Below, piece after piece: positions 1-64,000 of a stretch of 64,000 bases of DNA. Position numbers and translations under genes: made by a program. The stretch comes from Flexistipes sp. (GTDB lineage Bacteria; Chrysiogenota; Deferribacteres; Deferribacterales; Flexistipitaceae): positions 310,001 to 374,000 of the forward strand of contig NZ_JAXKVW010000001.1 of assembly GCF_036172515.1 (NCBI RefSeq). Direction: 5' to 3'. The notes below the pieces were generated by a model. The model ran no database searches. It was not told the DNA's origin and was given only the letters and a program-made list of their open reading frames with translations. The stretch's first letter is position 1. Every line of letters begins with the position of its first letter.

Positions 1-230
1 GATGGTTCAGGAGCAAGCAGATATGTCATTAGTGCCACGGTTGACGGTTTTGAAATGGTCTGTCCAAAACCTATTGGCTGTGCATTGTCATCATAAGCAA
101 ACCTTGCAAGAGCATCGTCCATAAACCGGCTTCTCGGTATTATTCTGAATGCATTTATAATATGGGGGTCATTGTTACAGTGCGGAGCGATAGTGTTTTT
201 TATAAAACTTTCAGGTACCTTGCATCTCAT
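1..230 (-). CDS. pcm: Protein-L-isoaspartate O-methyltransferase, N-terminal part (cut by window edge)
   Basis: My own translation of the minus strand from an ATG at 230 gives 76 codons open to the window edge. It contains the family's N-terminal signature: RFMDDALARFAYDDNA followed by PIGFGQTISKPSTVALMT, which in the family forms the start of the substrate/SAM-binding region. The enzyme methylates isoaspartyl residues in damaged proteins, using S-adenosylmethionine, in the cytoplasm. The ATG overlaps the argB stop codon (ATGA), so the two are translationally coupled and co-transcribed. The catalytic core and C-terminus lie outside the window, so integrity cannot be judged. Confidence 0.85.
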   Translation of the reverse strand, partial: MRCKVPESFIKNTIAPHCNNDPHIINAFRIIPRSRFMDDALARFAYDDNAQPIGFGQTISKPSTVALMTYLLAPEP

Positions 231-1105
231 AAAGTTATCTGTGTCCCTATTCCAGAGTCTGTGAAAATCTCCAGCAGCACCGAGTGCAGTATCCTGCCGT
301 CAACGATGTGAGCTTTGTTTACACCTGCCTCCAATGCCGTCACTGCAGCATCCGTTTTGGGTATCATTCCTCCCTTGATGATCTTATCATTTTTCAATCC
401 GGGAACGTCATTCGCTTTAATCGAGGAGATAAGGTTCCCGTCATTATCCAGAACGCCACGCACATCAGTAAGCATAATGAGTTTCTCAGCTTTTACTGCA
501 GCCGCCACAGACCCTGCGACAAGATCTGCGTTTATATTGTATGCTTCATAATCATCGCCTATCCCAACGGGGGCAATTATTGGGATAAAATCTTTCGAAA
601 CAGCCTGTATAACATCAGCGTCCACACCTTTTACCCTTCCGACGTGCCCTATATCCATTATTTCCGGTGCCTGCAGAATAGTTGAATCATTCTCCACCAT
701 CAACTTTTCTGCTGTAAGGAGGTGACCGTCTTTACCTGAAAGACCTATTGCACTTCCACCGTTTTTGTTTATGAGGTTTACAATATCTTTGTTTACCTTT
801 CCGGCCAGCACCATTTCAACAACACTCATTGTTTCTTTATCCGTTACACGCATTCCCGAAACAAATTTAGTCTTTATACCCATCTTCCCCAGCATTTCAG
901 CAATTTGGGGGCCTCCACCATGGACGATAATAGGATTTATCCCAACATATTTAAGCAGTACAATATCCTTTGCAAAATTATTTTTCAGTTCCGTTTCCAC
1001 CATTGCACTGCCGCCGTATTTTACAACTATAGTTTTGCCGTAAAATTTTCGTATGTAGGGTAAAGATTCAACCAGTGTTGAAGCTTTTTCAATAAGTTCC
1101 TGCAT
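227..1105 (-). CDS. argB: Acetylglutamate kinase
   Basis: 292 residues, normal length. Second step of arginine synthesis: phosphorylates N-acetylglutamate with ATP. Visible motifs are KYGGSAM (residues 29-35, phosphate-binding lysine and glycines), HGGGPQI (62-68) and SGMRVTDKETM (about 83-93). The N-terminal helix ending LPYIRKFYGKT is the extension found in hexameric, arginine-feedback-inhibited enzymes, so I infer arginine inhibition. The ATG at 1105 is preceded by GGGGGA at good spacing. Downstream pcm overlaps its stop by 4 nt. Other arginine genes are not adjacent. Confidence 0.96.
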   Translation of the reverse strand: MQELIEKASTLVESLPYIRKFYGKTIVVKYGGSAMVETELKNNFAKDIVLLKYVGINPIIVHGGGPQIAEMLGKMGIKTKFVSGMRVTDKETMSVVEMVLAGKVNKDIVNLINKNGGSAIGLSGKDGHLLTAEKLMVENDSTILQAPEIMDIGHVGRVKGVDADVIQAVSKDFIPIIAPVGIGDDYEAYNINADLVAGSVAAAVKAEKLIMLTDVRGVLDNDGNLISSIKANDVPGLKNDKIIKGGMIPKTDAAVTALEAGVNKAHIVDGRILHSVLLEIFTDSGIGTQITL

Positions 1106-1153
1106 TTAGTTCCCCCGGAAAGAGATAGATTCCGGATATTAACCGGATATTTT

Positions 1154-1182
1154 ATAATATATTGTGCAACAGTCAAAGTCAA
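1154..1182 (-). promoter_or_regulatory. Sigma-70-type promoter of argB-pcm
   Basis: On the minus strand TTGACT (1177-1182), a 17-bp spacer and TATTAT (1154-1159) precede argB; start of transcription would be near 1147. The leader then carries a direct repeat of CCGGATATT (about 1132-1153), which might be a regulator site; it does not resemble an ARG box I know. Confidence 0.6.
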
Positions 1183-1209
1183 TTCAGGATTGAATTGGTG
1201 AGATTGGGA

Positions 1210-1254
1210 GGTAGAGGCAAAGGTAGAGGTAGAGGCAAAGGAAAAGGTTGAGGT
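1210..1254. repeat. Purine-rich short tandem repeat between argB and the next gene
   Basis: GGTAGAGGCAAA occurs at 1210-1221 and 1228-1239, joined by a shorter GGTAGA unit and followed by GGAAAA and GGTTGAGG. It lies in the 245-bp divergent space upstream of both the argB promoter and the plus-strand gene. A related stretch (GGTGAGATAAGGAGGTAGAG) is present near 53718-53737. No coding potential seen. Confidence 0.6.
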
Positions 1255-1353
1255 TAAAAAGATTGGACAGGTTAAGTGCTTAAGTGGTCATTCAACATTG
1301 AGCATTGAACCCATTACGGATCACAGTTTTTAAAATTTATAAATTTTCATGTG

Positions 1354-3195
1354 ATGCCAACTGATGCCTGTTTGCCAAGCCGAAAGACATGTGTTATAAG
1401 TTTCAATATGGATGATAAAATAAGCAGCGAGATTTATGAAAAACTGGAACCGTTGGGGATTAAGTTTGGTGAACCGGATGAAAATGACCGGGAATTTTCT
1501 GCCAGATTTCATTTTGACGGAAATTGCGGCTTTTACCATATATCGGATGAGAAATGTGAGTTTTTAATCCTTAAAGGTATTTTTAAAGATAATGTCAGGC
1601 TGTTAAAGGGTAAAATCGGGATTCAGCCAAAAAAAATGTCTAAAATTGCAGACAGGTTGTCAAATATTGAAAAAAATCTGGATTTCGCACCGCTTGTTAA
1701 TTTTTTTATAGATGATGATATTTATATAAGTCATATCAGCAGGGATTTGCATTCAGAGAGCGGGGATAAACAGAAATTTGACCCCCGAAAAATTCCGGCC
1801 GGCCTGTCGGAAGTGGAGTTTTCACTTCAACACAGCGATTTTGCAAGAGAAAAAAATCTTTATTTCAAAGGAATGCTTTCGGAACTTTTTCCCGAAACAC
1901 TTTCTCCACTGAGCAGATCCATCCTGAACGAACTACCGGATATACTGAACCCTATTTTTGTTCATGCCGGCTTTAAAACATATTCTCCTTCAGTGAAACT
2001 TATCGCAGGTAAGCTATATACCAACCTGTCCAACTTACAGCTTGCTTTTAATACTATGGAAACAGGTGATGATTTTCTGAAAATGAACTTTGCTCCATCT
2101 CTTTATATGAAAAACCCCAAAAATAAATTCAAGAATCTCAATCTGGATTTGCTGGATATAAAAATAGACGAGATAGAGACTTACAGCCGGGAGCTTAGGG
2201 ACAGTATCCAGTCAGTGAGTTTTGAAAACCTGTATAACGGCACTCTCTGTGAGCACTTGGCTCTTTTTGCCATGCTCGGTCAGATGATATTTTTCAGGTT
2301 GAGCAGCATTTTTATCAAGATTCTGAAACGGGTGAAAAATATACAGCGGGCTGCGGAATTAATTTATAAAACCAGAAATTCGAACCTGTTTGAAAAATTA
2401 AGCGGCAGAAGTATTCCGAAATATCTTGATGCTTTTGCTCCATATGCAGAATTTCCTCAAGGAATTGCTTATGGAAAGAAGTCAATAGAGGAATTGACTG
2501 CTGGGATGGGTTTCTTAAAAAAGGCTTTTCATGGTGAAAATCTAAGTCAAAGTATTAAAGCTGCTCATAGGTTTCTTGATAAACGGGACGAACTTATAAT
2601 GACAGCTATAGATTATTTCAAAGCTGTTGATAATGTTCTTCGTGTAGCCGGTAACGAGCTTGTGGACAAAAGGCAGATAGCAAAACCGGATCAGCTGTAT
2701 TGGCTGGAGTTAAATGAAATAAAAAATATAAAGAAAGGCGACTACTACGGCAACATACCTTTTTCCCTGTACTTCAAACGTGTACAGCATGAGCGTTACA
2801 AAGCTCAGTTCTGCCCTAATCTTATCTATGAAAAAGATATCAACAGAATTCCCGATATTTTTAACGGTTTAATTTCCAAATATAATAATAATATTGAAGT
2901 TTCCTGCCGTACACTTAATCCGGTTAAGGAAAAAACTTTTGTTTATAATGGAGAGGATATTTCTGATAGCGGAGGACTTGCAGTGTTTAGCAGAATTTCA
3001 ATTGCAGACATTCCGAAGTTAAAAGATACAGACTGGATAATTTGCGACTATGCCCCGTTGTTTTCTCTGCTTTTTGAATATGCCTGTATCACTGATAAAA
3101 GTCTTTACACAGGATTAAACGGAAGTGAAGTATTCCTGAGGGGAAAAAAGGCCACTTTAAGTGGGGACCGGCTGATTATTGAAAAATCGGATTGA
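1354..3195 (+). CDS. Unknown protein resembling a degenerate PEP-utilising enzyme
   Basis: About 613 residues from the ATG at 1354; GTG at 1351 and ATG at 1408 are alternatives, and none has a good ribosome site. I do not recognise a named family, but the order of features resembles the central and C-terminal parts of PEP synthase / rifampin phosphotransferase proteins: ETLSPLSRSILNEL and GKLYTNLSNL (about 170-230), a helical middle, PDQLYWLELNEI (about 450), and a C-terminal swivelling-type segment (about 535-614). The part that should hold the catalytic histidine (TGG..SHA..ARE) is missing, as is an N-terminal ATP-grasp domain. If the relation is right the protein is not an active phosphotransferase. 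It is transcribed alone, convergent with the Usp genes. Confidence 0.6.
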   Translation: MPTDACLPSRKTCVISFNMDDKISSEIYEKLEPLGIKFGEPDENDREFSARFHFDGNCGFYHISDEKCEFLILKGIFKDNVRLLKGKIGIQPKKMSKIADRLSNIEKNLDFAPLVNFFIDDDIYISHISRDLHSESGDKQKFDPRKIPAGLSEVEFSLQHSDFAREKNLYFKGMLSELFPETLSPLSRSILNELPDILNPIFVHAGFKTYSPSVKLIAGKLYTNLSNLQLAFNTMETGDDFLKMNFAPSLYMKNPKNKFKNLNLDLLDIKIDEIETYSRELRDSIQSVSFENLYNGTLCEHLALFAMLGQMIFFRLSSIFIKILKRVKNIQRAAELIYKTRNSNLFEKLSGRSIPKYLDAFAPYAEFPQGIAYGKKSIEELTAGMGFLKKAFHGENLSQSIKAAHRFLDKRDELIMTAIDYFKAVDNVLRVAGNELVDKRQIAKPDQLYWLELNEIKNIKKGDYYGNIPFSLYFKRVQHERYKAQFCPNLIYEKDINRIPDIFNGLISKYNNNIEVSCRTLNPVKEKTFVYNGEDISDSGGLAVFSRISIADIPKLKDTDWIICDYAPLFSLLFEYACITDKSLYTGLNGSEVFLRGKKATLSGDRLIIEKSD

Positions 3196-3290
3196 TTTTT
3201 TCCATTTGATAAAAATACGGAGTATCATTTAAGCTGTAAATTTTCAGATATTTATTCGGCTCTACGGGAGATCTTTTCAAACAAATAAAT

Positions 3291-3758
3291 TTACGGCATA
3301 ATAAACTTTTTATCCTCAAGCCTTACGGTGAAAACGGGGCACGGAGCTTTACGGACAACGTTTTCTGCTGTTGATCCAAACAATACATGTTCTATGCCTG
3401 TTCTGCCGTGGGTTCCGATAACAATCATATCAGCCTCAAAGTTTCTGGCCTCATTTATGATTTCCAGAAAGGGAGCACCTTTTAGCAGCTTTGAAAAAAA
3501 ATTTATTTCCGAAAGTTTGGGATACTTATCAAGAAAACTCTGAAGCTGTTCTTTCGCCCCTTTTTCAAGGTCGGTGCTCAGATTTCTGAAAGCGCCGTGA
3601 AGCATATGGGAGGAGACAAGTGCGGAATCATCGAAAAGAATATGCACTATTTCCAGTTCTGCATCAAATGCCTCTGCAAAGTTGACAGCATAATTCATGG
3701 CATATTCAGAAGTCTCTGAAAAGTCTGTCGGGAAAAGAATTCTATTTATAAAATCCAT
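3291..3758 (-). CDS. Universal stress protein, UspA family (copy 1)
   Basis: 155 residues, one Usp domain. The ATP-binding loop is intact: GTHGRTGIEHVLFGST has the G-x2-G-x9-G-S pattern, so it belongs to the ATP-binding subgroup. It begins MDFINRILFPTDFSETS and ends in a basic/acidic tail EDKKFIMP. It follows a close paralogue at 3796-4263 after 37 bp, a tandem duplication. Cytoplasmic stress-survival role is known for the family; the specific role here is unknown. Confidence 0.93.
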   Translation of the reverse strand: MDFINRILFPTDFSETSEYAMNYAVNFAEAFDAELEIVHILFDDSALVSSHMLHGAFRNLSTDLEKGAKEQLQSFLDKYPKLSEINFFSKLLKGAPFLEIINEARNFEADMIVIGTHGRTGIEHVLFGSTAENVVRKAPCPVFTVRLEDKKFIMP

Positions 3759-3795
3759 AGTTTCTCCTCAAAGTTTTTGTCTCTCTCATAATATA

Positions 3796-4263
3796 TCAAG
3801 GCATCCTGAACTGCTGATCTTTATGTCTTACCGTAAATACCGGGCATGGAGCTTTACGGACAACTTTTTCTGCTGTTGAACCGAAAAGTACATGCTCAAG
3901 ACCTGTTCTGCCGTGAGTCCCGATAATGATAACATCGGCGTCTGTGTCTCTGGCTTCGTTAATGATCTCCAGAAAAGGAGTTCCTTTTAAAATTTTTGTA
4001 GTATGCTTGGTTTCCGAAAGTTCAGGAAACTTGTTTATAAATTCGTCAAACTGCTTTCTGGCTGCTTCTTCCAACTCTTTATCGAGGTTCTGGAAGGTTA
4101 CCTGCGGCAAATAGAAAGCTACAACCTGGGATTCATCAAAAAGCACATGCAGAATTTCCAATTCTGCATCAAAACGCTTTGCAAACTCCAGGGCGTACTT
4201 CATTGCACATTCTGATGTTGATGAAAAATCTGTTGGAAAAAGAATTTTTTTTATAAACCCCAT
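3796..4263 (-). CDS. Universal stress protein, UspA family (copy 2)
   Basis: 155 residues, identical in length to its downstream paralogue and collinear along its whole length (starts MGFIKKILFPTDFSSTS, ends HKDQQFRMP). Nucleotide-binding loop GTHGRTGLEHVLFGST is intact. It comes 27 bp after a single-domain response regulator gene, so it may belong to the same transcript as the 4291-5496 genes. The pair probably forms homo- or heterodimers, as Usp proteins do; that is inference. Confidence 0.93.
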   Translation of the reverse strand: MGFIKKILFPTDFSSTSECAMKYALEFAKRFDAELEILHVLFDESQVVAFYLPQVTFQNLDKELEEAARKQFDEFINKFPELSETKHTTKILKGTPFLEIINEARDTDADVIIIGTHGRTGLEHVLFGSTAEKVVRKAPCPVFTVRHKDQQFRMP

Positions 4264-4290
4264 ACTGTCCTCCCTTCATTCTGTTATGAC

Positions 4291-4647
4291 TTATTTTGTT
4301 AATTCGTTAACTAAATGAATGAGCTCATCTATATCAAACGGTTTTTCCATAATCTCAACAGCTCCCAGCTCAAAAGCTGCAAGCATATTTTCTATATTTC
4401 CGTATGCAGTGACTACAATTACCGGTGTTTCATTATCAGTCATTCTTAATCTGTTTATAAACTGCATACCGTCCATTTCCGGCATCATCAAATCTGTTAT
4501 AATAATATTATAACTCTTATTCTTTAGTCTATCAAATGCAATTTTGCCGTTTTGGGCAATATCCACCTCATGACCCTCGTTACCGAGGATAGAGCTTATA
4601 CCTTCAGCGGTTATTTTGTCGTCTTCAATAATCAATATGTAGGGCAT
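4291..4647 (-). CDS. Single-domain response regulator (CheY-like receiver)
   Basis: 118 residues consisting only of a receiver domain. Visible are the acidic pair EDD (residues 8-10), the phospho-acceptor in IIITDLMMPEMDG (Asp near 52), the T/S position in VIVVTAYG and the lysine in IMEKPFD. There is no output domain and no kinase next to it. It is packed between tatD (3-bp gap) and the Usp genes, an unusual place; the partner kinase must be encoded elsewhere. Confidence 0.92.
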   Translation of the reverse strand: MPYILIIEDDKITAEGISSILGNEGHEVDIAQNGKIAFDRLKNKSYNIIITDLMMPEMDGMQFINRLRMTDNETPVIVVTAYGNIENMLAAFELGAVEIMEKPFDIDELIHLVNELTK

Positions 4648-4650
4648 GGG

Positions 4651-5496
4651 CTATAATGTATAAAGTTTTTTTATATTATTTTCCAAAGTGAGCAGCAGGT
4701 TTCTGTAGTCGATATCTTTTACTTTACACACTGTGTATGCTGTAAAGATAACATTTGCCGGAACATTCTGCTTCCCCCTGAAAGGCATTGGAGAAAGATA
4801 TGGGCAGTCAGTTTCCACGAGAAGTCTGTCCAGGGGTATATATTTTAGAGCCTCTCTCAATTCATCGGCTTTTTTATAAGTTAAATTGCCTGCAAAAGAT
4901 ATAAAAAGACCGGCATCCAGAGCCCATTTCATAAGGTCTTTATCTCCGTTGAAGCAGTGAACAATCCCGCCGTGGTTTTTCCTGCCGACTATCGGATTTG
5001 CAACATCAATCAAATCCTTTGTGGCTTCTCTGTTGTGTATTATAAACGGCAGTTTTTCTGAAACGGATATGTCCAGAAAAATTGCAAAAACGTCCTTTTG
5101 GATATCTTTCGGAGAATGATTTCTGAAATAGTCCAGCCCAATCTCCCCAACAGCCACCACCTTTTCTTGTTTGAATGTGTTTATAAAGAAATCGATGTCT
5201 GAGTGATTGAATTCGGATGCATCGTGGGGGTGTATACCCGCAGAAGCAAAAATATTTTCATATTTATCAGCTAATTTTACAGCTTTTGATGAATCCTTTT
5301 TATTGATTCCTATGGTTATAAAACGTTCTACACCTACGTTTGCAGCCTCAGTAAGGTGATGTTCTATGTCTGTGACCAGCTCAGGGAAATGCAGGTGTGC
5401 ATGTGTATCTGTTAAAAATACACCTTCTTCTGCACATTTTTTTACAATGCTCAGAAAAGAACTTAGCTCATCGCCGCTTCTTTTTTTAATAAACAT
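4651..5496 (-). CDS. tatD: TatD-family metal-dependent hydrolase/DNase
   Basis: 281 residues. Metal ligands of the amidohydrolase fold are visible: DTHAHLHF (His32, His34), VGEIGLDYF, the histidine in FIIHNREA, VHCFNG and ETDCPYLSP. The core family starts right at the DTHAH motif, so this copy has an N-terminal extension of about 25 residues; AAAGGG lies a few bases upstream of the ATG at 5496, supporting that start. The gene follows metG by 8 bp, the usual metG-tatD neighbourhood in many bacteria. Likely a 3'-5' exonuclease/DNA-repair or quality-control enzyme. Confidence 0.92.
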   Translation of the reverse strand: MFIKKRSGDELSSFLSIVKKCAEEGVFLTDTHAHLHFPELVTDIEHHLTEAANVGVERFITIGINKKDSSKAVKLADKYENIFASAGIHPHDASEFNHSDIDFFINTFKQEKVVAVGEIGLDYFRNHSPKDIQKDVFAIFLDISVSEKLPFIIHNREATKDLIDVANPIVGRKNHGGIVHCFNGDKDLMKWALDAGLFISFAGNLTYKKADELREALKYIPLDRLLVETDCPYLSPMPFRGKQNVPANVIFTAYTVCKVKDIDYRNLLLTLENNIKKLYTL

Positions 5497-5504
5497 TGTG
5501 CCCT

Positions 5505-7427
5505 TTATTTAACAGGACTGCCGGCTTTTACATTTTCATCAATCTCAATCAGAAAATGCCTGTCATCACCCGAAGCAGCCAGAACCATGCCCTCTGAATC
5601 GACTCCCATTAATTTGGCAGGCTTCAGATTTGCCACAACAGCAACTTTTTTGCCGATCAGATTTTCAGGTGCGTATGTTTTGGCAATACCTGCAACGATC
5701 TGCCTGTTTTCACTGCCAAGATCCACCTGAAGTTTTAAAAGTTTGTCTGATTTTTTGATTTTTTCAGCGGCGTATATCTGACCGACTTTGATTTTCATTT
5801 TGGAAAACGTTTCAAAGTCAATCAGCTCTTCAGTTTTCTGCTCCTCTTTCTCCTTATCCTGAAGGTTTTTCACATCTGCCAGTATTTCTTTCTCATCCAG
5901 TCTCGGGTACAACTGTTTTATTTCTCCTAATTTTATGCCCGATTCAAGAGTTCTTGCTTTCTTAAGCTCTTCAAAGTCGGTTTTGTAGATGTCTTTCTCC
6001 GTATTAAGCTGCTTTCTCATGTTAACGGATGTTTCCGGTATAAACGGATACAGCATGAGAGAAAGAGCTCTGAGGCCGTCCAGCACACAATAAAGGACTG
6101 AGCCTAAACGCCCCTTTTTGTCTTCATCTTTTGCCAGAAACCACGGAGTGGTTGTGTCCACATATCTGTTGAGAAATCCTACCAGCTCCCAGATACTTGA
6201 AAGTGCCTTGTTGAAAGCCAGCTCCGAAATCTGTGCATCAATCTTTTCAAAAGTTTCTTTTATTGTATCCGCCAGTTCTTCATCCAAGCTTTCGGGATCC
6301 GTATATTCCGGTATTATACCGCCAAAATATCGGTTTACCATCCCCAGTGTTCTGTTCAACAGGTTGCCCAAATCATTTGCCAAATCACTGTTTATCCTAT
6401 GAATCAGGGCTTTAAATGAAAAGTCGCCGTCCAAACCGAACGGTACTTCTCTAAGGAGAAAATATCTGATTGGATCCACTCCGAATTTATCGGCCAGCCA
6501 ATAAGGGTCTATTGCATTTCCAAGTGATTTGGACATCTTTTGACCCTCTACAGTCCACCACCCGTGGGCAAACACACTTTTCGGAAGATCAACCCCGATA
6601 CTTAAGAGCATAGTCGGCCAGTAAACTGTATGAAAACGGAGGATATCTTTGCCAACGATATGATAATCTCCGGGCCAGTATTTATCAAACATTTCACTTC
6701 TGTCAGGATATCCGAGAGCTGAAATATAGTTTGTCAGTGCATCTATCCATACGTAGATAACATGTTTTTCATCTCCGGGTACTGGGACACCCCATTTGAA
6801 TGAAACCCGGCTGACGGATAAATCCTTCAGACCTTCTTTTATGAATGATATAATTTCATTACGCCTTGAGACCGGTTTAATGAAATCGGGATTTTTTTCT
6901 ATATGCTCCAGCAATTTGTCCTGATATTTCGACATTCTGAAGAAGTAGCTTGGCTCCTTTAGCTTTGTTGTTGGTCTGCGGCAGGAGGGACAGCAGTTTC
7001 CGTCAAGCAGCTGTGTTTCTGTCCAGTAGGTTTCACAGGGGGTACAGTACCATCCTTCATATTCACCAAGGTAAATATCGCCGTTTTCTTTCATTTTTGT
7101 AAAAACGGCCTGTACCGTTTTCTGGTGATATTCTTCGGTGGTTCTGATAAAGTGATCGTTGGATATATTCAGTTTTTCCCAGAGATTTTTAAACCGTGTT
7201 ACCACATTATCTGCCAGTTCCTTGGGTGAAAGATTTTTATCCGATGCGGCATGTTCAATCTTTTGACCGTGCTCATCCGTTCCTGTCAGAAAAAATACAT
7301 CATAACCGGCCAGACGTTTGTACCTGGCGATTGTATCTGCAGCTACTGTTGTATAGGCGTGACCGATATGAGGAACATCATTTACATAATAGATGGGTGT
7401 ACTGACGTAAAAAGTTTTTTGGTTCAT
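5505..7427 (-). CDS. metG: Methionyl-tRNA synthetase
   Basis: 640 residues. Class I aminoacyl-tRNA synthetase charging tRNA-Met. HIGH at 20-23, KMSKS at 297-301, and a zinc knuckle with C128-x2-C131 and C146-x2-C149 are all present. The C-terminal ~105 residues (from about DFETFSKMKIKVGQI) form the fused tRNA-binding/dimerisation (Trbp111-like) domain. The start overlaps the ricT stop by 4 nt. It sits in a run tmk-holB-ricT-metG-tatD, a conserved cluster in several phyla. Confidence 0.97.
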   Translation of the reverse strand: MNQKTFYVSTPIYYVNDVPHIGHAYTTVAADTIARYKRLAGYDVFFLTGTDEHGQKIEHAASDKNLSPKELADNVVTRFKNLWEKLNISNDHFIRTTEEYHQKTVQAVFTKMKENGDIYLGEYEGWYCTPCETYWTETQLLDGNCCPSCRRPTTKLKEPSYFFRMSKYQDKLLEHIEKNPDFIKPVSRRNEIISFIKEGLKDLSVSRVSFKWGVPVPGDEKHVIYVWIDALTNYISALGYPDRSEMFDKYWPGDYHIVGKDILRFHTVYWPTMLLSIGVDLPKSVFAHGWWTVEGQKMSKSLGNAIDPYWLADKFGVDPIRYFLLREVPFGLDGDFSFKALIHRINSDLANDLGNLLNRTLGMVNRYFGGIIPEYTDPESLDEELADTIKETFEKIDAQISELAFNKALSSIWELVGFLNRYVDTTTPWFLAKDEDKKGRLGSVLYCVLDGLRALSLMLYPFIPETSVNMRKQLNTEKDIYKTDFEELKKARTLESGIKLGEIKQLYPRLDEKEILADVKNLQDKEKEEQKTEELIDFETFSKMKIKVGQIYAAEKIKKSDKLLKLQVDLGSENRQIVAGIAKTYAPENLIGKKVAVVANLKPAKLMGVDSEGMVLAASGDDRHFLIEIDENVKAGSPVK

Positions 7428-8140
7428 ATTTTCCCTCCGGTATCTTCATCTACAATATCTGTTAATTCAACAAAATCTTCCGATTCGGCCTCAATCTCTT
7501 CATACAAGTCTTTTTCATACATAAGGCAGCACATAAGCCTGCCGCATACTCCGGAAATTTTACCCGGATTGAGGATAAGATTCTGATCTTTTGCCATTTT
7601 TATAGAAATATTGTCAAATTTCCGAAGAAAAGTAGAGCAGCAAAATTCTTTACCACAAATCCCGAAACCTCCAAGGATTTTTGTGGCATCCCTTACTCCC
7701 ACCTGTCTGAGTTCAATACGGGTTTTAAATTCTCTGGCAAGATCTCTCACCAGCTGTCTGAAGTCAATCCGCCCTTCAGCGGTAAAGTAAAAGGTGAGCC
7801 TCGTTCTATCCAGTGTATATTCAGATTTTAATAATTTCATCTGCAGTCCGTGTGAGTTTATCATCTCTTTGCAGATTTCAAAGGTTTTCTGTTCTTCTTT
7901 CCGGTTCTCTTCCAGCCTGTTTAAATCTTCCTCAGCAGCTTTTCTGAGTATTTTTTTCATCCCCTGCTCATCGGCCACGCTCATTTCACGAGGGGGTATG
8001 ATAACCGATGCTATATCCTCACCTTTCTCTGTTTCAATTACAGCAAAATCGCCCCGTTTCAGATCCACACTGTTACTGAGGAAATCATATATTTTTCCGG
8101 CTCTTTTAAAAGCCACTCCTGTTGCCTTAACGTTTTTCAC
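7424..8140 (-). CDS. ricT: PSP1-domain protein RicT/YaaT
   Basis: 238 residues, complete PSP1 family protein. The conserved cysteine-rich core ICGKEFCCSTFL ... GVCGRLMCCLMYE (about 170-215) is intact; in Bacillus such cysteines in the RicAFT complex bind 4Fe-4S clusters and the complex affects mRNA processing. RicA and RicF are not next to it here. It overlaps holB upstream (14 nt) and metG downstream (4 nt). The gene order next to holB and tmk matches that seen for yaaT in Firmicutes. Confidence 0.92.
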   Translation of the reverse strand: MKNVKATGVAFKRAGKIYDFLSNSVDLKRGDFAVIETEKGEDIASVIIPPREMSVADEQGMKKILRKAAEEDLNRLEENRKEEQKTFEICKEMINSHGLQMKLLKSEYTLDRTRLTFYFTAEGRIDFRQLVRDLAREFKTRIELRQVGVRDATKILGGFGICGKEFCCSTFLRKFDNISIKMAKDQNLILNPGKISGVCGRLMCCLMYEKDLYEEIEAESEDFVELTDIVDEDTGGKI

Positions 8141-8999
8141 TTAAAACCTCTTCTGCCTTAGTTAATAGGTACATCTTTGCCATTTCAGTGTTAATATTGT
8201 ATTCCAGTCGTTTGATAACCAGTAAAAGCTCATTCATAAAGTTGAGCAAAGTATCGTCATATGTTGTTTTATAGCTTTCCAGTATACTTATGTAAAGGTT
8301 AAAAACATAGTTTTTGATTTCATCTCTGTTTTTAAGCTTCATCAGAGAAGTTAGTGTATTTTCAAAGGTCATATCCCGAAAAGTCTCCATTGATTCTGCA
8401 TTCTGTTCCATCAGATAAACAGCCGTTTCCACCGAACCTGACGCCACCTGCGATATACTGTTTGCTTTTGCGGCTTCATACCCCTTTTGGGTCAAAATAT
8501 AAGCTAATTCTTCACTTTTAAGACGGCCGAATTTTACTTCTATACACCTTGATTTTATTGTGGGCAGTAATGATGCCTCTTTATGAGTCACAAGGATGAA
8601 TACAGTTGTAGGGGAAGGTTCTTCAAGTGTTTTGAGAAAACTGTTGGCTGCATCGCGTGTCATAAGATGAGCATTGTTTATGATAAAGAACTTATATTTT
8701 CCGAAATACGGAGAAATATGTGCATCGGCAGCAAAATCGCGCACCCGGTCAATCTTTATCGTATCATCGTCTACAACTCTGATGTCCGGATTATTTCCCT
8801 GTCTGGCAAGTGTGCACGAGCTGCATTCACAGTCTTCAAATGCTTTTTCCTCTAAACATAGTGCTGAGCGGGCGAGTTCTTCAGCGAAAAGCTTCTTGCC
8901 TATTCCGTTTTTACCGCTGAAAATGTAAGAGTTGAGCAGACTTTTGTTTTTGATAATATTTGTAAATATATCCTTTTCTCTCGAATGTCCTGTAATCAA
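8127..8999 (-). CDS. holB: DNA polymerase III delta-prime subunit
   Basis: 290 residues. Clamp-loader AAA+ subunit. The P-loop region reads SGKNGIGKKL, a cysteine cluster (C-x9-C-x-C-x2-C, from about residue 48) forms the zinc module, and the Walker B/sensor region IINNAHLMTRDAANSFLKTLEEPS is clear. A GxRC-like segment (TIKSRCIEVKF) follows, the SRC motif that senses the neighbour's nucleotide. Located between tmk and ricT as is typical. Confidence 0.93.
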   Translation of the reverse strand: MITGHSREKDIFTNIIKNKSLLNSYIFSGKNGIGKKLFAEELARSALCLEEKAFEDCECSSCTLARQGNNPDIRVVDDDTIKIDRVRDFAADAHISPYFGKYKFFIINNAHLMTRDAANSFLKTLEEPSPTTVFILVTHKEASLLPTIKSRCIEVKFGRLKSEELAYILTQKGYEAAKANSISQVASGSVETAVYLMEQNAESMETFRDMTFENTLTSLMKLKNRDEIKNYVFNLYISILESYKTTYDDTLLNFMNELLLVIKRLEYNINTEMAKMYLLTKAEEVLSEKR

Positions 9000-9020
9000 A
9001 ACCGCACCTTTTGTTTAGTT

Positions 9021-9686
9021 TTAAAGTATTTTATAGACCTGGCGCATAATATCTTTACTTACATCGTTAAATGATCTGTTTCCGTCTATTGTTACTGTAT
9101 TTTTGTGGTTGTCTGCATACCAAAGGAAACCTTCGCGCACACGCTCAAAAAATTCCACGGGCATTTGCTCAAACTTGCCCTCCTGGTGCATACGAAAATC
9201 CCTTTCCAGCCTTTTCCTGGCTCTTGCAACGGCTGTGTCAATATCAACATCAATTATAATACTCAGATCAGGCATTCTGTTAATTGTACGGGCGGTTAAG
9301 TATTCCAGTATCCCGCCGTCCAATCTTCTGCCGAAAATCTGGTAAGCGTATGTGGACATAAGAAACCTGTCACAAATTACAATATTTTCTCTCTCAGTTT
9401 CAGGTATTACAACTTTGTCCTGGTGTTCTCTTCGGTCTGCACAATATACCAAAAGCTCCGTTATCGGGTCCAGATCGTATTCACTCGATATAAGTAAATC
9501 TCTGAATATTTTGCCGGCTTTTGTACCTCCGGGCTCTTTTGTGAGTATAATTTCTCTCTGTTCATCACTATCCGGTTTTTTAAGAGCTTTTTCCTTCAAA
9601 TCTGCAGCCAGTTTCCGGGCTTGACTGGATTTGCCGCATCCGTCTATACCGTCAATTGTAATAAAAAGTCCTTTACGATTCTGCAC
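9021..9686 (-). CDS. tmk: Thymidylate kinase
   Basis: 221 residues. Phosphorylates dTMP to dTDP. P-loop GIDGCGKS (13-20), the DR(F/Y) substrate motif CDRFLMSTYAYQ and the LID region with arginines (ARARKRLERD) are visible. The start overlaps the preceding MOSC-MogA gene by 14 nt, so expression is coupled. The stretch between the P-loop and the DRF motif is a little longer than in E. coli. Confidence 0.94.
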   Translation of the reverse strand: MQNRKGLFITIDGIDGCGKSSQARKLAADLKEKALKKPDSDEQREIILTKEPGGTKAGKIFRDLLISSEYDLDPITELLVYCADRREHQDKVVIPETERENIVICDRFLMSTYAYQIFGRRLDGGILEYLTARTINRMPDLSIIIDVDIDTAVARARKRLERDFRMHQEGKFEQMPVEFFERVREGFLWYADNHKNTVTIDGNRSFNDVSKDIMRQVYKIL

Positions 9687-10602
9687 AGTCGGTTTTATCC
9701 CCCTGTAGTTTGGATATTGCGTGTTCTATCGTGCTGATTAATACATTAAAATTTTCAACAGCTCCTTTTGGGCTGCCGGGGAGATTAATTATAAGGGAAT
9801 TTTTTCTGCATCCGCATACAGCTCTTGAAATCAAAGCATGCGGGGTTTTTTTAAAACTTTCCATGCGCATGGCTTCTTCAAAGCCCGGCAGGCGTTTTTC
9901 TATAACTTCGAGAGTGGCTTCCGGGGCTATGTCTCTTGGTGAAAGGCCGGTGGAGCCGTTTGTTAATATAAGGTCAAATTCCTGTGTGTTGCAGAAGTCT
10001 TCCAGATGGCTTTTCAACTGACTTTCTTCATCGGCTATCAGAGTTTTGCGAATAAAAGACGTTTCAAAATTCTGCCTCAATAAATGTTCAAGTGCCGGCG
10101 CGGTTTCATCAATGCGTTCACCTTTGCTACCCTTGTCGCTTAATGTGATAATACCCACAGATAAGCCTTTTTTTGGCAAAACGGATATTTGATCATTTAC
10201 CTGTAGAGTCCCTGAGGACAAAACTTCCGCAAATATACCTTCTCTCGGCATAATGCAGTCTCCGGCCTGAAAGTAAATGGCGCATCTGTTATGACAGATT
10301 TTTCCTTTTTGTGAGATGACGAATCTTACCTTTCCGGATTCCAATATGCTTCCAACAGGCAGCTTGCATAAATCGATACCTTCCGTTGTTATATTTTCAG
10401 CAAAATCGCCGCTTTTTACGTCAAGGCCGAGGTTTTTCATTTTTTCTATACTTTCAACCGCCAGAAAACTGACCTGTCTGTGCCACCCTCCGGCATGTAC
10501 ATCACCCTGTATCCCATGATTTTTTAGTATTTCCACAGAATCAACATTTTCTTTTCTTACACCTTTTTCGCTGCTTACAGACAAACTGTATATTTTTCCC
10601 AT
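9673..10602 (-). CDS. MOSC domain fused to MogA/MoaB-like molybdopterin adenylyltransferase
   Basis: About 309 residues from the ATG at 10602, chosen because GAGG lies 7 nt upstream (an ATG at 10617 is possible). Residues ~1-145 are a MOSC domain (GIQGDVHAGGWHRQVSFL, GDFAENITTEG, ICHNRCAIYFQAGDCIMPREG, with the conserved cysteine). Residues ~150-305 are a MogA/MoaB domain (TNGSTGLSPRDIAPEATLEVI; NLPGSPKGAVENF). MogA-type domains adenylylate molybdopterin during molybdenum cofactor synthesis; MOSC domains handle sulfur or the finished cofactor. The fusion fits a cell that needs Moco for the molybdoenzymes at 50.9-53.5 kb and 57.7 kb. Confidence 0.9.
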   Translation of the reverse strand: MGKIYSLSVSSEKGVRKENVDSVEILKNHGIQGDVHAGGWHRQVSFLAVESIEKMKNLGLDVKSGDFAENITTEGIDLCKLPVGSILESGKVRFVISQKGKICHNRCAIYFQAGDCIMPREGIFAEVLSSGTLQVNDQISVLPKKGLSVGIITLSDKGSKGERIDETAPALEHLLRQNFETSFIRKTLIADEESQLKSHLEDFCNTQEFDLILTNGSTGLSPRDIAPEATLEVIEKRLPGFEEAMRMESFKKTPHALISRAVCGCRKNSLIINLPGSPKGAVENFNVLISTIEHAISKLQGDKTDCAES

Positions 10603-10684
10603 TTTAAGCCTCATCATAATTTTATGGCATTCATTCTTTTTTGTTTCGGGAGTATATTTAAGTTAGAAAATAATGGGCTGAATG

Positions 10685-11296
10685 TCAACTGTAGTCGATA
10701 CTGACTTTTCTGTTATGTAAAGTCAGTCGGTTTTCAACAAAGAGCCGGACTGCTTCCGGATAAATTTTATGCTCTTCTTTCAAAATTCTTTCCGAGAGAT
10801 CGTTTACGGTATCGTTTTTCTTTATTTCAACAGCTTTTTGGAGAATTATGGGGCCGTGATCCAATTCTTTGTCCACAAAATGAACAGTGCAGCCGGAAAT
10901 CTTAACCCCGTAGTCCAATGCCTGTTTTTGTGCGTTTAGTCCGGGGAAAGAGGGCAAAAGGGAAGGGTGGATATTCATAATCCTGTTTTTAAATGTATCT
11001 ACAAATTTTGCCGAAAGGAGCTTCATGTAACCGGCCAGGCATACCAGATCTGTTTTCCTGGATTTCAGGATATCGATAATTTCTGTATCATAGGCCGTTC
11101 TACTGCCATATTCTGAAGGATTTACAAAATAAGAGTTTAAACCCCTGTCTTTGGCAAACTGCAAACCGGGGGCCTCAGCTTTATTACTGACAACGGTCGT
11201 TATCCTTGCATCTGTTATATAACCGGCTTCAATTGAGCTGTATATAGCCTTGAAATTGCTGCCCCGGCCGCTCAAAAGAACTGCAATATTTTTCAA
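10685..11296 (-). CDS. purN: Phosphoribosylglycinamide formyltransferase
   Basis: 203 residues. Transfers a formyl group from 10-formyl-THF to GAR in purine synthesis. Visible: LLSGRGSNFKAI near the N-terminus, the catalytic block IMNIHPSLLPSFPGLNAQKQAL and the CTVHFVDKELDHGPII segment with catalytic His and Asp. The start overlaps the purM stop by 4 nt, so purM-purN form one transcription unit in pathway order neighbours. Confidence 0.95.
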   Translation of the reverse strand: MKNIAVLLSGRGSNFKAIYSSIEAGYITDARITTVVSNKAEAPGLQFAKDRGLNSYFVNPSEYGSRTAYDTEIIDILKSRKTDLVCLAGYMKLLSAKFVDTFKNRIMNIHPSLLPSFPGLNAQKQALDYGVKISGCTVHFVDKELDHGPIILQKAVEIKKNDTVNDLSERILKEEHKIYPEAVRLFVENRLTLHNRKVSIDYS

Positions 11297-12327
11297 AAGT
11301 CCACTCCGCTGATCCGGACTTCTTTGTTAGCCGTGATTCTTCCTATTTCATATGCGCTTATTAGATTCTTTTTCAGAAATTGTTTGAAACTCTCATAATC
11401 AGCATAATCAACTACCATAACCATGCCTATACCCATATTAAAAACCCTGTACAGCTCTCTCTCTTCACCGCTGTATAGATTTTTGATAAATTCATAACAC
11501 TGCATCTGAGGTATTTTATCTCTGTATATGTCGGCCCCTGTTCCCGGTGGAAGAATTCTCGGGATGTTTTCGTAGAATCCGCCGCCGGTTATATGGGCCA
11601 TTCCTTTGATATTTATTCCGGAATTTAACATTTCCATCACATCTTTTACATATATTTTAGTGGGTTCAAGGAGCATTTCACCGACACTTGTTCCCTTTAC
11701 AAATTCATCCTCAAATGTATATCCTGACTCTTTTAGCAATTTTCTTAAAAGGGAAAAGCCGTTGCTGTGGAATCCGGTTGAAGGCAGTCCGAAGACTATA
11801 TCTGATTCTTTTATACCTGATCCGTCAATAATTTTTTCTTTATCCACAATTCCCACAGCAAAGCCTGCAAGATCAAAATCTTTATCACTGTACATGCCGG
11901 GCATTTCAGCCGTTTCTCCGCCGAGAAGAGCTACATCTGCCTCTCTGCAGCCTGCGGCGATACCTTTAACAACTTCAGACATATTTTCTATGTTCAGCTT
12001 TGAGGTGGCCAAATAGTCCAAAAAAAACAGGGGCTTGGCCCCCGGTACTATCAAATCATTAACACACATCGCCACAAGGTCTATACCGACAGTATCGAAC
12101 TTCCCCGTTTCAATTGCAACTTTCAGCTTTGTTCCGACTCCATCTGTGCTGGAACATAGCAAAGGATTTTTAATTTTACCAACTGTTTCGGCTATATCGT
12201 AAAATCCAGCAAAGCCACCTATATTGCCGGGGACATTTGCATTTAAAGTGCTTTTTACGAAAGGTTTTATTTTATTTACAAAATCGTTTCCGGCGTCAAT
12301 ATCCACTCCGGAAGATTTATAATCCAT
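11293..12327 (-). CDS. purM: Phosphoribosylformylglycinamidine cyclo-ligase (AIR synthetase)
   Basis: 344 residues, normal length. ATP-dependent ring closure giving aminoimidazole ribotide. Family motifs present: CSSTDGVGTKLK near 40-50, MCVNDLIVPGAKPLFFLDY, ALLGGETAEMPGMY and the C-terminal HITGGGFYENIPRILP. It starts one base after the stop region of the Glu-rich response regulator gene upstream (12329), so it may be read together with the chemosensory operon, although function suggests its own promoter. Confidence 0.96.
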   Translation of the reverse strand: MDYKSSGVDIDAGNDFVNKIKPFVKSTLNANVPGNIGGFAGFYDIAETVGKIKNPLLCSSTDGVGTKLKVAIETGKFDTVGIDLVAMCVNDLIVPGAKPLFFLDYLATSKLNIENMSEVVKGIAAGCREADVALLGGETAEMPGMYSDKDFDLAGFAVGIVDKEKIIDGSGIKESDIVFGLPSTGFHSNGFSLLRKLLKESGYTFEDEFVKGTSVGEMLLEPTKIYVKDVMEMLNSGINIKGMAHITGGGFYENIPRILPPGTGADIYRDKIPQMQCYEFIKNLYSGEERELYRVFNMGIGMVMVVDYADYESFKQFLKKNLISAYEIGRITANKEVRISGVDF

Positions 12328-12328
12328 A

Positions 12329-13687
12329 TTACTGATTTTCCTGCCCGCCTTTTTTCAACCGTTCAATCTCTTCCAGAATAAGCTTTTCAGATAGATCGGG
12401 AACAACCTCCCATATTACCTTTTCAAGATTTTCCCTTAACGACTCTTTTATCACATCCTTTAGAAAATCTTCTCCAAGAGCCTCTTTTACTGCATCTTTT
12501 ATCACTGCTTTATCCAAATCACCTTTGTAATCGTCCATGACACTCTTCAAAGCATCAATAAATGCTTCTTTGTTAAAGTCAGCATACCTCTTTTCGGTTG
12601 ATTCCGCCGTTTCTTTTATTTGCTCTGGACTGCTTTCCGGTTCATAGGTTTCTTCCTCCGGTGATAACTCTTCAGGCTGTAATAAAGGTTCCTCCTGAAT
12701 CTCTTCCTCTTCGGTTTCCGAGGTTTCCTCAACAATATCATCCAGTGCTGAGCTTAATTCTTCTTCTTTTTCAATTTCTCCACTCATTTCTATTGAAGAT
12801 GTCTCTTCTGTGGGCTCCTGATCTGCTTCCTCATTTTCCAGATCATCGAAAATATCCTCAAAGGATTCCTCACCCAGCCCTTCACCGAACTCTTCCTTCT
12901 GTTCTTCATCCGGCTGTTCTGCTTTGGCATCTTCATTTATTTCCATAGAAGATGTTTCTTCTTTGGATTCCTGCTCTTCTTCTTTTTCCAGGTCATCGAA
13001 GATATCCTCAAAGGATTCATCTTTTACTTCTTTATCAAACTCTGGCTTAGGCTCTTCCGTTTGCTCTTCTGTTTGTATATCTTCGAAGATGTCCTTTTTT
13101 TCATCTTCCGTTTCCAAAAAGGACTCTTCCTCCGGTTGGCCTGTCTCGAATTCTGTATCGAAGGTTTCGGTTAAATCTTCCTCTTCTTTTTGTTCCTCTG
13201 TACTGGAATTTGCAAATGATTCCGCAGTAACGGAGAGTTCTTCTTTCTGTTCCTCTGTTTCAGTATCAGAGTATTCTTTTTTATCTTCGGTTTCAGGCTT
13301 TTCTTCCTGCTCTTCTGGCTGGGAAGGCTCTTGGGCGTATTCGTTGAGTTTTTCCTCAAGAGAGCTTGAGTTAAAAGGCTTTACAAGAAATCCGTCAGCA
13401 CCTAAACGCTCGACTTCGGCTTCCCCAATCTTGTCGAAAGCGCCCACCAATAGTAATATTTTAGCCTCAGGCGTTGCATTTTTGATTTTAGCGATAAAGT
13501 CTGATGTTTTTACATTTTCCAGTTTATTGTCAAGGAGAATTATATCGGGGTGAAAGTCTCTCAGCTTGCTTTCTGCATCTTCAGCTGAAAAAACCTTGCT
13601 CACTTCGAACTGTGTACTGTCTATGGAAAGATCGATAACCCTGTGGATCGTTATGCTGTCGTCAATTAGTAATATTTTGCTGTTCAT
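12329..13687 (-). CDS. Response regulator with receiver domain and long Glu-rich repeat tail
   Basis: 452 residues from the ATG at 13687 (an upstream TTG at 13693 is in frame but less likely). Residues ~1-120 are a receiver domain with the phospho-acceptor in IILLDNKLE and the lysine in FLVKPFN. Residues ~125-370 are very acidic and low-complexity, with a duplicated unit ESFEDIFDDLE about 50 residues apart (DNA at about 12840-12872 and 12985-13017). The C-terminal ~80 residues form amphipathic helices ending VIWEVVPDLSEKLILEEIERL, a segment I have seen at the end of regulators from delta-proteobacteria-like lineages. The last gene of the chemosensory operon; likely a scaffold-type output protein. 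Confidence 0.85.
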   Translation of the reverse strand: MNSKILLIDDSITIHRVIDLSIDSTQFEVSKVFSAEDAESKLRDFHPDIILLDNKLENVKTSDFIAKIKNATPEAKILLLVGAFDKIGEAEVERLGADGFLVKPFNSSSLEEKLNEYAQEPSQPEEQEEKPETEDKKEYSDTETEEQKEELSVTAESFANSSTEEQKEEEDLTETFDTEFETGQPEEESFLETEDEKKDIFEDIQTEEQTEEPKPEFDKEVKDESFEDIFDDLEKEEEQESKEETSSMEINEDAKAEQPDEEQKEEFGEGLGEESFEDIFDDLENEEADQEPTEETSSIEMSGEIEKEEELSSALDDIVEETSETEEEEIQEEPLLQPEELSPEEETYEPESSPEQIKETAESTEKRYADFNKEAFIDALKSVMDDYKGDLDKAVIKDAVKEALGEDFLKDVIKESLRENLEKVIWEVVPDLSEKLILEEIERLKKGGQENQ

Positions 13688-14042
13688 GGTCAACCCCTAT
13701 AATTTTTTCTACATCTATCAAATAGCAGGTTTCATTGTTCTCAGATTTTACAGCTCCTAATATGGGTTTTACCATAAATAATTCTTTTTCAAAAGGAATT
13801 ATTTTATCAGCATTTTCAATTGATTCGACCTTTTCCACATGCAGGGCAACAATATTCTCTTCATGCTCTACAAAGATTATATCACCATTTTCCGTTTTTT
13901 CATCAAAGAAAAGCGAACCAAAATTAACTACCCTGAAATCATCAAGTTCGCCCTTTATTTCCTTATAACGGGATATGTGCAAAACATTTTTTATATCAAC
14001 AAGAAATTTATAATCTTTGTCTCTAAACGTTAGCCCTTTCAA
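13662..14042 (-). CDS. CheW-like coupling protein (short, divergent)
   Basis: 126 residues. Start is TTG at 14042: an in-frame stop lies just upstream and GGGAG is 9 nt before it. The sequence has the two-subdomain beta-rich look of CheW (LVDIKNVLHISRYKEI; IVALHVEKVESI; PILGAVKSENNETCYLIDVEKIIG), but identity to classic CheW is low. It overlaps the CheA stop by 20 nt and the Glu-rich regulator start by 26 nt, so translation is tightly coupled. The operon also encodes a canonical CheW at 18607-19083, so this one may join a different part of the array. Confidence 0.7.
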   Translation of the reverse strand: MKGLTFRDKDYKFLVDIKNVLHISRYKEIKGELDDFRVVNFGSLFFDEKTENGDIIFVEHEENIVALHVEKVESIENADKIIPFEKELFMVKPILGAVKSENNETCYLIDVEKIIGVDHEQQNITN

Positions 14043-16419
14043 TCATTACTCCCTTGACTTTATTCATAATGGATTGTTCGCGTATAGGTTTTATTATAAA
14101 CTCATTAGCACCGAGCTCCATTGCTTTCATCCTGTGTTTTTCTGTTGCCCGTGATGTTAATACGAAAATATGTGTCAGGTTATCCCCCTTAATTGTCCTT
14201 ATATGCTCTATAAGCTCATAACCGTTCATAGAAGGCATTTCTAAATCTGTAATTACCAAATCGTAACGTTTGGTTTCGAGCTTTCTCAGCGCATCCACAC
14301 CGTCCACGGCTTCGTCAACATAGTATTCGTCAGAAAGCAGCTTCTTCAGATATTTTCTAACACTGATTGAGTCATCAACAACGAGGATGCTGTTGGAGAT
14401 ATAATTGATTCCTTTTGTTTTTTTCTCAGATCCTGTGTCCCTTTTATAGGTAATGGTACCGCTTTTTGCTTCCATAAGTTTTATTGTATCGATGATAAAT
14501 CTTACTTCACCCTGGGGACCTATATTTGCCCCTGCAAAGTAAGACAGGCCGCTGAGAAATCTGCCCATTTTTTTCGTAACGGCGGTTTCCCTGCCAATGA
14601 GCTCATCAACGGTTAATACATAACTTTTTCGGGGGCCGTCCACAAGTATTCCGATGTTTCCCTCTTTGAAACTTGCCTGCGATGTCTGCTTAATAAGTGT
14701 CCCCAGATCATGAATTTCATAGATGTCACCGCGTACTTCATAGAAAAAGTGGTTTCCTATTTTCCTGATTTCATCCGGATGAATCTCAAACGTTTCATGA
14801 ACACCTATGATAGGGATTGAAAACAACTGTTTATTTTCCCTCAGAACAAGATAATCCGCTATTAAAAGTGTAATAGGGACGTTTAGTATAAATGTGGTGC
14901 CTTTACCTTTTTCACTGTTTACATAGATCGAACCGCCCAGGGATTCAATTTTCTTCTTTACGGCATCAAGCCCCACACCTCTGCCTGATACATCACCGGC
15001 ACCTGCTTTTGTGGAGAAGCCGGGGTGGAATATTAAATCCATTACTTTATCGGCTCTCATATTATCTGCATCATATCTGGCCAGAATCCCCAATTCAACA
15101 GCTTTGTCTTTCAGCTTCGCCGGGTCTATACCTTCACCGTCGTCTGATATTTCAAAGACAATTATGTTACTTTCTCTGCTTGCACTCAGGTTAATGATGC
15201 CTTCTTCGTTTTTTCCGTATTTTTTCCTTGTTTTCCTGTCTTCAATACCGTGGGATACAGCATTGCGGATAATATGGATAATTACCTCATTTAGTGCGTC
15301 AATTAGGGATTTGTCAAGCTCAATACTTTCACCTGATAAGTTAATATTCACCAGCTTGTTTTCAGAGATTGAAGCTGTTCTTACCGTTCTGAGTGCTATA
15401 TTAAAAAGCCTGTCCACGGGGACCATTCTGATATCTGTAAGATTTCTCTGGAGAGAATCCGTAATTTTTCCGATATAATCTGTTTCCTCCGTAAAGTAAG
15501 TGAAATTAGTGAGAATATCGTTGATGATTGTTACAATATCATTACCGATTTCAGCAAGTCTTCTGGAAAAAATGTTAAAGTCATCATATCTGTCAAACTC
15601 TGTTTCACTGAAATCGGCAAATGTTGAGTCTTCAACAGGCATTTCCCGGAGATTTTCCATAGAGTATGCATATTTTTCCTCAAACTCTTTGATGATATTC
15701 ATAAGCCTGTTTTTGGTATACTCAAGGTCTACACCGAGATTCTTAAGAGCATGCACCCTGTCTGTCTGTCTGTTTTTGTTGGTAATCAGTTCTCCGACAA
15801 GATTCAGCAGGTTATCCAGTCTCTCCAGGCGAATCCGAATAAATTCATCGGAGTATGAGGTGTCTAAGGTTTTGTTGTACTTTTCATCAGCATTTTCGAG
15901 TATCGCTTTTCTGGTTGCCGATTCCACCCTTTGGGTTTTTTCCTCTGCCAGCTCGGTTTGTTCTGAGGTTTCGTACGCCTCTTCCCCGGCCGAACTTTCA
16001 TCTGTTTGTTCCTTAGACTCTTGCTGTTTTTGTTCGGACGTTATGTTTTCTTCCAGTATTTTTTCAAAATCTTCCGTTTCCTGTTCGTTGAGATCCCTTT
16101 TGTTTTTGTTAATAAGACCATTAAATTTTTCAACAAAATCCAGGAGAAAAGTTACAAGTTTTTCCTCCGGAGTAATGTTTCCCTTTCTTAACTGATCCAG
16201 GGTATCTTCCAATGAGTGTGCAATATGAGCAACGTTCTTGAAGCCAACCATTGCTGCCGAGCCCTTTATCGTATGGGCACTTCTGAAAAGTTCATCGATT
16301 ACAGACCAGTTCCCCGGATCCCGTTCGAGTACGAGGAGGCCATTTTGTATGGCCTCAAAGTGCTCAGCACTCTCCATCAGAAAGAAGTCTACCAGTTCTT
16401 TTTTATTTATTTTCGCCAT
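14023..16419 (-). CDS. Hybrid CheA-type histidine kinase with C-terminal receiver
   Basis: 798 residues. Domains in order: Hpt (1-110) with the phospho-histidine His49 in AHTIKGSAAMVGF; an acidic linker (~120-190); a dimerisation segment; the CheA-type ATPase with NAVSHGIED (N box), ISDDGEGIDP (G1) and GRGVGLDAVKKKI (G2); a CheW-like regulatory domain (~530-660); and a receiver (~673-795) with VITDLEMPSMNG. The arrangement is that of CheA proteins of FrzE/PilL-type systems. Overlaps the CheW-like gene downstream and lies 2 bp after the MCP gene. Confidence 0.94.
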   Translation of the reverse strand: MAKINKKELVDFFLMESAEHFEAIQNGLLVLERDPGNWSVIDELFRSAHTIKGSAAMVGFKNVAHIAHSLEDTLDQLRKGNITPEEKLVTFLLDFVEKFNGLINKNKRDLNEQETEDFEKILEENITSEQKQQESKEQTDESSAGEEAYETSEQTELAEEKTQRVESATRKAILENADEKYNKTLDTSYSDEFIRIRLERLDNLLNLVGELITNKNRQTDRVHALKNLGVDLEYTKNRLMNIIKEFEEKYAYSMENLREMPVEDSTFADFSETEFDRYDDFNIFSRRLAEIGNDIVTIINDILTNFTYFTEETDYIGKITDSLQRNLTDIRMVPVDRLFNIALRTVRTASISENKLVNINLSGESIELDKSLIDALNEVIIHIIRNAVSHGIEDRKTRKKYGKNEEGIINLSASRESNIIVFEISDDGEGIDPAKLKDKAVELGILARYDADNMRADKVMDLIFHPGFSTKAGAGDVSGRGVGLDAVKKKIESLGGSIYVNSEKGKGTTFILNVPITLLIADYLVLRENKQLFSIPIIGVHETFEIHPDEIRKIGNHFFYEVRGDIYEIHDLGTLIKQTSQASFKEGNIGILVDGPRKSYVLTVDELIGRETAVTKKMGRFLSGLSYFAGANIGPQGEVRFIIDTIKLMEAKSGTITYKRDTGSEKKTKGINYISNSILVVDDSISVRKYLKKLLSDEYYVDEAVDGVDALRKLETKRYDLVITDLEMPSMNGYELIEHIRTIKGDNLTHIFVLTSRATEKHRMKAMELGANEFIIKPIREQSIMNKVKGVMIERANV

Positions 16420-16421
16420 AA

Positions 16422-18593
16422 TTACACTTTAAATTTATTAACAGCCTCTTTGAACATATCCGCAAGCTGAGACAGTGTCGAGACTGTCATATTGGTCTTT
16501 TTAACGTCTTCAGCTGTTGTTTCGGAAATTTCTCTGACTTTTTCTATCCCTGCGGCAACTTCTTCAGCTTCATTGTACTGTTTTTCAATATCTGTATAGA
16601 TGCTGTTGATTGAGTTTTTGGCATTATCCAAAGATTCATTAATTGTTTTCAGGGACTCCCCGGTATTTTCAGCCATATCCGAACTCTTTTCAACATTTAC
16701 TGTACTTTCTTCAACGAGCTTAACCGTGTCGGCTGTTTCAGTCTGTATCCCTTTAATCAGATCGGCAATCTCTTTTGTAGCTGTATTACTTCTTTCGGCG
16801 AGTTTTCTGATTTCATCGGCAACAACAGCAAAACCGTGTCCGTATTCTCCAGCTCTTGCCGCCTCAATGGCTGCGTTAAGAGCCAAAAGGTTTGTCTGGT
16901 TTGAAATATCGCTAATCACATCGGTGATTTCACCGATTTCCATTGATCTTTCCCCGAGAGTTTTCACCTTTTTACTGGCCAGCTGTGAGTATCTTCTAAC
17001 GCTGAACATGGACTCAATCGTTTCATCAATAACCGACTTACCTTCTCTGGCCATATTTGCTGCATTTTCTGTGACATTAACGGTATCCTGAGCTTTGTCG
17101 GCAATTTCTTTACTCAGTGCTCTGAATAGCTGCATCTTTTCATCAATGGACTCAAGTTCATTAATCTGAGTTGTTGCACCCTCACTGGTCTTTTCCGCCG
17201 ACTGCAGAAGTTCCTCAGTAGCATCGACAATCGAATCACCGGCATTTTTAATGTCCTCAATGAGTTCTTTCATGCTACCGGTCATCATATTAAAGGCATC
17301 CGCAACAGAACCGAGTTCATCCGCAGTAACTTCAGCCTCTACTGTTAAGTCACCCTCGGCCGCATCCGAAACTGTATCCATCAGTCCGACAATCTGCCTC
17401 TGGACTCTCTGCCTGTCTTCTTCTGTCTGTATATATTCGGTCGTTCTGTCAAGCATTTCGTTGAAACCATGGACAAGTCCTCCCAGCTGGTCCTTTCTTT
17501 CGGCTCCTGTTTGCACCCTCACTTCATAATTGCCGTCTCTGACCTGCTGCATAGCTCCGGAGAGAGCAAAAACAGGAGAAAACAGTTTACGAAAACCGAT
17601 ATATGCAATAATGGTTAAAATCAGAGCGATCAAAGCGGTTGCGCCGATTGAATATGCACGCGCCTGATGAAGATTCTGGAACATATATTGTTTGTTTTTC
17701 AAAAATCCCACTACCATTCCGAAATTTCTGTAATAAACGGTTTTAAAAGACGCGAGATAGACATTTCCATTATAATTGATTTCCCTTTCAAGAGCTTTAT
17801 TTTCCGGCAGTTTTTCACTGATTTTACTGTAAAGCTTGTCAAGATTATTGGTTTCTGAAGGTATGATTTCCGAATTGTTTGCCATAGGTGACATCAAAAG
17901 GTTGCCGTCGATGTCGTAAACTACTGTGAACCCGCGGTTTTCAAGGCTGCTTTCACCTTCATGGCAGTTGGAGCAGTCCTCCCTGACCGGCTCGTGAAAC
18001 TTGTGTTTTGTGAATTCTCTGTTGGCGTATGAAAGCAGATAATTTCCGCTTGCCAGGATTGCAATATTACCAACCTTTTCTCCGTTATACGTTAAAGGCG
18101 TGTAGTAGACAACATAAGGCAGATTCTGTGTTAGATAGGGTTCAAAAAATATTTCACCTGGCTCAAGGGTTTCAAAGGGCATAATAACCATTTTGAAGTT
18201 AGGCATCTGCTCGGTAAATTTTTTATAACCCGTCAATATGTTGCCGTCCTCATCAAGAACGGCTGCACCTTCAATAACCTCGGATTCAGCAACAAGTTCT
18301 TCGACAAAGCGGGAGCTTTGGGTCATATCCCCTTCTCCGGCGGCCTCTTCTCCTAAAAAAGGAACAAGTGAAATTGTGTTGAGCCTTCTCTCAACACTTT
18401 CATCGTGCTCATGAAGGGCATCACCAAAGTTGCCGATCCGGGTGGTGATATCGTCATAGATGTTGTTAATGATGCTTGTTTTTGACTGGTTATAAACAAT
18501 CACCGCTGAAAGGGTGGCTGCAATAAAAATAACCAGGATAAATACAACCAGAATTTTTAATTCAAGGGTTTTTTTAGTGGATTTTTCTGCCAT
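16422..18593 (-). CDS. Methyl-accepting chemotaxis protein with a periplasmic CXXCH
   Basis: 723 residues. TM1 at about 13-33, a periplasmic sensor of about 280 residues, TM2 at about 313-334, HAMP (~337-390) and a full methyl-accepting signalling domain with the hairpin tip [26 protein letters not shown]. The periplasmic domain resembles a dCache/single-Cache fold and carries CSNCH at residues 207-211, a c-type haem attachment motif close to TM2 side. I infer a redox- or gas-sensing receptor if haem is attached. It is the only receptor in the operon and sits directly between cheW and cheA. Confidence 0.93.
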
Positions 18594-18606
18594 AGGGTTC
18601 TCCTTG

Positions 18607-19083
18607 TTAGCTCGTTCTGAAATTAATAAATACTTTATTTATATCCAATATACCGTATAATTCATCATCTATATTAATAAAACCGGAAAAAAGACCTTCT
18701 GCCTCTTTATCGGCATAATCCTGTTCCCTGACGTTTATCATGCGAGCTGCTTCATCAGCCAAAAGGCCTATATATTCATTCTCAGTTTCCGTAATAACAT
18801 ATCTGCTTAAACCTGTTCTTCTTACAGTGTCAATTCCGAACTCCACTCTTATGTCGATTATAGGTACTATTTCGCTTCTCAGGTTTACCACACCCAGTAC
18901 ATGGTCCCCGGTACCGGGGACATTTTCAATTGTTTTGTCCAGGTCAATAATTTCCTTGATTTCGTTAACGTCAATCAAAAACGAATAGTCACTCAGTCTA
19001 CATAACAGATATCTGGCAACAACCCGCTCTTCAGGATCTTCTATTTCTCCTTTTACTTTTTTAAGAAGTTGATCCTTTAGCAA
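18607..19083 (-). CDS. cheW: CheW coupling protein
   Basis: 158 residues. Typical CheW core: [61 protein letters not shown], and the C-terminal GIL region ([15 protein letters not shown]). CheW bridges receptors to CheA in the array. The start overlaps the CheY gene stop by 7 nt and the MCP gene follows after 13 bp with an AAGGAGAA-type ribosome site. Confidence 0.93.
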
Positions 19084-19442
19084 TTTAGCAGATCCTTAAC
19101 AGTTTTTACCATTTCATCCATTTCAAAGGGTTTGACCAAATATTCGTCTGCCCCCTGCTTTTTCCCCCAGAATTTATCACTATCCTGACCTTTGGATGTA
19201 ACAATGACAACCGGAATATCTTTCATACTTTCGTCTTTCTTAACCTGTCTGCATACCTGGTATCCGTTTTTACCGGGCATAATTATGTCCAGAATTATGC
19301 AGTCAAACCTATCCTTTTTAATTGCATCCAAAGCAGCATCCCCGTCCTCTACTTCGGTAACATCAAAACCGGCGCTTTTCAGAGCACTTGACATCATTTC
19401 GCGCTCTGTTGAACTGTCATCCGCTAATAATACTTTTAACAT
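19077..19442 (-). CDS. CheY-like single-domain response regulator
   Basis: 121 residues from ATG at 19442, chosen because GGGG lies 8 nt upstream; an in-frame GTG at 19451 is the longer alternative. Receiver domain complete: ADDS acidic pocket, CIILDIIMPGKNG with the phospho-acceptor, VIVTSKGQDSDKFWGKKQGADEYLVKPF with conserved Thr/Ser and Lys. The WGKKQGA segment after the Ser is typical of PilH/PilG-type receivers of type IV pilus systems, hinting at control of twitching rather than flagella. Confidence 0.92.
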   Translation of the reverse strand: MLKVLLADDSSTEREMMSSALKSAGFDVTEVEDGDAALDAIKKDRFDCIILDIIMPGKNGYQVCRQVKKDESMKDIPVVIVTSKGQDSDKFWGKKQGADEYLVKPFEMDEMVKTVKDLLNC

Positions 19443-19454
19443 TTTACACACCCC

Positions 19455-20708
19455 TTATATTTTTATAAAACCTGTCAATATTAACGTGCCAAGTGAATTT
19501 TTGGCCATTTGTGTATTGTTTCCAAAAAACTTTAATATTTGTCCTACATTTCTTTTGCCATCGCAGAGAGAAAGAATTTTTCGTTCAAGTTCGCTGAAGT
19601 TGCCCTCCGTTTGCCCAGCTGCCTGAGGAATAAGGTTGTCATCATAAACGATTTTGTTAATTTCAGCCTTTTCCTCCAAATAATCACTAAAGCCGGATTT
19701 GAGATTATCCATGCTTATGCAAACACTGTCCACTATGTCTCTACTATCAATGTTTTCGTCCACAAAATACCTTGACTCTTCCAGGTTGAGGGCAGTGTTG
19801 ATCATGTTGTAGGTATAGTATTCAAAAGTACTCTGTATTTGAGCATCGCTTATATCCATTGCTTTAAGCTGATCGTATATTTCAGCAAATGTATCGGTTT
19901 TGAAAAGCGACACACCGGTAACATGCTGGAAGATTTCAGATATCTGCTCAACCCCAAACTTGCTGCTTTTAGCAAAAAATAATTTTCCCTCATTGAAGCT
20001 GAAGCTGAATGTTTTTTCGAAATTAAAGATATTCAGCACTCCCGCTCCACTTTTCATAATGTTTGTTAAATCGTCCAGTTCCGGGGATTCCCCCTTTATT
20101 TCCGCTTCCTGATATCCTGTCTCTAACTGAATCATTTTTTGAATTATTTTTCTCAAATGAGGCTGGACTGACTTGATAATTTTCGACTCCAAACCAGTTG
20201 CCTCCTCTTCTAAAACGGAGGATTCGGATTCTGTTTCGGCACTTTCTTCCGGTACACTTTTGACCTCTGCCGGTGTTTCCGAAACAAGAGGTTCCTCAGG
20301 AGTCTTTGTTTCCTCCTCCGGGATATTTGCAGCCTGCTCTTCTTTTGCACCGAGCATTTCTTCCATTTTCTCCACTATTTCATCAGGCTGAAAGGGTTTG
20401 GGGATATAGTCAATGTTAGCAAATTTGGCGATAAATTTTTCTCCTACATCTTCTGCTTTGGAAGTTATTAGCAAAATAGGAATGTCCAGGTTCAGCTCGT
20501 TTCTGACTATTTTGCAAAACTGAAAGCCATTGACTTTAGGCATGATAAAGTCCAGAAGTATAATGTCAGGTTTGTAATTTTTGACAAATTCCAGGCCCTC
20601 TTCTCCGTTGTCGGAGAGTATCAGGTCGTATTCATCATCATCAAATATCATTTTAAAAAGTCTGTGCATAGTTTCGCTATCATCGATAGCTAAAATTCTG
20701 GTTGGCAT
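19455..20708 (-). CDS. Response regulator with DUF4388/PATAN-like C-terminal domain
   Basis: 417 residues. Receiver at 1-120 (IILLDFIMPKVNG; ILLITSKAEDVGEKF; YIPKPF). A Pro/Glu-rich linker follows (~125-185), then a helical segment and a region (~215-320) with ISEIFQHVTGVSLFKTD and FFAKSSKFGVEQISEI like PATAN/DUF4388 output domains, and a C-terminal winged-helix-like end (LERKILSLCDGKRNVGQILKFF). First gene of the chemosensory operon, start ATG with GAGGG upstream. Output domains of this kind are common in gliding/twitching bacteria. Confidence 0.85.
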   Translation of the reverse strand: MPTRILAIDDSETMHRLFKMIFDDDEYDLILSDNGEEGLEFVKNYKPDIILLDFIMPKVNGFQFCKIVRNELNLDIPILLITSKAEDVGEKFIAKFANIDYIPKPFQPDEIVEKMEEMLGAKEEQAANIPEEETKTPEEPLVSETPAEVKSVPEESAETESESSVLEEEATGLESKIIKSVQPHLRKIIQKMIQLETGYQEAEIKGESPELDDLTNIMKSGAGVLNIFNFEKTFSFSFNEGKLFFAKSSKFGVEQISEIFQHVTGVSLFKTDTFAEIYDQLKAMDISDAQIQSTFEYYTYNMINTALNLEESRYFVDENIDSRDIVDSVCISMDNLKSGFSDYLEEKAEINKIVYDDNLIPQAAGQTEGNFSELERKILSLCDGKRNVGQILKFFGNNTQMAKNSLGTLILTGFIKI

Positions 20709-20740
20709 GTCCGCCCTCTTGTCGTAATTTTGTTATATTT

Positions 20741-20772
20741 AAATAAAAAATTGTTGTATATTCACAACAATT
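20741..20772 (-). terminator. Intrinsic terminator after coaD
   Basis: Stem AATTGTTGT / ACAACAATT (20749-20757 with 20764-20772, 6-nt loop), followed on the minus strand by a T run (TTTTTTATTT). It ends the long yceD...coaD transcript and separates it from the chemosensory operon 33 bp further on. Confidence 0.8.
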
Positions 20773-20803
20773 ATAGCATAGATATAAATATTTCAAATAA
20801 AAA

Positions 20804-21277
20804 TCAATTAAATTTTTCTGCAATGAGCCTTTCGACAGAATCAGGAACGAATTTTTTAACGTCGCCTCCCAATCTTGCTATCTCGCGAATCATGCTTGAG
20901 CTCAGGAAGATATAACTCATATTGGGCATGAGGAAAACCGTTTCGCATTCTTCGTTGAGCTGTCTGTTCATCAGGGCAAGCTGAAGTTCGTACTCAAAAT
21001 CAGAGACAGCTCTTAACCCCCTTAAAAGGACGTTTATTTTTTTCTTCTGCATGAAGTTGGAGAGCAGACAGCTGAACGGCTCAACGTTTACATTAGGCAG
21101 GTGTTTTGTAGCACTTATGGTGGAATCAACGCGCTCGTCAAGAGTGAAAAGTGGATTTTTACCGGGATTTTCTGCTATTGCCACAAGAAGATGGTTAAAC
21201 ATTTTTGCGCCGCGCTCAATAATATCGAGATGACCGTTGGTTAGAGGATCAAAAGTACCCGGGTAGATAGCGGTCAT
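20804..21277 (-). CDS. coaD: Phosphopantetheine adenylyltransferase
   Basis: 157 residues, normal length. Penultimate step of coenzyme A synthesis: adenylates 4'-phosphopantetheine. YPGTFDPLTNGHLDII contains the T/HxGH nucleotidyltransferase motif and SSSMIREIARLGG is the second nucleotide-binding motif. It overlaps the rsmD stop by 4 nt; rsmD-coaD is a widely conserved pair. Confidence 0.96.
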   Translation of the reverse strand: MTAIYPGTFDPLTNGHLDIIERGAKMFNHLLVAIAENPGKNPLFTLDERVDSTISATKHLPNVNVEPFSCLLSNFMQKKKINVLLRGLRAVSDFEYELQLALMNRQLNEECETVFLMPNMSYIFLSSSMIREIARLGGDVKKFVPDSVERLIAEKFN

Positions 21278-21810
21278 TGTTCTCCTCTGAATATACGAAT
21301 CATCGTGTCTCCATATCTTCGCTCATCCGTTAATTTCATACCTGTCCCGGAGTAATCAATATCGTTGTTTATATGTTCTTCATAAATCAGAATGCCATTT
21401 TTTTCAAGTATTTCGTTATTTTTTATTAACGTCAGGATTTCTCTGGGGGAGTAAAAACCATAGGGGGGGTCTATAAAAACAATATTATACTTTCTTTTTT
21501 CGCAGCTTTTAAGGAATCTTCTGAAATCTTTCTTTATAATTCTGAAGTTTTTTATATCGATATCTGAAGTGTTTTTTTTGACTGATGAAACATTTATGTC
21601 CACAAAGTCAACCCATCCTGCACCCCTGCTTAACGCTTCCACACCGAATATTCCGGAACCGGCAAACAAATCCAGAACAAAAGCAGACTGGATTTTGTCC
21701 TGAATTATAGAAAACAAGGCTAATCTTATTTTATCGGTGGTTGGCCTTATCCTGGAGGATTTCGGCAAAGTGACTTGTCTGCCCTTTAAAAAGCCTGAAG
21801 TTACCCTCAA
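21274..21810 (-). CDS. rsmD: 16S rRNA (guanine966-N2)-methyltransferase
   Basis: About 178 residues. I place the start at TTG 21810: the family begins LRVTSGFLKGRQ-like exactly here and GGGAG sits 8 nt upstream; a longer frame to 21867 exists but adds a non-homologous N-terminus. SAM-binding motif VLDLFAGSGIFGVEALSRGA and catalytic motif FIDPPYG are intact. The gene overlaps the upstream radical SAM gene by 80 nt, which is unusually much, and coaD by 4 nt. Confidence 0.9.
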   Translation of the reverse strand: MRVTSGFLKGRQVTLPKSSRIRPTTDKIRLALFSIIQDKIQSAFVLDLFAGSGIFGVEALSRGAGWVDFVDINVSSVKKNTSDIDIKNFRIIKKDFRRFLKSCEKRKYNIVFIDPPYGFYSPREILTLIKNNEILEKNGILIYEEHINNDIDYSGTGMKLTDERRYGDTMIRIFRGEQ

Positions 21811-22750
21811 TGAATTGCTCCCGGATGAATTTATAAACCTGGTGCATATCAAACAGATTGTTTCCATCAGCTATTTTATACAATGAAAGTTTTTTCACAA
21901 GAGATTTATATCCTGCCGCCCTGCTGCTGTCTTTTGATGAGACGAGGTTGTTGCCGCTTTCACTAAAATAGAGCATAAGAGCAAGGGTTATTATAAGATC
22001 TCCGAAAGCCGGATGAAAAGGGCCTGCTGCGATATCCGAATAGTCAAGGTTTTCAGTGGGTATACCGATTCTCAGTATTTCGGTTCCGTTGGTTATGCAC
22101 GCTGCAGTACAGTACAGACAAATCTGTAACGCTTCACTGAGTGTCAGAGGAGTGTATTCACCGACTTTGTAATATTTTTCCAGAGGTGTGTTTTTAAAGA
22201 TAACGGTGGGATAGAGTCTAAAGCCGCGGGGTTTAAGTGAAAGCAAAACTTCAAATCCTTCTAAAAATTCATCTGCTGAATCGCTGTACATTCCGGGCAT
22301 CACCTGGGCTACTGTGTAAAAGTTTTCACAAGACATCCTTAAAGATTTGAGAGCCTTGTTTGCATCATATGGTCTTAAATTTTCAGAGAGTGCTTTATCA
22401 TTCAATGTCTGGATACCCAGCTCCACTTCTGTAACGCAGTTTGCCTTTAATTCATCAATAATATCTTTGTTTATACAGTCAGGGCGGGTTGATACCCTTA
22501 TTTCGTCAAATCCGTATTCCCGGCTTATTCTGTACATCGTTTGCCGTAATTCTTCCCGGAGACAGGTAAAGCTTCCGCCGAAAAAGGCAATTTTATTAAA
22601 ACTGCCTGAAGAAGTAACGGTTTTTATTTGAGAAACTACGGAGTGAGTAATCTCTGATTGACTGAACCCGGTTAAACTGTTTTGATCACAATAAAGGCAT
22701 CTGTTAGTACATCCTGCAAATGGGATGAATACAGGGCAAATCTTACTCAT
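21731..22750 (-). CDS. Radical SAM protein, Elp3-like family
   Basis: About 339 residues from ATG 22750. The 4Fe-4S site is CTNRCLYCDQ (C-x3-C-x2-C, near residue 16), followed by FFGGSFTCL and a central block EVELGIQTLNDKALSENLRPYDANKAL, typical of the Elp3/HemN-like radical SAM group, then VMPGMY. There is no GNAT domain, so it is not full Elp3. Exact substrate unknown; often found beside rnc, as here. Overlaps rnc (8 nt) and rsmD (80 nt). Confidence 0.88.
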   Translation of the reverse strand: MSKICPVFIPFAGCTNRCLYCDQNSLTGFSQSEITHSVVSQIKTVTSSGSFNKIAFFGGSFTCLREELRQTMYRISREYGFDEIRVSTRPDCINKDIIDELKANCVTEVELGIQTLNDKALSENLRPYDANKALKSLRMSCENFYTVAQVMPGMYSDSADEFLEGFEVLLSLKPRGFRLYPTVIFKNTPLEKYYKVGEYTPLTLSEALQICLYCTAACITNGTEILRIGIPTENLDYSDIAAGPFHPAFGDLIITLALMLYFSESGNNLVSSKDSSRAAGYKSLVKKLSLYKIADGNNLFDMHQVYKFIREQFIEGNFRLFKGQTSHFAEILQDKANHR

Positions 22751-23429
22751 TAACAAGTTTTTTTAAGGCTGCACCGGCGGCGTTCTGTTCGGCTCTTTTT
22801 TTGCTTTTTCCCTTTCCGTATCCGAGAATTGCACCCTCTGCAGCAACGGCAATGGTGAAGACTTTGTCATGTTCCGGGCCTTCTTCACTTATCACTTCAT
22901 ATTCAGGCAGGCACTCGAACTTCTTTTGTGTCAGCTTCTGCAGTTCCGTTTTATTATCCACAAAAGATCTGTTGCTTATGGTATCGTCTATTTTGTTTAC
23001 CATAAGCTCCAGTACAACTTTTTTTGCCTGTTCGTACCCTCCGTCCAGATAAATAGCCGCAACCAGAGATTCAAAAATATCACACAGGAGTGAAGGTTTC
23101 TCCTGTCCTCCGCTTTGGGCTTCGCCTTTGCCAAGTTTTACGTAGCTGCCCAAATTCAATGCAGCGGCAATTTTGGAGAGAAAATCCTCGCTGACAAAAT
23201 AACCCCGGTACATAGAAAGAATGCCTTCATCAAAAGTTTTATACTCTTTTAACAGGTATTCGGAGACGATTAACTGTAATACGGCATCACCCAGGAACTC
23301 CAAACGCTCGTAATTTCTGTTCAGGTTCTGCTCATTTGAATAAGATCTGTGAGTTACAGCTTCAAACAAAAGACCACTGTTTGAAAAATTGTAATTGATT
23401 TTATCCTGTAGTTTACTAAGCGTACTCAT
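22743..23429 (-). CDS. rnc: Ribonuclease III
   Basis: 228 residues. Endonuclease for double-stranded RNA, processing rRNA. The catalytic signature NYERLEFLGDAVLQL (38-52) is intact, the second acidic site is in CDIFESLVAAIYLDGG, and the C-terminal double-stranded RNA-binding domain spans about 155-228 (ELQKLTQKKFECLPEYEVISEEGPEHDKVFTIAV...GKGKSKKRAEQNAA). It follows fabF by 2 bp, the usual acpP-fabF-rnc order. Confidence 0.96.
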   Translation of the reverse strand: MSTLSKLQDKINYNFSNSGLLFEAVTHRSYSNEQNLNRNYERLEFLGDAVLQLIVSEYLLKEYKTFDEGILSMYRGYFVSEDFLSKIAAALNLGSYVKLGKGEAQSGGQEKPSLLCDIFESLVAAIYLDGGYEQAKKVVLELMVNKIDDTISNRSFVDNKTELQKLTQKKFECLPEYEVISEEGPEHDKVFTIAVAAEGAILGYGKGKSKKRAEQNAAGAALKKLVNE

Positions 23430-23431
23430 TG

Positions 23432-24667
23432 TTAATATTTTTTGAGAATAAGTGTAGCATTGGTTCCGCCGAAACCAAGTGAATTTGATAGTGCATACTT
23501 TATGTCTTTATTCACGGCCTTTTGGGGGATATATTCAAGGTCGCATTTTTCATCCGGATTTTCCAGATTTGCAGTGGGAGGAAGTACACCGTTTTTCAAG
23601 GCCAAAGCTGAATAGATAGCCTCGACACTCCCCGCAGCGCCCAAAAGGTGGCCGGTCATTGATTTGGTGGAGCTGATTAGAAGCTTTTTTGCATGTTCTC
23701 CGAAAGCATTTTTTATAGCTCTGGTTTCGATTACATCGTTATAGGGGGTGGCAGTACCGTGAGCATTTATATAGTCTATATCTTCCGGAGATATTCCTGC
23801 GTTTTTCAGAGCCATTAATATACAGCGCCTTGCTCCGTCACCACTCTCATCCGGAGCTGTTATGTGATAGGCATCGCTGGTCAGTCCATAACCGACAACT
23901 TCAGCCAAAATATTTGCACCTCTGCTTAAAGCGTGTTCAAGTTCCTCCAATATAATAACACCCGAGCCTTCACCCATTACAAAACCGTCTCTGTCTCTGT
24001 CAAAAGGTCTGCTTGCCGCAGTCGGGTTGTCATTTCTCCTGGACAGTGCCTTCATATTGGAAAATCCACCCACTGCAAGTGGGGTAATGGCACTTTCAGA
24101 GCCGCCTGCAAACATAATATCCGCATCGCTACGCTTAATTATCTGATAGGCATCCCCAATGGCGTGAGCACCTGTGGCGCATGCAGTCACAACACTGCTG
24201 TTAGGGCCTTTCAGACCATATTTTATTGAGGTCATACCGCTTGCCATATTTATAATTGCCGAAGGTATAAAAAAAGGCGAGATTCTTTTAGGTCCCTTTG
24301 TTCTGAAGGTTTCATGAGTATCTTCAATAGTTTTAAATCCGCCGATGCCGGAGCCGATAATTGTTCCCGCACGTTCACTGTCAATACGGTTAACATCTAA
24401 ACCGGAAGTTTGAACAGCCAGTTCTGCGGCAGCCAAAGATAATACTATAAATCTGTCGAATTTTCGGCAGTCCTTTTTGTCAACAAAATCTTCAGGATTA
24501 AAATTTTTTACCTCACCTGCTATTTTAACAGGAAAATCGGAAGTATCAAAATGTGTAATTTCACCGATGCCGCTTTTGCCTGAAGTTATATTTTTCCAGT
24601 TTTCTTCTATCCCAATACCAACAGGCGTTACAAGGCCTGCTCCGGTAATGACTACTCTTCTTTGCAC
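23432..24667 (-). CDS. fabF: 3-oxoacyl-ACP synthase II
   Basis: 411 residues. Chain-elongating condensing enzyme of type II fatty acid synthesis. Start is GTG with GGAGG upstream. Catalytic triad visible: Cys in SSVVTACATGAHAIG, His in YINAHGTATPYND and His in STKSMTGHLLGAAG; the C-terminal SNSLGFGGTNATL motif is complete. Located directly after acpP. Confidence 0.96.
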   Translation of the reverse strand: MQRRVVITGAGLVTPVGIGIEENWKNITSGKSGIGEITHFDTSDFPVKIAGEVKNFNPEDFVDKKDCRKFDRFIVLSLAAAELAVQTSGLDVNRIDSERAGTIIGSGIGGFKTIEDTHETFRTKGPKRISPFFIPSAIINMASGMTSIKYGLKGPNSSVVTACATGAHAIGDAYQIIKRSDADIMFAGGSESAITPLAVGGFSNMKALSRRNDNPTAASRPFDRDRDGFVMGEGSGVIILEELEHALSRGANILAEVVGYGLTSDAYHITAPDESGDGARRCILMALKNAGISPEDIDYINAHGTATPYNDVIETRAIKNAFGEHAKKLLISSTKSMTGHLLGAAGSVEAIYSALALKNGVLPPTANLENPDEKCDLEYIPQKAVNKDIKYALSNSLGFGGTNATLILKKY

Positions 24668-24719
24668 AAAAACCTCCGTAAAAAAGGATGGAAGAAGGTT
24701 TTCCTTCTTCCTTTATTCC

Positions 24720-24956
24720 TTACTGTACATGTTTTTTGATATGCTCTACAGCATCCTGAACAGTTTTGATTTTTTCTGCTTCTTCATCAGGTATTTCTAA
24801 ATCGAATTCCTCTTCAAATGCCATAATAAGTTCCACTGTGTCCAGTGAATCAGCTCCGAGGTCGTCAATAAATGAAGCTTCCGGTTTAACCTCTTCTTCA
24901 TCAATGTTCAACTGTTCCGCAATAATCTCTTTTACTTTTGCATCTACATCAGCCAT
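24720..24956 (-). CDS. acpP: Acyl carrier protein
   Basis: 78 residues, highly acidic. The phosphopantetheine serine is in [21 protein letters not shown]. Carries growing acyl chains. A strong ribosome site (AGGAGG) precedes the ATG. 52 bp separate it from fabF and 36 bp from fabG. Confidence 0.97.
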
Positions 24957-24992
24957 TTTGTCCTCCTAGATTTATTAGCTCTATAATTGCTT

Positions 24993-25736
24993 TTATCCTA
25001 AATACATTCCGCCGTTTACATGCAGAACCTGACCGGTTATATAGTCGGAATCCGAAGAAGCGAGGAATCTGACTGTACCGTTAATATCTTCCGGCTTTCC
25101 GAATTCTGCAAGCGGGATTTTGCTTTTCATATCCTGCTTTACATCATCTGTCAAGCTTTCAGTCATTTCTGTTTCTATAAAACCGGGTGCCACTGCGTTT
25201 ACGCGAATACCTCTTGATGCCAGCTCCAAACTCAGTGATTTTGTGAGCCCCACCAGTCCGCTTTTGCTTGATACGTAATTAGCCTGCCCTACATTGCCTG
25301 TATAGGCTACGACACTGCTAATATTGATGATTTTGCCATAACGTTTTTTCATCATTGACTTTGCAGCCGCCCTGGAGCATAAGAACGCTCCTTTAAGATT
25401 AGTGGCAATGACATCATCAAATTCAGAAGTTTTCATCCTGATGAAAAGATTGTCTTTTGTTATTCCGGCGTTGTTAATCAAAATATCCACTTTGCCGAAA
25501 TTATTTTCTATTTGTTTGAACATTTCTTTAACATCATCTTCTTTTGAGATGTCTGCTCCTGCGGTCATGCAGACTCCGCCCGAAGATGCGATAGATTCAG
25601 CAACTTTGTCAGCCTGTTCTTTGCTGGAGGAATAATTTATGCATACCCTGGCGCCGTGTGCCGCAAAATCTTCTGCTAAAGATTTTCCTATACCTTTGGA
25701 TGAGCCGGTTACAAGGACAACTTTGTCTTTAAACAT
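24993..25736 (-). CDS. fabG: 3-oxoacyl-ACP reductase
   Basis: 247 residues, short-chain dehydrogenase. NADP(H)-binding TGSSKGIGKSLA (near 10-21), NNAG in LINNAGITKDN, catalytic Ser in IINISSVVA, and Y-x3-K in YVSSKSG. C-terminal VTGQ-type end (ITGQVLHVNGGMYLG) is typical of FabG. Overlaps fabD stop by 8 nt. Confidence 0.96.
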   Translation of the reverse strand: MFKDKVVLVTGSSKGIGKSLAEDFAAHGARVCINYSSSKEQADKVAESIASSGGVCMTAGADISKEDDVKEMFKQIENNFGKVDILINNAGITKDNLFIRMKTSEFDDVIATNLKGAFLCSRAAAKSMMKKRYGKIINISSVVAYTGNVGQANYVSSKSGLVGLTKSLSLELASRGIRVNAVAPGFIETEMTESLTDDVKQDMKSKIPLAEFGKPEDINGTVRFLASSDSDYITGQVLHVNGGMYLG

Positions 25737-26664
25737 TTAAATCCTCCAATTTGCCAAGATCTTCAATGCCGGATATATTTACGCAGTTTATTTTTCTGTC
25801 TATTTTTTTCATTAAACCTGTAAGAACACTCCCTGCACCCACTTCAATAAAATTTTCCGTTCCGTCTGCAACCATATTTAAGACAAGATCTTCCCATAAA
25901 ACAGGGCTGGCAATCTGTTTAACAAAGTTTTCACGGACGGTTTCCGCTTTCTTTTCTTTTTTTGCATCGACATTACTGTAAACGGGAATGTTTAAGTCGT
26001 TTATGGTTACATCTTTTAAATAGTTTTGCATATTTTCCGCCGCAGGTTTCATGAGGCTGCAATGGAAAGGTGCGCTTACGGGCAGCTTTACCGCTCTTTT
26101 TATACCGTACTCCCTGTACCTTTCAAGCGCCTTTTCAACAGCCTGGATATTACCGGCCAGGACTGTTTGTGCCGGAGAATTGAAGTTGGCAGGTTCAAGC
26201 ACTGATTGGGTTTCTTTGGAAATATCTCCGCACATCCTCAGGATGTCTTCTCTTTTTGCCCCCATGACTGCCAGCATGCCTCCGGCTCCAACAGGGACGG
26301 CTTCCTGCATGAATTTACCGCGGTTATGAACAGCTTTGACAGCATCTTCGAAAGTCATTCCACCGGCAGTAACCACGGCAGTGTATTCGCCGAGGGAATG
26401 TCCGGCATAGCCAGTTATATCATGTATTTGTTCTTTTATTATTTCAAAAATTGCCAAGCTGGTTGTAAGCAGTGCAGGTTGAGCATTGTATGTTAATGTC
26501 AGTGTTTCCTCGGGACCGGTAAAAATGATATCGGTTAAAGAAAGGCCCAGAGCCGAGTCGGCTTTTTCAAAAACATCTTTAGCAGATTTATAATTGATGT
26601 AAAAATCTTTGCCCATTCCCACAAACTGGGATCCCTGACCGGGAAAAATTACACCTGTACTCAT
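25729..26664 (-). CDS. fabD: Malonyl-CoA:ACP transacylase
   Basis: 311 residues. Loads malonate on ACP. FPGQGSQFVGMGKDF at the N-terminus, the nucleophile serine in GHSLGEYTAVV, the arginine in VHNRGKFMQEAVP, and the histidine in VSAPFHCSLM are all present. Located between fabH and fabG. Confidence 0.96.
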   Translation of the reverse strand: MSTGVIFPGQGSQFVGMGKDFYINYKSAKDVFEKADSALGLSLTDIIFTGPEETLTLTYNAQPALLTTSLAIFEIIKEQIHDITGYAGHSLGEYTAVVTAGGMTFEDAVKAVHNRGKFMQEAVPVGAGGMLAVMGAKREDILRMCGDISKETQSVLEPANFNSPAQTVLAGNIQAVEKALERYREYGIKRAVKLPVSAPFHCSLMKPAAENMQNYLKDVTINDLNIPVYSNVDAKKEKKAETVRENFVKQIASPVLWEDLVLNMVADGTENFIEVGAGSVLTGLMKKIDRKINCVNISGIEDLGKLEDLNV

Positions 26665-26684
26665 AGTAACCTATACCTCCGAAA

Positions 26685-27662
26685 TTAAAGGGTAAAAGAC
26701 ATGGAGCCCCATGTCAGGCCGCCGCCGAAAGCCGCACTTACGATATTGTCCCCTTGTTTGATTCTGCCGTCTTTTACTGCAAGGTCCAAAGATGTGGGTA
26801 TTGTTGCAGCGGAGGTGTTGCCGAATTTATTTAAAGTCACGATAACCCTTTCACTGCTCAGACCGATACGTTTTGCAGCTGCATCTATTATGCGGATATT
26901 TGCCTGATGAGGGATGAACCAGTCCACATCTTCAGATGAGAAGCCGCTCTTTTTTACTGCAGTAGCGGTAGCTTCCGCCATTGCCGTGACTGCAATTTTA
27001 AAAACTTCATTGCCTTTCATTTTAATCAGTTCTGATTCCAAATTGAGTTTGTCTCTTTGTGAAAAAAAATTGGATCCGAGTGCCGGCAATTTCAATAAAT
27101 CAGCGTGCTTTCCGTTTGCATACATATTTATTGTTCTGATTCCGGGGTTATCAGACCTGGACATTACAACCGCGCCTGCTCCGTCGCCGAAAAGTATGCA
27201 GGTATTTCTGTCTTTCCAATCCACAAAAGATGAAAGTTTTTCAGCCCCAACAACAAGTATGTTGTCAGCCATGCGGTTTTTGATTAATGAATCGGCCACG
27301 CCTGCAGCATATATGAAGCCGGTACATGCTGCACTCACATCAAATGCAAATCCTTTCTTTATGCCGAGCATGTGCTGAAGTCTGCATGCTCCGGACGGCA
27401 TCACCGTATCAGGAGTAAATGTTGCCATAATTATGCCGTCGATATCGGCGGCATTTATATTAGCGCTTTTTAATGCCTCTTTGGCTGCTTTTGCAGCCAT
27501 TTCGCAGCATGTTTCATTCTCGGCAATTCTCCGCTCCTGGATTCCCGTACGCGTGACTATCCAGTCGCTTGATGTATCCACCATCTTTTCAAGGTCTTCG
27601 TTTGTTAAAATTTTATCGGGGAAAAAAGAGCCCGTACCGGATATGCATGAATAACTGTTCAT
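26685..27662 (-). CDS. fabH: 3-oxoacyl-ACP synthase III
   Basis: 325 residues. Starts chain synthesis from acyl-CoA and malonyl-ACP. Catalytic Cys in FDVSAACTGFIYA, His in WFIPHQANIRII and Asn in LNKFGNTSAATIPTSL form the Cys-His-Asn triad. N-terminal SCISGTGSFFPDKILTNEDL is typical. Confidence 0.96.
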   Translation of the reverse strand: MNSYSCISGTGSFFPDKILTNEDLEKMVDTSSDWIVTRTGIQERRIAENETCCEMAAKAAKEALKSANINAADIDGIIMATFTPDTVMPSGACRLQHMLGIKKGFAFDVSAACTGFIYAAGVADSLIKNRMADNILVVGAEKLSSFVDWKDRNTCILFGDGAGAVVMSRSDNPGIRTINMYANGKHADLLKLPALGSNFFSQRDKLNLESELIKMKGNEVFKIAVTAMAEATATAVKKSGFSSEDVDWFIPHQANIRIIDAAAKRIGLSSERVIVTLNKFGNTSAATIPTSLDLAVKDGRIKQGDNIVSAAFGGGLTWGSMSFTL

Positions 27663-27702
27663 GATTCACCTTTTTTTATATGTCTTATTTTTTTGCGGGG
27701 TG

Positions 27703-28779
27703 TTAATCTTCGGGTTTAATTTTGCGTATTCTTTCTTTGATATTGTTCCAAAATGAGTCCGATTTGTCAACTTTTAAAAGTTCGTAAGCTTCACTTATAT
27801 TTTCCTGGATATCTCTGTTTACGTTTTTGGAAGCCAGTTCATAAGCGGTTTTAATCCCGTTTTTTATTGCATTGGAATTTGAGCTTCCGTGACCTATTAT
27901 TACAACCCCGTTCACACCAAGCAATGGAGCGCCCCCGTATTCCGTATAATCAGAGCGTTTTTTTATTCTGGTAAATGCCCTTTTTGCTATGAGTGCTCCG
28001 ATTCTTGATATTACTGTCCGTTTCAATTCCTCTTTCAAAAGCTTTGAAATATACCATGCTGCAGACTCGCTGGCTTTAAGGGCGATGTTACCGGCAAATC
28101 CGTCGGCAACAATGACATCTGCCGTTCCCTTGTAAATGTCTTTGCCTTCAACATTACCTTTAAAGTCAATGACTCTGCAGCTTTTTAAAAGATGAAAAAC
28201 GGTTTTTGTAAGCTCATTGCCTTTCATCTCCTCTTCACCGATACTCAGCAGCCCCACCTGGGGTTTTTCTACGTTCATAACTATCTTTGCATAAGCCGAG
28301 CCCATTATGGCGAACTGTAAATAGTGCAGCGGTTTGCAGTCAACATTTGCACCTACATCCAGAAGAATGGAAGGATTTTTGGCTGTAGGCAGAACAGCGC
28401 CGATTGCGGGTCTGTCAACCCCTTCCAAAGTTCTGAGAATCAGCTTTGAAGCTCCCATTATGGCACCGGTGTTTCCTGCGCTGAAGAATGCTGATGCCTC
28501 ACCATTTTTAACCATCTTCAGCCCGATATGAACGGAAGATTGCTTTTTTCTTCTGACTGCATTGGACGGGATATCTTCCATTGAAATGGTTTCGTCCGCA
28601 TGAACGACAAAGATATTTTTATACTGCTGTTTGTAATCTTTGGGAAGCTCCTGTTCAACCAGACGTTTGTCGCCGACCAGTATAATGTCGGCATTGTAAA
28701 GTCGAGCGGCTTCAAGAGAGCCTTTTACCACTTCATGGGGAGCAAAATCGCCCCCCATTGCATCAACAACTATCCTCAT
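27703..28779 (-). CDS. plsX: Phosphate acyltransferase PlsX
   Basis: 358 residues. Converts acyl-ACP to acyl-phosphate for phospholipid synthesis. N-terminal VVDAMGGDFAP, central LLDVGANVDCKPLHYLQFA and VADGFAGNIALKASE are family motifs. It is about 20-30 residues longer than common PlsX, with a charged tail (ISEAYELLKVDKSDSFW...). Follows rpmF by 6 bp. Confidence 0.95.
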   Translation of the reverse strand: MRIVVDAMGGDFAPHEVVKGSLEAARLYNADIILVGDKRLVEQELPKDYKQQYKNIFVVHADETISMEDIPSNAVRRKKQSSVHIGLKMVKNGEASAFFSAGNTGAIMGASKLILRTLEGVDRPAIGAVLPTAKNPSILLDVGANVDCKPLHYLQFAIMGSAYAKIVMNVEKPQVGLLSIGEEEMKGNELTKTVFHLLKSCRVIDFKGNVEGKDIYKGTADVIVADGFAGNIALKASESAAWYISKLLKEELKRTVISRIGALIAKRAFTRIKKRSDYTEYGGAPLLGVNGVVIIGHGSSNSNAIKNGIKTAYELASKNVNRDIQENISEAYELLKVDKSDSFWNNIKERIRKIKPED

Positions 28780-28785
28780 AGCAGT

Positions 28786-28968
28786 CTAAAGTTCTTCTGC
28801 TTCGATTACCTGTTTTTTATCGTAATAACCGCAGGCAGGACATACATTGTGCGGCAGCTTAAGCTCTCCGCAGTTGTCACATTTTACACTTTGTCTTGTT
28901 TTTGCAGAGTGATGGCTTCTTCTTGAGCCTACTTTTGATTTTGACGTTTTACCCTTAGGTACACCCAT
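28786..28968 (-). CDS. rpmF: 50S ribosomal protein L32
   Basis: 60 residues. N-terminal MGVPKGKTSKSKVGSRRSHH is the family hallmark. Four cysteines as CDNC and CPAC form a zinc ribbon, so this is the zinc-binding (C+) version. Lies 2 bp after yceD and 6 bp before plsX. Confidence 0.97.
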   Translation of the reverse strand: MGVPKGKTSKSKVGSRRSHHSAKTRQSVKCDNCGELKLPHNVCPACGYYDKKQVIEAEEL

Positions 28969-28970
28969 TT

Positions 28971-29489
28971 TTACACCTCGTTTCTGTTTTTATTTTCCAG
29001 CAGTTTTTTTAAATCCGCCCATCTGTCATCTGTTTCCTGTTTACAGGAGCAGGTCTCCTCATTAAGATTGGTTCCGCAGATCGGACAGAGACCTTTACAA
29101 TCTTGGCTGCACAGTCTTTTTACAGGTCTCAGCAAGACCGCTTCCTGCGAAATGATTTCTTCCATATCTATGTAGTCTTCCCTTACAAAATACAGACCCA
29201 TATCTTCATCTTTAAGTTCAATCTCTTCTGCTTCTGCCTCAGCGCTGCTTTCTTTGACAATTTCTATGAGTATTTTTTCATCTATATCTTCTTTAAATTT
29301 TTTAAGGCACCTGTCGCAGCTGTCTTCGATGGTGATATTTAGATTGCCTGTTAATATAAAATTCTCATTAACAGCATATATTGTACCGTTGAAGCTGTTG
29401 ATATTAAAAACGCTTTCACTCGTCTCAAAATTGTCTGAAAAATTAATTTCCAAACCTTCTTCGGGGATTTTTTCAAAGTAAATACGCAT
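28971..29489 (-). CDS. yceD: DUF177/YceD family protein
   Basis: 172 residues. The N-terminal part is beta-rich; DSCDRCLKKFKEDI (about 60-70) holds the C-x2-C seen in the family, and the conserved VLLRPVKRLCSQDCKGLCPICGTNLNEETCSC block has a cysteine-rich ribbon. Function is linked to 23S rRNA/L32 accumulation in plants and bacteria. First gene of the yceD-rpmF-plsX-fab operon. Confidence 0.93.
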   Translation of the reverse strand: MRIYFEKIPEEGLEINFSDNFETSESVFNINSFNGTIYAVNENFILTGNLNITIEDSCDRCLKKFKEDIDEKILIEIVKESSAEAEAEEIELKDEDMGLYFVREDYIDMEEIISQEAVLLRPVKRLCSQDCKGLCPICGTNLNEETCSCKQETDDRWADLKKLLENKNRNEV

Positions 29490-29526
29490 TATTTATCCTG
29501 TACATCTCCATTCATTGATAAATAGA

Positions 29527-29547
29527 AACAACCGTAAAACGGTTGTT
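29527..29547 (-). promoter_or_regulatory. Perfect hairpin in the yceD leader
   Basis: AACAACCG / CGGTTGTT (8-bp stem, 29527-29534 and 29540-29547, 5-nt loop) lies ~40 nt upstream of the yceD ATG and downstream of its promoter. On the minus strand it is followed by TTCTATTTAT, not a clean T run, so it could be a weak terminator for the aminotransferase transcript or a leader structure controlling yceD. Confidence 0.5.
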
Positions 29548-29603
29548 AATTTTCCGGCAATATTTTATCACATATCAGCCGATACCATCGAAAAGTGCCA
29601 GAT

Positions 29604-29632
29604 AATATAGAGAATGGGGAACGCCTTGTCAA
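29604..29632 (-). promoter_or_regulatory. Sigma-70 promoter of the yceD-rpmF-fatty acid operon
   Basis: Minus strand TTGACA (29627-29632), exactly 17 bp, then TATATT (29604-29609). Predicted start near 29597 gives a ~105-nt leader. This is the best sigma-70 match in the window. Confidence 0.75.
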
Positions 29633-29704
29633 CTACCAAAAATTTTAACAGGGGTTGTATTTAACAGCTGCCGAAGATTTTTGGCTATTTGTTTATCATA
29701 GCTG

Positions 29705-31009
29705 CTATTTGCTGGATTCTATGTAGTTTACAATATTTTCAGCTAAATGTTTTACCGTCCATTCAAATCTTTCAACATCTTTCTCAAGCAGTGTCATACG
29801 GAAACCGGGCAGAGAGGTGAAAAATGATGTCATCGGTACTACACATATACCTGAAGAAGCAAGAAGATAATATGCGAATCGTTTGTCCATTTCGATATTG
29901 CCGCCGGTGAGTTTTTCTACATAACTTTTTATTTCCGGTATATTTATGGGCAGTGTCTGTTTGTTGTTCAACACGGCTTCATTAAATACAATTGACATGT
30001 AAAAAGCACCGTTTGTTCTGCTGGTAACTATATAAGGCACGTCTTTAAGGATATTGTATGCAATGTTTGAAAGTTTTTCATAATGTCTAACCCTGTCTTT
30101 CAGGTATTTGTCGTATTCAGGGTGCTCCAGAAGCTTGGGGATTGCCATTTGGGGGAATGTGGTGGAGCAGACTTCGGACATTTTCTGCTGCAGAATTGCG
30201 TCGACATATCTGCAGAATTTTTCATCTTTGTCAATATTATAAACTTCCATCCAGCCGCATCTGGCACCCGGCCACGGATATTCCTTGGAAATACCCTTCA
30301 TGCTTATTCCCGGAACATCTCCTATAATATCAGATAGCTGAACAGTTTTATGTCCGTTGTATGTTATGTTGTGATATATTTCATCAAATATTAAAAACAG
30401 GTCGTATTCTTTTGCTATTCTGACTATCTCTTTTAATGTCTCTTCCGAATAAACGAAACCTGTCGGATTGTCAGGATTGATTACCAGTATTCCGACAATT
30501 GAGTTATGGCTTTTTACTTTTCTCTCAAGTTCGTTTATATCGGGTTTCCAGTTATTGTAAGGGTTAAGTCTGTATGTATTCGGAGGAAACGAAGCATGCA
30601 GAACTTCCGCCATGAAATGGGTGGAATAGGTTGGTTCCGGCATTATAATCCTTGCATCCACCCTTATGGAACTGTATGCCCTTGCAATTGCGTCGCCAAG
30701 ACCGTTAAAGAAGATAATATCTTCAGGTGTTATCTTTATCTTTCCCCTTTTGTTCACCTTTTCGGCCAGGTATTCCCTTGTGCTTAGCACTCCTTTTGTC
30801 GGGGAGTAGGCGAAACTCAAATCGTCTTCCATAATTTCGGAAAGGATGCTTTTCATCCATTCAGGAATTTTTTCCCCTTTTACCACCGGATCACCGATAT
30901 TCTCCCAAATTACATCCACGCCTCTTTTCTTCAGCTCATTTGCGACATTCACTATATTTCTTATTTCATAAGTGAGCCCGCTGCCGCTTTTTGCTATATC
31001 AAAACGCAT
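29705..31009 (-). CDS. PLP-dependent class I/II aminotransferase
   Basis: 434 residues from ATG 31009 (GGAGAGG 5 nt upstream; the longer TTG frame to 31048 is unlikely). Fold type I aminotransferase: NPDNPTGFVYSEETL, the Asp/Tyr pair LIFDEIYHNITYNG and the PLP lysine in GISKEYPWPGARCGW. The family is aspartate/tyrosine-type (AlaA-like) with wide substrate range, so a precise substrate is not claimed. Single gene, divergent from the SRPBCC gene. C-terminal RMTLL arginine region (PGFRMTLLE) is conserved. Confidence 0.9.
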   Translation of the reverse strand: MRFDIAKSGSGLTYEIRNIVNVANELKKRGVDVIWENIGDPVVKGEKIPEWMKSILSEIMEDDLSFAYSPTKGVLSTREYLAEKVNKRGKIKITPEDIIFFNGLGDAIARAYSSIRVDARIIMPEPTYSTHFMAEVLHASFPPNTYRLNPYNNWKPDINELERKVKSHNSIVGILVINPDNPTGFVYSEETLKEIVRIAKEYDLFLIFDEIYHNITYNGHKTVQLSDIIGDVPGISMKGISKEYPWPGARCGWMEVYNIDKDEKFCRYVDAILQQKMSEVCSTTFPQMAIPKLLEHPEYDKYLKDRVRHYEKLSNIAYNILKDVPYIVTSRTNGAFYMSIVFNEAVLNNKQTLPINIPEIKSYVEKLTGGNIEMDKRFAYYLLASSGICVVPMTSFFTSLPGFRMTLLEKDVERFEWTVKHLAENIVNYIESSK

Positions 31010-31113
31010 TTTCCTCTCCGTCAAATTGTGTTGGTAATTGAATCTCAAACCATATTACAATTTTGTGTTAATTTCTATATATAATTTGCTTATAATAGCC
31101 TGTGGATGTGTTT

Positions 31114-31135
31114 TTTAACATATTTGTGTGTTAAA
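31114..31135. promoter_or_regulatory. Inverted repeat in the divergent aminotransferase/SRPBCC space
   Basis: TTTAACA-N8-TGTTAAA (31114-31120 and 31129-31135), about 80 bp upstream of the SRPBCC start. TATAAT occurs at 31091-31096 but without a good -35. A possible regulator site for one or both divergent genes. Confidence 0.35.
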
Positions 31136-31214
31136 TCAAGGAAATTGTTAAATATATTTATCTTTACCGGGTTGTTTGCTATAAGGTTTGTATGAATAAT
31201 TAGACGGGGCATAT

Positions 31215-31667
31215 GTGGCACTTTATCGGTTAAAGCGGATTCAGTATCTTAATTCAGATATTAAAACATGCTGGAATTTTTTCTCCGATCCGGGCAAACT
31301 TGCGGAAATTACACCGGCATGGCTTGGCTTCCGTGTTGTTTCTGATCTTCCGGGAAATATGTTTCCCGGCCTGATTATAGAGTATAAAATTACTCCCTTT
31401 GCTTTTTTTGAAACGTCCTGGGTTACTGAAATTACACACGTTTCAGAGCCTTTCTTCTTTGTTGATGAGCAGAGGCTGGGTCCTTATAAATTCTGGCATC
31501 ACAAGCATTTTTTCGAAGAAAGCGGAGACGGTGTTATTATGACCGACGAGGTTCATTACAGTATGCCTTTTGGTATCATAGGTGATATTTTGAACAGGTT
31601 TGTTGTAAGGAAAAGACTTGAAAATATTTTTAATTACCGGTTTGAGACTCTTAAAAAGTTATTTTGA
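31215..31667 (+). CDS. SRPBCC/START-like ligand-binding protein
   Basis: 150 residues from GTG 31215 (GGGG upstream; no in-frame ATG before the domain). The pattern fits the SRPBCC helix-grip fold: N-terminal strand YRLKRIQYLNSDIKTCWNFFSDPGKLAEITP, central FGFRVVSDLP-like and TDEVHYSMPFGIIGD..., C-terminal helix FNYRFETLKKLF. Small hydrophobic ligand binding is typical of the fold; function unknown. It precedes glmU by ~70 bp on the same strand. Confidence 0.85.
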   Translation: MALYRLKRIQYLNSDIKTCWNFFSDPGKLAEITPAWLGFRVVSDLPGNMFPGLIIEYKITPFAFFETSWVTEITHVSEPFFFVDEQRLGPYKFWHHKHFFEESGDGVIMTDEVHYSMPFGIIGDILNRFVVRKRLENIFNYRFETLKKLF

Positions 31668-31739
31668 ATAAAATACCTCTATCCTTGATTTATAATGCTT
31701 AATGTTTTAATAAATGATAAATTTGCAATGGGGGAAAAG

Positions 31740-33101
31740 ATGAACGTTAAAGCTCTTGTTTTGGCTGCAGGAAAAGGGACAAGGATGAAATCAAAGAAAC
31801 CGAAAGTTCTTTTTGATGTTGCAGGCAAACCTATGATAGATTATGTGATGGAAGCTGCTTCTGCGGTTTGCTCAGACGGGACTGTCGTTGTTCTGGGAGA
31901 GGCGGCTGAGGATATTCAGTCTCATCTGCAGGGTTATAATTCAGAGTTTGTTTTTCAAAAAGAGCAGAAAGGAACGGCGGATGCTGTTTTGGCTGCGAAG
32001 GACACCCTTAAAAATTATAACGGTAAGATTCTTATCCTCTGCGGGGATATGCCGTTGGTGAGCAGGGAGAGTTTAAAAGCTTTTATTGAAAGTTCGGATT
32101 CTCCTGTAAATTTTATGAGTGTAAAAAAGAAAAATCCCGAAGGTTACGGAAGAGTAGTCAGAGGAGCAGACGGATCTGTAATCAGAATAGTTGAAGAAAA
32201 GGATGCAAACTTAAATGAAAAGAAGTTGAAGGAAATTAATACAGGTATATATCTCGCCGAGTCAAAGGAACTCTTCAGGAGACTGGAATATATTAACAAT
32301 AATAACGCACAGGAGGAATACTACCTGACCGATATTGTCAAAGATGGTGCCGGTATTTTTGTTGCTGAAGCAGAAGAGGAATTTCTCGGGATAAACGACA
32401 GAGCTGCGCTGGCAGAAGCTTCAAAATTAATCTGGCGTAAGCGTGCTTGTGAATATATGAAAAACGGCGTCAGTATAATAGATCCGGACAGCTTTTACTG
32501 CGATAATTCGGTTGAGATTGAAAACGATGTTACGATACATCCAAATGTAACCCTAAAAGGTGAAACCAAAATTGGAGAAGGCAGTGTTGTTTATCCGGGA
32601 TGCAGGATAGCCGACAGTGTGGTGGAAGATTATTGTGAAATAAAAGATAATTGTGTTATAACAGAATCTTTTGTGGGCAGAGAATCTTCAGTGGGGCCTA
32701 TGGCACATTTGAGACCGGGAAGCAAACTGTACGGGAAAAATAAAATCGGCAATTTTGTGGAAGTGAAAAAAACGGAAATACATGAAAACTCAAAAGCCAG
32801 CCACCTGACTTATCTGGGTGATGCATATATAGGGAAAGATGTGAATATTGGATGCGGCACAATTACATGTAATTATGACGGTATCAGTAAACATAAAACT
32901 ATTATTAACGACGGTGTTTTTGTGGGAAGTGATGTTCAGTTTGTTGCCCCTGTGGAAATAGGTAAAAATGCTTTGATTGCAGCGGGCTCGACTGTTACAA
33001 AAGATGTCCCTGATGAATCACTCGCCATTTCCCGGAGTGAGCAGGTTAATAAAGAAGGCTGGGTGAGAAAACGCAAACAAATTTATTCAAGGGAGAAATA
33101 G
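31740..33101 (+). CDS. glmU: Bifunctional GlcNAc-1-P uridyltransferase / glucosamine-1-P acetyltransferase
   Basis: 453 residues from ATG 31740, supported by GGGGGA 5 nt upstream; the frame stays open to 31695 but the added residues are not homologous. N-terminal nucleotidyltransferase: LAAGKGTRMKSKKPKVL, QKEQKGTADAV, CGDMP. C-terminal left-handed beta-helix with hexapeptide repeats (IHPNVTLKGETKIGEGSVVYPG...), catalytic SHLTYLGDA, and GCGTITCNYDG. Makes UDP-GlcNAc for peptidoglycan and LPS. Two bp before glmS. Confidence 0.97.
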   Translation: MNVKALVLAAGKGTRMKSKKPKVLFDVAGKPMIDYVMEAASAVCSDGTVVVLGEAAEDIQSHLQGYNSEFVFQKEQKGTADAVLAAKDTLKNYNGKILILCGDMPLVSRESLKAFIESSDSPVNFMSVKKKNPEGYGRVVRGADGSVIRIVEEKDANLNEKKLKEINTGIYLAESKELFRRLEYINNNNAQEEYYLTDIVKDGAGIFVAEAEEEFLGINDRAALAEASKLIWRKRACEYMKNGVSIIDPDSFYCDNSVEIENDVTIHPNVTLKGETKIGEGSVVYPGCRIADSVVEDYCEIKDNCVITESFVGRESSVGPMAHLRPGSKLYGKNKIGNFVEVKKTEIHENSKASHLTYLGDAYIGKDVNIGCGTITCNYDGISKHKTIINDGVFVGSDVQFVAPVEIGKNALIAAGSTVTKDVPDESLAISRSEQVNKEGWVRKRKQIYSREK

Positions 33102-33103
33102 AT

Positions 33104-34933
33104 ATGTGCGGTATTGTGGCTTATATAGGTGAAAAGAATGCTTACGATATCCTTTTGGAAGGGCTTGAGAGGCTTGAGTACAGAGGTTATGACTCCGCCG
33201 GGCTGGCGCTGCTTGATAAATCCGAAAATATCATAAAAACGGTAAGAAGTGTTGGTAAACTGAAGAATCTTAGAGAAAAAACCAGCAGCACTGATTTTAA
33301 CAGCAAAGCAGGTATCGGTCACACCCGGTGGGCAACGCACGGGAAACCGACATCCTACAACGCCCATCCCCATGTTTCCAAAGGCCTTGCTTTGGTTCAC
33401 AACGGTATTATTGAAAATTACCTTCAGCTGAAAAAAGAGCTGACTGATAAGGGGTATGTTTTTCAGTCTGAAACGGACTCGGAAGTTATCGCTCACCTGA
33501 TACACAGTTATCTGAACGGCGATATTCTTGAGGCGGTAAGGAAAGCTACAAACAAGCTGAACGGAGCATTCTCCGTTGCAGTGATATCAGAAGATAACCC
33601 GGACAGGATTATAGCAGCCAGAAATGACAGCCCTCTTGTTTTGGGGGCAGGAGAGGGTGAGAATTTTGCAGCAAGTGATATTCCCGCTGTTTTGAGTCAC
33701 ACGAGGAATTTTATTTTTATGGAAGATGGTGATATTGCAGTTTTGCGGAAAGACTCCATAGAGATTTATGATAAAAATCACAAAAAAGTTGAAAGGGATA
33801 AAAAATATATTGACTGGAATCCGGTCATGGCTGAAAAAGCCGGATTCAGGCATTTTATGCAGAAAGAGATTTATGAGCAGCCCAGGGCAGTTACAGATAC
33901 TCTGAGGGGTAAGTATTCTCTTGAAGAGTCGTTAATCAGACTGCCTGAACTGGATGAGATAAGCGGAGCACTGAAGAATGCAAGCAGAATTCACATTGTC
34001 GCCTGCGGAACAAGCTGGCACGCGGGTCTTGTGGGCAAATTCCTTCTTGAAAAATTTGCCGGTGTACCTGTGGAGGTGGATATAGCATCCGAGTACAGAT
34101 ACAGGGATACAATTCTGGATGAAAATGTGATTTTCCTTGCCATTACCCAGTCCGGAGAAACAGCCGATACACTGGCAGCCATGAGGATGGCAAAGAAAAA
34201 AGGGTGCAGTACTTTGGCTATTTGCAATGTTCTGGGCTCTTCAGTATCCAGGGAAGCAGACGGCGTGATATATACCCATGCCGGACCTGAGATCGGTGTT
34301 GCCTCAACAAAAGCGTTTACAACACAGATAACCTGCCTGTATATGCTTGGCATTTATTTAGGTCAGATCAGAAATACGATGAGCGATAAATCAAGAAGTG
34401 AATATATACACAGCCTTCTCGGTGTCCCCGAGCAAATGGAGTATGTGTTGAATAAAGATAGTGAAATTGAAAATATTGCAAAGGATTTTAAAGATTATAA
34501 AGATTTTCTTTTTTTAGGAAGGCACCTTAATTATCCTGTTGCACTCGAAGGGGCTCTTAAACTTAAAGAAATATCATACATACATGCAGAGGGCTATCCT
34601 GCCGGCGAAATGAAGCACGGTCCTATTGCACTTATAGATGAAAATATGCCTGTTTTTACTTTGGCAACCAAATCCCGGGTGTATGATAAGATTGTTTCTA
34701 ATATCGAAGAGGTAAAGGCTCGTGACGGTATCGTTATTGCAACTGTTACGGAAAATGATACCCATCTTGCGGACAAATGTGACGCTGTTATCAGTATTCC
34801 CGGAACATCCGAAGAGGTCAGTGTCTTTTTAAATACAGTTGTTACACAATTCTTCGCCTATCATTGTGCCCGCTTACTGGGTAATGATGTTGATCAGCCG
34901 AGAAATTTGGCAAAAAGCGTGACAGTGGAGTGA
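33104..34933 (+). CDS. glmS: Glutamine-fructose-6-phosphate aminotransferase
   Basis: 609 residues, full length. N-terminal glutaminase with nucleophile Cys2 (MCGIVAYIG), GHTRWATHG and HNGIIENY; two SIS isomerase domains with CGTSWHAGL, ITQSGETADTL and the C-terminal ...QPRNLAKSVTVE motif. Makes glucosamine-6-P, upstream of GlmU. No glmS ribozyme can be placed: only 2 bp separate it from glmU, so I see none. Confidence 0.97.
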   Translation: MCGIVAYIGEKNAYDILLEGLERLEYRGYDSAGLALLDKSENIIKTVRSVGKLKNLREKTSSTDFNSKAGIGHTRWATHGKPTSYNAHPHVSKGLALVHNGIIENYLQLKKELTDKGYVFQSETDSEVIAHLIHSYLNGDILEAVRKATNKLNGAFSVAVISEDNPDRIIAARNDSPLVLGAGEGENFAASDIPAVLSHTRNFIFMEDGDIAVLRKDSIEIYDKNHKKVERDKKYIDWNPVMAEKAGFRHFMQKEIYEQPRAVTDTLRGKYSLEESLIRLPELDEISGALKNASRIHIVACGTSWHAGLVGKFLLEKFAGVPVEVDIASEYRYRDTILDENVIFLAITQSGETADTLAAMRMAKKKGCSTLAICNVLGSSVSREADGVIYTHAGPEIGVASTKAFTTQITCLYMLGIYLGQIRNTMSDKSRSEYIHSLLGVPEQMEYVLNKDSEIENIAKDFKDYKDFLFLGRHLNYPVALEGALKLKEISYIHAEGYPAGEMKHGPIALIDENMPVFTLATKSRVYDKIVSNIEEVKARDGIVIATVTENDTHLADKCDAVISIPGTSEEVSVFLNTVVTQFFAYHCARLLGNDVDQPRNLAKSVTVE

Positions 34934-34935
34934 TA

Positions 34936-36678
34936 ATGATACAAAAAGCCAAAGGGTGGTTGAACAGCTTTTTTGGCGAACACGAAGATATGTATATGGC
35001 CGGTGTTGCTGTACTTATCGGTGTAGCTGCCGGTTACGGTAACATTATTTTCAGGTATTTAATAGGTATTGTTCAGGATTTTTTCTACGGGACAAAAGAG
35101 GAGTTTCTTTTAGAAACGCTCATTCACACCCCTATATATAAGATTGTTCTTATTCCGGCTGTGGGCGGATTGATAGTTGGTATGGCCGGCCTAATTTTTA
35201 AATCTGCAAAGGGGCACGGTGTGCCGGATGTTATAAAGGCAATAGCCCTCAATTTAAAAATCAGTCCTTTTGTAGCTGTTGTGAAAAGTTTCACTTCTGC
35301 GATTACACTTGGCACCGGAGGTTCCGCAGGAAGAGAGGGACCCATTATACATATAGGTTCGGCACTGGGCTCCGGTGTGGGAAAAATATTCGGTTTTTCC
35401 ACCAGAAGGATGAAAACGGCTGTTGCTTGCGGAGCGGCAGGCGGACTGGCGGCAACCTTTAATGCACCTATCGGCGGGGCGATGTTTGCAGCGGAAGTGT
35501 TGCTTGGCGAATTCGGTATCAGAACATTCAGTCCGATTATCATTTCTTCCGTTATTGCAACTGTCGTTTCAAGGGGACACCTGGGCAATGTGGTAACTTT
35601 TGAAGCGCCGGAATATCATCTGAGACATTTTATGGAGCTGCCCCTTTATATGGTGTTGGGTTTTGCCTGTGCCGTAGTCGGTGTTTTTTTTATACGTTTT
35701 TTTTACAAAACCGAAGAAACCTTTGACAATCTGAGCATACCTTCTTTTCTAAAGCCTGCTTTGGGCGGGCTGCTGCTCGGCATACTGGCCATATACTCAC
35801 GTGAAATTATGGGTGTCGGTTACGACACAATAAACCAAATTCTTGCTTCGAATCAGGTGGGACTTTTTCTCTTAGTTATTGTGTTTCTTAAAATCCTTGC
35901 AACATCTCTGACTCTGGGATCCGGTGGATCCGGTGGTTTGTTTGTCCCTGCACTTTTTATAGGAACTGCAACAGGCGGAGCTTTGGGGGGGATTTTTAAT
36001 GCTGCCTTTCCCGGTATTACGTCTTCCAGCGGTGCCTATGCTTTGGTGGCAATGAGCGCTATGCTCGGTGCAACCATAAAAGCCCCTTTAACTGCTATAC
36101 TTATAATTTTTGAGATTACCCAGAGTTATGAAATCATTTTGCCGTTAATGTTTGCAACGATTATTGCAAATGTTGCTGCCAACTGGCTGGAGAAAGAATC
36201 TATTTTTTCCTGGATTCTTGCCAAGGAAGGTATCAATATCAGAAAGGGCACTGAAGAAAGAGTACTATCCGAAATAAGAGTTGAAGATGTAATGCTCAGG
36301 GATATTGTTACTTTTAAAGAAAGCTCCAATTTCAAAGAGATCACCGAGGGTATAAAGAAAGCCGATCATATTTATTATCCGGTGTTAAACGATAAAGGAT
36401 ATCTGACAGGCATTATGTCGTTAGATAATATAAAAAATGTGATGTTTGAAAAGGGGCTGGAGGAAATTGTTGTGGCAGGTGAGATTTGCACAAAAGATGA
36501 CCTGATATACGTTTACCCTGAGGACAGTCTTGCCACAGCTCTAAAAAAGCTGGGAATTAAAGATCTGGGGGCACTGCCCGTTGTGGAAAATATAAACGGC
36601 AATTTTAAGGTAGAAGGATTGCTGAGAAGAAGTGATATAATTTTAGCCTATAATAAAGCTCTTGCAACGAGTGTTTAA
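34936..36678 (+). CDS. ClC-family chloride channel/antiporter with CBS pair
   Basis: 580 residues from ATG 34936 (GGAG upstream, overlapping the glmS stop region). About ten to twelve membrane segments. Selectivity motifs: GHGVPDV (first, GSGIP-equivalent), GSAGREGP with the gating glutamate, and GSGGSGGLFVPALF. The cytoplasmic tail (about 445-580) holds two CBS domains (VEDVMLRDIVTFKE; VYPEDSLATALKKLG). Likely Cl-/H+ antiport or a fluoride/chloride channel; substrate cannot be told from sequence. Follows glmS directly. Confidence 0.93.
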   Translation: MIQKAKGWLNSFFGEHEDMYMAGVAVLIGVAAGYGNIIFRYLIGIVQDFFYGTKEEFLLETLIHTPIYKIVLIPAVGGLIVGMAGLIFKSAKGHGVPDVIKAIALNLKISPFVAVVKSFTSAITLGTGGSAGREGPIIHIGSALGSGVGKIFGFSTRRMKTAVACGAAGGLAATFNAPIGGAMFAAEVLLGEFGIRTFSPIIISSVIATVVSRGHLGNVVTFEAPEYHLRHFMELPLYMVLGFACAVVGVFFIRFFYKTEETFDNLSIPSFLKPALGGLLLGILAIYSREIMGVGYDTINQILASNQVGLFLLVIVFLKILATSLTLGSGGSGGLFVPALFIGTATGGALGGIFNAAFPGITSSSGAYALVAMSAMLGATIKAPLTAILIIFEITQSYEIILPLMFATIIANVAANWLEKESIFSWILAKEGINIRKGTEERVLSEIRVEDVMLRDIVTFKESSNFKEITEGIKKADHIYYPVLNDKGYLTGIMSLDNIKNVMFEKGLEEIVVAGEICTKDDLIYVYPEDSLATALKKLGIKDLGALPVVENINGNFKVEGLLRRSDIILAYNKALATSV

Positions 36679-36846
36679 TGAGATTCGCAGAAATTAATAA
36701 TTCAAGTTTCGCACTTAGGTCGGTCATTGCGAAACCCTGTGGAAACAGGGTTGTGGCAATCTCAAAATAATAAAAAAAGAGAGATTGCTTCGTCGTTAGC
36801 ACTCCTCGCAAAGACTTACAATAGGTGCAAGTGCGAAACTTGAATT
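36677..36846. repeat. 148-bp nested palindrome with repeat edge (MITE-like)
   Basis: An 18-bp perfect inverted repeat AATTCAAGTTTCGCACTT (36699-36716) pairs with 36829-36846. Inside are further inverted pairs: GTCATTGCGA versus TCGCAAAGAC (one mismatch), GCAATCTC versus GAGATTGC, and CCCTGTGGAAACAGGG. The element can fold as one long hairpin with side stems. Its left edge (36677-36700) is the reverse complement of an edge shared with the 55.4- and 57.3-kb elements. No ORF inside. Confidence 0.75.
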
Positions 36847-36862
36847 AATAATATATAAAAGG

Positions 36863-36954
36863 GGAGATCCCTCGACTCCACTTCGTTTCGCTCGGGATGA
36901 CAATGTTGCGATAAAGCGATATATTGTGTCATTTCGGACGAAGTGAGAAATCTC
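36863..36954. repeat. Second intergenic palindromic module upstream of pcrA
   Basis: GAGATCCCTCGACTCCACTTCGT at 36863 onward and, ~60 bp later, TGTCATTTCGGACGAAGTG-AGAAATCTC form an imperfect inverted repeat; TTCGCTCGGGATGACA lies between. The motif CGAGCGAAGC...GGGATC recurs near 57524-57541. Together with the preceding element it fills the 288-bp gap between the ClC gene and pcrA. Confidence 0.65.
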
Positions 36955-36966
36955 TAAGGGAGATAT

Positions 36967-39024
36967 ATGCCTCACTCAAATGATAGACTGAATAAAGAAC
37001 AAAAGGCTGCCGTTGAATATACGGGCTCACCCCTGCTTGTGATAGCCGGAGCCGGAACGGGGAAAACAAAGGTAATTGTCCATAAGATTGCTTATCTGAT
37101 TGATAATATCGGTGTTAACCCGAACAATATCCTGTCGGTTACTTTTACCAATAAAGCAGCCTGGGAAATGAAATCCCGTCTTAAAAACCTTGTGGGAGAA
37201 AGAGCTGAAGGAGTGTGGATGGGCACATTCCATTCCATATGTTTGAGAATTCTGCGCCGGGAGACGCATAAAACTGAGTTTAAAAAAGGCTTTGGAGTTA
37301 TTGATCAGGATGACAGGCTTTCAGCCCTCAGAAGTATTGTGAAAGAACTGAATATCGACAGTAAAAAATATCCCCCGAAACAGTATCTCTGGCTGATAAG
37401 CAGTTTTAAAAACACTATTGAATATGTGGAGGATAAAGAGCCGGAAGAATTCATCCACAGATTTCCTGATGTTTTTAAAGCCTACCAGCAGTATCTTTCT
37501 TTTGCAAATCTTGTGGATTTTGATGACATGCTTGCTCTTGTTATCAGGATTTTTCAGGAAAATTATGAAGTGCTCGAACTTTACAGAAATATTTTCCGGT
37601 ATATCATGGTGGATGAATATCAGGATACAAACTATATACAGTTTTTCTTTTTAAAGCTGCTTTCAGGTGAATATGGCAATATTTGTGTGGTGGGGGACGA
37701 TGATCAGTCCATTTACGGATGGCGCGGTGCAGAAATAAGAAATATCCTCGATTTCGAAAAACATTTCTCTGATGTTAAAACAATAAAGCTTACCGAAAAT
37801 TACAGGAGTTCACCCAATATCCTGTTTACAGCCAATACACTTATTGCAAACAATAATTACAGAAAAGGCAAGAATCTTTCCCCGGTGATCCATAAGATGG
37901 GAAATATCATGGTTAAAGAATGTCATGATGAGCAGGATGAATCAAATTTTGTTATTAATGAGATTGAGCTTATGCTGGATCAGGGAATATCTCCTGCCGA
38001 AATAGCTGTTCTTTACAGAACAAATGCTCAGTCGAGGGCTTTTGAGGTGGAGCTTAACAGAAGGGGGATACCTTATAAAGTTATCGGGGGTATCAGTTTT
38101 TACTCCAGAAGGGAGATAAAAGATATTCTGGCATATTTAAAGCTTTCGGACAATCCATATGATATAGATGCTCTGAAGCGTTCTGCCAAAAATCCGCCCA
38201 AGGGAATAGGCAACGTAGTTATTCAGAGAATTATCGATTATGCAACCGGCAACGGTTCGGATCTTATATCAGCAGCAAAAGAAATTGCCTCTGTTTCAAA
38301 GGGGAAGACCGCCGCCAGTTTAAAATTTTATACCAATATCCTTGATGAGATGCAGCTGTTTGAAAATATAGCGGACAAGATTAAGGTTATTTTGAACGAA
38401 AGCTCCTATGGGAATTATCTGAAACAGTTTGAAGAACAGAATGATGCAAACAAACGCATAAACAATATCGATGAGCTTATTAATGCAGCTGCAATTTTTG
38501 ATGAAAGTTATGACGAACCGGACTTGTCTGAGTTTCTTGCCACAACAACACTGACAACTTCCACAGATGAAAGTGCCGGTGATTCCGTAAGTCTCATGAC
38601 CCTTCATTCGGCAAAAGGGCTGGAATTTGAATCAGTATTTCTGACGGGCCTTGAAGAGGGTTTGTTTCCCTTGTTCCGCTCCATGGATAATGAGTGGGAG
38701 CTGGAAGAGGAAAGGCGGCTCTGCTATGTGGGGATTACCAGAGCCAAAAGCAATCTTGTTTTCACTCATACCAACACCCGTATGGTCTACGGTAAAAGAC
38801 AGTTTTGCAGACCTTCGATGTTTTTGGATGAGCTGAAGTCTGACATCAGTTCTCCGGGAGATTACGGAAAAAAGCTAAAAGCCAATACAAGAGTATTCCA
38901 CAGCAAATACGGTGAAGGGGTTGTCCTTAATGTTAAAGGAGCGGGGGACAAGGTAAAGGCGGATGTTTTTTTCCAGAGTTCAGGGCTTAAAAAAATGCTT
39001 GCTGAAAGTCTGGAAATATTTTAG
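36967..39024 (+). CDS. pcrA: UvrD/PcrA-type DNA helicase
   Basis: 685 residues. Superfamily 1A 3'-5' helicase. Walker A GAGTGKT (28-34), TFTNKAAWEM (Ia), VDEYQDTN (II), VGDDDQSIYGWRGA (III), TENYRSS, MTLHSAKGLEFESVF (V) and VGITRAK (VI). The C-terminal ~45 residues VFHSKYGEGVVLNVKGAGDKVKADVFF form the PcrA/UvrD Tudor-like domain that contacts RNA polymerase. Shorter than E. coli UvrD by ~35 residues, normal for PcrA-like proteins. ATG preceded by GGGAG. Confidence 0.94.
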   Translation: MPHSNDRLNKEQKAAVEYTGSPLLVIAGAGTGKTKVIVHKIAYLIDNIGVNPNNILSVTFTNKAAWEMKSRLKNLVGERAEGVWMGTFHSICLRILRRETHKTEFKKGFGVIDQDDRLSALRSIVKELNIDSKKYPPKQYLWLISSFKNTIEYVEDKEPEEFIHRFPDVFKAYQQYLSFANLVDFDDMLALVIRIFQENYEVLELYRNIFRYIMVDEYQDTNYIQFFFLKLLSGEYGNICVVGDDDQSIYGWRGAEIRNILDFEKHFSDVKTIKLTENYRSSPNILFTANTLIANNNYRKGKNLSPVIHKMGNIMVKECHDEQDESNFVINEIELMLDQGISPAEIAVLYRTNAQSRAFEVELNRRGIPYKVIGGISFYSRREIKDILAYLKLSDNPYDIDALKRSAKNPPKGIGNVVIQRIIDYATGNGSDLISAAKEIASVSKGKTAASLKFYTNILDEMQLFENIADKIKVILNESSYGNYLKQFEEQNDANKRINNIDELINAAAIFDESYDEPDLSEFLATTTLTTSTDESAGDSVSLMTLHSAKGLEFESVFLTGLEEGLFPLFRSMDNEWELEEERRLCYVGITRAKSNLVFTHTNTRMVYGKRQFCRPSMFLDELKSDISSPGDYGKKLKANTRVFHSKYGEGVVLNVKGAGDKVKADVFFQSSGLKKMLAESLEIF

Positions 39025-39099
39025 GAACTTATTGGTTTACACCCTGTAAATTTTGCGTAAAATAGATTTTCCTGATGATCAATAAAGCGGAGGATGAGG

Positions 39100-39396
39100 A
39101 TGTCAAAAGTTATTGATAAAAAAGATGTGCTGCATATTGCGGATCTTGCCAGACTGCAATTTTCCGAAGAGGAAGCTGAGCGCTTTACCAATGAGCTCAA
39201 CAATATTCTCGATTATATACATAAGCTGGACGAGCTGGATACTTCCAATGTTGAGCCCACTTCGCATGCCCTTGATATCTCGAACGTTTTCAGGGAAGAT
39301 GAGCAAAAAGAGCAGCTTAACAATGAGCAGGCGCTCAAGAATGCTCCGGATAAAGAGCAGGGACACTTCAAGGTACCCAGAGTTATTGAAAATTAA
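39100..39396 (+). CDS. gatC: Glutamyl-tRNA(Gln)/Asp-tRNA(Asn) amidotransferase subunit C
   Basis: 98 residues. Start ATG 39100 is 6 nt from GGAGG, while the earlier ATG at 39094 abuts the ribosome site. Typical small all-helical wrap: VLHIADLARLQFSEEEAERFTNELNNILDYIHKL and the C-terminal GHFKVPRVIE. First gene of a gatC-gatA-gatB set, meaning the organism makes Gln-tRNA by transamidation. Confidence 0.96.
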   Translation: MSKVIDKKDVLHIADLARLQFSEEEAERFTNELNNILDYIHKLDELDTSNVEPTSHALDISNVFREDEQKEQLNNEQALKNAPDKEQGHFKVPRVIEN

Positions 39397-39417
39397 TAAA
39401 ATCTACAGGAGTTGTTG

Positions 39418-40878
39418 ATGAATCTACTGAATGCAGATCTGAAGACATTGAGGTCTTATCTGGAGGACGGAAGAATTTCTGCAAAGGAACTTGTACAGTT
39501 TTATCTTGATAGAATTAATAAATATGATGACAAGCTTAAATCTTTTGTTTCCATAAATGAGGATGCACTGTCCGAAGCGGAAAAAATTGACGTGAAAAGA
39601 CGTAACGGTGAGAAACTGCCGCCGATGGCGGGAATTCCGATAGCTTTGAAAGACAATATGGTGACTAAGGGGCTGAGAACCACCTGTTCGTCGCATATCC
39701 TGGAAAATTTTGATCCCGTTTACGACGGAACTGTTGCAAAGCAGCTGAAAGAAAAAGGTTTTATTATACTCGGGAAACTTAATATGGATGAATTTGCCAT
39801 GGGCTCATCCTGTGAAGCCTCCTATTTTGGCAAAACAAAAAATCCATGGGATATTGATAGGGTCCCCGGCGGCTCGAGCGGTGGTGCCGCAGCTGCAGTG
39901 AGCGCTCGTTTGGTTCCCGCTTCCCTGGGAAGTGATACGGGGGGCTCGATAAGACAGCCGGCTTCTTTTTGCGGTATTGCCGGATTTAAACCGACATATG
40001 GCAGAGTCTCAAGATTCGGCCTGGTTGCTTTTGCTTCAAGTCTTGATCAGATAGGTCCGATGACATGGAATGTTCAGGACAGTGTGGAACTGATGAAAAT
40101 TATCGGAAAACATGACCATCACGATTCCACCTCGGCTTCCAAAAATTCGTTCGAACCTTATGATAAAAAACTTGATAATTTGAAAGGGATAAAAATCGGC
40201 GTCCCCGAGGAATATTTCAAAGAGGGGCTGAGTCCGGAAGTTGAAGCATCTGTAAAAGACGCCATAAAACATCTTGAATCCCTTGGTGCGGAAATTATCA
40301 ACATACGTATGCCCCATACAGATTACGCAGTGGCTGTTTATTATATACTTGCCACGGCCGAGGCTTCGAGTAACCTGGCCCGTTATGACGGTGTCAGATA
40401 CGGATACAGAGCTGAGGCTGAAAATTTGTCTGAAATGTATGTGAAAACCCGTTCAGAAGGATTCGGTGACGAGGTTAAAAGGCGGATAATGCTCGGTACA
40501 TATGTGTTAAGTGCCGGCTACTATGATGCTTATTATTTGAAGGCTCAGAGAGTCAGAACACTTATCAAAAATGATTTCCTTGATGCTTTTGCAAAAGTTG
40601 ATGCAATAGTTGCGCCTACTTCCCCGACAACTGCTTTCAAAATTGGCGAAAAGGTGGAGGATCCTTTGAGTATGTATTTGAGTGATATTTTTACCCTTTC
40701 ACTGAACCTTTTCGGCGGATGCGGCATTTCAGTACCATGCGGTTTTGACAGCAATAATCTTCCCATAGGTCTGCAGATTCTCGGTAACTATTTTGATGAG
40801 GCTAAGATCCTCGAAATTGCAGATTGTTACCAGAAAAATACGGATTGGCACACAAAAATACCTACGGAATTTGAATAA
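39418..40878 (+). CDS. gatA: Glutamyl-tRNA(Gln) amidotransferase subunit A
   Basis: 486 residues from ATG 39418 (AGGAG 6 nt upstream). Amidase-signature enzyme with the Lys78-Ser153-Ser177 triad (ALKDN, PGGSSGG, GSDTGGSIRQP). Releases ammonia from glutamine for GatB. Start chosen by ribosome site; an in-frame TTG lies two codons upstream. Confidence 0.97.
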   Translation: MNLLNADLKTLRSYLEDGRISAKELVQFYLDRINKYDDKLKSFVSINEDALSEAEKIDVKRRNGEKLPPMAGIPIALKDNMVTKGLRTTCSSHILENFDPVYDGTVAKQLKEKGFIILGKLNMDEFAMGSSCEASYFGKTKNPWDIDRVPGGSSGGAAAAVSARLVPASLGSDTGGSIRQPASFCGIAGFKPTYGRVSRFGLVAFASSLDQIGPMTWNVQDSVELMKIIGKHDHHDSTSASKNSFEPYDKKLDNLKGIKIGVPEEYFKEGLSPEVEASVKDAIKHLESLGAEIINIRMPHTDYAVAVYYILATAEASSNLARYDGVRYGYRAEAENLSEMYVKTRSEGFGDEVKRRIMLGTYVLSAGYYDAYYLKAQRVRTLIKNDFLDAFAKVDAIVAPTSPTTAFKIGEKVEDPLSMYLSDIFTLSLNLFGGCGISVPCGFDSNNLPIGLQILGNYFDEAKILEIADCYQKNTDWHTKIPTEFE

Positions 40879-40907
40879 AAAATTGATGCTCAATGGGGAA
40901 TCAGCGG

Positions 40908-41315
40908 ATGAATTTTATCGATAAGATATTCTTTTACGGTTCATTGAAATCGGACGGACCGTTTTACAGTATGTATGCAAAGAATGTTCTTTTTAAGAAC
41001 AGGGCTTATACTTACGGCAGAATGGCTATGTATAAAGGAACTTTTCCGGCGCTGCTGGAGGATAAAGATTCAGTGGTATACGGTGAACTGGTTACCATTT
41101 TTAATGTGAGAGATGTTCTGCTGGTGCTGGATAATGTTGAAAAATATTTGGATAGAGTTAGTAAGACATTGTGGGTTTTGCCGTCCAACGGCGATGATTC
41201 TGTTAATCAGGAGCCCAAAGAAGTCACTGCCTGGGTGTATATTTATAAGGGAGATATGAGTTACATCTCCTATTTGGATATGCAGGAGTGGAATAACAAA
41301 CAATTAAAACTGTAG
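40908..41315 (+). CDS. Gamma-glutamylcyclotransferase-like (AIG2/GGCT) protein
   Basis: About 135 residues; ATG 40908 (with GGGGAA ~8 nt upstream) or ATG 40893. FFYGSLKSDGPFYSMYAKN is the GGCT signature (YGSL + following loop), and VYGELVTIFNVRDVLLVLDNVEKY has the family acidic site. It lies inside the gatC-gatA-gatB cluster, with tight spacing to gatB (11 bp). Function in this context is unknown; the family acts on gamma-glutamyl compounds. Confidence 0.82.
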   Translation: MNFIDKIFFYGSLKSDGPFYSMYAKNVLFKNRAYTYGRMAMYKGTFPALLEDKDSVVYGELVTIFNVRDVLLVLDNVEKYLDRVSKTLWVLPSNGDDSVNQEPKEVTAWVYIYKGDMSYISYLDMQEWNNKQLKL

Positions 41316-41326
41316 TGAGGTTATAG

Positions 41327-42763
41327 ATGAATTATGAGGCTGTGATAGGACTGGAAGTACATGTTCAGATGGGAACGAATACAAAAATATTCTGCTCATG
41401 TTCCACCAACTTTGGAGCAGAGCCGAACAGCAATGTATGTCCGGTTTGCCTGGGAATGCCGGGTGTGCTGCCGGTGCTTAACAAGAGAGCTCTGGAATAT
41501 GCAATGACAGCCGGACTGGCTCTCAACTGTGAAATTCAGGAATCCAGTGTTTTCGCAAGGAAAAACTATTTTTATCCGGATTTGCCAAAAGGTTATCAGA
41601 TATCACAGTATGAGCTTCCCTTATGCCTGAACGGTAAAATGAAAATCAATCTTGAGGACTATTCCAAGGAAATTGGTATCACCAGAATTCACATGGAGGA
41701 AGATGCGGGCAAATCCATTCACGGTGAAAATCTCGGCGATTATTCCGCTTCCTATGTGGATTTAAACAGAACAGGGGTTCCGCTTATTGAGATTGTTAGT
41801 GAGCCTGATATGAGAACAGGTGAGGAAGCAAAAGCTTATTTGCAGAAGCTGAAAGCTATACTGCAATATGCCGGAGTTTCCGAATGTAATATGGAAGAAG
41901 GCTCATTAAGATGCGATGCCAATATTTCCATACGTCCTGAAGGACAAAAGGAATTCGGGGTAAAAACAGAAATCAAAAATATGAATTCTTTTAAAAACGT
42001 ACAAAAAGCAATAGAATATGAAATTAAGCGTCAGACCAAGGTTTTAAACGAAGGCGGTCATATCGTTCAGGAAACGAGATTGTGGAATCCTGACAAAAAC
42101 ATAACGGTTGCAATGAGAAGCAAGGAAGAAGCACATGATTACAGGTATTTTCCGGATCCCGACCTCATACCTGTCAAAGTTGATGATGACTGGATTGAGC
42201 GGATCAGGGAAAGCCTGCCTGAACTGCCGGATGAAAGGAAAGCCCGTTTTAAAAAGGAATACAGTCTCCCCGAATATGATGCGGATGTACTTACTTCTTT
42301 TAAAACATATGCCGATTATTTTGAGGAGTGTATAAAAAGCCACAACAATCCCAAAATAATAGCCAACTGGATTATGTCGGAAATTTTAAGAGTTGTTAAC
42401 GAAAGGAACTGCGATATTTTTGATATCGGAGTAAATCCTTCCATGCTTGCCGGCCTTGTAAAGTTGATAGACGATAACACAATCAGCGGTAAAATAGCTA
42501 AAGATGTTTTTGAAATCATGCTTGAGAGCGGGAAAGCTCCCGCTGAAATTGTTAAAGAGAAAAATCTTGCCCAGATATCCGATAGTTCCGAGCTGGAAAA
42601 TATTGTAAAACAGGTGTTTGAAGAAAACCCCGATGAGCTGGAGCGTTTTAAAAACGGAGAGAAAAAGCTGCAGGGTTTCTTTGTGGGGCAGGTGATGAAG
42701 AAAACAAAAGGCCAGGCAAATCCGAAGCTTGTTAATCAGCTGATAGCAAAATTAAGCAGTTAG
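41327..42763 (+). CDS. gatB: Aspartyl/glutamyl-tRNA amidotransferase subunit B
   Basis: 478 residues. Kinase-like transamidase using ammonia from GatA. EAVIGLEVHVQMGTNTKIFC at the start, NVCPVCLGMPGVLPVLN (zinc region C-x10-type with CSCSTNFGAEPNSNVCPVC), FYPDLPKGYQISQ, IHMEEDAGKS and the C-terminal YqeY-type tail (QVMKKTKGQANPKLVNQLI) are present. Full length. Confidence 0.97.
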   Translation: MNYEAVIGLEVHVQMGTNTKIFCSCSTNFGAEPNSNVCPVCLGMPGVLPVLNKRALEYAMTAGLALNCEIQESSVFARKNYFYPDLPKGYQISQYELPLCLNGKMKINLEDYSKEIGITRIHMEEDAGKSIHGENLGDYSASYVDLNRTGVPLIEIVSEPDMRTGEEAKAYLQKLKAILQYAGVSECNMEEGSLRCDANISIRPEGQKEFGVKTEIKNMNSFKNVQKAIEYEIKRQTKVLNEGGHIVQETRLWNPDKNITVAMRSKEEAHDYRYFPDPDLIPVKVDDDWIERIRESLPELPDERKARFKKEYSLPEYDADVLTSFKTYADYFEECIKSHNNPKIIANWIMSEILRVVNERNCDIFDIGVNPSMLAGLVKLIDDNTISGKIAKDVFEIMLESGKAPAEIVKEKNLAQISDSSELENIVKQVFEENPDELERFKNGEKKLQGFFVGQVMKKTKGQANPKLVNQLIAKLSS

Positions 42764-42772
42764 GGGTTTGAT

Positions 42773-43174
42773 ATGCTGAAAAAGATTGATCATATCGGGA
42801 TAGCAGTAAAGTCGCTGGAAGAAGCAGTTAGGTTTTATGAGACTTTGGGTGTTAATGTGGAATCTTATGAAGAAGTTCCGTCTCAAAAAGTGAAGGTCGC
42901 ATTTATCAAACTGGGAGACTCCAACGTTGAGCTGCTTGAGCCCACAAGTGAAGACAGCCCTGTTGCCAAATTCCTGGATAAGAAAGGGGAAGGCATTCAT
43001 CACTTATGTTATGAAGTAAACGATGTTTCTGAGTCCCTTGATATTATGAAAAAGGACGGAATGAAGCTGATAAATGAAGAGCCGATAAAAGGGGCACATG
43101 GCAAGCTGGTGGCATTTGTTCATCCGAAATCTGCCAACGGTGTCCTTACCGAACTTTCACAACCAGCAGATTAA
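42773..43174 (+). CDS. mce: Methylmalonyl-CoA epimerase
   Basis: 133 residues, one glyoxalase/VOC module pair. KKIDHIGIAVKSLEEAVRFYE (metal His), VELLEPTSEDSPVAKFL, GIHHLCYEV (metal His) and LVAFVHPKSANGVLTELSQP. Interconverts R/S methylmalonyl-CoA in propionate metabolism. Ends the plus-strand run started at glmU; no mutase gene is nearby. Confidence 0.92.
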   Translation: MLKKIDHIGIAVKSLEEAVRFYETLGVNVESYEEVPSQKVKVAFIKLGDSNVELLEPTSEDSPVAKFLDKKGEGIHHLCYEVNDVSESLDIMKKDGMKLINEEPIKGAHGKLVAFVHPKSANGVLTELSQPAD

Positions 43175-43400
43175 TCTTAGAAAGTCAAATTTTGTACTTG
43201 TCCCTGTTACAACTGACGTCACCCCATTTTTCGTAGTGCAAATATTTTTCAATGTAATTTGCACGCATTTCGCAGCCGAAACTCGAAACTACTGCCGCTA
43301 ACCGTCTACACCCTCCCCTCATAATTGTTTTTATTTGCAAATATTTATCCACTTTACTTTCCAACACAGGGTGTGACCACTAACCGGCAGTACGTTTCTC

Positions 43401-43430
43401 TAGCACCAGCCGAAAGGCTGGTAAATATGT
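43401..43430 (+). repeat. BIME-like palindromic repeat, copy A
   Basis: TAGCACCAGCC-GAAA-GGCTGGTAAATATGT: a perfect stem with constant flanks TAGCA and TAAATATGT. Shares these flanks with copies at 43648, 43865 and (reverse strand) 57475, while the stem sequence varies in a compensatory way. Confidence 0.8.
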
Positions 43431-43647
43431 GGAACACATTCGACATCGGCTGCTTCATTTTTGCAAATTACATTGAAATCAGTTTCATATTAGCTAAGTA
43501 TATGTAAAACAAAACTTTTATATAATTTTTGGGGTGATGCCAGTGTTATAAGTATTTGCGAGGATCCATTCAGGGGGTAAAATACTTGTTCAAAGATCTC
43601 CCGCGTACTTAAGGCGTTAAATGTGTGGTCGCAAGGATGCCTATGGA

Positions 43648-43805
43648 TAGCACCAGTCTTTTAGACTGGTAAATATGTTTAACATTCTATTTATCCGCCC
43701 ATAGCGAATGCTATTCAAAAAATTGTCACCTCTTGCCTGGTTAAATGCCGCAGGCAATCAGCGAAGCTGATATTTAACGGGGGCGACCGAAGCGGAGAGG
43801 TCTCT
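43648..43805 (+). repeat. Composite intergenic repeat, 158 bp (matches 57327-57505 inverted)
   Basis: Begins with TAGCACCAGTC-TTTT-AGACTGGTAAATATGT (31 bp identical to the reverse complement of 57475-57505), continues with a second palindromic unit in opposite orientation (ATTCTATTTATCCGC...), then TGTCACCTCTTGCCTGG and a cruciform GTTAAAT ... ATCAGCGAAGCTGAT ... ATTTAAC, ending GGAGAGGTCTCT. Head-to-head palindromes with constant flanks resemble bacterial REP/BIME mosaics. Confidence 0.8.
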
Positions 43806-43864
43806 AGTCAAATAATACTATGAGAGTTTTGAATAATATGCTTTTATGCTTTTTCGGAAGGGGG

Positions 43865-43893
43865 TAGCACCAGCCGGAGGCTGGTAAATATGT
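43865..43893 (+). repeat. BIME-like palindromic repeat, copy C
   Basis: TAGCACCAGCC-GGA-GGCTGGTAAATATGT: same flanks and nearly same stem as copy A. 38 bp later a related hairpin ATCGGTC-TTC-GACCGAT (43931-43947) flanked by reverse-oriented TAGCA sequences follows. Confidence 0.75.
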
Positions 43894-44008
43894 TGTCAAA
43901 CATTCAATTTAGCTATTTACATAGCTGCTAATCGGTCTTCGACCGATGCTAGTGGTATACATTACTTCAGTCCCGCAAGGTTGAAAATACGGGTTTCAAT
44001 ACATCTTT

Positions 44009-44026
44009 GCGCGGCTGAAGCCGCGC
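44009..44026. repeat. GC-rich perfect hairpin
   Basis: GCGCGGCT-GA-AGCCGCGC, an 8-bp stem with 2-nt spacer, unusually GC-rich for this region. No T run follows, so it is not a terminator; it looks like another member of the repeat mosaic. Confidence 0.6.
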
Positions 44027-44074
44027 TTCCTAACTTGTGCAAAGTTCTTAAGTCTCGTATAAGTTTTTTATAAT

Positions 44075-44105
44075 AAAAAAGGCAGCCAAATGGCTGCCTT
44101 TTTTT
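44075..44105 (-). terminator. Bidirectional intrinsic terminator
   Basis: A6-GGCAGCCA-AA-TGGCTGCC-T7 (44075-44105). Perfect 8-bp stem with A run on one side and T run on the other, so it can end the rhodanese transcript (minus) and any plus-strand read-through from mce. Confidence 0.9.
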
Positions 44106-44129
44106 GGTATATAGTTTGATATAGTGTGT

Positions 44130-45338
44130 CTATTTGATTGTGCATTTACCGCTTTCGTAGTTAACATGTGCATCCAGATAATACAGTCTGTCCATCTTTT
44201 TGTAGCCGCACATGTCCTGCAAGGCGTAGTACAGCTCACTTGATCTGCCGCCTGCAGAACACATAAATACCACATATCCGTCTTCAGGCAGCTGATTGAT
44301 TACGTAATCACAACCTTTTTTGTAAACTTCATTCACATGGATATTGATTGCTCCTTTAACGTGTCCTTGTTTGAACTCCTCGGGGCTTCTCACATCAACA
44401 ATGTGAATGTTTTCAGGTCTGTCATCGATCAAAGTTTTAAAGTATTCTTTGTCAATGGTACCTTCTTCTTTTCCTTCTTTCAGAGCTTCCGCTTCATCTT
44501 CTTTTTCGGCCTTTTCAATTGTACCACCGGTTTTTGTGGTGGGGTGACCATTCTTTTTCCAGCCGGGAAGTCCTCCTGAATAATTATAAACATTTTCATA
44601 TCCGTACTCACTAACCAGTATCCCTGAAACGGTGTGTGATTTTACACATTTCCAGCCGCCGCAGAAGATAACTATGGCAGTTTTCTTGTCAGTTGGAAGT
44701 TTATCAAGGTATTTTTGCCTCTGGTCTTTCATGAACTTGAATTTTGTGTCCGGAATGCTTACTGCACCGGGAATTGTTTCAGCTTCAAATTTTCTTGCAG
44801 GTCTTGCATCCACAAATACAGCGTCTTCTTTATAAAGCTTTACGGCATAGTCGTCTGAAATTTCAACATAAGATTTTTTCGACCAATCGGGCATTCCTGC
44901 CAAATATACTTTGACATTTTTGTAGCCTTTTTCCTTGAGCATTGTTGCTACGTGATAACTTTTTACACATTTAAATCCGCCGCAGTATACTATTATTTCA
45001 GTTGTTTTTGTAACGCCAGTCAAAGACTCCAGTCTCGGGTAATGATCCTTGAACTGATTGTCGTGAATGTTAATTGCCCCTGGAATATGCCCGGATTCAT
45101 ACTTTCTGCCGGGCCTGGCATCGATGATGACGACTTGATCAAAATCCCGGAGTCCTTTGCCTACCTTTTTGCTAACATACTCAAAATCAACCAGTTGAAA
45201 TCCTGCAGCTTCAACCTTTTCCTTGACACTCATTGTTTTTGCAGGTTCTGCAGCTTTTTGGGGAACTGCACAACCAGCTATCAATAAAACAAATAGTAAG
45301 GTTGGTAAAATAAAAAGTTTCTTGAAATTCTTAAACAT
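44130..45338 (-). CDS. Lipoprotein with three rhodanese domains
   Basis: 402 residues from ATG 45338; a GGGAGG ribosome site 7 nt upstream rules out the longer frame. Lipobox LLIAGC with lipidated Cys23. Three rhodanese domains: ~50-155 with CGGFKC (119-124), ~165-265 with CGGWKC (226-231), and ~295-395 with the active loop CSAGGR (Cys360). The first two loops are short, two-cysteine versions of the classical six-residue loop; the third looks catalytically normal. Anchored in the periplasm, it may bind or transfer sulfane sulfur (or possibly arsenic thiolates). Divergent from the arrT-like gene. Confidence 0.92.
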   Translation of the reverse strand: MFKNFKKLFILPTLLFVLLIAGCAVPQKAAEPAKTMSVKEKVEAAGFQLVDFEYVSKKVGKGLRDFDQVVIIDARPGRKYESGHIPGAINIHDNQFKDHYPRLESLTGVTKTTEIIVYCGGFKCVKSYHVATMLKEKGYKNVKVYLAGMPDWSKKSYVEISDDYAVKLYKEDAVFVDARPARKFEAETIPGAVSIPDTKFKFMKDQRQKYLDKLPTDKKTAIVIFCGGWKCVKSHTVSGILVSEYGYENVYNYSGGLPGWKKNGHPTTKTGGTIEKAEKEDEAEALKEGKEEGTIDKEYFKTLIDDRPENIHIVDVRSPEEFKQGHVKGAINIHVNEVYKKGCDYVINQLPEDGYVVFMCSAGGRSSELYYALQDMCGYKKMDRLYYLDAHVNYESGKCTIK

Positions 45339-45368
45339 ACATGTACCTCCCATTATTTTTGTATAATA

Positions 45369-45396
45369 ATTATGACAAAAGAATAAAATCTGTCAA
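45369..45396 (-). promoter_or_regulatory. Sigma-70 promoter of the triple-rhodanese gene
   Basis: Minus strand TTGACA (45391-45396), 16-bp spacer, CATAAT (45369-45374); transcription start about 10 bases before the ribosome site. Confidence 0.65.
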
Positions 45397-45807
45397 TACT
45401 ATTTTCGGGCTAAAAATCATTTGATATCAAAATATTATATGAATATGCATATATTTATATACAAAAAAGGCAATATTCTGAACTAATGATATAGAAAAAT
45501 CCTATAGACTTGCTATGCTTTAAAGCAACAAGAATGATTATTATTAAAAAATTTTTTGACTTTCTTACCTGTTTTTTAATTTCCAGCCGATTTTACTGTG
45601 CTTTTTAAATATTATGTATTTCTCTTTCCCAGTTAATAACTATTAATAATGAAGAAGAACAATAAATAATTATTTATTTCCACTTTTACTAACCTTGAGC
45701 CTAAATAGACTTAATTATATTTAGCAACCTTCCCGATCACGCCTCATGATTTAAGTGTCACGTCTCTTTAAATGTTTGAGTTTTAAAAGGTTCCCAATTC
45801 TTTTTTA
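45397..45807. other. AT-rich divergent spacer, no gene seen
   Basis: About 410 bp between the rhodanese promoter and the arrT-like promoter, strongly AT-rich. I see no ORF with a start signal, no copy of the arrA-type TGTAA-N7-TTACA palindrome and no repeat shared with the other spacers. Confidence 0.6.
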
Positions 45808-45835
45808 TTGGCAAAAGAATTGAATATTGTATAAT
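45808..45835 (+). promoter_or_regulatory. Promoter of the arrT-like gene (sigma-70 or degenerate sigma-54)
   Basis: Two readings overlap. Sigma-70: TTGGCA (45808-45813), 16 bp, TATAAT (45830-45835), but the start would fall on the ribosome site. Sigma-54: TTGGCAAAAGAATTGAA (45808-45824) matches -24 but has GA instead of GC at -12. I cannot decide between them. Confidence 0.4.
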
Positions 45836-45853
45836 ATTTTCAGGAGTGTAATT

Positions 45854-46693
45854 ATGAAAAAGTTTTTTTTATTTTTATTTGTATCTTTATACTTTTTAAG
45901 TTTTAATTCTCAGGCGCAGCTGAAGTTCGGTATCGCTTCCATGATTTCTCCCGAGGAAACATTTATACTTTATAAAGACCTGAACGATTACATAGCTGAA
46001 AAACTTGATATGCGGATAGAAACGGTGCTTAAAAAGGATTACAGCGATATGAATAAACTTATTGTAGATAACAAGGTTGATTTTGCACTTGTATGTACTG
46101 GGTCTTTCTTCTTTTTACAGGATAATGAATACAAACTTATGGTAACACCGGTTATCGACGGTAAAAGTACATACAGATCATATATTATTGCTAACAGTAA
46201 CAGTGGTATAGACGAACTGATCGATTTAAAAGGTAAAACATTTGCTTTTGCCGACAGGCTGTCCAATTCAGGTTCTATTTATCCTAAATATATAATAATT
46301 AAACGTTTTAATATTTCCTATGAAAATTTTTTCCAGGAGACTTTTTATACGCATTCACATGACAAATCGATATATCTGGTAAATAAAGGTGTAATAGATG
46401 GAGCAGCCGTGGACAGTTTAGTTTATGACTATTTGGCTGAGACGAAACCTGACGAGGTAAAAAACATCAGGATAATCCATAAATCCCCATATTTTCCCGC
46501 ACCTTCAATAGTTGCCTCTGGTGCAATTGATAAAAAATTATTCGATGAGATTACCCGGATTCTACTGAAAATGCACAAAGATCCTAAAGGAAAAAAGATT
46601 TTGGAGGATCTGAATATTGATAAATTTGTTGTGACCAATCCGGAACGCTTTGAAGAAATAAGAAAAATGCAGAAATTAGTTGATGACTTTTAA
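45854..46693 (+). CDS. Periplasmic PhnD-like substrate-binding protein (ArrT-like)
   Basis: 279 residues from ATG 45854 (AGGAG 7 nt upstream). Signal peptide ~1-22. Type 2 periplasmic-binding fold of the phosphate/phosphite/phosphonate group: MRIETVLKKDYSDMNKLIVDNKVDFALVCTGSFF, DLKGKTFAFADRLSNSGSIYPKYIII and VDSLVYDYLA. No ABC permease or ATPase follows; instead a sensor kinase overlaps its end, so it likely senses an oxyanion (arsenate/arsenite) for that kinase, as AioX/ArrT-type proteins do. Inference rests on context. Confidence 0.8.
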   Translation: MKKFFLFLFVSLYFLSFNSQAQLKFGIASMISPEETFILYKDLNDYIAEKLDMRIETVLKKDYSDMNKLIVDNKVDFALVCTGSFFFLQDNEYKLMVTPVIDGKSTYRSYIIANSNSGIDELIDLKGKTFAFADRLSNSGSIYPKYIIIKRFNISYENFFQETFYTHSHDKSIYLVNKGVIDGAAVDSLVYDYLAETKPDEVKNIRIIHKSPYFPAPSIVASGAIDKKLFDEITRILLKMHKDPKGKKILEDLNIDKFVVTNPERFEEIRKMQKLVDDF

Positions 46694-48047
46694 AAAATTT
46701 TTACCGCAAAAATTTACAAATCGTATAATCCTTCTGATAGGCTTTCTTGGAGTTATTACGGCAGCCGTTAATACCAGTTTTACAATTTATACGAACTATA
46801 AAAACACTTATGAAAAGGTGTTCAACTCAATTGAGATTCAGTATGATATTTTTGCAGATGATTTTGCAGAAGCTATGCTTCTGGAAGATATATATTCGAT
46901 ATATTCTGAAGTAAATGAAATCAATAAATCTTTTGGTTTTATATCCAATATCTACGTTTTGGATGCCAAAGGAGAATATTTTACAGATGCCAATGCAACC
47001 AGAAAGATGCCTGATAATATTTCTGAGGATACTACGGTTAATAAGGCTATAAAAGCCGGTGAGACAACAATCGGTAAAATAATTTTTGTGCTAAATAAAA
47101 ATGAAATTCAAAAAGGTATATTTTCCGATGTTTCACGACTCGTATTTGTGAATATTTTTATAGTTATTATGGGTGTTCTGCTGGGGATAGTACTTGCAAG
47201 ATTTCTTTCCAATCCTTTGAAGCAGCTGAGTTATCAGATTAGCAATATAAACCCCCTGAAGATTCCTGAGGAGCTTCATACCCCTGCATTCTCTTCTTAC
47301 GAGGTTGAGCAGCTGAAAAATACCCTGCATGATCTATCTTACAGACTGAAAGAATCAATCAGTCAGATTAAGCAGCAACAGCGGGAAATTAATAAGGCAG
47401 AACGACTTGCTTCAATCGGTACAATGGCTGCCGGCCTGGCTCATGAGCTGAAAAATCCCATTATGTCATTGAAGCTTATCAGTGATGCCCTCCAAAAAGA
47501 GTATGCCGATAAGGACTTTAATTTAAAAAAGGATATGGAGATGATATCCCGTCAGTCGGACAGGCTTGTGAAGCGGATTAATACATTTCTTGCTTATGCA
47601 AAGCCGATTGAAAGCAAAATAATAGAAATAAATATCCCAGAGTTTGTAAAATATTTAAAAGATCTTTTTTCAAAATATATGGATAATGTTTATATAGAGT
47701 ACAATTATCACTCAACGGGAAATTTTAAAACGGATGCAGAAATGCTTGCACAGGTGCTGGAAAATCTTGTTCAAAACTCTTATGAGGCCGGGGCTGAAAA
47801 TATTACTATATCTTTTTATTTTGAGAATAACAGATTTATTATTAAATATTTTGACAACGGAACAGGTTTTGAAACTTCAGACAGGGATGAAATTTTCAGG
47901 CCGTTTTTCACCACCAAAGAAAGCGGTACGGGGCTGGGACTGGCAATGTGCGAAAAGATTCTTGAAAACCTGGGCGGGAGTATTTCCGTTATAGATACAA
48001 ATTACGGAGCCGGCTTTTTCATTGGGATTAATCAGAGTGGGCTTTAA
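46683..48047 (+). CDS. Sensor histidine kinase (ArrS-like), membrane bound
   Basis: 454 residues from ATG 46683, overlapping the binding-protein stop by 11 nt. TM1 ~14-34, periplasmic loop of ~115 residues, TM2 ~150-172, HAMP-like linker, HisKA with phospho-His in AAGLAHELKNPIMSLKLI, and an HATPase domain (ENLVQNSYEAG, YFDNGTGF, GTGLGLAMC). The small periplasmic domain likely contacts the binding protein. Its 3' end overlaps the convergent regulator gene by 20 bp. Confidence 0.92.
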   Translation: MTFKKFLPQKFTNRIILLIGFLGVITAAVNTSFTIYTNYKNTYEKVFNSIEIQYDIFADDFAEAMLLEDIYSIYSEVNEINKSFGFISNIYVLDAKGEYFTDANATRKMPDNISEDTTVNKAIKAGETTIGKIIFVLNKNEIQKGIFSDVSRLVFVNIFIVIMGVLLGIVLARFLSNPLKQLSYQISNINPLKIPEELHTPAFSSYEVEQLKNTLHDLSYRLKESISQIKQQQREINKAERLASIGTMAAGLAHELKNPIMSLKLISDALQKEYADKDFNLKKDMEMISRQSDRLVKRINTFLAYAKPIESKIIEINIPEFVKYLKDLFSKYMDNVYIEYNYHSTGNFKTDAEMLAQVLENLVQNSYEAGAENITISFYFENNRFIIKYFDNGTGFETSDRDEIFRPFFTTKESGTGLGLAMCEKILENLGGSISVIDTNYGAGFFIGINQSGL

Positions 48048-49419
48048 TGGAATATTTTTTTAGTTTATCGTATAGCGTTACTCTGCTTATGCCGAGCATT
48101 TCTGCAACCTGTGAGAGATTGCCTTTGCATTCTTTTAAAGCGTCTTCAATAAACTCTTTTTCTATATCATCAAGTGCACGGTGGAGGACTTCTCCGTAGG
48201 AGTGCTCTCTGTACTCTTTGTACAGATGTTTTTTAAGATTTTGTACGTTTTTTGCCGCTTCTTTACTTTTTGGCAGCACAATATCGTCCGGTTCAAGTGT
48301 CTGCCTACTGGAAACAATAACGGATTTTTTTATTATGTTTTTCAATTCTCTGATATTGCCAGGCCAGCTGTATGACGCAAGTATTTCAAAAACACCTTTA
48401 TGTACACAGGTGATTTCTTTATCAAGATTTATACATGCTTCTTTTATGAAAAATTTGGAAAGTTCAACTATATCAGCCTTACGATCTCTTAAAGGGGGTA
48501 AATGGATGCTGAATACATTTAATCTGTAAAACAGGTCTTCCCTGAATGAGCCTGATTCAAGTTTTTCATCCAGATTTTTGTTGGTGGCTGAAATTAATCT
48601 CACATCAACTTTTTTGAGCTTATTTTCGCCAAGCTTTTCTATTGTTCCGTCCTGTAGAACATGCAAAAGTTTTGCCTGTAAACCGGACGGCAAATCCCCT
48701 ATCTCATTGAGGAAAATTGTCCCCTTGTCGGCCGTTTCGAATTTCCCTTTTTTGGACTGGTAAGCTCCGCTGAAAGCTCCCTTCACATGCCCGAACATTT
48801 CACTTTCCAGAAGACTTCTGGGAATAGCTGCACTGTTTACAGGTACAAAAAAATAGTTTGAACGACTGCTGTAATCGTGAATAATCTTTGCGATATGATC
48901 CTTTCCTGTACCGCTTTCTCCAGTTATCAAAACAGGTGAATCTGTTGCTGCAACCGTGGCAACATTTTTTAGTATTTTTATCATTTGTGGGGATTTTCCT
49001 ATAAATACATTTGGAGGATATTCAAACTCAGAGATATTGATATAATTATCGGAACAGATATTCTTCTTTACAACGTTTGCTTCGATAAGACGAAGGAAAC
49101 CATCTGTTTCCAAAGGTTTACTGATAAAATCGGCTGCCCCCTGACTGATGGATTCCAGTATCGTTTCACTGCTGCCGTATGCCGTCATAAGGATACAAGG
49201 TAATTTTGGAAAACGTCCTTTTATTTCTTTGAGAATCTCTGTACCGCTTTCTTTGCCTAATCTTTGATCGATAAATGCAATATCAATAGGGTTGTTGGAA
49301 AGTATATTGTAAGCGGTTTCGGAATGTGTTGCAGTAAATACCTTGTGAATGTTGCGAAGGGCCCTCTCAATGCTGTAACAGAGCCCTTCGTCATCATCAA
49401 TTATAAGTACATTTGCCAT
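48028..49419 (-). CDS. Sigma-54-dependent NtrC-family response regulator (ArrR-like)
   Basis: 463 residues. Receiver 1-120 (Asp51 in AFIDQRLG), AAA+ domain ~140-370 with Walker A GESGTGKD, a GAFSGA loop (usual GAFTGA, contacts sigma-54), Walker B region GTIFLNEIGDL where Asn replaces the usual Asp, and sensor II/arginine region FYRLNVFSIHLPPLRDR. C-terminal Fis-type helix-turn-helix LSQVAEMLGISRVTLYDKLKKY. Probable partner of the convergent kinase and activator of the sigma-54 promoter of arrA. Confidence 0.92.
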   Translation of the reverse strand: MANVLIIDDDEGLCYSIERALRNIHKVFTATHSETAYNILSNNPIDIAFIDQRLGKESGTEILKEIKGRFPKLPCILMTAYGSSETILESISQGAADFISKPLETDGFLRLIEANVVKKNICSDNYINISEFEYPPNVFIGKSPQMIKILKNVATVAATDSPVLITGESGTGKDHIAKIIHDYSSRSNYFFVPVNSAAIPRSLLESEMFGHVKGAFSGAYQSKKGKFETADKGTIFLNEIGDLPSGLQAKLLHVLQDGTIEKLGENKLKKVDVRLISATNKNLDEKLESGSFREDLFYRLNVFSIHLPPLRDRKADIVELSKFFIKEACINLDKEITCVHKGVFEILASYSWPGNIRELKNIIKKSVIVSSRQTLEPDDIVLPKSKEAAKNVQNLKKHLYKEYREHSYGEVLHRALDDIEKEFIEDALKECKGNLSQVAEMLGISRVTLYDKLKKYSIKAHSD

Positions 49420-49429
49420 TACTCTCTCT

Positions 49430-50068
49430 TTAAAACTCTTTTAAAAGTTTATTTATATGTAATATAGCATCCCCTGTAATTTTATAAACATTTGTTTCAG
49501 CATTGTCCTTAATTTTTTCTGCAAAATTCTCAGAAAAAGGTAGATAATATTTTTTTAGAAATTCTCTGAGCTTTGTTTTATAGTTTTCGGCGTCTTCAAC
49601 TTTATCTTCATTTAAACTGTTAAAAATTTCAGAAAAGAGAAAATGTATAAATTCCATTTCCACTGCAATATGATCGGGCGGATCGTTATAATCTGAAGCC
49701 ACTTCCAATCCGCTGTCAAAATAAAATTGTCCCACCTCCATGGTGGTATCACCCATTATCTTTCTGTTCTTTTCAAGATAGACCGATCCGTAAGGGGGTG
49801 CTGACAACTCAAAGGGACCTACCATGAGCTGAGCGTGATCGGTAACAATGTCCTCTTCGGATTCTTCATTCAGAAACTGTTTAATTTTACTAATTTTTGA
49901 GATCAATTCATTATCTTCCAAATCTTCGGCATATTCGATGAAGTTATCGATCAGGTTCTTTTCATTTAATATCCCTTCTTTTGGTGTATACATCAGAACC
50001 GATAAAATATGCATCATATTACCAAAAATTGCAGAATGAGAGAGAGTTTTTGTATTGGAAACCATCAT
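49430..50068 (-). CDS. TorD/DmsD-family chaperone (ArrD-like)
   Basis: 212 residues, all-helical. YTPKEG..., HAQLMVGPFELSAPPYGSVYLEKNRKIMGDTTMEVGQFYFDSGL and DPPDHIAVEMEFIHFLF are the conserved TorD-family segments that bind twin-arginine signal peptides and guide cofactor insertion. Dedicated chaperone for the ArrA-like subunit encoded just upstream. Lies after a terminator that follows arrB, and 10 bp before the regulator gene. ATG with GGAGGA. Confidence 0.88.
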   Translation of the reverse strand: MMVSNTKTLSHSAIFGNMMHILSVLMYTPKEGILNEKNLIDNFIEYAEDLEDNELISKISKIKQFLNEESEEDIVTDHAQLMVGPFELSAPPYGSVYLEKNRKIMGDTTMEVGQFYFDSGLEVASDYNDPPDHIAVEMEFIHFLFSEIFNSLNEDKVEDAENYKTKLREFLKKYYLPFSENFAEKIKDNAETNVYKITGDAILHINKLLKEF

Positions 50069-50100
50069 TCCTCCATTAATTAAAGCTACTGTTTTTTTAT

Positions 50101-50125
50101 GAAAAAAAGGGTGGCTGAGCCACCC
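50101..50125 (-). terminator. Intrinsic terminator/attenuator between arrB and arrD
   Basis: GGGTGGCT / AGCCACCC (50109-50116 and 50118-50125) with a one-base gap, followed on the minus strand by TTTTTTT. Sits directly behind arrB, so most arrAB transcripts should stop here while some read into the chaperone and regulator genes. Confidence 0.85.
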
Positions 50126-50133
50126 TTTCTCTT

Positions 50134-50895
50134 TTATGACCTGGCCTTGAAACTCCTGATGTAGTAAATATTGGGTTTTGTGCCTGCTTCAGGTTTTCTC
50201 ACCCAATATCTGTATTTTTTAAGGAGCTTCGCGGCTTTACTGTTCGGGTTGTCAATATCACCGACTATCCTTGCCTGTGCCGGGCAGGCTGTTGCGCAGT
50301 AGGGTTCTTCACCCGCTTTCAGTCTGTGCTCACACAGTATGCATTTTTCAACGATACCGGGTCTTCTTACAGCTTCGTAGTCAGGGTGCTTGTACTCAGT
50401 TTTATAAGGAGGTATAGCACCTGTTTTTGAAGCAACTTCCGCACCTGAAGCTGTACAGCCTGCAATCAACTCTTCTTTATCGTGATACAGCTCGTGAGTC
50501 TTCTCACCATCAAAATTGAAGCTGATCACTGAAGTTGCATTGCTGTCTTCTTTCTCCAAATCCATTATGCTGTAGGGACATGCATGCTGGCATGAGCGGC
50601 AGCCTATACAGCGCTCATCATTGTGCATGGTAATACCGGCATCCGTTTTAAACATCGCTTTGGGAGTAACCGGACATACTTCAACGCATGCAGCATTGGA
50701 ACAGTGATTACAAAGTACGGGTATAATTTCATAATTTACATCAGGAAACTTCCCGCTCCACTTTGTTGTAAAATCAGCCCAGTTGTAGGACTGACCGTTT
50801 TTCCTGTTATCCGTATTGTTTTCTGTTTTACACGCCATGCCGCATGCTCCGCATCCAGCACATTTGTGCAAATCTATGACCATTGCGTATTGCAT
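50134..50895 (-). CDS. arrB: Arsenate respiratory reductase iron-sulfur subunit
   Basis: 253 residues. Four cubane-cluster motifs, 16 cysteines: CAGCGACGMAC, CNHCSNAACVEVC, CIGCRSCQHAC and CILCEHRLKAGEEPYCATAC. DmsB/PsrB/ArrB type electron-transfer subunit; no signal peptide, so it should travel to the periplasm together with the ArrA partner via Tat. Lies 24 bp after arrA. No NrfD/PsrC-like anchor gene follows, as in known arrAB operons that rely on a separate quinol dehydrogenase. Confidence 0.9.
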   Translation of the reverse strand: MQYAMVIDLHKCAGCGACGMACKTENNTDNRKNGQSYNWADFTTKWSGKFPDVNYEIIPVLCNHCSNAACVEVCPVTPKAMFKTDAGITMHNDERCIGCRSCQHACPYSIMDLEKEDSNATSVISFNFDGEKTHELYHDKEELIAGCTASGAEVASKTGAIPPYKTEYKHPDYEAVRRPGIVEKCILCEHRLKAGEEPYCATACPAQARIVGDIDNPNSKAAKLLKKYRYWVRKPEAGTKPNIYYIRSFKARS

Positions 50896-50919
50896 AATTC
50901 ACCTCTTAAGAAAATTTTA

Positions 50920-53451
50920 TTATACTTTCTCTATACGTACACCGACAAAGCCGCCGTTTCTGGCTGTACTACCTGATAGACGGTCATAATCAGCAGGCAT
51001 AAGGTCATTGTTATTCATACCAAAACCCTCTTTGCCAAACTTTTTGGATGCTATCCTGCCGTATGCTGTATGACCTTGTCCATACGTTGAAAGAACCGTT
51101 CCGGGGCGTACGCCTTCGGAAAGTTTTACTTTTATCTTTCTTGAAGTTACCACTGTCGTAATTTTTACCATATCGCCGTTTTTCAAGCCCAGTCTTTTGG
51201 CATCATCAGGGTTCATTTTCAATACATTATCCCAGCGCTCATCACCAACGTCGATTACTCTGAATTCCTGCATCCATGGGCAATTTGCACTTCGTCCTTC
51301 TTTATTCAGTTTTGACCTTGAGTCGATGAATGTAAAAGGGTATGCACTTTTGCTTCCATATCTGTAAGGTTCTTCATAGTGGGGCACAAAAGCTTTTTCA
51401 TCACGGGCGGTATAGTTTGTAACCTCAAGAACTTTGTTAACATCAACATTATGTTTTTTTGCATGTTTTGCCAAAGCTTCTTTCAGAGTTTCACTGTAAA
51501 ATTCGAACTGATGCGTTTTGGTTTTGAATTTACCCCAGCGTTTTCTGTAAGGATACGGATCGGAATTCCATACACCGATTTTTCTAAACTCCTCCCAGCT
51601 TTTGAAGGAATCGCCGCCTTTGTCATGTCCCTGCCACATTGGAGCGAGATAATATTTGGTTGCATATTCAGCGAACTCCCTTTCATTAGTGGGCTTTTTA
51701 CCTGTATCAGGGTCCTTGAACTCATTCTTATAATATTCCAGTAAATTATCAAAGCCCCTTTCGGCAAGTTTCTCAGCTATCATATAAGGGATTTCCGATT
51801 CATCTATTTTAGCTTCCCAGATCGGTTTAACTACAGGCTGAAGAAGGGTTCCCGTTCCTATTCTGTTTGCTTTGGTTTTCAACCATGCCCACTTTTCAAA
51901 CGTTGTGGTGGCAGCCGGTAACACAATGTCAGCAAACATAGAAAATTCTGAAGCATGTGTGGACAGGTGCACGGTAAAAGGCACTTTTGCCAGTGCTTTA
52001 TCCCACCTCTGGCCTTCTGTTCCGGAAAAATTAAAATTGTTCATATAGCCAAGAACCATTTTGATTTCCATCGGATCTTCCTGAAGGATACCGTCAGCTG
52101 CATTATTTGTCACAACACCGCCGCCGGATTTACCTTTTTTCAGGGCGGGGAATTTCAGGTAACCTCTTTGATCTATTTTTACATGAGGTTTATTTTTAGA
52201 GATGGTATCCTGATATTTTTTTATGCTTGGTGTATGGTTGTACGGTGGAGAAATCTTAGCCATGGGACCGCCTATATTGTCAGTTGAGCCCATCAGTCCG
52301 TTTAATGCATGGATAGCCATGGAACTGTAAGTTCCCCGGATATGCATTGCAGCTCCGGGGCCAAGCCATACGGCTACTTTTGGCGCAGCTGCTCCCATTC
52401 CTCTTGCCACTCTGTATATCTGGTCTGCTTTTACACCTGTGATTCTTTCCGCCCACTCCGGTGTTTTATCTTTCAGTTCGATATTCCACCATTTTACAAG
52501 ACCATGTGTATAGTTTCCTTTAAATGTGGATTCATCAACCTCTTCTCCAAGCTTGAATCTGTTTTTGCCGTCTTTAAAATCTCCGACAAATTCTTTGTAC
52601 CATAAACCTTCTCTTAAAATTACATGAGCTATTGCTACAGCAAGTGCACCGTCTTCACCGGGTTTTACCGGCATCCACTCGTTAGCTTTTGCGCCTATTG
52701 TTGTAAGGGTAGGATCAACAGCAACCACAGTAGCCCGATCCATAACTTCGCCGATTTTATTGATGGCAGTGGGAACCTGTCTGTTGGACCTGAGAGGGTC
52801 AGCTCCCCAGCATACAAGATACTTGGTATTTGTCAGATCATAATCTCTGTAATCCCATAAACCTTCCGTGAAAAATGGGCCTGATTTGTCAGCCTCAGCA
52901 CATATGGCTGAGTGAGAAATATTGTTTGATGAGCCGAATATTTTTGTCATTGAGGAATAAATAATGTCTCTTGTGTATGTGTAACGGCCTCTGAAACAAA
53001 CATATTTATGGGCTTCACCGTTATCCCTGAGTTTCATCATGTTGTCTGCAATGGTATTCAGTGCTTCATCCCAGGAGATCGGTACAAATTTTGGATCTTC
53101 AAATCTGCCTTTTTTGGGATTGGTTCTTTTCATGGGAACCTTAACTCTGTCCGGGTCATAAACCTGCTGCAGACCTAAGTGACCTCTTGCACAGCAGTAA
53201 CCGCCGTTCATTTTGCTGTACTCATTACCACGGACTTTCACCGCACGTCCGTTCTGCACATAAACCTGAATTGGATCCCATGTGGTGCATCCCTGACATG
53301 TTGTGGGAATCCATTCCCCTTTGTTTTTTCCGTAAGGGCTTACGGTTTTGTCGGTTTTTTCCAGTGCATTTAGCTTTGTGCCGCAGCCTAATGCTGTCAC
53401 TGTGGCAACCGCCGCACTGGCTTTGAGAAACTCTCTCCTGCGGATTTTCAT
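50920..53451 (-). CDS. arrA: Arsenate respiratory reductase catalytic subunit (molybdopterin)
   Basis: 843 residues from ATG 53451 (GGAGG upstream). Twin-arginine signal RRREFLK at 4-10. Large DMSO-reductase-family molybdoenzyme. Fe-S motif is C52-x2-C55-x3-D59-x27-C87: Asp replaces the usual third Cys. The catalytic region matches ArrA in order and spacing: R156, H180-x3-C184 (expected Mo ligand)-x4-K189, then Y201, which correspond with constant offset to residues I recall from the Shewanella ArrA structure. Motifs NRQVPTAINKIGE, MKRTNPKKGR and the C-terminal GFGMNNNDLMPADYDRLSGSTARNGG support ArrA over polysulfide reductase. Followed by arrB. Confidence 0.85.
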   Translation of the reverse strand: MKIRRREFLKASAAVATVTALGCGTKLNALEKTDKTVSPYGKNKGEWIPTTCQGCTTWDPIQVYVQNGRAVKVRGNEYSKMNGGYCCARGHLGLQQVYDPDRVKVPMKRTNPKKGRFEDPKFVPISWDEALNTIADNMMKLRDNGEAHKYVCFRGRYTYTRDIIYSSMTKIFGSSNNISHSAICAEADKSGPFFTEGLWDYRDYDLTNTKYLVCWGADPLRSNRQVPTAINKIGEVMDRATVVAVDPTLTTIGAKANEWMPVKPGEDGALAVAIAHVILREGLWYKEFVGDFKDGKNRFKLGEEVDESTFKGNYTHGLVKWWNIELKDKTPEWAERITGVKADQIYRVARGMGAAAPKVAVWLGPGAAMHIRGTYSSMAIHALNGLMGSTDNIGGPMAKISPPYNHTPSIKKYQDTISKNKPHVKIDQRGYLKFPALKKGKSGGGVVTNNAADGILQEDPMEIKMVLGYMNNFNFSGTEGQRWDKALAKVPFTVHLSTHASEFSMFADIVLPAATTTFEKWAWLKTKANRIGTGTLLQPVVKPIWEAKIDESEIPYMIAEKLAERGFDNLLEYYKNEFKDPDTGKKPTNEREFAEYATKYYLAPMWQGHDKGGDSFKSWEEFRKIGVWNSDPYPYRKRWGKFKTKTHQFEFYSETLKEALAKHAKKHNVDVNKVLEVTNYTARDEKAFVPHYEEPYRYGSKSAYPFTFIDSRSKLNKEGRSANCPWMQEFRVIDVGDERWDNVLKMNPDDAKRLGLKNGDMVKITTVVTSRKIKVKLSEGVRPGTVLSTYGQGHTAYGRIASKKFGKEGFGMNNNDLMPADYDRLSGSTARNGGFVGVRIEKV

Positions 53452-53503
53452 GTTACCTCCTTTTATAATTAAACGTTCACTGGTTAATTGCATATTAATT
53501 CAT

Positions 53504-53520
53504 TGCAATATCGATGCCAA
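53504..53520 (-). promoter_or_regulatory. Sigma-54 (-24/-12) promoter of arrA
   Basis: Minus strand TTGGCATCGATATTGCA: GG at -24 and GC at -12 with the exact 10-bp spacing and matching flanks of the TTGGCAC-N5-TTGCA consensus. Start of transcription would lie about 40 nt upstream of the arrA ATG. Confidence 0.85.
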
Positions 53521-53583
53521 CGCACTCCAAATTACCAAATGCCCGTATAACAGCTGTTTATGAAAGAAATTGTAAGCGAGATA

Positions 53584-53621
53584 TGTAAGTATTCTTTACA
53601 GCCATGTAAGATATGTTTACA
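53584..53621. promoter_or_regulatory. Two in-phase palindromes, likely enhancer (UAS) for arrA
   Basis: TGTAA-N7-TTACA at 53584-53600 and again at 53605-53621; centres are 21 bp apart, two helical turns. They lie about 90-130 bp upstream of the predicted sigma-54 start, the usual distance for enhancer-binding proteins. An extra half-site TGTAA occurs at 53571-53575. Confidence 0.8.
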
Positions 53622-53766
53622 GATAAAAAAGGGGGGAAATGAACTGTTCTAAGTTTTTGCAAAGCTGTATTTTGGTCATTTTTTAGTAGTTTATCGGTTA
53701 TGGTGAAATAGTGAAGTGGTGAGATAAGGAGGTAGAGAAAAGGTCTCTTTACATTTCTGTTTATTA

Positions 53767-53791
53767 GGAAAAAGGGCATAATATAATGCCC
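53767..53791 (-). terminator. Intrinsic terminator after the thioredoxin-like gene
   Basis: GGGCAT-N6-ATGCCC (53774-53779 and 53786-53791) followed on the minus strand by TTTTTCC. It insulates the arrA promoter region from the upstream permease/thioredoxin unit. Confidence 0.8.
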
Positions 53792-53802
53792 TTAATACAA
53801 AG

Positions 53803-54048
53803 TTATTTCTTAGCTTTTTGCAAGATTTCTTTAATTTTTCCTGCAGTAGGAAGCGGCTTGCCTTCATGAACAACAACTTCGTCCACCACAAGTCCCGGGG
53901 TGGCCATAATATATTTGCTTATTTCGGATATATCTTTTACATACTCCACATAAGCATCACTCATTCCAAGTTCTTCCACCGCCGCAAGTGTAGATTTATG
54001 CAGCGCTTCACAGTTTTTGCAGCCCGGACCTAATACTTTAATTTTCAT
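53803..54048 (-). CDS. Small thioredoxin-like protein (Thioredoxin_3 type)
   Basis: 81 residues, beta-alpha-beta thioredoxin fold: MKIKVLGPGCKNCEALHKSTLAAVEELG with redox motif C10-x2-C13, ATPGLVVDEVVVHEG (cis-Pro) and a C-terminal helix. This mini-thioredoxin family is often encoded next to DUF318 permeases, as here. May supply reducing power to a thiol-dependent arsenic enzyme or the permease; inference. No signal peptide. Confidence 0.9.
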   Translation of the reverse strand: MKIKVLGPGCKNCEALHKSTLAAVEELGMSDAYVEYVKDISEISKYIMATPGLVVDEVVVHEGKPLPTAGKIKEILQKAKK

Positions 54049-54118
54049 AATTTGCCCCCTTTTTTAATATTTGTAAGTTTTTATCTGTGCAGCTTTTTCA
54101 GTACGCTGTTTAGAATCT

Positions 54119-55285
54119 TTAGCCCCAGAATGTTCCGTAAATAACACCTGCTACTGTAGACATAACCACAACAAGTATAACATATACAACCGTTTTCCGG
54201 GTTCCTATCACACTCCTTATAACAAGCATGTTGGGCAAACTGAGTGACGGTCCTGCCAACAGAAGGGCAAGAGCGGGACCTTTGCCCATACCGGCGCCGA
54301 TAAGACCCTGTAGAATAGGTATTTCGGTAAGTGTGGCAAAATACATGAATGCTCCGACAATGGAAGCAAAAAAGTTGGCAAAGAGACTGTTGTCCCCGAC
54401 AAGTCCTTCAACATATTGTGAGGGTATTATACCTTCGTGCCCCGGGCGCCCCAGGAGAAAACCAGCCACTATGACACCGATGAAAAGAAGGGGCAAAATC
54501 TGTTTTGAAAACCCCCACGTTTCGTCCATCCAGGTACCCCTTTTCCCTTGATCCATTCCTGTAAATGCCATTATGATGACAACAGCCAGTGAAACTGCCG
54601 TTAATGGCCATTTATAATTGAAAATCAGGGCAAAGATGCCGCCATCAGAAGCCGGATTTGCCCATGTGGCAAATATCAGCACACCTATTAGTGCTGCGAA
54701 GAATATAAATGTTTGCAGCGGGTGACCGTCTTCAGTTTCTACTTCCCGTTTTGGTGCGCTATCATATCTTTCCTTCTCATCGTTTCTGAAAATAAAAGCC
54801 ATTGATAATCCTATAATTACTGCAAAAATTATAGCACCGATTGCTCTGGCAAGCCCCATCTCAAAACCTAAAACCCTTGCAGTTAAAACAATTGCCAGAA
54901 TATTTATTGCAGGACCGGAATAAACAAAAGCCATTGCCGGTCCGAGCCCGGCCCCTCTGGAATATATACCTGCAAAAAGAGGTAGAATTGTACAGGAACA
55001 AACAGCCAGTATAGCTCCGGATACCGATGCCACAGAATATGAGACTATTTTTTTGGCTTCAGCTCCAAAATATTTTATTACAGATGCCTGGGAAATAGTG
55101 GCACTCATAGCTCCGGCAATAAATAGGGCAGGCACCAGACAGGTAAGCGTATGCTTCCTGACATACTCCTGCAGCATATAAAAGCCTTCCAGAATTGCCC
55201 CGGAAACTGAAGGGGTATTAAAATCCACAAAATAAACGTAGGCAAAAATGAGCAAAATAGTTAAAAATTTGTTTCTTTCTTTCAT
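54119..55285 (-). CDS. DUF318/YraQ-type permease (ArsP-like)
   Basis: 388 residues, about ten membrane segments in two halves. The hallmark CSCTILPLFAGIYSRGAGLGPAMAFVYSGPAINILAIVLTARVLG is in the first half and a related PALALLLAGPSLSLPNML block in the second. Cytoplasmic linker at about 170-185. Some members (ArsP) export trivalent organoarsenicals; given the neighbours (thioredoxin-like, arr, acr3, arsC) a role in arsenic handling is plausible but not shown by sequence. Weak ribosome site. Confidence 0.85.
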   Translation of the reverse strand: MKERNKFLTILLIFAYVYFVDFNTPSVSGAILEGFYMLQEYVRKHTLTCLVPALFIAGAMSATISQASVIKYFGAEAKKIVSYSVASVSGAILAVCSCTILPLFAGIYSRGAGLGPAMAFVYSGPAINILAIVLTARVLGFEMGLARAIGAIIFAVIIGLSMAFIFRNDEKERYDSAPKREVETEDGHPLQTFIFFAALIGVLIFATWANPASDGGIFALIFNYKWPLTAVSLAVVIIMAFTGMDQGKRGTWMDETWGFSKQILPLLFIGVIVAGFLLGRPGHEGIIPSQYVEGLVGDNSLFANFFASIVGAFMYFATLTEIPILQGLIGAGMGKGPALALLLAGPSLSLPNMLVIRSVIGTRKTVVYVILVVVMSTVAGVIYGTFWG

Positions 55286-55387
55286 CAGTGTACCCTGCTG
55301 TTTTAATATCTGGAAAAGAATAATATGCTTTCATTGTATAGATGTCAAGTATGTTTTTATATATAACGAAATAAATAGATTGTATCT

Positions 55388-55662
55388 ACTTGTATACATA
55401 TTTGTTTATTATATCGTTTTTTATGGTAGAGATTTTCACCCACGCACTTAAAGCGTTAAGTGCGCAGAACCGGTTTCTCAACCTGTTTTAGGGGGAAATC
55501 AAGAGGGGGTACATTTATTGACAAACAACGTTAGAGATTTCTCCGCTCCACCGACCGCTATGAAATAGTGCTCGGTTCCGGTCGGAATGACAGTTTTTTG
55601 TCACCTCGACCGAAGCCGAAGGGTCTTGTCTATTATATTAATAATTTCTGTGAATCTGCTTA
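55388..55662 (+). repeat. Modular intergenic repeat, left flank of acr3-arsC
   Basis: 275 bp with ends ACTTG...CATATTTGTTT...GTAGAGA and TTAATAATTTCTG-GAATCTGCTTA that recur, same orientation, at 57291-57577. Interior differs: palindrome CGCACTTAA-AGCG-TTAAGTGCG (about 55443-55464), GAGGGGGTACATTT (also at 58373-58386), and two GATTTCTCCG...GGAATGACA / GTCACCTCGACCGAAG modules. Fills the whole permease-acr3 gap. Confidence 0.7.
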
Positions 55663-55697
55663 GTAAATTATTTCCCGGTTAAAAAAGTATGCTTAAA

Positions 55698-56801
55698 TCA
55701 GGAAGTTGATTTGCATTTAACGTGGCAGACACCCTGTATAGTGTTTACTGCAAAGGGGAAGTATTTTTCTTTAAATCTCAAAGCCACATGTACCAAACCG
55801 ATCAGCACCGGCACTTCCACAAGCGGCCCTATAACAGCTGCAAAGGCCTGCCCTGAATTTATGCCGAAAACGGATATAGCCACGGCGATAGCAAGCTCAA
55901 AATTGTTGGATGCGGCAGTAAAACTCAGAGTCGTGGTTTGCTCATATGTTGCACCGATCTTGTAGGACATGAAAAAAGAAATAAGGAACATAATCACAAA
56001 ATACAATAATAACGGAATTGCAATTCTGATAACATCAAAAGGAAGTTTTATAATATACTCCCCTTTGAAAGAAAACATCACAAATATAGTAAAAAGCAGA
56101 AAGACCAGGGTTAAAGGGCTTATTTTCGGGATAAAAGTGTTTTCATAGGCTTCTTTTCCCCAGATCTTTAGTCCGGTAATTCTGGATAAAATTCCCGCAA
56201 TAAAAGGAATACCAAGGTAAATAAAAACACTTTTGGCAATCTGCGGCATTGAAATATCCACAATTGTACCTTCAAAACCAAACAGGGAAGGCAGAAATGT
56301 TATGAAAACGTATGCATATACTGTGAAAAACAACACCTGAAATACCGAATTAAAAGCCACCAATCCTGCGCAGTATTCGGTATCACCTTTTGCAAGGTCG
56401 TTCCAGACAATTACCATAGCAATGCAGCGGGCAAGTCCGATAAGAATGAGGCCTGTCGTATATTCATTGTGCCCTGACAGGAAAGCCACAGCTAATAAAA
56501 ACATAAGTACCGGCCCGACTATCCAGTTTTGAACAAGTGACAAAGCCAGCACCTTGACATTTTTAAAAACATGAGCCAGCTCTTCATATTTTACTTTTGC
56601 AAGTGGAGGATACATCATCAGAATGAGACCTATTGCAATAGGTATATTCGTAGTTCCCACACTCAGTTTATCTATTGTATCGGCAATCCCCGGGAAAAAA
56701 TAACCGGAAGATACTCCTACTATCATCGCAAGGAATATCCACAACGTTAAAAATCTGTCCAGAACACTCATCTTTTTTGCAACGGATTCTTTAGCCACCA
56801 T
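55698..56801 (-). CDS. acr3: ACR3-family arsenite efflux transporter
   Basis: 367 residues, ten membrane segments. Extrudes As(OH)3. The essential cysteine is in [13 protein letters not shown] (Cys126) and the essential glutamate in [23 protein letters not shown] precedes the ATG; 12 bp after arsC, so both are one transcript. No arsR gene is in the window. Ends in a basic Cys-containing tail (GVCHVKCKS). Confidence 0.95.
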
Positions 56802-56813
56802 ATCCCCCTGAAA

Positions 56814-57233
56814 TCAAATAATTTTGCTCAATTCGTCTTTTATATAACTTTTTATTTCATCACGTACTTTTCTGAATTGACCAAGTATTTCTTCTTCGCT
56901 CCCTGCCACCTGAGCCGGGTCATTAAAACCCTTATGTATCATCTGCGCTTTTTTTAAATACATAGGGCACGTTTCATTCGCATGACCACAGACGGTAACA
57001 ACCACATCAAAATCTATACCCTTAACATCATTCAGTGTCTTGGAATAATGTCCCTGCATCTCGTAACCGTCTTCCTTCATTACTTCCAGCATATAAGGGT
57101 TGAGTCCATGTTTTTCCAGCCCGGCCGAATAGACATCATAATGTTCCAGATAATTTTTTCCATACGCCTCAGCCATCTGACTCCTGCAGGAATTACCCGT
57201 GCATAGAAATAAAAGTTTTTTTGAGATTGCCAT
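56814..57233 (-). CDS. arsC: Arsenate reductase, thioredoxin-coupled
   Basis: 139 residues. Low-molecular-weight phosphatase fold: P-loop C11-TGNSC-R17 (C-x5-R), and the redox pair Cys82 and Cys89 (VCGHANETCP), the same three cysteines used by thioredoxin-coupled ArsC. DPAQVAGSEEEIL holds the catalytic aspartate region. Reduces cytosolic arsenate for Acr3 export. First gene of the arsC-acr3 pair. Confidence 0.96.
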   Translation of the reverse strand: MAISKKLLFLCTGNSCRSQMAEAYGKNYLEHYDVYSAGLEKHGLNPYMLEVMKEDGYEMQGHYSKTLNDVKGIDFDVVVTVCGHANETCPMYLKKAQMIHKGFNDPAQVAGSEEEILGQFRKVRDEIKSYIKDELSKII

Positions 57234-57253
57234 TTTACCTCTCCCCGCAAAAA

Positions 57254-57280
57254 TTTAAACAGGTGCAAGTGCAGTTTAAA
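57254..57280. promoter_or_regulatory. Operator-like inverted repeat upstream of arsC
   Basis: TTTAAAC-N13-GTTTAAA (57254-57260 and 57274-57280), 21-47 bp before the arsC ATG. A regulator site is likely; the sequence between carries TGCAAGTGCA. No ArsR gene is present to assign. Confidence 0.5.
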
Positions 57281-57290
57281 CAATAAGCAT

Positions 57291-57577
57291 ACTTGCATAT
57301 TTGTTTGCTGTATTGTTTCTTACAGTAGAGACCTCTCCGCTTCGGCCGCCCCCCGTTAAATATCAGCTTCGCTAATTGCCTGCGGCATTTAACCAGGCAA
57401 GAGGTGACAGCTTTCTGGCTCCTCGTCCGGGAAAAATGTCTAGCATCCGCCTTGTGCGGATAAATAGAATGTAAACATATTTACCAGTCTAAAAGACTGG
57501 TGCTAGCCGCAGGCATCATCCCGAGCGAAGCCGAGGGATCTCTATCTATGTACTAATAATTTCTGCGTATCTGCTTA
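57291..57577 (+). repeat. Modular intergenic repeat, right flank of acr3-arsC
   Basis: 287 bp with the same ends and orientation as 55388-55662. Its interior contains, in reverse, the composite element found at 43648-43805 (match 57327-57505), a second palindrome TAGCATCCGC-CTTGT-GCGGATAAATAGAATGT and GAGCGAAGCCGAGGGATCTC. No gene inside. Confidence 0.78.
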
Positions 57578-57705
57578 ACTATAAATGCTGATATAAAATT
57601 ATTTTACAAAAGTCAACTATGTTTTTATTTATATCGAAACATGATTAAATTTTATCTGTTATAAATAAAAATTGACAACATTTTGCATTATCATATCTTA
57701 GCGTT

Positions 57706-58311
57706 ATGAACAGAAGAATTTTCCTCAGATATCTTTTGGTGAGCGGGGCTTTCTTTGTATCCAGCAGGGTGAGAGCTTTAGCTGCTTTCGGTGACTTTAT
57801 CAATCCATGGAGGATAAGGACTGTTGAAGGAAGTACGCCAGAAATAGATATAGACAAATTTTCGCTGTCAATCACCGGGTTGGCGGAAGAAAGGCGGAAA
57901 TTCGCATATTCAGACCTGGAAAATTTGACAGATACTTCTTACCGGGAGGATTTCAACTGTGTTGAAGGGTGGAGTGTTCCGGATCTTAAATGGGAAGGTG
58001 TCAGCCTTAATAAAATTATAGAGATTGTTAAACCCTATAAAAAGGCAAAATATATTAATTTTTACTGTTATGGCAATAAATATACCGAATCCATTCCTGT
58101 TTCAGAAGTTAAAGACAGATATATACTGGCGTTAAAGGTAAACGGTGAAAAATTGGAGCCAAAGCACGGGTTCCCTGTAAGACTTTTCTACCCGGACAGG
58201 TATGGTTATAAGAGTGCAAAATGGATAAAAAAGATCGAATTTTCTGATATTAAAGTCCCCGGTTTCTGGACAAAAAGAGGATACCCTTACGACGGTAAAA
58301 TTTTGGGATAG
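57706..58311 (+). CDS. Sulfite-oxidase-fold molybdopterin protein (MsrP-like), orphan
   Basis: 201 residues. N-terminal Tat-like signal NRRIFLRYLLVSGAFF. Core of the oxidoreductase molybdopterin-binding family: the Mo-ligand cysteine in DFNCVEGWSVPDLKWEGV, then KHGFPVRLFYPDRYGYKSAKWIKKIEF. Small, single-domain; no haem domain or MsrQ partner gene beside it. Probable periplasmic reductase/oxidase of unknown substrate. An A/T-rich spacer precedes it. Confidence 0.85.
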   Translation: MNRRIFLRYLLVSGAFFVSSRVRALAAFGDFINPWRIRTVEGSTPEIDIDKFSLSITGLAEERRKFAYSDLENLTDTSYREDFNCVEGWSVPDLKWEGVSLNKIIEIVKPYKKAKYINFYCYGNKYTESIPVSEVKDRYILALKVNGEKLEPKHGFPVRLFYPDRYGYKSAKWIKKIEFSDIKVPGFWTKRGYPYDGKILG

Positions 58312-58482
58312 AAAGTTTTGAACAGGATAGGAAAAGGGACTTTCTTCTCCCCCTGGATTAGGGGTAGATGCAGAGGGGGTACATTTTGTTTTTAAACAAA
58401 TTTTTGTACACCTGCAGGTCTAAAGCCCTGCTTCGGGAATTATTCAAAGTTTTCGGGTGAATGTTGCCACCCAAATGCCGCA
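58312..58482. other. Repeat-bearing spacer between convergent genes
   Basis: 171 bp with a GTAC...GTAC palindrome (58379-58409, TTTGTTT/AAACAAA arms) preceded by GAGGGGGTACATTT, also present at 55503-55516. No ORF. Confidence 0.55.
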
Positions 58483-59013
58483 TTACTCCCCAACGATATT
58501 TGCGAATTTTGAAAATTCCGGTCTGTAAGTAACAGTCCCTGTAATTTCATCTGTGCGTTCTGAATCCAGCGGCAAAATCATAAAAGCTTCATCCGGTACA
58601 TCCCACTGGCACCGGAGTCCATGTTTGCCTGCGGGGGTAAAGCCGAATTGCGAATAATATTCAGGATAACCGAGCACTGCGATAAAAGGGTAAGCGGCCT
58701 CAGAAAGTATTTCAATGCTCTCTTCCACCATTTTTCTGCCGATTCCTTTCTTTTGATACCCGGGGAGAACAGCCATAGGCCCCAATGCTGCTCCGGTCAA
58801 TTCATTTTTATGTGAGTTTATTTTGCATGGTGTGTATAAAATATGACCAACAATGAGGTTGCTCAGAAGGGCCACAAGAGAAATTATTATTCCGTCATTT
58901 TCCCTTAATTCATTTACGAGTTCTGCCTCCTCGCTCCTTCCGAAAGCTTCATTGTTAAGTCTGTAAATTTCACCGAAATCTCTTTCCTGTTCTTCTCTGA
59001 TTATCAGTTTCAT
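58483..59013 (-). CDS. GNAT-family N-acetyltransferase
   Basis: 176 residues. Acetyl-CoA-binding motif is in VLPGYQKKGIGRKMVEESIEI (Q/RxxGxG/A). N-terminal LIIREEQERDFGEIYRLNNEAFG is typical, and the YPEYYSQFGFTPAGKHGLRC block marks the YhbS-like group. Substrate not predictable. GGGGGG ribosome site; monocistronic, convergent with the molybdoprotein gene. Confidence 0.9.
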   Translation of the reverse strand: MKLIIREEQERDFGEIYRLNNEAFGRSEEAELVNELRENDGIIISLVALLSNLIVGHILYTPCKINSHKNELTGAALGPMAVLPGYQKKGIGRKMVEESIEILSEAAYPFIAVLGYPEYYSQFGFTPAGKHGLRCQWDVPDEAFMILPLDSERTDEITGTVTYRPEFSKFANIVGE

Positions 59014-59082
59014 GAGCCCCCCGTATCGTTTGTGGTATTTATTATATTATATCAGAAAAATTCCAATTTTTGAAATTTCTGT

Positions 59083-59541
59083 TTAAAAGCCGGATTTTTT
59101 CCCGGTAATTTCTTTGAGAATAATTTTTATGACTGAAGTTTTGCTGGCCGACTTATCAGTGAAAGTGAAACTATCGTCCGAGTATTGGGACATAATAACA
59201 TTTAGTGCCTCAATTTTATCAGAGGAGTTTCCTATCAAATAAGCCTTTCCGAATCCGATGACACTTCGATATTTCATTGTCCAGCTGCAGGCTTCTTGTC
59301 CTTTCTGAATTTTTGATTCCGGAACAAACTCGACACATACATCATTATTTTTGTTGATAATATCAATTTTTCTACCCATCTGTGCACAGTGCAAAAAAAC
59401 GGTGCTGTATCTGTATCCGAAACTCATTGGAACAATATAAGGAGTATTGTTATCTGAAAGGCCCAAATGGCAGACAGTTGAATCAGCAATTATTTTTTCA
59501 ATTTCATCTTTATCGGTTATTTCTTTTTCTTTTCTGCGCAT
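59083..59541 (-). CDS. FMN-binding split-barrel (PNPOx-like/NimA-type) protein
   Basis: 152 residues from ATG 59541 (AAAGGAG 6 nt upstream); the longer frame to 59595 would overlap the regulator gene. STVCHLGLSDNNTPYIVPMSFGYRYSTVFLHCAQMGRKIDIINKNNDVCVEFV is the typical pyridoxamine-5-phosphate-oxidase-like fold. Follows the MocR gene by 17 bp, so it may be under the same control. May bind FMN or haem; function unknown. Confidence 0.85.
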   Translation of the reverse strand: MRRKEKEITDKDEIEKIIADSTVCHLGLSDNNTPYIVPMSFGYRYSTVFLHCAQMGRKIDIINKNNDVCVEFVPESKIQKGQEACSWTMKYRSVIGFGKAYLIGNSSDKIEALNVIMSQYSDDSFTFTDKSASKTSVIKIILKEITGKKSGF

Positions 59542-59558
59542 CTTTTTCTCCTTTCTGT

Positions 59559-60977
59559 TTAAAACATTCCATTGTATAATTCGTAGATTTTGCATAGACC
59601 CTTTTCAATACGGGCATTAATAGGGTATCCACAGTTAATCCGAAGGTAATTCCTGAATTTGTCAGGTTTACTGGAAAAGATTGCGCCCGGAGAAAAGCCG
59701 ATTCCATGATCGAGCGCTTTATGGTATAATGCTAAAGTGTCGGTTTTTTCCGGCAGCTGCAGCCACAGAAGAAATCCTCCTTTGGGATTGGTCATGCGTA
59801 TACTGCTGCCGAAAAGGCGGCTTAGCTCTTCTCTGTAAGCGCTGATCTGCAAAAAAAGCGTTTTGGAAAGCTTCTTTATATGGTTGTGAAATTTGCCACT
59901 CTGCAGGTACTTAGCCATAACGTGCTGAGGGAGACTTGCAGAAGACATGTTGTTTGCTAGTTTAGCTTCATAAACATCTTTGTAATATTTGTTCGGAATT
60001 ATCCACCCGATTCTACTCCCCGGAGAGACTGTTTTGGAAAAGCTGGAAACATAAATTATGTGATCGGTTTTCGAAGGGTTGGCAAGAGGGGTTATTTTTT
60101 TGTATGTGTGTGAAAGTGTGCCGAAAGTATCATCTTCTATAATAATAAATTTTTCTGAAGCAAGGCTTCTCAGATAATGTTTTTTATCTTCGCACATCAA
60201 GCTGCCGGTGGGGTTGCTGAAAGCAGGCTGGGTTATAATACATTTTATATCGTATTTATCTTTGGCTTTCTGAAGATAGTCGATATCTATACCTTTCTCC
60301 GGGCAGGCGGGGATTTCAACAGGATACATGCCAAGTTTTTTTAAAACGTGCTGATAGCCGAAATAAGTTGGTGATTCAACTGCAATAGCGTCACCCTGTT
60401 CAGCAACTGAAGACAATATATAAAAAATACCTTCCATAGCTCCATTTGTTATGATAATTTCTTCAGGACTTACATAAAAATCCCTTAAAGCCATAAGCCG
60501 AGCGATTTCAACTCTGAGATCATAAAAGCCTGCTGTCGCAGTGTAATTTATATATTGATCTTCACTGCCGTTAATTACTTCTCTTGTGAAAGATTTTAAC
60601 TCCTTATGAGGCATAAGCTTGGGTGATGCCACAGCGGCGCCCAGAGGTAAGATATTTTTATTCTGAGTGTCATTTAGAATACTGTTGATAATGTCAATGT
60701 TTTCCACCGGGGACTTGTTAATAATCGAATTTTTTCTTTCCGGTATTTTAACTGAATTTTGTGGTTTAAGATAATATCCCGATTTTTCAACAGAGTAAAT
60801 CAGCCCTTTACTCTCCAGCTCTTCATAAGCTTTCATAGCTGTGGTCATGCTTACCTGAAATGTTTTTGAAATTGTTCTTAAAGAAGGGAGCTTTTCCCCC
60901 GGTGTCACAATCTTTTTTTCAGCTAATTTGAGTATGTAATTTTCTATGTGTTCATACAAATACGATTGGCAGATCAT
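59559..60977 (-). CDS. MocR/PdxR-type regulator (GntR HTH + aminotransferase)
   Basis: 472 residues. N-terminal GntR winged helix (1-70; PGEKLPSLRTISKTFQVSMTTAMKAYEELESKGLIY), then a full fold-type I PLP domain with the PLP lysine in VSSFSKTVSPGSRIGW and QPAFSNPTGSLM. Such proteins sense PLP or amino compounds and control adjacent genes. Divergent from the MFS-hydratase-aminotransferase operon and upstream of the flavin-fold gene, so it probably controls both. Confidence 0.93.
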   Translation of the reverse strand: MICQSYLYEHIENYILKLAEKKIVTPGEKLPSLRTISKTFQVSMTTAMKAYEELESKGLIYSVEKSGYYLKPQNSVKIPERKNSIINKSPVENIDIINSILNDTQNKNILPLGAAVASPKLMPHKELKSFTREVINGSEDQYINYTATAGFYDLRVEIARLMALRDFYVSPEEIIITNGAMEGIFYILSSVAEQGDAIAVESPTYFGYQHVLKKLGMYPVEIPACPEKGIDIDYLQKAKDKYDIKCIITQPAFSNPTGSLMCEDKKHYLRSLASEKFIIIEDDTFGTLSHTYKKITPLANPSKTDHIIYVSSFSKTVSPGSRIGWIIPNKYYKDVYEAKLANNMSSASLPQHVMAKYLQSGKFHNHIKKLSKTLFLQISAYREELSRLFGSSIRMTNPKGGFLLWLQLPEKTDTLALYHKALDHGIGFSPGAIFSSKPDKFRNYLRINCGYPINARIEKGLCKIYELYNGMF

Positions 60978-61014
60978 CTGTTATCCTTTAATTTTTATTT
61001 TTTGTATCTGTTAT
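60976..61014. promoter_or_regulatory. Direct repeat ATCTGTTAT in the MocR-MFS divergent region
   Basis: ATCTGTTAT occurs at 60976-60984 (overlapping the MocR start) and 61006-61014, exactly 30 bp apart in the same orientation. MocR proteins typically bind two direct repeats in such divergent spaces, so this is a candidate operator. Confidence 0.5.
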
Positions 61015-61063
61015 TGTGCTCTGGTTTCAGATATAAGTCAATGGAAAAGCACGAAGGTGAAAA

Positions 61064-62260
61064 ATGAACTATTTACACGCTTTTCTTTCCAGCTGCTCTG
61101 TCCTAATGTTAGTTTTTGCTATTTCCAGATATGGCTTAACGGCAATGTTGCCGCTCATGAAATCAGGAGTGCCCTTAAATGCTGTTCAGGCTGGTATTTT
61201 AAGCTCTTCAAACTTCATCGGTTATCTTTCCGGGGCATTGCTGACAAGATTTATTAATCCAGGCAGAAATAAGAAAATACTGTATAATCTGTTTCTTCTG
61301 TTACTTGTTGTTATGATTTTGCTTATGGGTATGACGCATTCACTGAGATTTATGGTTTTTTTGCGTTTTACATCCGGCTTGATAAGCGCATTCGTTTTTA
61401 TCAGCACATTTGCATGGATTTCATCTGTTTTGATGCAGAATAACAAAAAAGAACTGCTGCCATTATTGTATTCTTCCGTAGGTTTGGGAATATTTCTTGT
61501 TTCCGTTATTATCGGTATTATCGATGACTTTGCAACATGGGAAGTCGGCTGGATATCTCTTGGCATTTTTGCCGTACCCTTTTGTATATTTTCTTTTACA
61601 GCCCGGCCTTTTCTGCCAAGTACCGATGCCACTGATTCTGGCAGCAAGAGGGGTGTTTATAAAGAAATGCCTGCTCATATTAAGTCTTTAGTTATTTTTA
61701 CCTTGATATTTTATGCAGCAGAGGGTTTTTCCAATAATATATCGGCCACATTTATCCTGTATAATTTAAAAAATCTGGATTTTATTTCCGACAATGTGTG
61801 GAAGGCATGGGCATTGGTTGGTTTTGCCGGATTTTTATCCCCTTTTCTTATCAGAAAATTACTTAAGACGTTTGATTTCCCGGTGACACTTCTGATTTTG
61901 CAGACTCTATTGTCATTGGGAATTGTTATGCCCCTTATAGAAAATAAACTTTTTATATATGCCGGTTCTGTCTTTTTCGGATTCAGCTTTTTGTCTATTC
62001 CCCCTATAACGCTGGGTTTTGTTTCTTCTTTAGTTAATGAAGGAAAAGATAAAATAATTTCTGATTTCACCATTATTTTTAGTTCAGCGCTTTTTATATC
62101 TCCAGTCTTGGGGGGAATTATTACCGATATAACAGGTCACTACAGCAACTCTGTTTTGCTTGCATTTAGCATTTCCATGGTAGGATTATTGTCTTCTTTT
62201 TTTATTAATAAGATTTACAGGACTAATAATTTTAAATCAACTGCCAGGGGGATAATATGA
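61064..62260 (+). CDS. MFS transporter, YbfB/YjiJ family
   Basis: 398 residues, twelve membrane segments. SRYGLTAMLPLMKSG, and GILSSSNFIGYLSGALLTRF in the first half; EGFSNNISATFILYNL opens the second. Likely exporter or importer of a small organic molecule, possibly amino-acid like given the neighbours. Overlaps the next gene's start by 4 nt (ATGA). Ribosome site GAAGGTG. Confidence 0.88.
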   Translation: MNYLHAFLSSCSVLMLVFAISRYGLTAMLPLMKSGVPLNAVQAGILSSSNFIGYLSGALLTRFINPGRNKKILYNLFLLLLVVMILLMGMTHSLRFMVFLRFTSGLISAFVFISTFAWISSVLMQNNKKELLPLLYSSVGLGIFLVSVIIGIIDDFATWEVGWISLGIFAVPFCIFSFTARPFLPSTDATDSGSKRGVYKEMPAHIKSLVIFTLIFYAAEGFSNNISATFILYNLKNLDFISDNVWKAWALVGFAGFLSPFLIRKLLKTFDFPVTLLILQTLLSLGIVMPLIENKLFIYAGSVFFGFSFLSIPPITLGFVSSLVNEGKDKIISDFTIIFSSALFISPVLGGIITDITGHYSNSVLLAFSISMVGLLSSFFINKIYRTNNFKSTARGII

Positions 62261-63009
62261 AAACTGTAATTTATGAAAAGGAAAACCACATAGCTTATAT
62301 TTATCTTAACAGAAGCGAAAGTATGAACGCCATTAATGAAAAAATGAACAACGAGTTTGAAAAGGTATGGGATGATTTTGAACAGGATGATTCGTTATAT
62401 GCAGCAATTGTAACCGGAAAGGGGAAAGCTTTTTGCGCCGGATTGGATTTAAAAACGGAACTGCCCCGTTGGAAAAATGCAAGTGCAAACGATATCAGGA
62501 GTAAAATAAACAAAGGCTTGGGAGGGGGTGTAACCAGAGGCCGTCACAGATTATCGAAACCTGTTATAGCTGCTGTAAACGGAGCAGCAGTTGCAGGAGG
62601 TTTTGAGTTGGCACTTGCTTGCGATATACGGATAGCTTCACAAGAAGCAGTTTTCGGCGTTTTCGAGATGAAGCACGGCATCCATCAGGGCGATGGGGGT
62701 ATTGTGAGGTTATTATCAATTGCGGGTTTAGGTGTGACAATGGATTTGACATTAACCGGACGTAAGATCAATGCAGATGAGGCTTTACGGCTTAATCTTG
62801 TTTCGGAAGTGGTTACCCATGACATGCTTATGGGAACAGCGGAGAAATATGCCTCTATGATTATCGGGAATGATCGGGGAGCTGTAAGTTCAGCCAAAGA
62901 AACAATTCTGGATAGTATCGGGCAAAGACTTGATGATGCATTAAAGCTTGAGATGTTTAATGCATACTCCTGTTTCAGCAAACATAAAAATGGAGGAGAA
63001 GATGACTGA
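62257..63009 (+). CDS. Enoyl-CoA hydratase/isomerase family protein
   Basis: 250 residues. Oxyanion-hole segments FCAGLDLK and NGAAVAGGFELALACD, plus FGVFEMKHGIHQGDGGIVRL, which keeps a glutamate at the expected catalytic position (FE-x2), so a hydratase/isomerase is plausible. The third segment differs from standard FPGxGGTxRL. Overlaps the transporter (4 nt) and aminotransferase (8 nt). Substrate unknown. Confidence 0.9.
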   Translation: MKTVIYEKENHIAYIYLNRSESMNAINEKMNNEFEKVWDDFEQDDSLYAAIVTGKGKAFCAGLDLKTELPRWKNASANDIRSKINKGLGGGVTRGRHRLSKPVIAAVNGAAVAGGFELALACDIRIASQEAVFGVFEMKHGIHQGDGGIVRLLSIAGLGVTMDLTLTGRKINADEALRLNLVSEVVTHDMLMGTAEKYASMIIGNDRGAVSSAKETILDSIGQRLDDALKLEMFNAYSCFSKHKNGGEDD

Positions 63010-64000
63010 AATGTTTTCCAATAGAATGGCCGGTATTCCTCGATCATTTATACGGGAAATTCTTAAAACAGCCCAGGAAACTGATATAATATCTTTTGCA
63101 GGAGGCCTGCCGGATAGCAATTTATTTCCAGCCGATGAACTTGTAATTGCCACCAACAAAGCTTTTGAAACATCCGGACGTAACATCTTTCAATATGCCG
63201 CTTCAGAAGGTTGTGAGCAGCTGCGTAGTTATCTTGCTGATTTTTGCCGAAACAGAAAAGGGGTTGCAGTTAAAAAGGAAAATATCTTAATCACAAACGG
63301 CTCTCAGCAGGCTTTGGATCTTTTGGGAAAGGTTTTCTTGAATGAGGGTGATGACGTTGTTATTGAAGAGCCGGGGTATCTCGGAGTTATTCAGGCCTTA
63401 TCCATGTATATGCCGGAATTTCATCCGGTACCCGTTTCGAATGAAGGAATGGATGCTGACAGGTTGAAAATATTAATTAATGAAAGACACCCCAAACTGC
63501 TATATGTAAATCCTAACTTTCAAAATCCTTCCGGTATTACCTATAGTGATAACAACAGAAAAGAAATTGCTGGATTAATAAACAGTAAAGAGACTTTTCT
63601 GATTGAAGATGATCCTTATGGAGAGCTGAGGTTTAGAGGAAACGATAAATTATCATTTAAGAAACTTTTACCGGAGAGGACTGTTTTACTGGGATCTTTT
63701 TCAAAATCTATCGTTCCGGGGTTTCGTTTAGGCTGGATGGCTGCTCCTGAGGAGGTAATTGAGAAACTTGTTATTGCAAAACAGGCTTCCGACCTACATA
63801 CGTCCCATTTCACCCAAAAAATAATTTACCAGTATCTGAAAAATAATGACATGGACAAGCATATTCAGAAAATTACAAAAGTCTACGCACAAAAATGCCA
63901 AAAAATGATTGAGTGTATTAAAAAATATTTTCCAATGAGTGTTTTTCACACAATTCCGGAAGGAGGAATGTTCATCTGGGTTCAACTACCTGTAAGTTTA
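63002..64000 (+). CDS. PLP-dependent aminotransferase (cut by window end)
   Basis: 333 codons read to the edge from ATG 63002 (GGAGGAGAAG upstream). Class I/II aminotransferase: SFAGGLPDSNLFPADEL, YVNPNFQNPSGITYSDNNR, IEDDPYGELRF and PLP lysine in GSFSKSIVPGFRLGWMAAP. Close to the 2-aminoadipate/MocR-like group lacking the HTH. Probably acts with the hydratase and transporter in a MocR-controlled pathway; stop codon not in the window. Confidence 0.9.
   Translation, partial: MTEMFSNRMAGIPRSFIREILKTAQETDIISFAGGLPDSNLFPADELVIATNKAFETSGRNIFQYAASEGCEQLRSYLADFCRNRKGVAVKKENILITNGSQQALDLLGKVFLNEGDDVVIEEPGYLGVIQALSMYMPEFHPVPVSNEGMDADRLKILINERHPKLLYVNPNFQNPSGITYSDNNRKEIAGLINSKETFLIEDDPYGELRFRGNDKLSFKKLLPERTVLLGSFSKSIVPGFRLGWMAAPEEVIEKLVIAKQASDLHTSHFTQKIIYQYLKNNDMDKHIQKITKVYAQKCQKMIECIKKYFPMSVFHTIPEGGMFIWVQLPVSL

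Follow-up and report, generated by a model that had tools for sequence, protein, structure and literature searches.

The arr locus and its promoter

The window analyzed here, the whole 64-kb stretch of Flexistipes sp. DNA, carries an arr locus with genes on both strands. The catalytic subunit of respiratory arsenate reductase, ArrA (843 aa, with a Tat signal), is encoded at 50920-53451 on the minus strand; NF041714 was by far its best NCBIfam model (1135 bits over positions 1-848 of 848; curated cut-off 1600), and the solved ArrA 6cz7 aligns with residues 44-843 (E = 1.3e-295). Next in tandem on the same strand are arrB (50134-50895), encoding the iron-sulfur subunit (best match NF041715, 253 bits; cut-off 450), a gene for a TorD/DmsD-like Tat chaperone (49430-50068; PF02613, above cut-off), and arrR (48028-49419), encoding an NtrC/AtoC-type response regulator (PF00158 and PF02954) composed of a receiver domain, an AAA+ sigma-54 interaction domain, and a Fis-type helix-turn-helix domain with the helix ISRVTLYDKLKKY. 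Beyond arrR, on the plus strand, lie arrS (46680-48047), for a sensor histidine kinase, and arrX (45827-46693), for a PhnD-like periplasmic oxyanion-binding sensor. Encoded together beside a molybdoenzyme, X, S, and R form a set of the AioXSR/ArrXSR type. A gene for a three-domain rhodanese (44130-45353) adjoins arrX, and a rhodanese is also found beside the XSR genes of one relative (L140). The region upstream of arrA (54119-57233) holds arsenic resistance genes, encoding an ArsP-like permease, Acr3, and a thioredoxin-type ArsC.

The elements upstream of arrA could be read directly. A sigma-54 (-24/-12) box, TTGGCATCGATATTGCA, occupies 53504-53520 on the minus strand, with GG and GC at consensus spacing and 52 nt separating it from the arrA ATG at 53451. 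Farther upstream are two exact TGTAA-N7-TTACA palindromes: the promoter-proximal one (TGTAAAGAATACTTACA in the direction of arrA; 53584-53600) is centered 73 bp from the -24 element, and the promoter-distal one (TGTAAACATATCTTACA; 53605-53621) is centered 21 bp, or two helical turns, from its neighbor. The sequence-only reading had described a box with exact -24/-12 spacing about 50 nt before arrA, which was confirmed letter for letter, and two such palindromes with centers 21 bp apart, which were found as described. A lone TGTAA half-site lies outside any palindrome at 53571-53575 (plus strand). The ATG at 53451, preceded by a GGAGG ribosome-binding site (53456-53460, minus strand) and followed by the Tat signal MKIRRREFLK, is most likely the arrA start; the start of an alternative, longer reading frame (53493) would coincide with the transcription start, predicted at about position 53494. 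Relative to this predicted start, the palindrome centers would lie at about -98 and about -119, and the dyads are placed as enhancers (UAS) are, approximately 70-150 bp from the start and on one face of the DNA. The AioR-type palindrome GTT-N10-AAC is absent from the window arrA promoter, the sites there being TGTAA-N7-TTACA, and an Rfam scan of the window between 44 and 58 kb gave no match.

Both motifs are rare. The arrA box is the sole exact copy of TGGCAY-N5-TTGC in the 64-kb window, and the arrA pair are its sole exact copies of TGTAA-N7-TTACA. Pattern scans of the complete 2.47-Mb genome returned just six sites for TGGCAY-N5-TTGCW and 10 for the palindrome, two of them at arrA and the other eight within longer reading frames. 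The genome scan proposed along with the motif singled out the arrA pair as the only tandem, all other copies being single and intragenic. Strong sigma-54 boxes are lacking at promoter distance from these eight, the nearest approach being a weakly similar sequence 56 bp from a palindrome within an ABC-transporter gene, and the pattern scan found no second target in the window's own genome. Under a model trained on other families, the window tandem scored 19.5 bits, with the next best score in 64 kb being 4.0; the maximum over 60 simulated 16-kb sequences was 11.3 bits under the model built from all arr sites. A single rpoN (PF04552) is present in the genome, together with roughly 12 activators of sigma-54 that are full-length.

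Related promoters before ArrAB and TtrBA-like enzymes

We detected arrA (E up to 1e-150) in 12 of the 51 genomes of the phylum. In all nine Deferribacterales genomes among them, including that of the window, arrA is accompanied by an NtrC-type arrX-arrS-arrR set and preceded by a sigma-54 box and two palindromes of approximately 17 bp with centers 21-23 bp apart, the TGG of the box lying 50-68 nt before the start codon. A tandem model trained by leaving out one family at a time ranked the arrA site first in 9 of 9 loci (19.5-37.7 bits; next best anywhere, 12.8), a sample in which some genome pairs are closely related and hence not fully independent. The remaining three arrA genomes, of family f10, contain arrX, but neither an NtrC-type ArrR beside arrA nor such a promoter was found in them, in line with the CitB-type ArrR published for Chrysiogenes (PMC5908839). 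A CACTTAC element noted near the box in some arr promoters of families f5 and f4 proved not to be general.

The same architecture recurs before a different enzyme. A search of the 51 genomes with the tandem pattern recovered four arr promoters and sites in four genomes without detected arrA (G013, G025, G027, and G028), in each of which the pattern precedes a two-gene operon for an iron-sulfur protein and a molybdoenzyme of 1036-1081 aa. These operons adjoin homologues of X and S and, except in G028, where the contig is short, of R as well. The best model for the molybdoenzymes is TtrA, with 432-499 bits in the three tested, far below the equivalog cut-off of 1750, and we refer to them as TtrBA-like. 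Similarity searches with ArrR yielded further TtrBA-like XSR loci, in G010, G024, G009, G006, and a second XSR set of G017. When XSR-linked ttr loci were scored with a model built from arr sites only, the ttrB promoter came out on top in 8 of 8 (23.9-35.3 bits), a count that leaves out G017 and includes four loci found by ArrR similarity rather than by the motif. In a ninth locus, of G011, inspection revealed TGTAAAGAAACTTTACA and TGTAAAGATTCTGTTCA 22 bp apart, followed by TGGCATGTTTTATGC. Nine relatives without detected arrA have an XSR module and a promoter of this architecture ahead of a TtrBA-like molybdoenzyme (L140 10540-14405, L144 10664-14542, L162, L145, L141-L143, L146, and L148). 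The ttrB promoter of G017 (L150) has the box and no palindromes, which may be explained by the regulator there carrying the helix ISRATL. In some ttr boxes the -12 element is TTGA or ATGC instead of TTGC. Two additional tandem matches (G017:628594 and one in G044) have no XSR beside them and were taken as chance. Three of the loci encode a 258-aa protein between X and S (L141 4831-5607, L142 12937-13713, and L143 7274-8050), which by eye resembles the phosphodiesterase/alkaline phosphatase fold.

Overall, the order has 19 promoters of XSR-linked enzymes, and 18 of them display the box and tandem palindromes. Across these 18 arr and ttr promoters, the palindrome centers are 21-23 bp apart and 57-86 bp from the TGG, and the distance from the TGG to the start codon is 41-68 nt in every case; the consensus of the 36 sites is YGTAAAG-N3-CTTTACR, with GTA/TAC strongest. 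The site had been put forward as a motif for an arr regulator, and it does precede arrA, but it is not specific to arr, as it precedes TtrBA-like operons as well. The enhancer-promoter distances of the 18 promoters cluster at 57-60, 69-73, and 81-86 bp, a helical phasing that is suggestive but weak: after de-replication it was reached by 428 of 20,000 random sets, and the best period fell at the edge of the scanned range.

In two species of one genus, G012 and G013, the same chromosomal locus, with flanking genes common on both sides, carries arrAB-torD in the former (L107 4709-14127) versus ttrBA with genes for a small protein and a rhodanese in the latter (L140 5398-16086). Their R, S, and X proteins are 96%, 91%, and 89% identical, respectively, and their promoters, aligned with each other and judged by eye, show little likeness beyond the palindromes and the box. 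In the regulator tree, in which G008 was labelled ttr though its short contig shows no enzyme, arr- and ttr-linked rows are interleaved, parsimony requires the linked enzyme to have changed at least 3 times, and the window regulator groups with ttr-linked ones of family f5 (98/97). Given the difference in enzymes at one locus and the interleaving of the tree, the DNA site appears to go with the regulator rather than with the enzyme genes. The same observations bear on whether the elements are conserved only because a young arr island was inherited in common and not through functional constraint. Although certain of the genomes are closely related, which would favor that explanation, the poor alignment of the G012 and G013 promoters outside the palindromes and box, the position of arrR (downstream of arrA in the window, upstream in f5 genomes), the presence of the same elements before a different enzyme operon, and the repeated change of linked enzyme make it scarcely credible.

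The regulator and its recognition helix

We compared 80 arrA loci from genome contigs, many of them with an NtrC-type ArrR. In the scannable loci, no TGTAA-N7-TTACA with up to 1 mismatch was found within 400 bp upstream of arrA, save in L023, which is a Deferribacteraceae record. For eight loci of a Nitrospirota ArrR group (L025, L027, L031, L052, L060, L078, L089, and L091), the 170 bp upstream of the sigma-54-like box were read by inspection and contain GTTAC-N6-GTAAC or a close variant, which fits the AioR consensus GTTN10AAC (PMC5335332). Several Nitrospirota-type arr loci have two GTTAC-N6-GTAAC-like copies approximately 85 bp apart before sigma-54-like boxes, and in two Kapabacteria arr loci (L075 and L084) a possible TACGA-N4-TCGTA-like dyad precedes a TGGCA-type box ending in TTGAA. 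The expectation that related arr promoters carry the motif was thus borne out by box and tandem palindromes in all eight other Deferribacterales arrA genomes and failed in other phyla, where the site is absent or of another type.

The type of site varies together with the recognition helix of the regulator. The helix ISRKTLWEKM of the Nitrospirota group goes with GTTAC..GTAAC sites, the ISRTTLWEKM of AioR (Agrobacterium and NT-26) with GTTCG-N6-CGAAC sites, and the ISRVTL of Deferribacterales ArrR (ISRMTL in G019) with GTAAA half-sites, and in the genus of G020 and G022 the helix is ITRVTL and the half-sites are GTATA. This correlation was noticed by inspection and not predicted, and few independent changes lie behind it; it makes the specificity of ArrR directly testable. 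Among the C-termini of enhancer-binding proteins read from the window's own genome, ArrR alone has the SRVTL helix. The regulator at 48028-49419, already named as binder in the sequence-only reading, is therefore supported as the candidate on four counts: the linkage of an NtrC-type arrR with arrA in 9 of 9 genomes, the correlation of site type with the recognition helix, the uniqueness of that helix among the C-termini read, and the persistence of the site with the regulator where the enzyme genes differ.

The palindromes might instead be operators of another regulator, of the ArsR/SmtB, CRP/FNR, or TyrR type, situated near a sigma-54 promoter by chance. The ars genes near the window arrA would suit such a role, and TyrR and CRP/FNR sites are likewise short palindromes of similar length. 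However, the TyrR box is 18 bp long and the window palindromes 17 bp; more generally, the sites occupy the sigma-54 enhancer position in 18 promoters, their type varies with the ArrR helix and is kept alongside ArrR where another enzyme is linked, and that helix occurs in no other enhancer-binding C-terminus read in the genome. An operator of this kind is thus quite improbable.

We favor, at a probability of roughly 85%, the reading of this region as a sigma-54 promoter of arrA with its enhancer, switched by ArrXSR via ArrR. In the proposed mechanism, periplasmic ArrX would bind an oxyanion of arsenic (arsenate being the likeliest) and activate the kinase ArrS, which would phosphorylate ArrR in a putative phosphorelay. 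ArrR dimers would then bind the two palindromes, two turns apart on one DNA face and upstream of the -24 element by approximately 57-86 bp, and the assembled AAA+ ring would open the sigma-54 promoter and turn on the arr genes, presumably as an operon of arrA-arrB-torD, possibly with arrR, in tandem. Across the order, the XSR module would act as one unit with its DNA site, controlling ArrAB in the window and a TtrBA-like enzyme in relatives.

The signal, the linked enzymes, and known systems

The residues lining the AioX pocket (Y88, C106, Y131, S161, S163, H192, and D210; PMC5908839) are all conserved in the window ArrX (7 of 7), and S163T was the sole pocket change in any of 24 aligned X proteins. 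The 22 X sensors of the phylum keep this pocket, including Cys106, which PhnD lacks (PMC5908839); Ser163 is replaced by Thr in six of them, namely 2 of the 10 ttr-linked sensors and four arr-linked ones. Chrysiogenes arsenatis ArrX is reported to bind arsenate, and phosphate approximately 150-fold more weakly, with tetrathionate and thiosulfate among the ligands tested (PMC5908839). These data also address the idea that the signal for XSR is a sulfur oxyanion, either tetrathionate or thiosulfate, and that control of arr is incidental, which would agree with TtrA being the best-scoring model for the linked enzyme at roughly half the XSR loci and with the rhodaneses beside the TtrA-like enzyme of G013 and the window arrX. 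The retention of the AioX pocket with Cys106 in 22 of 22 sensors (S163T in six), the reported ligand preference of C. arsenatis ArrX, and the acr3 or arsC genes beside several ttr-linked XSR sets (these genes are close to XSR in G010, G011, G024, and G025) render a sulfur signal unlikely and an arsenic oxyanion the more probable ligand.

The XSR-linked TtrBA-like enzymes, several of them beside acr3/arsC, are candidate arsenic-oxyanion enzymes. Genome G011 matches Deferribacter desulfuricans SSM1 (PMC6896113), which the title of its describing paper, as cited there, calls sulfur-, nitrate-, and arsenate-reducing; arrA was not found in this genome at E up to 1e-150, whereas a TtrA-like gene with 92% identity to the G010 one was. 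For a Pyrobaculum tetrathionate reductase, activity as an arsenate reductase has been hypothesized (Cozen 2009, cited in PMC9751042). Because enzymes differ at the same locus under one sensor and the arsenic pocket is kept, the TtrA-like enzymes would be arsenic-responsive and possibly arsenic-respiring. Five residues past the presumed Mo-ligand Cys, the window ArrA and 6cz7 have a Lys, a residue with a presumed role in ArrA, whereas the TtrA-like enzymes have His or Tyr (judged by eye). Since this difference calls for caution, we only tentatively suggest, at somewhat less than even odds, that the TtrBA-like enzymes under an ArrXSR-type switch in arrA-less Deferribacterota are respiratory reductases of arsenate or a related arsenic oxyanion that replace Arr. 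If true, this would explain arsenate reduction by D. desulfuricans without detected arrA, and the TtrA-like candidates offer a testable answer to how arsenate is reduced without that gene.

The arrXSR genes have been reported to be absent from Deferribacteres (PMC5908839), and the Deferribacterales XSR loci contradict that report. The window accordingly provides a concrete candidate site for the control of arsenate respiration and an XSR switch in a phylum described as lacking one, and the motif can be used for finding regulon members in genomes. We did not find a site of the window type described in published work (PMC5908839 and a limited literature search).

The closest known counterpart is AioXSR/aioBA of Rhizobium NT-26 and Agrobacterium GW4 (PMC6011840, PMC5335332), which likewise combines a PhnD-like X, a kinase S, and an NtrC/AtoC-type R with a sigma-54 promoter, an upstream palindromic activator site, and the same X pocket residues. 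AioR, however, recognizes GTTN10AAC (GTTCG-N6-CGAAC), has the helix ISRTTLWEKM, and controls the oxidase AioBA, whereas the window has two 17-bp sites of the TGTAAA-N5-TTTACA type, the helix ISRVTL, and ArrAB as the predicted target. The ArrR of Nitrospirota and other metagenome-assembled genomes is similarly NtrC-type and encoded near arrA, with sigma-54-like boxes upstream, but its sites are GTTAC-N6-GTAAC or close to it, the AioR type. C. arsenatis ArrXSR resembles the window set in having a periplasmic ArrX, a kinase, and a regulator beside arrAB; its ArrR, in contrast, is of the CitB type without AAA+, its site is FixJ-like, and a sigma-54 promoter was not detected (PMC5908839), while the window ArrR, with PF00158 and PF02954, falls outside the CitB type. 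Because the C. arsenatis regulator belongs to another family, "ArrR" is not one regulator everywhere (PMC5908839). TtrSR/TtrBCA is comparable to the relatives' systems in that their enzyme is TtrA-like and the TtrSR sensor has a PhnD-like domain, but in the relatives sensing is divided between separate X and S proteins and the regulator is NtrC-type; no TtrC anchor has been reported to accompany the enzyme of Deferribacter autotrophicus (PMC6896113). As predicted from its sequence, the arrA switch is thus a variant of the known XSR/sigma-54 arsenic switch, with a putative site distinct from those of AioR and Chrysiogenes.
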